34,026 bases of DNA, taken from Bacillota bacterium. GTDB taxonomy: Bacteria; Bacillota; Clostridia; Christensenellales; DTU072. Below the pieces are notes generated by a model that searched no databases, was not told the origin of the DNA, and saw only the letters and a program-made list of their open reading frames with translations. Numbering within the stretch: the stretch's first letter is position 1; each line of letters starts with the position of its first letter. The stretch is taken from positions 1 through 34,026 of the forward strand of contig WQYD01000014.1 of NCBI GenBank assembly GCA_009781445.1, read 5' to 3'. Made by a program: the position numbers and the translations under genes. Positions 1 to 34,026 of the stretch are shown in pieces.

Positions 1-18
1 AGTTGTACGGTTTTTAGA

Positions 19-148
19 GGTGGTTGGTGGCTGGTAGCTCTGTCGCCTGTGCCGTGGGTTGCACCCACGGTTATGCAAATCCTGCCCGCATCGGGGCAGT
101 TACGGATTTATCCATAATTCTGCATTCTGAATTCTGAATTCTTAATTA
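19..148. repeat. Composite intergenic repeat (copy A): weak heptamers, hairpins ccgtgggt/acccacgg and ctgccc/gggcag, then heptamer array tgcattc-tgaattc-tgaattc-ttaatta
   Basis: Aligns by eye with the reverse complement of about 8716-8836 over ~100 nt. Confidence 0.75.
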
Positions 149-270
149 TTCTGTTGCTATGGCAACGGAATCACCGCCACTTGCCCCAAACGGGGCAAAT
201 ATCACTGCCTGTAGCAAACAGGCAATATCATTCTGAAAGAATCTCACTTTTCCGAAGGAAAAATTTCATT
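148..270. repeat. Array of unrelated short palindromes separated by octamer ATHTCAYT
   Basis: Palindromes 148-171, 181-198, 206-224, 231-241, 248-262 (then 271-309); separators ATATCACT 199-206, ATATCATT 225-232, ATCTCACT 241-248, ATTTCATT 263-270. Confidence 0.75.
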
Positions 271-309
271 GCAAAAGGGCTAAATTTCTCAGAAATTTAG
301 CCCTTTTGC
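271..309 (-). terminator. Perfect 19-bp hairpin immediately 3' of tRNA-Leu, probable terminator
   Basis: gcaaaagggctaaatttct-c-agaaatttagcccttttgc is a perfect inverted repeat starting one base after the tRNA CCA end. Confidence 0.7.
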
Positions 310-396
310 TGGTGCCGTTGATCGGGGTCGAACCGATATGAAGTTGCCTTCGAGGGATTTTAAGTCCCTTGCGTCTGCCTGTTCCGCCACAACGGC
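310..396 (-). tRNA. tRNA-Leu (anticodon TAA), 3' CCA encoded
   Basis: Minus strand reads GCCGTTG...GGGACTTAAAATCCC...GGTTCGACCCC...CAACGGCACCA; 7-bp acceptor stem pairs, anticodon loop CTTAAAA gives TAA, long variable arm typical of Leu, T-loop GTTCGA. Confidence 0.95.
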
Positions 397-416
397 ATAA
401 TTATTTGATATATTTA

Positions 417-480
417 ATGATTATATTGATTTGACAACATTATACTCAATGTATTTTATGATTATACTGATTTTTTGAAC
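417..480 (-). promoter_or_regulatory. Possible tandem promoters of tRNA-Leu
   Basis: Two near-identical 16-mers on + (atgattatattgattt at 417, atgattatactgattt at 458); on the minus strand each contains TATAAT, upstream of the tRNA. Confidence 0.35.
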
Positions 481-639
481 TCTTTGCAAGTAAATGAAGC
501 ACATTTAGGTGCATTTGTTAGTACAATTTTTGGATTAACTTCCGTAATGTAAAGTAAAAAACTTTTTAAACTTTCCATGCACCCGCTACGATTATATTTT
601 TGCAAAGCATTTTATATGTGCCGTTTGATTGTGGCTAAT

Positions 640-663
640 ATTCTGTAGCTATAGCAACAGAAT
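640..663. repeat. 24-nt imperfect hairpin, same family as 148-171 and 31025-31048
   Basis: ATTCTGTAGCTATAGCAACAGAAT compared with ATTCTGTTGCTATGGCAACGGAAT and ATTTAGTAGCCATAGCTACGGAAT. Confidence 0.6.
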
Positions 664-747
664 TTGAGATATTTCAAGCCAAAAATCAAAACTGCACACT
701 TTGGCTTTAAGTTCTAAAAACTATGCCACCAAATCGCAAATATCATG

Positions 748-776
748 TTGACAATCTATTACGGGTTTAATATAAT
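748..776 (+). promoter_or_regulatory. Consensus SigA-type promoter for the MgtC-family gene
   Basis: TTGACA (748-753), 17-nt spacer, TATAAT (771-776), about 45 nt upstream of ATG 821. Confidence 0.8.
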
Positions 777-820
777 TGAGGTAACTACTAAAAGCGCGCA
801 TAGCGCGCGGGGGAAAAAAT

Positions 821-1495
821 ATGTGGGAAAATTTTTTAACTGAATTAACTTATCTTGGGCAGGTTTTGCTGGCTTTTGTGCTTGGGTTCATTGTGGGCTT
901 GGAACGCAAAATGAGGTATAAGGAAGCGGGCCCAAGGACGCACGCGATTGTGGCAGGCGGTGCGGCGTTAATGCTTCTTGTGGGAAAATTCGGCTTTGAG
1001 GGCGCGAACGAAGGCGCAAGGGTTGCGGGGCAAATAGTAACGGGTATCGGCTTTTTGGGCGCAGGTTTAATCATGTTTAGGCGCGATTCGTTGCGCGGCG
1101 TTACCACGGCAGCGGGAATTTGGGCTACGGCAGGCATAGGCATGGCTTCGGGCGCAGGAATGTATGTCCTTGCTGTGGGCGGAACGGTGTTTATTATCGG
1201 CGTGCAGTTCGTTTTACATTTAAAAATTCCGCTTTTCAGAACAAAACGCTACTATTTTTACAAAATTAAATTTATAGCACACAAGGACGAAAATGAAAAT
1301 GAAAAGATTAAAACCTTGTTCGGCGTATCAAATTTTAGCAGGATAAACTATTTTAATGTGGGCGAAGAGATTAACGCGATAGCGGAAATCAGCACAAACC
1401 ACCTGATTTCGGACGATGAATTCAGGACGATAATGTTTAGCAATGATTTTATCATTTCGCTTGAAAGAATATATCAAAGCGATGGCAAAGATTAG
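821..1495 (+). CDS. MgtC/SapB family membrane protein
   Basis: N-terminal hydrophobic segments with GLERKMRYKEAGPRTHAIVAGGAALML and TGIGFLGAGLIM, characteristic of the MgtC/SapB family. Confidence 0.9.
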   Translation: MWENFLTELTYLGQVLLAFVLGFIVGLERKMRYKEAGPRTHAIVAGGAALMLLVGKFGFEGANEGARVAGQIVTGIGFLGAGLIMFRRDSLRGVTTAAGIWATAGIGMASGAGMYVLAVGGTVFIIGVQFVLHLKIPLFRTKRYYFYKIKFIAHKDENENEKIKTLFGVSNFSRINYFNVGEEINAIAEISTNHLISDDEFRTIMFSNDFIISLERIYQSDGKD

Positions 1496-1580
1496 ATAGA
1501 AAAGGATAGATTATACGCGGTTTATGTAGTATAATGTTCTTATAAAGAAATAATTAAAGAAAATAAGGTGGGTGGCAATA

Positions 1581-3008
1581 ATGTACGATATAGCAATTAT
1601 CGGCGCAGGTGTTATTGGTTCGGCGGTGGCAAGGGAATTATCGCGCTACAAGCTAAAAATTTTGGTGCTTGAAAAGGAACTTGACGCTTGCGTGGGAACA
1701 TCTAAGGCGAATTCGGGAATTGTTCACGCTGGATACGATCCTGAAAAGCATACCCTTATGGCGAAACTTAATGCGGACGGCAATAAAGCGTACGATAAAC
1801 TGGCAAAGGAATTAAGCGTTCCTTTTAAAAGAAACGGTTCGCTTGTGGTTGCGTTTGATGACGAACAGCTTGCGCATATCATGAAACTTTACGAACGCGG
1901 AATTGAAAACGGCATACCAAAATTAAGAATTATAGGACACGCCGAACTTTTAAAACTTGAACCCAACATTAATCCCGAAGCAAAAGGCGCGCTTTTGGCG
2001 GAAACCGCAGGCGTGGTTGATCCTATGCTTTTAACGATTTCATTGCTTGAAAACGCGGTTATGAACGGCGCGGAATGTAAATTTGATTTTGAAGTGAAGT
2101 CCATTACCCCCGAAAACGGCGGTTATACCTTAAAATCTGACACCGAATCCGTTTCTGCAAAATTTGTGGTGAATGCGGGCGGTGTTTATTCGGATAAAAT
2201 TAACGATATGGTTGCACCCCCGCGCTTTAAGGTTAACCCGAGAAGGGGGCATTACTTCTTGCTTGATAAAAGCGAGGAAGGAATTGTAAAGCACACTGTT
2301 TTCCCCTGCCCTACCAAAATCGGTAAGGGAATTTTGGTTGCGCCCACAGCACACGGAAATATAATTTTAGGCCCTGCGTCTGACGATATTGACGATAGGG
2401 AAAACCTTGGAACTTCTGAGGATTGCTTGAACCTTGTGCGCAAAGGTGCGCGCCTTTTGGTAGCCAAGGCTACAACAAGGAACGCAATCAGGGTTTTTGC
2501 AGGCATGAGGGCTGAACCAGATACAGACGATTTCATAATTGAAGAAGCAAAAGGCGCGAAGAACTTTTTGAATATTGCAGGCATAAAATCCCCTGGATTA
2601 ACAGCTATGCCCGCTATTGCAGAATATGCGGTAAATCTTCTTAAAGATATGGGGCTTTCTTTAGAAAAAAATAAGAAGTTTAACCCTATTGTGGAAAGAT
2701 CTTTATTTATTGATTTAAGCGAAAAAGAACAAGCAAAGTTAATTAAAAAGAATCCGCTTTACGGCAGGATTATTTGCAGATGCGAAAATATCACTGAGGG
2801 CGATATTGTGGACGCGGTTAACCGCCCAATGGGTGCGACAACGGTAGACGGCGTGAAAAGGCGTTGCCGTGCAGGTATGGGCAGATGCCAAGGCGGTTTC
2901 TGTGGCCCGAAAGTTCAAGAGATTTTATCAAGGGAACTAAACAAACCTCTTGATTCGGTGGTTCTTGAAAAGAAATCCTCTTTTATCCTCACAGGAAAAA
3001 CTAAGTAA
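1581..3008 (+). CDS. FAD-dependent oxidoreductase, GlpA-like glycerol-3-phosphate dehydrogenase family with C-terminal BFD-like [2Fe-2S] Cys motif
   Basis: N-terminal GAGVIGSAVARELS dinucleotide-binding motif; C-terminal CRCENITEGDIVDAV...CRAGMGRCQGGFC. ATG at 1581 has an upstream AAGGTGG; the ORF-track start at 1572 is GTG. Confidence 0.88.
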   Translation: MYDIAIIGAGVIGSAVARELSRYKLKILVLEKELDACVGTSKANSGIVHAGYDPEKHTLMAKLNADGNKAYDKLAKELSVPFKRNGSLVVAFDDEQLAHIMKLYERGIENGIPKLRIIGHAELLKLEPNINPEAKGALLAETAGVVDPMLLTISLLENAVMNGAECKFDFEVKSITPENGGYTLKSDTESVSAKFVVNAGGVYSDKINDMVAPPRFKVNPRRGHYFLLDKSEEGIVKHTVFPCPTKIGKGILVAPTAHGNIILGPASDDIDDRENLGTSEDCLNLVRKGARLLVAKATTRNAIRVFAGMRAEPDTDDFIIEEAKGAKNFLNIAGIKSPGLTAMPAIAEYAVNLLKDMGLSLEKNKKFNPIVERSLFIDLSEKEQAKLIKKNPLYGRIICRCENITEGDIVDAVNRPMGATTVDGVKRRCRAGMGRCQGGFCGPKVQEILSRELNKPLDSVVLEKKSSFILTGKTK

Positions 3009-3020
3009 GGAAGGGTGAAT

Positions 3021-4286
3021 ATGAAAAATTACGATATTGTGGTAATAGGCGGTGGCCCTGCGGGGTTGGCGGCGGCGATTGAAGCCAAAAAGCAAGGAAT
3101 TAAAAAAGTTCTTGTGATTGAACGCGATATAGAACTCGGCGGAATTTTGCAACAGTGCATACATAACGGTTTCGGGGTGCATATCTTTAAGGAAGAACTT
3201 ACTGGCCCTGAATATGCGCAAAGATATATCAATATGGCGCGTGAGGAAAATATTGAATTGCTTATGGATACCATAGTAACTTCAATTACTAAAGATAAAC
3301 GCGTGCGCGCCACGAATTGTGGTGGAATTTTGGATATTCAAGCCAAAGCTATTGTTCTAACCATGGGTTGCCGTGAAAGAACAAGGGGTGCTTGCGCCAT
3401 TCCGGGGGATAGGCCTTCGGGGGTGCTAACCGCAGGCGCGGCGCAGAGATTCATTAACATTGAGGGCTATAATGTGGGCAAAAAGGTTATTATCCTTGGC
3501 GCAGGCGATATAGGCATGATTATGGCAAGGCGCATTGTGCTTGAGGGCGGTGAGGTTATCGCCGTGCTTGCACGCGGAAATATTGTGAAGGGGCTAACAA
3601 GGAATATCGTGCAATGCCTTGATCATTACAATATTCCCCTGCTTATGAATCATAATATAATAGAGATTAAGGGCAAAGAACGCATGACAAGCGTGGTTGT
3701 GGCACAGACGGACGAAAGAAAAGATGTTATCCCCGGTACGGAAAAAGAATATGAATGCGATACCCTGCTTTTATCTGTGGGGCTGATACCCGAAAACGAA
3801 CTTTCAAGGCAAGCAGGCATTATTATTGATAGAAAAACAAGCGGGCCTGTGGTGAATGAAAGCATGGAAACTTCGGTTGAAGGCATTTTTGCTTCGGGCA
3901 ATGTGGTTCATGTGCATGATGTGGTGGATTTCGTTACCGAAGAAAGTTGCAGGGCTGGCAGGAATGCGGCGCGGTATGTGAAAGGCGAAATTTCTGCCGA
4001 ATCGGAAGCTATGAATGTGGTGGTTTCGGGCGGACTTAGCTATTGCGTTCCTCACAAAATCCGCCTTTCGGCAATGCCCGATAAAATGGATTTATTTTTG
4101 AGGGTGGAAGATATTTACCCCGAAGCCAAAATTGTAATCAAAAACCAAGGCAAAGAACTTGCACGCTTTAAGAAAACGCACTTAACCCCCGGGGAAATGA
4201 TTAAGCAAACGGTGGTAAAGGCACTATTTAAGGATTGCAAAGGCGATTTGGAAATCACTCTTGAAGTAGAAGGCGGTAAGAAATAA
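3021..4286 (+). CDS. NAD(P)/FAD-dependent oxidoreductase (pyridine nucleotide-disulfide oxidoreductase-like) of the GlpA/DUF1667 operon
   Basis: GGGPAGLAAAIEAKKQG and a second nucleotide-binding motif GAGDIGMIMARR; ATG at 3021 (track start 3015 is GTG). Confidence 0.88.
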   Translation: MKNYDIVVIGGGPAGLAAAIEAKKQGIKKVLVIERDIELGGILQQCIHNGFGVHIFKEELTGPEYAQRYINMAREENIELLMDTIVTSITKDKRVRATNCGGILDIQAKAIVLTMGCRERTRGACAIPGDRPSGVLTAGAAQRFINIEGYNVGKKVIILGAGDIGMIMARRIVLEGGEVIAVLARGNIVKGLTRNIVQCLDHYNIPLLMNHNIIEIKGKERMTSVVVAQTDERKDVIPGTEKEYECDTLLLSVGLIPENELSRQAGIIIDRKTSGPVVNESMETSVEGIFASGNVVHVHDVVDFVTEESCRAGRNAARYVKGEISAESEAMNVVVSGGLSYCVPHKIRLSAMPDKMDLFLRVEDIYPEAKIVIKNQGKELARFKKTHLTPGEMIKQTVVKALFKDCKGDLEITLEVEGGKK

Positions 4287-4288
4287 TT

Positions 4289-4639
4289 ATGGAAAAAGAT
4301 CTTGTTTGCATTGTTTGCCCTATCGGGTGCAGGCTAAAAATTACAGGTAGCATTGAAAAAATGGTTGTGAGTGGCGGAAAATGCACCAAAGCCATAGGCT
4401 ACGCGCATGACGAATTAACCAACCCCACCCGTATGATTTGCACCACCGCAAGAATTAAAGGCGGAATTCATAAGGTGATTCCTGTGAAAACGGATAAGCC
4501 GATTAGAGATGAATTTAAATTTGATGTGGTGGAAGAAGTAAATAAACTTAACCTTGTGTCCCCTGTTAAAATGGGCGATATCGTGATAGCGAATGTTTGC
4601 GGAACAGATGTGAACATTGTGGCAGAGAGGGATATGTAA
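4289..4639 (+). CDS. DUF1667 domain protein
   Basis: CIVCPIGCRL ... GGKCTKAIGYA ... NPTRMICTTARIKGG pattern, and position immediately after the two oxidoreductases. Confidence 0.85.
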   Translation: MEKDLVCIVCPIGCRLKITGSIEKMVVSGGKCTKAIGYAHDELTNPTRMICTTARIKGGIHKVIPVKTDKPIRDEFKFDVVEEVNKLNLVSPVKMGDIVIANVCGTDVNIVAERDM

Positions 4640-4662
4640 GGAAACAAAAAAGTAAAAACGGC

Positions 4663-4825
4663 GGAATCTAATTATCATTATATATCAGCGCACAGCGCAC
4701 AGCGCACAATGAAGGATTCTAAATATCATTATTAACTAATCCGCAATTCGTGCTTTGTACTTCGTACTTCGTACTTAAATTAATTATTCCACCATTGTGC
4801 GCTGTGCATTGTGCGCTGTGCGCTG
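4663..4825. repeat. Modular heptamer/core element 1
   Basis: Core 4663-4681; (cagcgca)x3+caatgaa 4686-4713; core GGATTCTAAATATCATTATTAACTAATCCGCAATTC 4714-4749; gtgcttt/gtacttc x2/gtactta 4750-4777; inverted heptamers attgtgc/gctgtgc 4794-4825. Confidence 0.9.
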
Positions 4826-4839
4826 AAAAAATATTAAGA

Positions 4840-6633
4840 ATGAACAAACTTAAGGCTTACATATCCAAATTCATGTCCTCATTCACGGTTAAAATGAGTG
4901 AAAAACCCATTTTAATGACTGTGGTTTTGCTTTTGTTTGCCAACCTTATAATTTTAGCGGTTGCTTCGGTGGTTGCGATTGCGTTGCAGGCGGATTTGTA
5001 CGCAAATTATTTTACCGCTTTCGCGTCTGCCTTCCGCTGGCTGATTTTGCCTAACTCAATTTCACAGATAGATCAATCAGAACATTTTAGCACCCTTGTG
5101 CTTGCCATTGTGGTGGTTGTGTGCGGTATGATTTTATTCACAGGCACAATTATTGCGGTTGTTACCGCTTCACTCAGAGATTATATTGCAAAAATCGGCG
5201 GTGCTAAGGGAAAATTAAACTTATCAGATCATATTGTTATTTTAAATTATAACCGTGAGGTTACCACGATTCTTTCGGATTTAATGCACAGCGGCACGGA
5301 TACCACGGTGCTTATTTTATCGGATAAAACTAAGGAATTTGTGAAGGAAGATTTGGCTTCGGAAACTGCCTCAATGGAAGATCCTGCAAATTGCAAGCTA
5401 AGGCTTGTGGTTAGGCAAGGCAACCCGAATAACCTGCAAGATTTAAAAGAAATCGCGCTTGAAAAGGCGCGTGGCATTATCGTGATGAGTGCTGAAAATA
5501 ATAATTCGGATTTTAGCGCAATTAAACTTGCAATTAAATTATCCTCACTTGATATTCCCAAGACTTGCCCTATCGGAATTGAAACTGATTGCTACGGTTC
5601 GGCGAAAACAATCCGCCAATTACAGCAAGAAATTTCGGGGCTTAAGGATAAAAGCATTCAGCCATTTTCAAGCAGAAGAAAACTTGGGCAGTTTCTTGCT
5701 TTAACCATTATTAACCCCGATTTTTCGGGCGTGCTGAATGAACTTCTTTCATTTAAAGGTTGCGAATTTTACCCTGCCGAAGGAAAGGACATTGAACACT
5801 ATCTTGAAAATTACAGCAGGGTTGTGCCTGTGTTTGCTTCGGATAAAACTTATCTTCTTGCCGAAAGCCCTGAGTGCATTACGCAGAAAAGAATTGCGCC
5901 GTACAAAACTGACAGGATTTTACCCTTAAGCAAAAAAGCAACTGCACCGAAAGAAATTAAACTTTATCTAATAGGCGAAAATAATAAAATTGAATATATG
6001 CTTGAGGCTTTAAAAACTCAAAAAGCAAATGTTAAACTTTATAGCTACGATATAAATAATATTGAAAAATTTGCAAAAGATGTTTCCGAACAAGGGGACG
6101 AAAACAGCGTTGCCGTGATTTTAAGTGATGACACCGCCCCGCCCGAAAACCATGATTTAAATGTGTTCTTAACGCTTATTGAACTTGCAAAGCGCAAGAA
6201 TTATAACGAAAGATTATTTAAGGTGATTGCGGAAATTCTTGAACCCGAAAACCAATCAGGGATTAGCGAATTTCATGTGGAAAACATTATTGATTCCACA
6301 AAAATTGTAAGTTTTTTTGCCACAAAGCTAATTAGTGATCCGAGTGCAGGCTTGTTTTATGAGGATATTTTCTCACATACTTCAGATTTTTCGGATTTTT
6401 GGATTGATAAAGCCGAAAATTTATTTGATTTAACAGATTTAAAGCCCTTTAACTCTTATGCGGAATTTGTGCGCGCGGTTTATAACGGTTCGGGGAAAAC
6501 TCTGATACCTATCGGCATTCTTATTAACGGTAAAAATGAATTTTTCTGCGAAGAACTTGACACGCAAAGAAATTTTACAATAACCAACAACGATAAAATT
6601 ATTTATATGGCACTCAATGAAAAAACTATTTAA
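4840..6633 (+). CDS. CASTOR/POLLUX-like ion channel with RCK/TrkA-N type domain
   Basis: Two or three N-terminal TM segments, then DHIVILNYNREVTTILSDLMHSGTDTTVLILSD. Start set at ATG 4840 because the track start at 4750 lies inside repeat element 1. Confidence 0.72.
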   Translation: MNKLKAYISKFMSSFTVKMSEKPILMTVVLLLFANLIILAVASVVAIALQADLYANYFTAFASAFRWLILPNSISQIDQSEHFSTLVLAIVVVVCGMILFTGTIIAVVTASLRDYIAKIGGAKGKLNLSDHIVILNYNREVTTILSDLMHSGTDTTVLILSDKTKEFVKEDLASETASMEDPANCKLRLVVRQGNPNNLQDLKEIALEKARGIIVMSAENNNSDFSAIKLAIKLSSLDIPKTCPIGIETDCYGSAKTIRQLQQEISGLKDKSIQPFSSRRKLGQFLALTIINPDFSGVLNELLSFKGCEFYPAEGKDIEHYLENYSRVVPVFASDKTYLLAESPECITQKRIAPYKTDRILPLSKKATAPKEIKLYLIGENNKIEYMLEALKTQKANVKLYSYDINNIEKFAKDVSEQGDENSVAVILSDDTAPPENHDLNVFLTLIELAKRKNYNERLFKVIAEILEPENQSGISEFHVENIIDSTKIVSFFATKLISDPSAGLFYEDIFSHTSDFSDFWIDKAENLFDLTDLKPFNSYAEFVRAVYNGSGKTLIPIGILINGKNEFFCEELDTQRNFTITNNDKIIYMALNEKTI

Positions 6634-7075
6634 AGCACTTTTACTAATATTATTTTACATAATTAACTTTACTTGGGGGATACTGCAAAACCTTTTGGGT
6701 TTGGTGTTTTTAATTAAATACAGAAAATGCAGAAAGGAAAGGTATTACAATACTTTGCTAACCTATCATGAGGAAGGTTGGGGCGGAATTTCGCTTGGCA
6801 TTTTCCTATTTATAGGCGCAAAGCACAATGAGGCATGGCAAACAAAGGCACGCCCGCATGAATTGGGACACACAATTCAATCCTTAATTCTTGGGCCTTT
6901 ATTCTTAATTATTATCGGCTTGCCCTCTGTGATATGGTGCAACTTTTGCGTGAAGGTTTGGCGCAATCCTGAAAACAATAACGCAAAGTATGACGACTTT
7001 TATCCCGAAAGAAACGCTAACTGGATAGGCGAAAAAATTACGGGGATTCCGCTTGCGCGGGGAAATGATAGATAG
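6617..7075 (+). CDS. Small membrane protein with HExxH-type motif (HELGHTIQS), function unknown
   Basis: N-terminal and C-terminal hydrophobic helices flank HELGHTIQSLILGPLFLIIIGLPS; overlaps the preceding CDS by 17 nt. Confidence 0.75.
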   Translation: MKKLFKALLLILFYIINFTWGILQNLLGLVFLIKYRKCRKERYYNTLLTYHEEGWGGISLGIFLFIGAKHNEAWQTKARPHELGHTIQSLILGPLFLIIIGLPSVIWCNFCVKVWRNPENNNAKYDDFYPERNANWIGEKITGIPLARGNDR

Positions 7076-7083
7076 ATCATTGA

Positions 7084-7170
7084 GGGCATAGGGCATAGGG
7101 TTTAGGGCATAGGGGTGGAATTAGTTTTTTCAGCGCACAGCGCACAATGGTGGAATCTAAATCTCATTAT
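7084..7170. repeat. Heptamer/core element
   Basis: gggcata-gggcata-gggttta-gggcata 7084-7111; cagcgca x2 + caatggt 7131-7151; core GGAATCTAAATCTCATTAT 7152-7170. Confidence 0.9.
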
Positions 7171-7184
7171 GGAATTTTGAACAT

Positions 7185-8699
7185 ATGGATAAAGCAAAGG
7201 TAAGCAGGTTTTTAAAAATGAATAGCTACAGCGCGGGTGATGCGCTGGGCGGTGCTATACCTCAGCTTACCTCGCTTTACTATTTATCCTTTTTACTGCT
7301 TGTGGTGGAAATGAACCCTTTTCTTGCAGGGCTTGTGGTGGCAATAGGCAGGATTTGGGACGGAATTACTGATCCCGTAATGGGTGTGATTGTGGATAGA
7401 ACGCGCACGCGCTTTGGCAGTTGCCGTCCTTTCTTTCTTTTGGCTACCGTCCCTATTTTCGCAGGAAATGTGCTTTTATGGAGTGCGTTCGGGATACAGG
7501 GGCAGGCTTCGCAATTTGCTTACTTCACATTTGCTTATATGTTTTACACCTCTGCGCTTACCATAGGAATTGTGCCTTATGAAGCACTTTTGCCCAAAAT
7601 TGTGGATAGCTATAAAGAACGCATAAGCTATTCAAGCCTAAGAATGATTTATTCGGGCATTATGTGCGTGCTTGTGGTTTATATTTATGAACTCATGATC
7701 CCTGTAAGCGGAACTAACCCCCTTTCACCTGCCTTTCAAGATAAATTTACCGTAATGGGGATAGTGATAGGCGTGATTTTTGCCCTGCCCCTTGTGATTA
7801 CTTTTTTTGGAACAAAAGAGAAAAACCTGCCCCCTCTTGATTTGAATAAGAAAAGTTTTAAAGAAACGCTTAAGGAAATCTTAGTTAGCTACAAGCAGGT
7901 GCTTTCAAGCAAAACTTTTAGGAAATATTTTTATTTAACACTGCTTGCCGTGTTTATATCCGCTTCGGTGCTTGCCACGCTTGCGATATTCGTTTATGTT
8001 CTTTACGGAAACATTGAAAATTTTGTGCTTACATTTACATTGCTTTTTGTGGTGATTAACTTAAAAGGCGCGGTGGAAATTGCATTTTTTGTGCCGAATG
8101 TGATAATGATGAAAAAGAAAAGCAAGCATATGCCATATCTTGTGGATTTACCGCTTTTGGCAGTGGCTTGCGTGATTGTGCTGTTCGTTTCACCCACCAC
8201 CCCTATTTGGCTTTTCCTTTTGGCAATGTGCTTTTTGGGTGCGGGGTTTTCTTGCCTTGGCTTTGTGCCGATGTCCTTACTGCCCGATCTTACAGATGTG
8301 TACGAATTGATGTACGGCAAGCGCGCGGAAGGAATTAACGCAGGGTTAAACACGCTTGGCAAAAAACTTGTGAGTGGCATAACGGTTGCCCTGTTCGGCT
8401 TTATTCTTGGCGCGTTCGGGCTTAACAGCGGTGATTTAACTTATGACGGCGGTGAGGTTTCAAGCGGGACACTTACCGCTTTAAAAATTATGTTCTGCGC
8501 CCTGCCGATTGTTGCTTCCGTAATTATGGTGGCAATAAGCCGAACTTATCGCCTTGACGAAAAACGGCACAATATGATTAAAGCCCTAATCCTCAAAATG
8601 AACGAAACAGGCGAAAGCGAAGCCACCGCAGAAGAAATTTTAGAAGTTGAAAAGATTACCGGGAAGAAGTGGGAAGAGATGTGGATTGGTGAAAAATAA
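7185..8699 (+). CDS. MFS transporter, GPH (glycoside-pentoside-hexuronide):cation symporter family
   Basis: ~12 TM segments; GRIWDGITDPVMGVIVDRTRTRFGSCRPFFL motif typical of MelB/YicJ-like proteins. Confidence 0.9.
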   Translation: MDKAKVSRFLKMNSYSAGDALGGAIPQLTSLYYLSFLLLVVEMNPFLAGLVVAIGRIWDGITDPVMGVIVDRTRTRFGSCRPFFLLATVPIFAGNVLLWSAFGIQGQASQFAYFTFAYMFYTSALTIGIVPYEALLPKIVDSYKERISYSSLRMIYSGIMCVLVVYIYELMIPVSGTNPLSPAFQDKFTVMGIVIGVIFALPLVITFFGTKEKNLPPLDLNKKSFKETLKEILVSYKQVLSSKTFRKYFYLTLLAVFISASVLATLAIFVYVLYGNIENFVLTFTLLFVVINLKGAVEIAFFVPNVIMMKKKSKHMPYLVDLPLLAVACVIVLFVSPTTPIWLFLLAMCFLGAGFSCLGFVPMSLLPDLTDVYELMYGKRAEGINAGLNTLGKKLVSGITVALFGFILGAFGLNSGDLTYDGGEVSSGTLTALKIMFCALPIVASVIMVAISRTYRLDEKRHNMIKALILKMNETGESEATAEEILEVEKITGKKWEEMWIGEK

Positions 8700-8715
8700 T
8701 TGAAAATTATTTTTC

Positions 8716-8836
8716 AATTCAGAATTAAGAATTCAGAATTAAGAATTGTGGATTAATCCGTAACTGCCCCGAAGTGGGCAGGATATGCATAACCGTGGGT
8801 GCAACCCACGGCACAAGCGACAAGGGCGAAACAGCC
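8716..8836. repeat. Composite intergenic repeat (copy B), inverted relative to copy A
   Basis: aattcag/aattaag heptamers 8716-8750; hairpins ctgcccc..tgggcag 8764-8781 and ccgtgggt-gca-acccacgg 8793-8811. Confidence 0.8.
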
Positions 8837-8848
8837 ACCCCAAACAAA

Positions 8849-8887
8849 ACCCCGCCCCTACCTGCCTTTGGCAGGAAGGGGCGGGGT
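8849..8887. terminator. Strong nested GC-rich hairpin, possible bidirectional terminator in the convergent gap
   Basis: accccgcccct (8849-8859) / aggggcggggt (8877-8887), inner stem ctgcc-ttt-ggcag, lies between convergent genes ending at 8699 (+) and 9090 (-). Confidence 0.5.
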
Positions 8888-8984
8888 ATATTTATATACG
8901 CTCACTCTCTCATGCCCCGCGCTACGCTAACGCTTGCACAGGGTTATGCACATTGCGCCCCTCTGGGGCTTTAGCGGACTAATT

Positions 8985-9089
8985 AATAATGAGATTTAGA
9001 TTCCATAATTCGTACTTCGTACCTTGTACTTCGTACTTCTCAATAATGATATTTAGATTCCGCCATTCTGAATTCTGAATTCTGAATTC
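8985..9089. repeat. Double heptamer/core element
   Basis: Core (minus) 8985-9004; gtacttc-type heptamers 9005-9039; core (minus) 9042-9061; tgaattc heptamers 9062-9089 ending at the stop codon of the 3853-aa gene. Confidence 0.9.
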
Positions 9090-12000
9090 TTAATTAATTC
9101 TCAAATCCCCCACACCCAATCCATTAGCATTTGTATGAATTAAATATGTGTATCCAAACGGCGTAACGAAGTTTGTGTCGTTTTCTATTTCTTCTGTGTG
9201 TATTGAATTGTTTTGCCCGAAAATCCAACCTGAGGGGACGCTTGTGGTGGGGAATTTTCCGCTTACGCTAAGCGGTGTGCCGTTAAACGAAACGAATACT
9301 TCTGAATAAGCAGGCGCAACGCTAAAGCCTGCAATATCACCGAATACCGCTAACCTTGAGATTGAAACGCTTATGGTTTGTTCGCTACCGTTAAATAGAT
9401 TTACATTTGTGGCTAAAGGTTGCAAGCGGAACTCTGTACCGTTATACACGAAAGCAAAGTAAAGGGTTCGTAAGTCATGATCATAAATAAGTGAGAGGCT
9501 TCGTGCAGTTGGGCTTTCGACATTCTTTTCGGTTGAGGCAATAACGAACCTAAGGTTTGAACCGCTATTTTCTTCCGCGGTAAAGGTTAAAGACGCTTGG
9601 GTTACGGCGCGCAGTGCCATTTCACCGAATGAGTTTGCCACTGCAAATTTTTGGTTTTGTGGAACAATGAATCCCGCTTCGCTTACGCGCTGAACATAAT
9701 TTCCGCCAAGTGTGAAATCGTAATTAAATCTGTGGTGTTCGGTGTTAAACAACGCGCGCGACAAGTTCAAAATCATATTGGACGCCGAAATTCCTGCTGT
9801 GCGCCCTATTTTATTAAGGCAAAGATCAAAGAAATCACTTGCGGTAAAGGCTTCGGCATAACCCGTGGGGACGACATAGCCCGTAAATTCAAAGCGTGAA
9901 TCAAATATATAAGAATATAAAAGCACGCCGTTTTCATAAAGCTCAAACACCACTCTTGCGCCCGAATTTTCCCTGCTAAAGGCGTCATAATATAAATCAG
10001 CCGTGTAAATTGCACCGCTGTTCCAATCAATAGAGGGCAAATCAAAGTAAGCGGTTTTTCTATTTACGCTTAAATATATTGTGGCTTCGTAATTATCTAT
10101 TGCCTCATTGTAAACCAAAGCAAGCACCGAATTATAGTAGCTTTCAAGCCCCACAGGGATTTGCCAAATTTTACCGATATAAGCGTTGTTCGTGAGTTGC
10201 GCTTCGTTTGTGCCGAACTTGGCATAGAACACTGATTCGGAATCCGAATCAGGCGCGGTATTATTAACAGAGAAGGAAAGGGAAACACTGCTGTAAGTGC
10301 CTGAACTGCTTGGCGTAATCCCAATATTTCTTATCTGGTTAGGCGCGGGGATTTCCACAGGGTTGTGTTCGGTAATTACTTCCCCTGCAAGAATGGTGGC
10401 TGATTTATAAGAGTGGGTTACGATAAGCGTAAGCACATAGTGCGAAATCAAGTTGCCGTTAAGATAAACCCTTAATTCCGCAGTGTGAACACCAAGAGAG
10501 GGATTAACCATAGTGTCTGCAAAGGGATTGGCGTAAGTTAATAAAGCAATCGGATTATTATTAAATAGGTAAGACAGCGTATAGCCCTCTGCTTTGGGGG
10601 TTTTAATGTTAAAGAGATTTTCAAGCGGAAGATACACACTATCAAAGCCTTCGGCAACATAAACGAACGATTGAGAACCGTGAGGTAGCACAAGCGTGCC
10701 ATAGTCGTCCTTATATCCTTGGCGCATTGTGTTAAAGTGGCGAACCCACACTCTAAGCCCCGAAATATCAAAAGCAGTTTCAGAATTATCGGTGGCGGTG
10801 TACGCGTCAAACGGAACGGATACAAGCAGGCTTTCGTCATTGATCACAATTAAGATTGTGTTAGTGAATTTGTTATAATAAATCTTTATTGTGTGCGTGA
10901 AGCCGTTAAATAGGTTAATACCGCTTAAGTTAATGGGAATAAATGTGGGAACACTATCCTTAATTGCCACGATATTCGCGCCTATTCCGCCGATAACAAG
11001 CATAAGCGAATCCGCATTCATGCTTCCGTTAATTAAAAGCGTGAATGAGAAATTGTGAACGGAATTAGGAATGAATTTGAACGCGGAATCAATAACATCG
11101 TAATTTCCTGTGCCTGCGGTTACCGAAACGAACTGCGCATAGGTATCCTCAGGGACATTTATTTCTTTTCCGTACACAAGGCTTTCCGAACCGCTACCAA
11201 GAACAAAGTCATGCGTGAAATGCTGTGAACTTTGAGAGAACACACGCAATATGAAATCATACTGATCCGAAAGGTTTGTAAGGGTTCGCCTCAGGTTAAA
11301 CAAATCGCCCACGGTTTGCAGGGCAAAACCAGCTGTGTAAAAGTCGTTTAGTTCAATAAAGGTGCCATTTTCCCATTCTGAACCGATAGGCATTTTATCA
11401 AAGCGCGGAATATTCAGTATGTTTAGCGCAAACTGATCTTGAAACCAAAGCACAACGCTTTCGTTGCTGTCGTTTGCCATATTGCTCGGCAAACCGCCGT
11501 CCATTCGTATTTCGCTTGCGGTGATTGAACGCCTGTAAATAAGCCCGCTTTCGGTTAAGAACTCAACCACGATTTTGCCAAAATCAACCGAACCGCCCTC
11601 ACCTCTTAATAAGATAAACTCTTGCTCTGCGTGTGCCATTTCGGTGATTTGTGAGTACACATTTGCTTTTACGGGTTTGGTTTCTTTAACTGTGTAATTA
11701 GTGTGCGCGCAGTTATTTGTTCCGCATGGGATTTCCCTCTTGCAGGCAAGTGAGAAACCGCCAAGCGAAAGGTTAACCTTGCCAAGCGCGGTGGGCGAAT
11801 CTATAGTGTGGGTGGGGGTAAATTCGCGCCCAAGAATATGGTGCGCACCGCCCTGCCCTGATTCGGTTCTAAAAATATTAAAATACTGTTCACCGTACGG
11901 AAGCAGAGTGGAAGCACCTGAATCGCGAAGCCAAGTAAATATAAAATCACGGTGCCAATAGTAACCGCTGTGAACCTCGTAAAAATCAATAGGTACTATA

Positions 12001-15000
12001 TCTGTTTCGCCTGTTTCGGGGTCTTCAACCTCTTCATATCTGATTTCGTTGCTAACCATGTACGGCGTTATAGCCCATGTACTTGTGTTTGAGGAAGTTA
12101 GCCTTATATTTAACTCTTTATCAAGTTCAACCGATAGTTCAGCACGCGTAACCGTGAAAGGCGTACTTATAACATTAAATTCATAGTTTTCATGAGTTGC
12201 GAAATCATTTTCGCCAAATGTAAACCTGCCTGCGCCCAAATCAAACTCTAAACCTGTGTCAAACACATTCTTTTTAAAATTGATAAGGGGGTTAAGGCTG
12301 TTTAGCTTGCTGTTATCAGCGTTATCATTATTCCTGTAACCGTTTGTGCCTATGAAAAGCGCAAATTCGGTGCTTTTTACAGGCATGATTCCGTTAGTTT
12401 CCGCGAACATTCCGTACGCAAACTCAATATGCTTAATTCCGCCTGCCGTTCTGATTTCAATATCAAGCCTTGCGCGCACAATTTCAAAATCGTATTCGCC
12501 CTCAAACACAAAGATATAATCCGTGATTCCGTAATCGGAAGCAATGGGGGTATTAAAGCCCACAGAGTGTATTCCGCTGTTAACGCCTGTTCTTACATTG
12601 CCACCGCCACCTTCGTCTTCGCTATTCCAAAACGCCACAAATTCATTTATAGGCACGCTGTTAAGAAGTGCCAAAAACCCTAAGTTTTCAGCGTCATTAT
12701 ATCTAAAGCCCTTATATGTAATGCTGAAGTTAAGATCGCCATACTCACGGGACAAAAGGTTGCTAAAGCCTGCGTCTATCTCAAGCACGGCAGGTTTAAC
12801 CACAAGCGTGCCTTCAAGAACCATAATCTCATAATTATTTGCTAAGAAACCTGTGGCGGTAAGCGTGTACTGCCCTGCACGCGGTTGTGCAGACACGGTA
12901 TCCATATTAAGAATGATATTCTCGCCCTGCCACAAAATATATCTTGCGCCTGCGCCCATTATAACGCTTTGCCAAATATCGCCTGCAAGAATACCGCCCT
13001 CAACCGTTCCGCCGTTCACGACATAACTTGGCAAATAAGTCCAACGGTTCATAAGCAACATATATTCAAGATCTGTGCCGTACGAAATAAGCGGATTATC
13101 TTCACCCAAACCGCTTCCGATATTTTGAGTAAGCTGAATGTATGCTACCTTTCTTGTGATATGAAGCCTGCCGGGGCTTGTGATAAAGATATCCAAATTA
13201 TGCTTATCTTTATTGGCAAAAGAGGACATATCAATTCCGTAGCCACCTTGAATAACGCGCAATTTGCCTGCGTCTGTTTTGTCATTCAGCGTGTACGCCG
13301 AGGGGGATAGCACAGGTTTGCCCACTATCTCACTGTCAAAAGCGTTTGTTACCACGCCGTTAACCATAACGCGGTAAGTAAAGCCAAGATCTTGAAACCT
13401 GTCTTCGTCTTCGCCGTCTTTCCAATCCACAGTGCCGTATTCCATGTAAAGATTATCCACATAAATATCTACTCTTAATGCGGTAATCGTTACCACATTG
13501 TTGCTTTGAAGATTATAAATGCGGTTAGGATCTCTTGAACCGCGCAACACCACATTATATGTTCCTGCGTCTTTAAGGGAAGAATCAGCACCGCCGTCCC
13601 TTGGGGTTACGATAAACGCAATATAATTAAGTTCTTTAAGAATAAGGGCATTAAGTGAGGACATAAGCCCGTTAAGTACAGTAATCAACGCGGTAGCTTG
13701 GGCTAAAGAGGTACTGCCTTCGCTAAAATCGGTGGCGGTGTTTAGCACATGAAGAAGTTCGGTAAGCCTGCCGAAAAGTGTGTTCGTTCCTGCCCCTGCT
13801 ATCAGGCTGATAATTTCATTATAATTTGAATTATCTGTGCCGTTATCATTCTTCTTTAAATGTTCTATTCCGCCCTCTGAAATTATCTTATCATAAAGCC
13901 TTGTTAATTCTGACTGCGCGGTATTTGCGCGATCTATCACAAGCGAAAGGGGTGAAGGCACAATCACGCGGTTAAACGCGCCCCTTGAATCGTTAAGAAG
14001 CCCCATGAGTTCCGTGAGGAAAGAATCCATTATATCAAATTCGGATTCTAAGCGGTAATTCCTTATTCTTGGGGGTGTGCCTGCCGTTTGGGGCAATGCA
14101 AGGGTGGAAAGTTCAAACAGCCAAGGCATACCGCTATAGGGGCGGACATGCTGTTCTATACGCACATTAACAGTGGCTTTTGTGATTTCAAATTGATAGA
14201 AATCAGCAAGCAACCTAACGGTGTGGTTTAAATTTTGCGTGGAAACGCTGATTGCGTACCGCCCTGCATCGCCGAGGACTTGCCCGTCTGTGGGGGTGAA
14301 CACAAAATCAATCATATCAGAGGTGAATCCGCTATCTGAACCGATTTGCAGGTTTCTTATTGCGGGGGGTTGCCCGTTATACGGTTGAATTAAAGAACCC
14401 GCGGGAATATCAATCAGAACAAGGCGCGGAAGGATTTTAACATAATATTCCTTATCAAGCTGAATGAGGTAATTTGTGTTAAAGTGTTGGAAGGTGTACA
14501 CAAGGTAGCTATCAATTTCGCCGTTGAGGTATTTAACATCTGAGGGTTGCCAATCGTCCCTGCCTTCGGTAAGCCTTACCGCCACATTGAAGCTAATATC
14601 CCAAGGTGTGCCGTTAGTTTCGTACACCCCGAAGTCCCCTGCGTTTCTTTCCATGCGGATATTTTGAGAACTGTACACCGTGGTGAAAACTGCTGTGTTT
14701 CCATTATCCGATTCAAGGGTTAAAAGCAAACTTTCGTAAAGCCTTACTTCAAGAACTTTTTGAAGAATTTCAAAGCTAACTTCCACCGTTCTTAAATCCA
14801 CGAAAACACCTTGGGAAATTTCGTAATCTTCAAGAGTATAGTTATTTGCACCGCCACCTGTGATAGATAGAATTCTCACGCTGTAACCGCCTGCGTTAAG
14901 CACCGTGGAAGCACCCACAAGCTGAAGCACCACACTCACAGAATCGCTACCGATTTCCTGCCCGAATTCGTTATAAACCAAGCGAACCACGGCGGGGTTT

Positions 15001-18000
15001 ATTCTTGCGGAATAACCAAACGCATTGCCACTGTACTCTTCGCCGTCAGGCAGTTCAAAGATAATATCGTTAAATGAAATAGGCGCGCCAAGAATTTCAA
15101 AGCTATGCGCCATGCCGTCTGCGGAACTAACATTGTAATTGCGATCCAAATTCGTGATAACCACAGGATAATTTCCCCGCCCTCTTAATGGGTTATCAAG
15201 CGAAACTCTAACCACGCTGTCCCTGTTGAAACCTTGGGGCGCAAACGGAACTTCGCTTAAAGGATTATCCACAAGCATAAAGCCTTTAACTTCGGCGACT
15301 TTACCGTCATAAACCTTTTCAAGATCACTTGGGGCAAATTTCACATAAAGCTGTTTCACAATTATTTGGAATATACCCCTGTCACCGTCATTTAAAACAG
15401 AGAAGCTGTAATTGGTGTTTTTACTTATAATATCGTCTATATCAATATAATAATCACCCATTTCTTCGCCTGCGGTGCGCTTTAGAATCCCGATAAGTTC
15501 GGTTAGGTGTCCGTTAAATACGGCAGTGAAACCGCCGATAGGATCATTGTCCCCGAATTCTTTGAAAGCATTATGGATAAGCACGCTTACTTCTTTTTGC
15601 AAAATTGTGAGGTTTGCGCTTGCGTAGTGGATTATGTAATTATTATAAGCATTCCAAACGCCTTCCGCATTTACCTCTGTGAACTCAGCGGAAATTTGGT
15701 AAACACCTGCGTCTGAAAGCGTTTCGGCTAAGCAGGTAAAGTTTAATCTGCCAAGCGCGCCCACGGTTAAGCCAACCATGTTTTCAAACGGATAAGCGAA
15801 TGCATACGAACCACCGCCGTTAGGCGCGCCGTCTATAAACCTGTTATATGTAACGCTGAATGAGGGGTTTTCTTCACCGAAAATCTTGCTTGCGCCTGAC
15901 ACGGTAACATAGAGATTTCTTGGCACGACTTCAACCGTGAAGCCCTTATCAAGAATCACATTGTAGTTTATATCCATTAAGCCAAGAGTTCCGCGCAAAA
16001 TGTCATAAAGCCCCACATTATGAACCCACATATTCGCCCCCGGCACAAGAACCATGCCTTCGGTTTCGGTTCCGTCATCTAAAATCCGCCCGAATGTCAG
16101 GCTTCCGTTAGGGTTCAAAAATTCGTCTGCAAACAGCCCTGTGTTGGGGATATTATTGCCCTGCCCGTCCTTAACTGCTGAGGCTTGCCACGGTATTGAA
16201 ACGCCCTGCACAGGCCCGTACTCAATCACGATATTTTCAGGGGTAACGAAAACATCTCTTGTAAAGATTTCCATTAAACAGCCGTCTTCGTAAATTATAT
16301 TGTAATTATTGCTGATTGCCGAAGACAGCCTTAATTCATAAATGCCTGCATTGGTTGTGTTAGATAAATTGTGGTTTACCAAATTCCTCAAGGCAACCAA
16401 ATTAAAGAGGCTAACTGAATATTCCGAACCGCTAATCATGAAGTAAAGCGCGTAACCGCCCGAAGTTTGTTCTGCAAACTGAACGGAATTAAAACTTTCG
16501 TTGAACGCAAAGGGCTTCGCGTTTTCGTCCTTTGTGCCTGAGGGCGAAGAACCCACCGCATAAAGATAAAGTTTTGGCATATCTTGCCCGTAAATTTTAG
16601 AACTGTCCTCAAGCCCGATATATATATTGCGCGGTTTGATTTCAAGGCGTTTTGAATTTATGCTTGTGGTTTTAAACGAATTGTGAACCAAATCAATGCC
16701 ACCTGTGGGCGCACCAAAGCCGTCTATTCCGCCTATCAGCGAATTGTACGAAACAATTATGTAATATAGCCCTGCTTCGGTGGGAATTTGCAAGAATTGC
16801 CCGTGCATTGAGGGGGTGCTTTCGTAAAGGTTATAAAGCGCATGGGGGACATATTCCACAGTGAACCGCCAATCCGCAAATGCGTTAGCTGTGCTTTGAT
16901 CGTACGAAGTGAAACCGCTAACCCCGATTTTGGGCATTCTATCCTGCATATCCTGCCCGATTTCGCCGTAAATAAATTCATACACAGGTGAGGAATCTTC
17001 ATAATCGGGTGAAGCGTTTCTTCTATCACGCATGATAATATCGTAATGCGTTTCGTACCGCCTGCCTTCATTCCAATAAATGAATATCCTTTGGGAAACA
17101 GGGGGTGCGCCTGTGTCCAGTTCGCTATTATTAAACCTTTCAATATTTATATAAAAATCGCTGTTAGAATTTGAGTTTGTGCCTATGGACGCATTGAAGA
17201 AGTCGGCAACGCGGATTGTTCCGTTATTATAATAAAGGGTTATTGAACCAAGTTCGCCGTTATCGTCCCTTATTGAGAAAGCCTCATGTTCCACATACAT
17301 ATATTTGGGCATATTGCGGATAGCGATATTTATAAGCTGTTTTTCGGCAATATTCAGCACAACCGTATCCCAAGCTACCAAACCGTCTAATTCGTAGCGG
17401 ATATCAAGGCGGATATTATTGCCTGTTATTCCGCTGTCCTTATCGTAGCCGAAAGGATTATTGGCTGAACGCTGAATATGTTCGCGCATTAAAGGCACAT
17501 TATATTCATCGCCGTTATTGAACACGATTCTTAGCCTTGCCGTTAAAAGATTAAGATCCATGCCCTCAATAACATTAAATACCGCCTGTGTGGAATGCAC
17601 GGAATGAAGCTGGCGGGGCGTAACATTAACTTCAATAGGAAGCCAGCAATCACCGCTTAAATCTTGATAATAGAGTTGCGGATTCTGTGTGCCTGTGTTT
17701 GCCTTATTGTATCCCACCACTCTGAGGCTTGTGCCGTCCCCTGCAAGTTCGCCGAGAGGAACGGTTGTCCGCGTGGTATTGTCGCTATAAGTTATGATTA
17801 CATCAAGCGTCCAAAGATTTAAGCCGTTTGCTGTGGGATAGGCAATAAGCTGTCCTAAAACGGTGCTAAAAAGCACAAAATCAATGTTTTGAATGAGTTC
17901 TATGCGCGGTGTTCCGCTTGCCCATTCCAATCTGATAGGCACAAGAGAGGCTATTTCCACGGTAAACGAACCGGTGAAAAACAAGCTATCCCCTGCGGAA

Positions 18001-20651
18001 TAACGCACGGTGATAAGGTTTTCTTTGGTTACGGTGCGTGAATCAAATCCTGTGATTTCAATATTAGGATTATCATGAAAAAGTGCGCCTGTGCGCGTAC
18101 CGCTTGCGTTAAGCAAAAACACTTCAAGCCCTGCCCAATTAGGGGAATCGTTAAGCACATATTTAGTTTTATGGGGCGCGTACACCTCAATGCCGATTAC
18201 AGGGTTAGCAATAACCGTGATTTGCGCTTCGTAATAATTATTGGGGTAAGTGTTATGATCCAAGGTTGCGCCTGCGTATCTCACTCTTATTGCATAGTTG
18301 ATATTGGGCGAAGTGTGCTGAGAGGGGTTATACCCTTCCACAATTATATTGGGATCAGATAGCGGAACGGTAAGCGAAGTGCGGTTTTCAAAGCGCAAAG
18401 TTAGCCCGCTTGCAAGAAGTTCCGTGCCAAGCCCGCCTGCCAAATCAAGCACCGAACCCGAATAAATTCTGCCAAGGCTTCCATTGGGAAGTTCAATATG
18501 CGTGATAAAATTGCGGACGGTAACGCTAAATTCAAGGTAGCCCACATTGATATCTTGAAGCCCTGTGTGCGCGATTTTCACCGTGCGTTGTTCGGAATAG
18601 ATTCCGCTTGCAAAAGGCTTCGTAAAGAACCAAGTTGAAAAGTCATTCGTCCACGCTTCGCCGTTTGTGCTAAAAATCCAAGATTGAGAATCTAACGAAT
18701 AAAACTCTTCCGCTTCTTGCCCGTTGTCCCCGCCGAAGAAAACTCTAATCTCAATTCCGCTTGGATTAAAGAGATAATTATGCAAATTATCGGGATCGCT
18801 TGGGTTATATAAGAGGAAATTTTTGCTTATAGGTTCATTGATAAATTCCATTCCAAGCACGCGCTTTACAACCCTTGCAGGAACAGAAGCATTATGAGAA
18901 TAAATTTGGTATTCGGCTATGTTTATAACGATAGGAATATCGGTAAGCACTAAATTGGAATTATCAAAACTTCCCACCATAGCAGGTGTAAGCGGGAAAA
19001 GCACTTCTTTGCCGTTATTTAAAAACGCTTTAATGAAGAAGCCGTTTGTGTTAATGCTTTCGTAGCGGAAAATCCTTATCGGTTCGCTTGCACTGCCGTT
19101 TGCGTCCGAAAGCAAAATTGAAGTTACTGCCACAGGAAGAACATCCAGTTCGTATTCAATGGTTAAATCATTGCGGATTCCGTCATGATATCTTATAAAG
19201 AAGCGCGCCTTGCCCACAAAATCAAGCACGAATTCAGTTTTGCCCTCATGTTCCGCGCCGAACATTCCTTGGGTAAGGGGCAAAATTCCGCTGTTAGTGC
19301 CGTTGCTGTACGATACCCTGAAAGCCCAGCCTTCTGTGGCATGGAAAGGTGTAAACGGTGTGTTAACATAAATGGGCTTATCTTGAAGCGGATTGCCGTT
19401 TGAATCCACGCTTCTTGTGCGGAAAATTTCAAGGCTTTCCACATTTTTATCCGTTAAAAATAATTCTAATTTAAAAGTTGTGCTTAAGCGTTTTGTTCCC
19501 GAATAAACGCCGATTTCCACTTCTTGGAAGCCCACCTTATCGGGATTAAAACCTTTTACAAAAATATCGTAATTGCCGATTGGGATTTCGCCGTTAACAC
19601 CGTCTACACAAACGCGTACGGTGCTACCCTGCCCGAATGTGTAAATTGCGCCCTGCCTGCCGTTAGAATAAACAGGTTGAAATCTTAGCCACGAAATATC
19701 AAGCGGTGTGCCTACGGATTGTGAGGGCGGTGGTTGCGGTGCTTGAATCAATATGTACTGCGCCACATCTTCTTCCACAACCCTAATGCTGAAAGTATCG
19801 TGAAATCCGCCGTAACTCACAATAACAGGGGTGGAAGCATTATTAGGCGGAATCACATTCATATTTGCCGAAAACGAAAGCCCAAGCGCACCACCGTTCA
19901 TAAAGATAACTTCGGGGATTCCGTTATTATAGTTTAAGGTTATTTCTCCCCCTGCCAAATCAAGTTCTTCGCCTTGATAATAAATTTCTTTGGCGGGAAG
20001 TTTGCTTACAATAATGCTTGTGAGAACCTTTTCGGCAACGGTGATTATAAAAGGTTCGCCGTTCGCTTTTTCGTCTACCGTGTGCGTAATGCCGTCATAC
20101 ACAAATGTGGCGGTTATCCTCTGCAAACCGTGCTTGGTTCTATCGTACCCCGAAACCATTTCGGCGGTTAAAGGGATTTTTAAATCGTAATGCCCTTCTG
20201 GGATTTCGCTAAAGTCGCCGTCCTCATTGCCAAAAAGGACATACACAAAAAGCCCGTCCTCTAAAAACAACTGCCCTTGAATATAGTTATCCTTAAAGCC
20301 CTCACCGCCAAGCCACGCTTTGCCCACCTTATTGGGCGCAACATTCACGAAAACAAAGCAGTTCTTGCCCTCATAAGAAATTGTGATAACTTGCGCTGTT
20401 TCCGTGTACCAAGGATCAAAGGAAGAATGCATATAAGGCGTAACATCCTTTAAATGCGTGGAACCGTCTGATCGTTTAACGCGGATTTGCGCACCGTTTA
20501 AATCAAATTCTTCGCCTTGAAGATATCTTAATTTGGGGGAAGTGTAAATTTCAATACCCGTTACGGTAACTTCTTGAGCGCAAGAAACAAGCGCGATAAC
20601 CGCAAAAAGTGCAATTAAAATTAAAATTAATATAAGCGCGCGTTTCTTCAC
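9090..20651 (-). CDS. Giant (3853 aa) surface lipoprotein with bacterial Ig-like and MBG-type repeats and C-terminal LamG/lectin-like modules
   Basis: Lipoprotein signal MKKRALILILILIALFAVIALVSC|AQ; repeated VTGIEIYTSP..YLQGEEFDLNG Ig-like modules; repeated KxFGExxP MBG-like motifs; GTG start preceded by in-frame TAG. Confidence 0.88.
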   Translation of the reverse strand: MKKRALILILILIALFAVIALVSCAQEVTVTGIEIYTSPKLRYLQGEEFDLNGAQIRVKRSDGSTHLKDVTPYMHSSFDPWYTETAQVITISYEGKNCFVFVNVAPNKVGKAWLGGEGFKDNYIQGQLFLEDGLFVYVLFGNEDGDFSEIPEGHYDLKIPLTAEMVSGYDRTKHGLQRITATFVYDGITHTVDEKANGEPFIITVAEKVLTSIIVSKLPAKEIYYQGEELDLAGGEITLNYNNGIPEVIFMNGGALGLSFSANMNVIPPNNASTPVIVSYGGFHDTFSIRVVEEDVAQYILIQAPQPPPSQSVGTPLDISWLRFQPVYSNGRQGAIYTFGQGSTVRVCVDGVNGEIPIGNYDIFVKGFNPDKVGFQEVEIGVYSGTKRLSTTFKLELFLTDKNVESLEIFRTRSVDSNGNPLQDKPIYVNTPFTPFHATEGWAFRVSYSNGTNSGILPLTQGMFGAEHEGKTEFVLDFVGKARFFIRYHDGIRNDLTIEYELDVLPVAVTSILLSDANGSASEPIRIFRYESINTNGFFIKAFLNNGKEVLFPLTPAMVGSFDNSNLVLTDIPIVINIAEYQIYSHNASVPARVVKRVLGMEFINEPISKNFLLYNPSDPDNLHNYLFNPSGIEIRVFFGGDNGQEAEEFYSLDSQSWIFSTNGEAWTNDFSTWFFTKPFASGIYSEQRTVKIAHTGLQDINVGYLEFSVTVRNFITHIELPNGSLGRIYSGSVLDLAGGLGTELLASGLTLRFENRTSLTVPLSDPNIIVEGYNPSQHTSPNINYAIRVRYAGATLDHNTYPNNYYEAQITVIANPVIGIEVYAPHKTKYVLNDSPNWAGLEVFLLNASGTRTGALFHDNPNIEITGFDSRTVTKENLITVRYSAGDSLFFTGSFTVEIASLVPIRLEWASGTPRIELIQNIDFVLFSTVLGQLIAYPTANGLNLWTLDVIITYSDNTTRTTVPLGELAGDGTSLRVVGYNKANTGTQNPQLYYQDLSGDCWLPIEVNVTPRQLHSVHSTQAVFNVIEGMDLNLLTARLRIVFNNGDEYNVPLMREHIQRSANNPFGYDKDSGITGNNIRLDIRYELDGLVAWDTVVLNIAEKQLINIAIRNMPKYMYVEHEAFSIRDDNGELGSITLYYNNGTIRVADFFNASIGTNSNSNSDFYINIERFNNSELDTGAPPVSQRIFIYWNEGRRYETHYDIIMRDRRNASPDYEDSSPVYEFIYGEIGQDMQDRMPKIGVSGFTSYDQSTANAFADWRFTVEYVPHALYNLYESTPSMHGQFLQIPTEAGLYYIIVSYNSLIGGIDGFGAPTGGIDLVHNSFKTTSINSKRLEIKPRNIYIGLEDSSKIYGQDMPKLYLYAVGSSPSGTKDENAKPFAFNESFNSVQFAEQTSGGYALYFMISGSEYSVSLFNLVALRNLVNHNLSNTTNAGIYELRLSSAISNNYNIIYEDGCLMEIFTRDVFVTPENIVIEYGPVQGVSIPWQASAVKDGQGNNIPNTGLFADEFLNPNGSLTFGRILDDGTETEGMVLVPGANMWVHNVGLYDILRGTLGLMDINYNVILDKGFTVEVVPRNLYVTVSGASKIFGEENPSFSVTYNRFIDGAPNGGGSYAFAYPFENMVGLTVGALGRLNFTCLAETLSDAGVYQISAEFTEVNAEGVWNAYNNYIIHYASANLTILQKEVSVLIHNAFKEFGDNDPIGGFTAVFNGHLTELIGILKRTAGEEMGDYYIDIDDIISKNTNYSFSVLNDGDRGIFQIIVKQLYVKFAPSDLEKVYDGKVAEVKGFMLVDNPLSEVPFAPQGFNRDSVVRVSLDNPLRGRGNYPVVITNLDRNYNVSSADGMAHSFEILGAPISFNDIIFELPDGEEYSGNAFGYSARINPAVVRLVYNEFGQEIGSDSVSVVLQLVGASTVLNAGGYSVRILSITGGGANNYTLEDYEISQGVFVDLRTVEVSFEILQKVLEVRLYESLLLTLESDNGNTAVFTTVYSSQNIRMERNAGDFGVYETNGTPWDISFNVAVRLTEGRDDWQPSDVKYLNGEIDSYLVYTFQHFNTNYLIQLDKEYYVKILPRLVLIDIPAGSLIQPYNGQPPAIRNLQIGSDSGFTSDMIDFVFTPTDGQVLGDAGRYAISVSTQNLNHTVRLLADFYQFEITKATVNVRIEQHVRPYSGMPWLFELSTLALPQTAGTPPRIRNYRLESEFDIMDSFLTELMGLLNDSRGAFNRVIVPSPLSLVIDRANTAQSELTRLYDKIISEGGIEHLKKNDNGTDNSNYNEIISLIAGAGTNTLFGRLTELLHVLNTATDFSEGSTSLAQATALITVLNGLMSSLNALILKELNYIAFIVTPRDGGADSSLKDAGTYNVVLRGSRDPNRIYNLQSNNVVTITALRVDIYVDNLYMEYGTVDWKDGEDEDRFQDLGFTYRVMVNGVVTNAFDSEIVGKPVLSPSAYTLNDKTDAGKLRVIQGGYGIDMSSFANKDKHNLDIFITSPGRLHITRKVAYIQLTQNIGSGLGEDNPLISYGTDLEYMLLMNRWTYLPSYVVNGGTVEGGILAGDIWQSVIMGAGARYILWQGENIILNMDTVSAQPRAGQYTLTATGFLANNYEIMVLEGTLVVKPAVLEIDAGFSNLLSREYGDLNFSITYKGFRYNDAENLGFLALLNSVPINEFVAFWNSEDEGGGGNVRTGVNSGIHSVGFNTPIASDYGITDYIFVFEGEYDFEIVRARLDIEIRTAGGIKHIEFAYGMFAETNGIMPVKSTEFALFIGTNGYRNNDNADNSKLNSLNPLINFKKNVFDTGLEFDLGAGRFTFGENDFATHENYEFNVISTPFTVTRAELSVELDKELNIRLTSSNTSTWAITPYMVSNEIRYEEVEDPETGETDIVPIDFYEVHSGYYWHRDFIFTWLRDSGASTLLPYGEQYFNIFRTESGQGGAHHILGREFTPTHTIDSPTALGKVNLSLGGFSLACKREIPCGTNNCAHTNYTVKETKPVKANVYSQITEMAHAEQEFILLRGEGGSVDFGKIVVEFLTESGLIYRRSITASEIRMDGGLPSNMANDSNESVVLWFQDQFALNILNIPRFDKMPIGSEWENGTFIELNDFYTAGFALQTVGDLFNLRRTLTNLSDQYDFILRVFSQSSQHFTHDFVLGSGSESLVYGKEINVPEDTYAQFVSVTAGTGNYDVIDSAFKFIPNSVHNFSFTLLINGSMNADSLMLVIGGIGANIVAIKDSVPTFIPINLSGINLFNGFTHTIKIYYNKFTNTILIVINDESLLVSVPFDAYTATDNSETAFDISGLRVWVRHFNTMRQGYKDDYGTLVLPHGSQSFVYVAEGFDSVYLPLENLFNIKTPKAEGYTLSYLFNNNPIALLTYANPFADTMVNPSLGVHTAELRVYLNGNLISHYVLTLIVTHSYKSATILAGEVITEHNPVEIPAPNQIRNIGITPSSSGTYSSVSLSFSVNNTAPDSDSESVFYAKFGTNEAQLTNNAYIGKIWQIPVGLESYYNSVLALVYNEAIDNYEATIYLSVNRKTAYFDLPSIDWNSGAIYTADLYYDAFSRENSGARVVFELYENGVLLYSYIFDSRFEFTGYVVPTGYAEAFTASDFFDLCLNKIGRTAGISASNMILNLSRALFNTEHHRFNYDFTLGGNYVQRVSEAGFIVPQNQKFAVANSFGEMALRAVTQASLTFTAEENSGSNLRFVIASTEKNVESPTARSLSLIYDHDLRTLYFAFVYNGTEFRLQPLATNVNLFNGSEQTISVSISRLAVFGDIAGFSVAPAYSEVFVSFNGTPLSVSGKFPTTSVPSGWIFGQNNSIHTEEIENDTNFVTPFGYTYLIHTNANGLGVGDLRIN

Positions 20652-20657
20652 CTATAC

Positions 20658-20666
20658 ATTATATCA
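20658..20666 (-). promoter_or_regulatory. Extended -10 (TGATATAAT) 6 nt upstream of the GTG start of the 3853-aa gene
   Basis: Minus strand reads TGATATAAT-gtatag-GTGAAGAAACGC. Confidence 0.55.
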
Positions 20667-20707
20667 TATATATTTAAATATAACTATGAAAATTCGGTGA
20701 ATTTTAT

Positions 20708-20859
20708 CAGCGCACAGCGCACAACGCACAACGCGCAATGATTGATTCTAAATATCATTATTAGTTAAATAATCCATAATTCGTACTTTGTACTTCGTAC
20801 TTCGTACCTAAACTAAATAATTCCTTCACTGTGCGCTGTGCGCTGTGCATTGTGCGCTG
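20708..20859. repeat. Modular heptamer/core element 2, near copy of element 1
   Basis: cagcgca-type x4 + caatgat 20708-20742; core GATTCTAAATATCATTATTAGTTAAATAATCCATAATTC from 20744; gtacttt/gtacttc 20783-20810; inverted gctgtgc-type heptamers 20828-20859. Confidence 0.9.
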
Positions 20860-20867
20860 AATAATGC

Positions 20868-22373
20868 TTAAGCATTACTTGCCTTTCTTGCATTCACCTC
20901 TTCCACCGCTTCCCTCTGCTTTTGTTCGGTAAATTTGTAAAAGAACAGCGGAACAGCGGATAATGCCATGGAAATTGCGGGAATCAGCACTGAAATCAGC
21001 CATAAAGTGTTAATTGCCTGCGTGGTTACGGTTTCGCGGTTAGTTGCCACAATTCCTGCCCAAGCAAGCCCGAAGCAGGTTACCGCCGCATTAACCGCCA
21101 TGCTTACTTTGTTAATAAATGTTTGCATTGCAAAGCAAATGCCCTCACCGCGTTCCCCTGTTTTGAGTTCTAAATAATCAATGCTGTCTGCAATCATAGC
21201 ATAGCTAAGCACATTCCAAAAGCCCATGGGTATTGCCACGAAAATCAAGCCTGTGAGTGCCACAAATAGCTTCCAAGGTGCGTCCCAGCCTATAAAAAAC
21301 ATTATAAACAGCACCGCACCGCCAAAAAGGTGCGAAGCTATGTAAGTTGCCTTTTTGCCGAATTTGCGCGTACACCAAGGTGTTAGCACAGAGGCAAGCA
21401 AGCCCCCCGGGACGGCTGTAAAGGTGATAAGCGTGAAAAGCGCAGGCCCACTCATGCCCATAAAGCTGGTGGTTCTTAATGCGTAATCGCAAAAGAAAAT
21501 CGCGCTGGACATATAAAGCATTTTAGCAGAACCCAAAACCCCCACGGCAACCACAAGAAGAAGCGGTTTGTTTTTAAGCACAAGCCCAAGGTTGTGCCTT
21601 AAACTTTTGGGCTTTTCAGCACTGTAAAAGCGTTCTTTTGTGTTCTTAAATCCAATCCAAAATGTGGGTATTGCAAGCACGCAAATCACAAGTGCTATCC
21701 AAATATAGCCCGAACGCACGGCTTCCGCCGCCGAAGCCTCAAGCCCCACTATTATTTCACCCGAAGAATCGGTAAAATCCCTTGTAAGCCATGAAGTTAA
21801 TTGAGGCACAACAAGCGCGATAATGCCACCGCCTACCGTGCAAAATATCCTTGCCACCATAAGCATATTACCGCGTTTATGCGTATCCGAAGTCATGCTT
21901 GAAGCTAAACCCCAATAAGGAACATCCACGATTGTGTAAAAAACACTCCAAATAACATAGATTCCTGTAGCCGTGGCTACAGTTCCTACCTCACCAATGG
22001 TTTTTATGTCAAGAGGCAAGAATAACAAAACGGTAAACAAAGCTATCGGAATAGGCGCAACCAAAAGGTACGGACGGCACTTGCCCCACTTGCTTCTCGT
22101 CCTATCCACAATGCTTCCCATGATAGGATCGGTAAACGCGTCAAACAGTCGACAAAAAAGCATCATTAGCCCCACGGTGTACGCGCTGATAAGCAACCCG
22201 TTTATGAAAAAATAGGTTAAATACGCGCCCCCCACAAAGCCCACAATAAGGTTCTGCCCAAAGCCTGCTATGCTGTAGCTAAATGCTTCCTTGGGCTTAA
22301 GTTCGTCATCCTGCTTAAGCCCGAATAATCCGTAAGATATTTTATTTAAAAATGCTTTCATGTTGTCCGCCAA
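20868..22373 (-). CDS. MFS transporter, GPH family symporter (second copy in window)
   Basis: RLFDAFTDPIMGSIVDRTRSKWGKCRPYLL motif and ~12 TM segments. Confidence 0.9.
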   Translation of the reverse strand: MADNMKAFLNKISYGLFGLKQDDELKPKEAFSYSIAGFGQNLIVGFVGGAYLTYFFINGLLISAYTVGLMMLFCRLFDAFTDPIMGSIVDRTRSKWGKCRPYLLVAPIPIALFTVLLFLPLDIKTIGEVGTVATATGIYVIWSVFYTIVDVPYWGLASSMTSDTHKRGNMLMVARIFCTVGGGIIALVVPQLTSWLTRDFTDSSGEIIVGLEASAAEAVRSGYIWIALVICVLAIPTFWIGFKNTKERFYSAEKPKSLRHNLGLVLKNKPLLLVVAVGVLGSAKMLYMSSAIFFCDYALRTTSFMGMSGPALFTLITFTAVPGGLLASVLTPWCTRKFGKKATYIASHLFGGAVLFIMFFIGWDAPWKLFVALTGLIFVAIPMGFWNVLSYAMIADSIDYLELKTGERGEGICFAMQTFINKVSMAVNAAVTCFGLAWAGIVATNRETVTTQAINTLWLISVLIPAISMALSAVPLFFYKFTEQKQREAVEEVNARKASNA

Positions 22374-22381
22374 TATGTTTT

Positions 22382-22471
22382 CAATTCAGAATTCAGAATT
22401 CAGAATTATGGATTTACTAATAATGAGATTTAGAATCCTTCCCTGAATCCTGCAACCTGCAACCTGCAACC
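22382..22471. repeat. Heptamer/core element 3
   Basis: gaattca heptamers 22382-22409; core (minus) GGATTCTAAATCTCATTATTAGTAAATCCATAATTC 22403-22438; tgcaacc x3 heptamers 22444-22471. Confidence 0.9.
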
Positions 22472-22485
22472 TTTAGTGCAAAGCA

Positions 22486-23130
22486 CTAATTGTTCTTCCT
22501 TTCCGCAAATAAAGCAAAAACATCTCTCACGGATATTTCGCTTTTTCCTGAAAAGTACATTATTTCTTTCTTTATGTATTCCGCGCTTGCATCTTCCATA
22601 ACTTTGCAGGCTTTAAATGCGTCTGCAATGTTTGCGCCGAACACAACCGTTCCGTGAGAACTTAAAAAGCAACCGTTTCTATCGGTAAGCGCGCGCAAAG
22701 CGTTTCGGTTTTGCTTTTTTGTGCCTTGGATAGCGTAATCCGCCACGCGGGAAGCACCGCCCAAATATTTGCGCACATCGTCACTAACAAAAGGTAAATT
22801 CCTGCCCGAAGCCGCAAGCACGCTTGCATTTGGCGAATGAGTGTGAATAATCGCATTTGCCTCAGGCCTTGCCCTATAAATTGACGCGTGCAAACCGCAT
22901 TCAGAGGACGGCTTTGCCGAAAGGCGGTAAGTTAGGTGATAATAATTAACAATAACTATATTTTGGGGCAAAAGTTCGGTAAAAACCGAACCAAGAGGCG
23001 TAATAAGCATATGCTTTTCGTCCAGCCTTACGGAAATGTTTCCAAGCCTGCCAAAAACCAGCCCCCCGCCTTGAAGCTTTAAGCCGTAATCAACCATACT
23101 TTTTCTTAGTTGTTCTTCTCTTGTTTCCAT
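22486..23130 (-). CDS. Class II aldolase/adducin family protein
   Basis: GNISVRLD, AIIHTHSPNASVLAA and SSHGTVVFG motifs of the FucA/AraD-type aldolase fold. Confidence 0.85.
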   Translation of the reverse strand: METREEQLRKSMVDYGLKLQGGGLVFGRLGNISVRLDEKHMLITPLGSVFTELLPQNIVIVNYYHLTYRLSAKPSSECGLHASIYRARPEANAIIHTHSPNASVLAASGRNLPFVSDDVRKYLGGASRVADYAIQGTKKQNRNALRALTDRNGCFLSSHGTVVFGANIADAFKACKVMEDASAEYIKKEIMYFSGKSEISVRDVFALFAERKNN

Positions 23131-23141
23131 ATTATTTTTTT

Positions 23142-23321
23142 CAGCGCACAGCGCACAATGGCGGTTTTATAATTCAGAATTCAGAATTATGAATGCAGAA
23201 TTATGGATTTATTTATAATGAGATTTAGATTCCAACCCTGCATCCTGCATCCTGCAACCTGCCCCCTCAATAATGATATTTAGTTTCCTTCATGTTTCTC
23301 GTTTCTCGTTTCTCGTTTTAT
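23142..23321. repeat. Heptamer/core element 4, overlaps the 3' end of the GH20 CDS
   Basis: cagcgca x2 23142-23162; aattcag/aattatg 23171-23205; core (minus) 23206-23233; ctgcatc/ctgcaac 23238-23265; core (minus) 23269-23288; gtttctc x3 23294-23314. Confidence 0.9.
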
Positions 23322-24890
23322 TTTGTTATATTCGTAGTGCGCATCCGCTTTTAAGAACTTCGCCATTCCTTTTAAATCCCTCTTATCCCAAATCTCTTTT
23401 GGCGCAAAGGTTACCAAATCGCCTTTTAAAACTGATAAGTGGTAAGGCAATCTTTTTAGGAATGATTTATAATCCTTTTGTTTGGGGCAAGTCCACCCTG
23501 TTTCGGCAAGCGCGAAAAGGCGGGGGAAAAGCTGAAAGTTAAGCCTGTCTTCGTCTTTTACCCACTCAGTCCATAACGCGCCTGTGATTCCTAAAATACC
23601 GCCTTCGTCATTTGTTAGGTTAATATCCTCTACTTTAAAATTATAAGTGCGGTTTAACCCCACATAAGCGTGGGGCATATCAAAATAAAACGAACTGTGC
23701 TTGGATACGATAATTTTTCTGCCTGCGTTAAGCGCGGTTTCTGCGTGTTTATCCCTAAGAGGCGTCCAATACTGCGCAACAATATCTTTTAAAATGCCAC
23801 CGCACTTTAAAACTTCGTTCCAACAAATCATTCTCTTGCCGTTTTTCTTTAAATGCGTGGCAACGCGGTTATTAAAAAATCCGTGAAGCCCGAGTTCGCC
23901 GTCAAGCCCGTGCGCTTTAATGGTTTCTTGACAATGCGGGCAATTTTTCCAATTCCTTTTAAAAACCTCATCACCGCCGATATGGAAATAAGGGGCGGGG
24001 AAAAGTTTAACAAGTTCGTCTATCACGGCGTAAGTAAATTCATAAATCTTTTCACTGCCGAGGCAGGCAACGCCGTTTAAATTTCCCTCAAGATAGCTAA
24101 GCGGAATTTCGCTAAAGCCTTTGCCGTCACAAGAAAGTTCGGGATAAGCCGTGAGTGCGGAAGCAAAATGCCCCGGCATATCAATTTCGGGGATAACCAT
24201 AATGTTTAAATCCTTTGCGTAAGCCACGATTTCGGTAATATCTTTTTGGGTGTAAAAACCTGCACGCGGAATATCGTCCTTTGCGTTAGGCTTTCCCCAT
24301 GCAAGCCATTGCGAACCGCTTCTTTCTGCACCTGCCTTGGTGAGTTCGGGATATTTTTTGATTTCAACACGCCAACCTTGGTTATCCGTTAAGTGCCAAT
24401 GAAAGGTGTTCAGCTTGTAATCCGCCATGCGGTTTAGTAGCCTTTTAACTTCGTCTTTAGTGAAGAAATGGCGCGAAACATCAAGCAGTAAACCCCTCAT
24501 TTCATAAAAAGGTTTATCGTGGATAAACACCGCAGGGGCAGAAAGGTAGCTTGCGCTTTTAATCAGCCCCATGGAAAAAAGTTGCTTAAGCGTGGAAACG
24601 GCGTTAACCGCGCCCCCCTGTCCGCTAACCCAAACCGTGGCGGATTCTGAGGTGATTTCAATTTTATATTCCTCTTCCTTTAAATCTTCCGCTATTAAAA
24701 ATTTAAGCTGTGCTTCGCTTTCCTTGGCAGTCGCAATTTGAAACCCAAGGATTTTTGCCACTTCGTCATAAAATAGCTTTGAAATAGTTGGTAGGATTTT
24801 TTTGTCACAAAATGCTTTAACGGTGCTGTTTATAAAAAACGCGCCGTACCCCTCTTTTAATATTAACGGTTTTGGAATTAAATCAATCAT
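23280..24890 (-). CDS. Beta-N-acetylhexosaminidase, glycoside hydrolase family 20
   Basis: MRGLLLDVSRHFFTKDEVKRLLNRMADYKLNTFHWHLTDNQGWRVEIKKYPELT and FHIGGDEV, diagnostic for GH20. ORF-track start at 24899 is TTG; ATG at 24890 preferred. Confidence 0.94.
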   Translation of the reverse strand: MIDLIPKPLILKEGYGAFFINSTVKAFCDKKILPTISKLFYDEVAKILGFQIATAKESEAQLKFLIAEDLKEEEYKIEITSESATVWVSGQGGAVNAVSTLKQLFSMGLIKSASYLSAPAVFIHDKPFYEMRGLLLDVSRHFFTKDEVKRLLNRMADYKLNTFHWHLTDNQGWRVEIKKYPELTKAGAERSGSQWLAWGKPNAKDDIPRAGFYTQKDITEIVAYAKDLNIMVIPEIDMPGHFASALTAYPELSCDGKGFSEIPLSYLEGNLNGVACLGSEKIYEFTYAVIDELVKLFPAPYFHIGGDEVFKRNWKNCPHCQETIKAHGLDGELGLHGFFNNRVATHLKKNGKRMICWNEVLKCGGILKDIVAQYWTPLRDKHAETALNAGRKIIVSKHSSFYFDMPHAYVGLNRTYNFKVEDINLTNDEGGILGITGALWTEWVKDEDRLNFQLFPRLFALAETGWTCPKQKDYKSFLKRLPYHLSVLKGDLVTFAPKEIWDKRDLKGMAKFLKADAHYEYNKIKRETRNEKHEGN

Positions 24891-24891
24891 A

Positions 24892-34026: not shown

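Follow-up and report, generated by a model that had tools for sequence, protein, structure and literature searches.

A hairpin array behind a tRNA-Leu terminator, probably the gene-less arm of an S23-encoding mobile element family

The row of inverted repeats that lies against a tRNA-Leu gene near the start of the window (the whole stretch of 34,026 nucleotides that was analysed) is best explained as the gene-less, non-coding arm of a family of mobile elements that encode an S23 protein and resemble the intervening sequences (IVS) of rRNA genes, situated here at the tRNA-Leu terminator; we place the probability of this reading at roughly 0.7. An odd hairpin repeat and an unexplained protein family, the small four-helix-bundle protein S23 (PF05635/TIGR02436), probably belong together, in an element that is probably both widespread and mobile. 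To our knowledge S23 has so far been a family without a function, known mainly from rRNA intervening sequences, and we know of no catalytic site in it. A search of the open-licence literature found no paper that connects S23 genes with hairpin or heptamer arrays between genes.

The array occupies positions 149-309 (plus-strand numbering), where the six inverted repeats, the last five of them linked by four octamers, were re-located as the initial annotation had described them. The host gene is a tRNA-Leu (TAA) at 310..396 on the minus strand, identified by ARAGORN and the Rfam tRNA model, and Rfam found nothing in the window beyond tRNA. The array had been said to end at the tRNA-Leu terminator; the hairpin is indeed there, but the orientation needs correcting, as the order on the minus strand is tRNA-Leu, then terminator, then array, following the 3' end of the gene. 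That hairpin, P5 (271..309, minus strand), has a 19-bp stem at the end of the tRNA transcript and is equivalent to HP0, the hairpin that opens full-size elements; hairpins of its type take an equal position on contigs C60, C57, C8, C15 and C87 of the same genome and at loci L058, L081 and L150. Outward from it lie linker 4 (ATTTCATT, 263..270, plus strand), which reads AATGAAAT on the tRNA strand and is the first linker, L1; P4 (248..262, TTTTCC GAA GGAAAA, 6 bp), a recurrent hairpin word with six genome copies joined to linker 4; the octamer of linker 3 (ATCTCACT, 241..248, plus strand); P3 (231..241, TTCT GAA AGAA, 4 bp); the octamer of linker 2 (ATATCATT, 225..232, plus strand); P2 (206..224, TGCCTGT AGCAA ACAGGCA, 7 bp), the stem of which differs among copies; the octamer of linker 1 (ATATCACT, 199..206, plus strand); and P1 (181..198, TTGCCCC AAAC GGGGCAA, 7 bp). 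The window linkers overlap adjacent stems by one base. The outer edge of the array, CCGCCACT (174..181, plus strand), is itself recurrent, being identical in C60 and C8 and present as variants in C57, C19 and C15. The sequence of parts from the tRNA is tRNA, hairpin, AATGAAATT, hairpin, AGTGAGATT, hairpin, AATGATATT, hairpin, AGTGATATT, hairpin, AGTGGCGG. The sixth inverted repeat, P0 (149..170, TTCTGTTGC TATG GCAACGGAA, about 9 bp including a G.T pair), sits between the array and a heptamer tract, outside the block that the window (174-313) has in common with C60 and C57. The pattern survives a shuffled-sequence control: the window has 24 occurrences of ATHTCAYT where 9.6 would be expected (the highest of 100 shuffles reached 18), and octamer-hairpin-octamer units, counted with a stem of at least 4 bp, number two against none in 300 dinucleotide shuffles.

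The array is not peculiar to this locus. Pattern searches, on which all genome-wide counts for the window's own genome rest, returned 16 matches to ATATCAYT-N6-36-ATATCAYT and none to the reversed control, and these derive from about ten arrays, at least nine of them additional to that of the window. Their parts follow an identical order: first CCGCCACT, next a hairpin rich in GC and one or two hairpins that vary, in many cases ACGAAGTA, and then TTTCCGNAGGAAA, AATTTCATT or a variant of it, and a long palindrome. Six of the ten adjoin tRNA genes (Leu(TAA), Gln, Ile, Lys, Glu/Val and Leu(GAG)/Thr), and the tRNA-Gln and tRNA-Ile copies are 89% identical to that of the window over 174-313. Paired changes distinguish the stems of copies, P1 being TTGCCCC/GGGGCAA in the window, TTGCCTC/GAGGCAA in C60 and GCGCC/GGCGC in C8. 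The first description, of a constant short linker punctuating variable palindromes, stands, but the stems cannot be called unrelated, since across the genome a shared set of hairpin words is reused in one order, in near-identical copies; this is a dispersed repeat family.

A full-size form was found on at least 118 contigs of public genomes when three consecutive linkers were made the scanning criterion, nearly all of them, among the matches listed, being metagenome-assembled genomes (MAGs) of gut Clostridia. In most it is two-sided, with left hairpins joined by AGTGATATT, a centre, and right hairpins joined by AATATCACT, in a constant relative order; the minus-strand array of the window resembles the left half, and the window copy has this one side only. 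The core begins directly after the hairpin that closes the upstream gene, and in most loci lies on the strand of that gene; the hairpin is a terminator with a T-tract where the gene is a tRNA and a stem of about 13 bp where it encodes a protein. Complementarity between the variable base of the first left linker (AGTTNTATT) and that of the centre (GGCGAATANAATA) was seen in 47 of 50 elements, a count inflated by the relatedness of copies, against a mean of 18.9 and a maximum of 32 in 20,000 permutations. Likewise, a change from C-G to T-A at the start of hairpin 1 is matched both in the 3' arm of the hairpin and in the centre (L113, L132, L141, L099). Such long-range matched changes in sequence support the view that the arms pair as single strands, whether RNA or DNA. 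Loops on the AATATCAYT strand are, by eye, mostly of the C-GNA-G type, and pairing between the inter-array linkers L4 and R1 shows, again by eye, occasional matched changes only. As a separate observation, the first hairpin of the right half in L065, L069, L082, L125 and others has tandem G.A mismatches in place of Watson-Crick pairs (for example GTGAGGC..GCCGAAC and GCGACC..GGGAGC).

The association with S23 is seen both at individual loci and across genomes. An S23 gene lies directly downstream of the array at six loci from related genomes, MAGs or phage records (L210 in G027, L212 in G043, L223 in G019, L136, L140 and L192), that of L223 being frameshifted, and the small open reading frames (ORFs) that follow arrays, where scanned, match the Pfam family 23S_rRNA_IVP. 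Among 248 genomes of the order, 15 had two or more array matches, and PF05635 was present in 13 of these, compared with 62 of all 248 (Fisher p=3.6e-7); it was also present in 4/4 genomes with a single palindromic match and in 0/4 with a single match that was not palindromic. Two genomes, G067 and G236, carry many AATATCACT arrays and no PF05635 match, which may reflect either assembly gaps or another helper. Among PDB structures the S23 protein matches 2rld (E=1.8e-33), and a profile comparison adds 2gsc; both entries have five chains. No PADLOC defence model was matched by the protein.

At the S23 loci inspected the gene commonly lies within arrays of a short unit that changes from one locus to another, among them GTGATGC/GCATCAC, AACTTCACT, ACATCACT/AGTGATGT, GCTTCAT, CAATTCATG, GGATTTC, AATATAACT and tandem heptamers such as GCAGAAT. 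The gene stands between the two halves in L255, L213, L214, L215 and L251 and after both halves in others. Inverted 7-mers common to both flanks have a median of 12.5 at S23 genes and 7 at control ORFs (p=6e-11), and the period-7 excess is 18% in S23 flanks against 0.13% in controls. A plasmid search made with a hand-composed S23-like consensus, its matches checked individually, gave ten S23 genes from Bacteroidota, Spirochaetota, Bacillota, Cyanobacteriota and Chloroflexota, all ten with heptamers upstream and their reverse complement downstream. Four of the plasmid genes (L270, L275, L276, L277), each with heptamer arms, were noted inside restriction or defence modules (HsdS/HsdR, helicase/N6-methylase, DrmD/PglX, DUF1156/Swt1), and the inverted array of GTGATGTA-type units that flanks the S23 gene of L213 (G012:C8) is exceptionally long, one 7-mer occurring 18 times.

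The window is tied to S23 by its heptamers as well. No S23 gene was found on the window contig; the window copy has arms of linker/hairpin or heptamer units and no gene beside them, and an S23 gene of the AATATCAYT type was not found in its own 93%-complete assembly. Period 7 accounts for 23 of the 42 tandem repeats found in the window by TRF, and window tracts match the arms of two S23 genes of the same genome (G000), with 109 12-mer matches for that on C28 and 144 for that on C7, where controls averaged 1.7 and reached 12 at most; the genome has four S23 genes, and the arms of the other two do not recur in the window. The tract next to P0 (AATTCTG x4.6, 116..147; TRF and 12-mer matches) has the same sequence as the C28 arm. 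Eight copies of a core with ATATCATT or ATCTCATT are flanked by heptamer tracts in the window: CAGCGCA, which matches the C7 arms, with TTCGTAC and TGTGCGC around core GGATTCTAAATATCATTATTAACTAATCC (4686..4825); AGGGCAT and CAGCGCA with a core containing ATCTCATT (7083..7171); AATTAAG, TTCGTAC and ATTCTGA with two cores (8716..9095, octamers at 8988-8995 and 9045-9052); CGCACAA, TTCGTAC and CTGTGCG, an inverted pair, around a core with ATATCATT (20711..20859); AATTCAG and CCTGCAA around a core with ATCTCATT (22383..22472); CAGCGCA, AATTCAG and CCTGCAT with core octamers at 23217-23224 and 23272-23279 (23142..23283); and AAATGTG and AATTCTG around a core with ATATCATT (30928..31024). The upstream flank of the C28 S23 gene has the same core, its arm containing the octamer ATATCATT and AAATATCATTATT, and this ties the octamer that first drew notice to S23 within the same genome.

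Other features of the window were recorded in passing. Positions 47-120 hold another dispersed repeat, CCTGTGCCGTGGGTTGCACCCACGGTTATGCAAATCC...GGATTTATCC, which has dozens of genomic copies, is likewise rich in hairpins and is linked to heptamer tracts. The ORFs of 3853 and 1968 aa at 9090-20651 and 24892-30798, repetitive and with a signal-like N-terminus, probably encode surface proteins, and an 882-aa ORF (31241-33889) that resembles a type IIG-style restriction-methylase adjoins S23-type repeats.

Several comparisons suggest that dispersal is due to mobility. Pairs of elements in unrelated contexts have common blocks with sharp ends; L087 and L167, for example, are 98% identical over about 347 bp, with related end sequences GTGATACTCTTATCGGAG and CTCCGATAAGGACATCAC, terminal sequences that do not occur in every subtype. 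The expectation that palindromes would be gained and lost between relatives is borne out in genus g4, where presence of the element is patchy: G019 has one behind a gene whose 71% identical orthologue in G061 has none, and G061 carries an element like that of G019 at another site, at a contig end, 94% identical over the part retrieved. At the window locus itself no empty site can be read, because none of the nine other genomes in which the MgtC-like neighbour was located has a tRNA-Leu next to it. On Nostoc plasmids the interval between corresponding flanking genes either holds S23 and its arms or lacks them, the boundaries falling at heptamers; no target-site duplication was seen on comparing sites with and without the element, and the plasmids lacking S23 have about 165-180 bp of other sequence between those flanks, so this pattern may reflect a history of loss or replacement. 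As to vehicles, a DNA-level search of plasmids gave no element-like match. One match among phage records, L192 (MT835815.1, human gut), has an array followed by an S23 ORF and is a possible vehicle. Among 19 pattern matches on viral contigs L174 alone looks like a true element, the others resembling chance tandem repeats or coding repeats.

An unlikely but still serious alternative is that the arrays are structures useful to the host and kept by selection, as stabilisers of mRNA 3' ends, terminator adjuncts or buffers of supercoiling, with S23 a host protein that binds them and with dispersal by duplication and gene transfer. The fixed orientation behind terminal hairpins and tRNAs and the compensatory changes maintained over long distance would fit such a role. 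The patchy presence within a genus, the different sites in congeners, the presence or absence of gene and arms as a unit, and the high variability of linker sequence among S23 loci all argue against it.

In the mobile-element reading a complete copy has its S23 gene between inverted halves or directly after both, and its arms consist of hairpins with a constant linker of 7-9 nt, or of plain tandem heptamers, in inverted orientation; a copy such as that of the window would depend on S23 made elsewhere. The S23 pentamer may act as the mobilising factor by binding the folded single-stranded arms (the linker strand, with its C-GNA-G loops) and carrying them to a further hairpin, as a rule that of a transcription terminator; there, repair or replication enzymes of the host would copy the element in. 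Unequal copying inside the arms could then lead to the gain or loss of hairpin and linker units.

Four further explanations carry little weight. PF05635 has been reported to be homologous to Avd, a protein of diversity-generating retroelements (DGRs) (PMC10053308), and structured arms would suit an RNA template; a retroelement in which S23 is Avd-like and a reverse transcriptase acts in trans is nevertheless very improbable, as RVT_1 was found in 4/15 array genomes against 57/248 overall (p=0.75), is absent from 11/15, and is missing from G043, which has six S23 matches and many arrays. Local mutation with no element at all, by replication slippage and quasipalindrome correction, would be expected to produce tandem heptamers and perfect stems, and is rendered extremely improbable by the reuse of hairpin words, in unchanged order, at unlinked loci, near-identical dispersed copies, sharp-ended common blocks in different contexts and the association with S23. 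REP/BIME-type elements moved by a Y1 HUH (RAYT) transposase are suggested by small hairpins that have a conserved foot and lie between genes in a set direction, yet this explanation is barely credible here: Y1_Tnp occurs in 3/15 array genomes against 91/248 (p=0.27, in the wrong direction), and G043 has no Y1 transposase. A CRISPR-like memory array of inverted logic, after the analogy drawn in the initial annotation, for which one could cite the alternation of a constant short unit with variable ones and a single Cas1 gene on another contig (C24), is to be dismissed, because the stems are a vocabulary that recurs across loci and genomes, held paired by compensatory changes, and no record of acquired sequences, and because the arrays have units of 7-20 nt, are dispersed singly and have no cas gene near.

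More tentatively, and at somewhat less than even odds, S23 genes across bacterial phyla may form the core of a mobile-element class of its own, one that spreads without a classical transposase or dedicated reverse transcriptase, is recognised through 7-9 nt units in inverted arrays, either plain or with hairpins between the units, and lies behind many unexplained heptamer and palindrome repeats of bacterial genomes. Were inverted heptamer or hairpin arms general to S23 genes, the biology of S23, the origin of rRNA intervening sequences and several classes of repeat would become a single question, and there would be a mobile element without a recognisable recombinase.

The nearest parallel is with the S23p-encoding IVS of 23S rRNA genes in Leptospira and Coxiella, which has long been suspected of being selfish. 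The Coxiella IVS has an S23p ORF, terminal inverted repeats of 28 bp and, just ahead of the ORF, a heptamer (GACAGAT) repeated two or three times in tandem; a past as a mobile element has been suggested for it (PMC4990558). Like the IVS, the elements described here are small and have an S23 ORF and, where two-sided, complementary ends; unlike it, they lie outside rRNA at the 3' ends of tRNA and protein genes (the window copy being intergenic by tRNA-Leu), have arms that are arrays of linkers and hairpins, mostly lack the ORF and occur many times in a genome. With REP/BIME and their RAYTs they share dispersed intergenic palindromic mosaics and non-autonomous copies, but they go with S23 and show no association with Y1 across the 248 genomes, and their constant part is the linker while the stems vary. 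The short tandemly repeated repetitive (STRR) heptamers of cyanobacteria are intergenic 7-nt tandem tracts like those found here, and such tracts stand on either side of the Nostoc S23 genes; STRRs have been known as repeats, and the open-licence papers searched gave no connection with S23 genes. With DGR Avd the likeness is a reportedly homologous fold, without, as judged by co-occurrence, any requirement here for reverse transcriptase. MITEs resemble the present elements in having short gene-less copies in different contexts, with ends that may be inverted repeats (as in L087 and L167), and differ in that neither target-site duplication nor transposase was found here. Finally, a CRISPR array has identical repeats of about 21-40 nt and unique spacers, whereas these arrays have 8-nt linkers, stems that recur and no adjacent cas genes.
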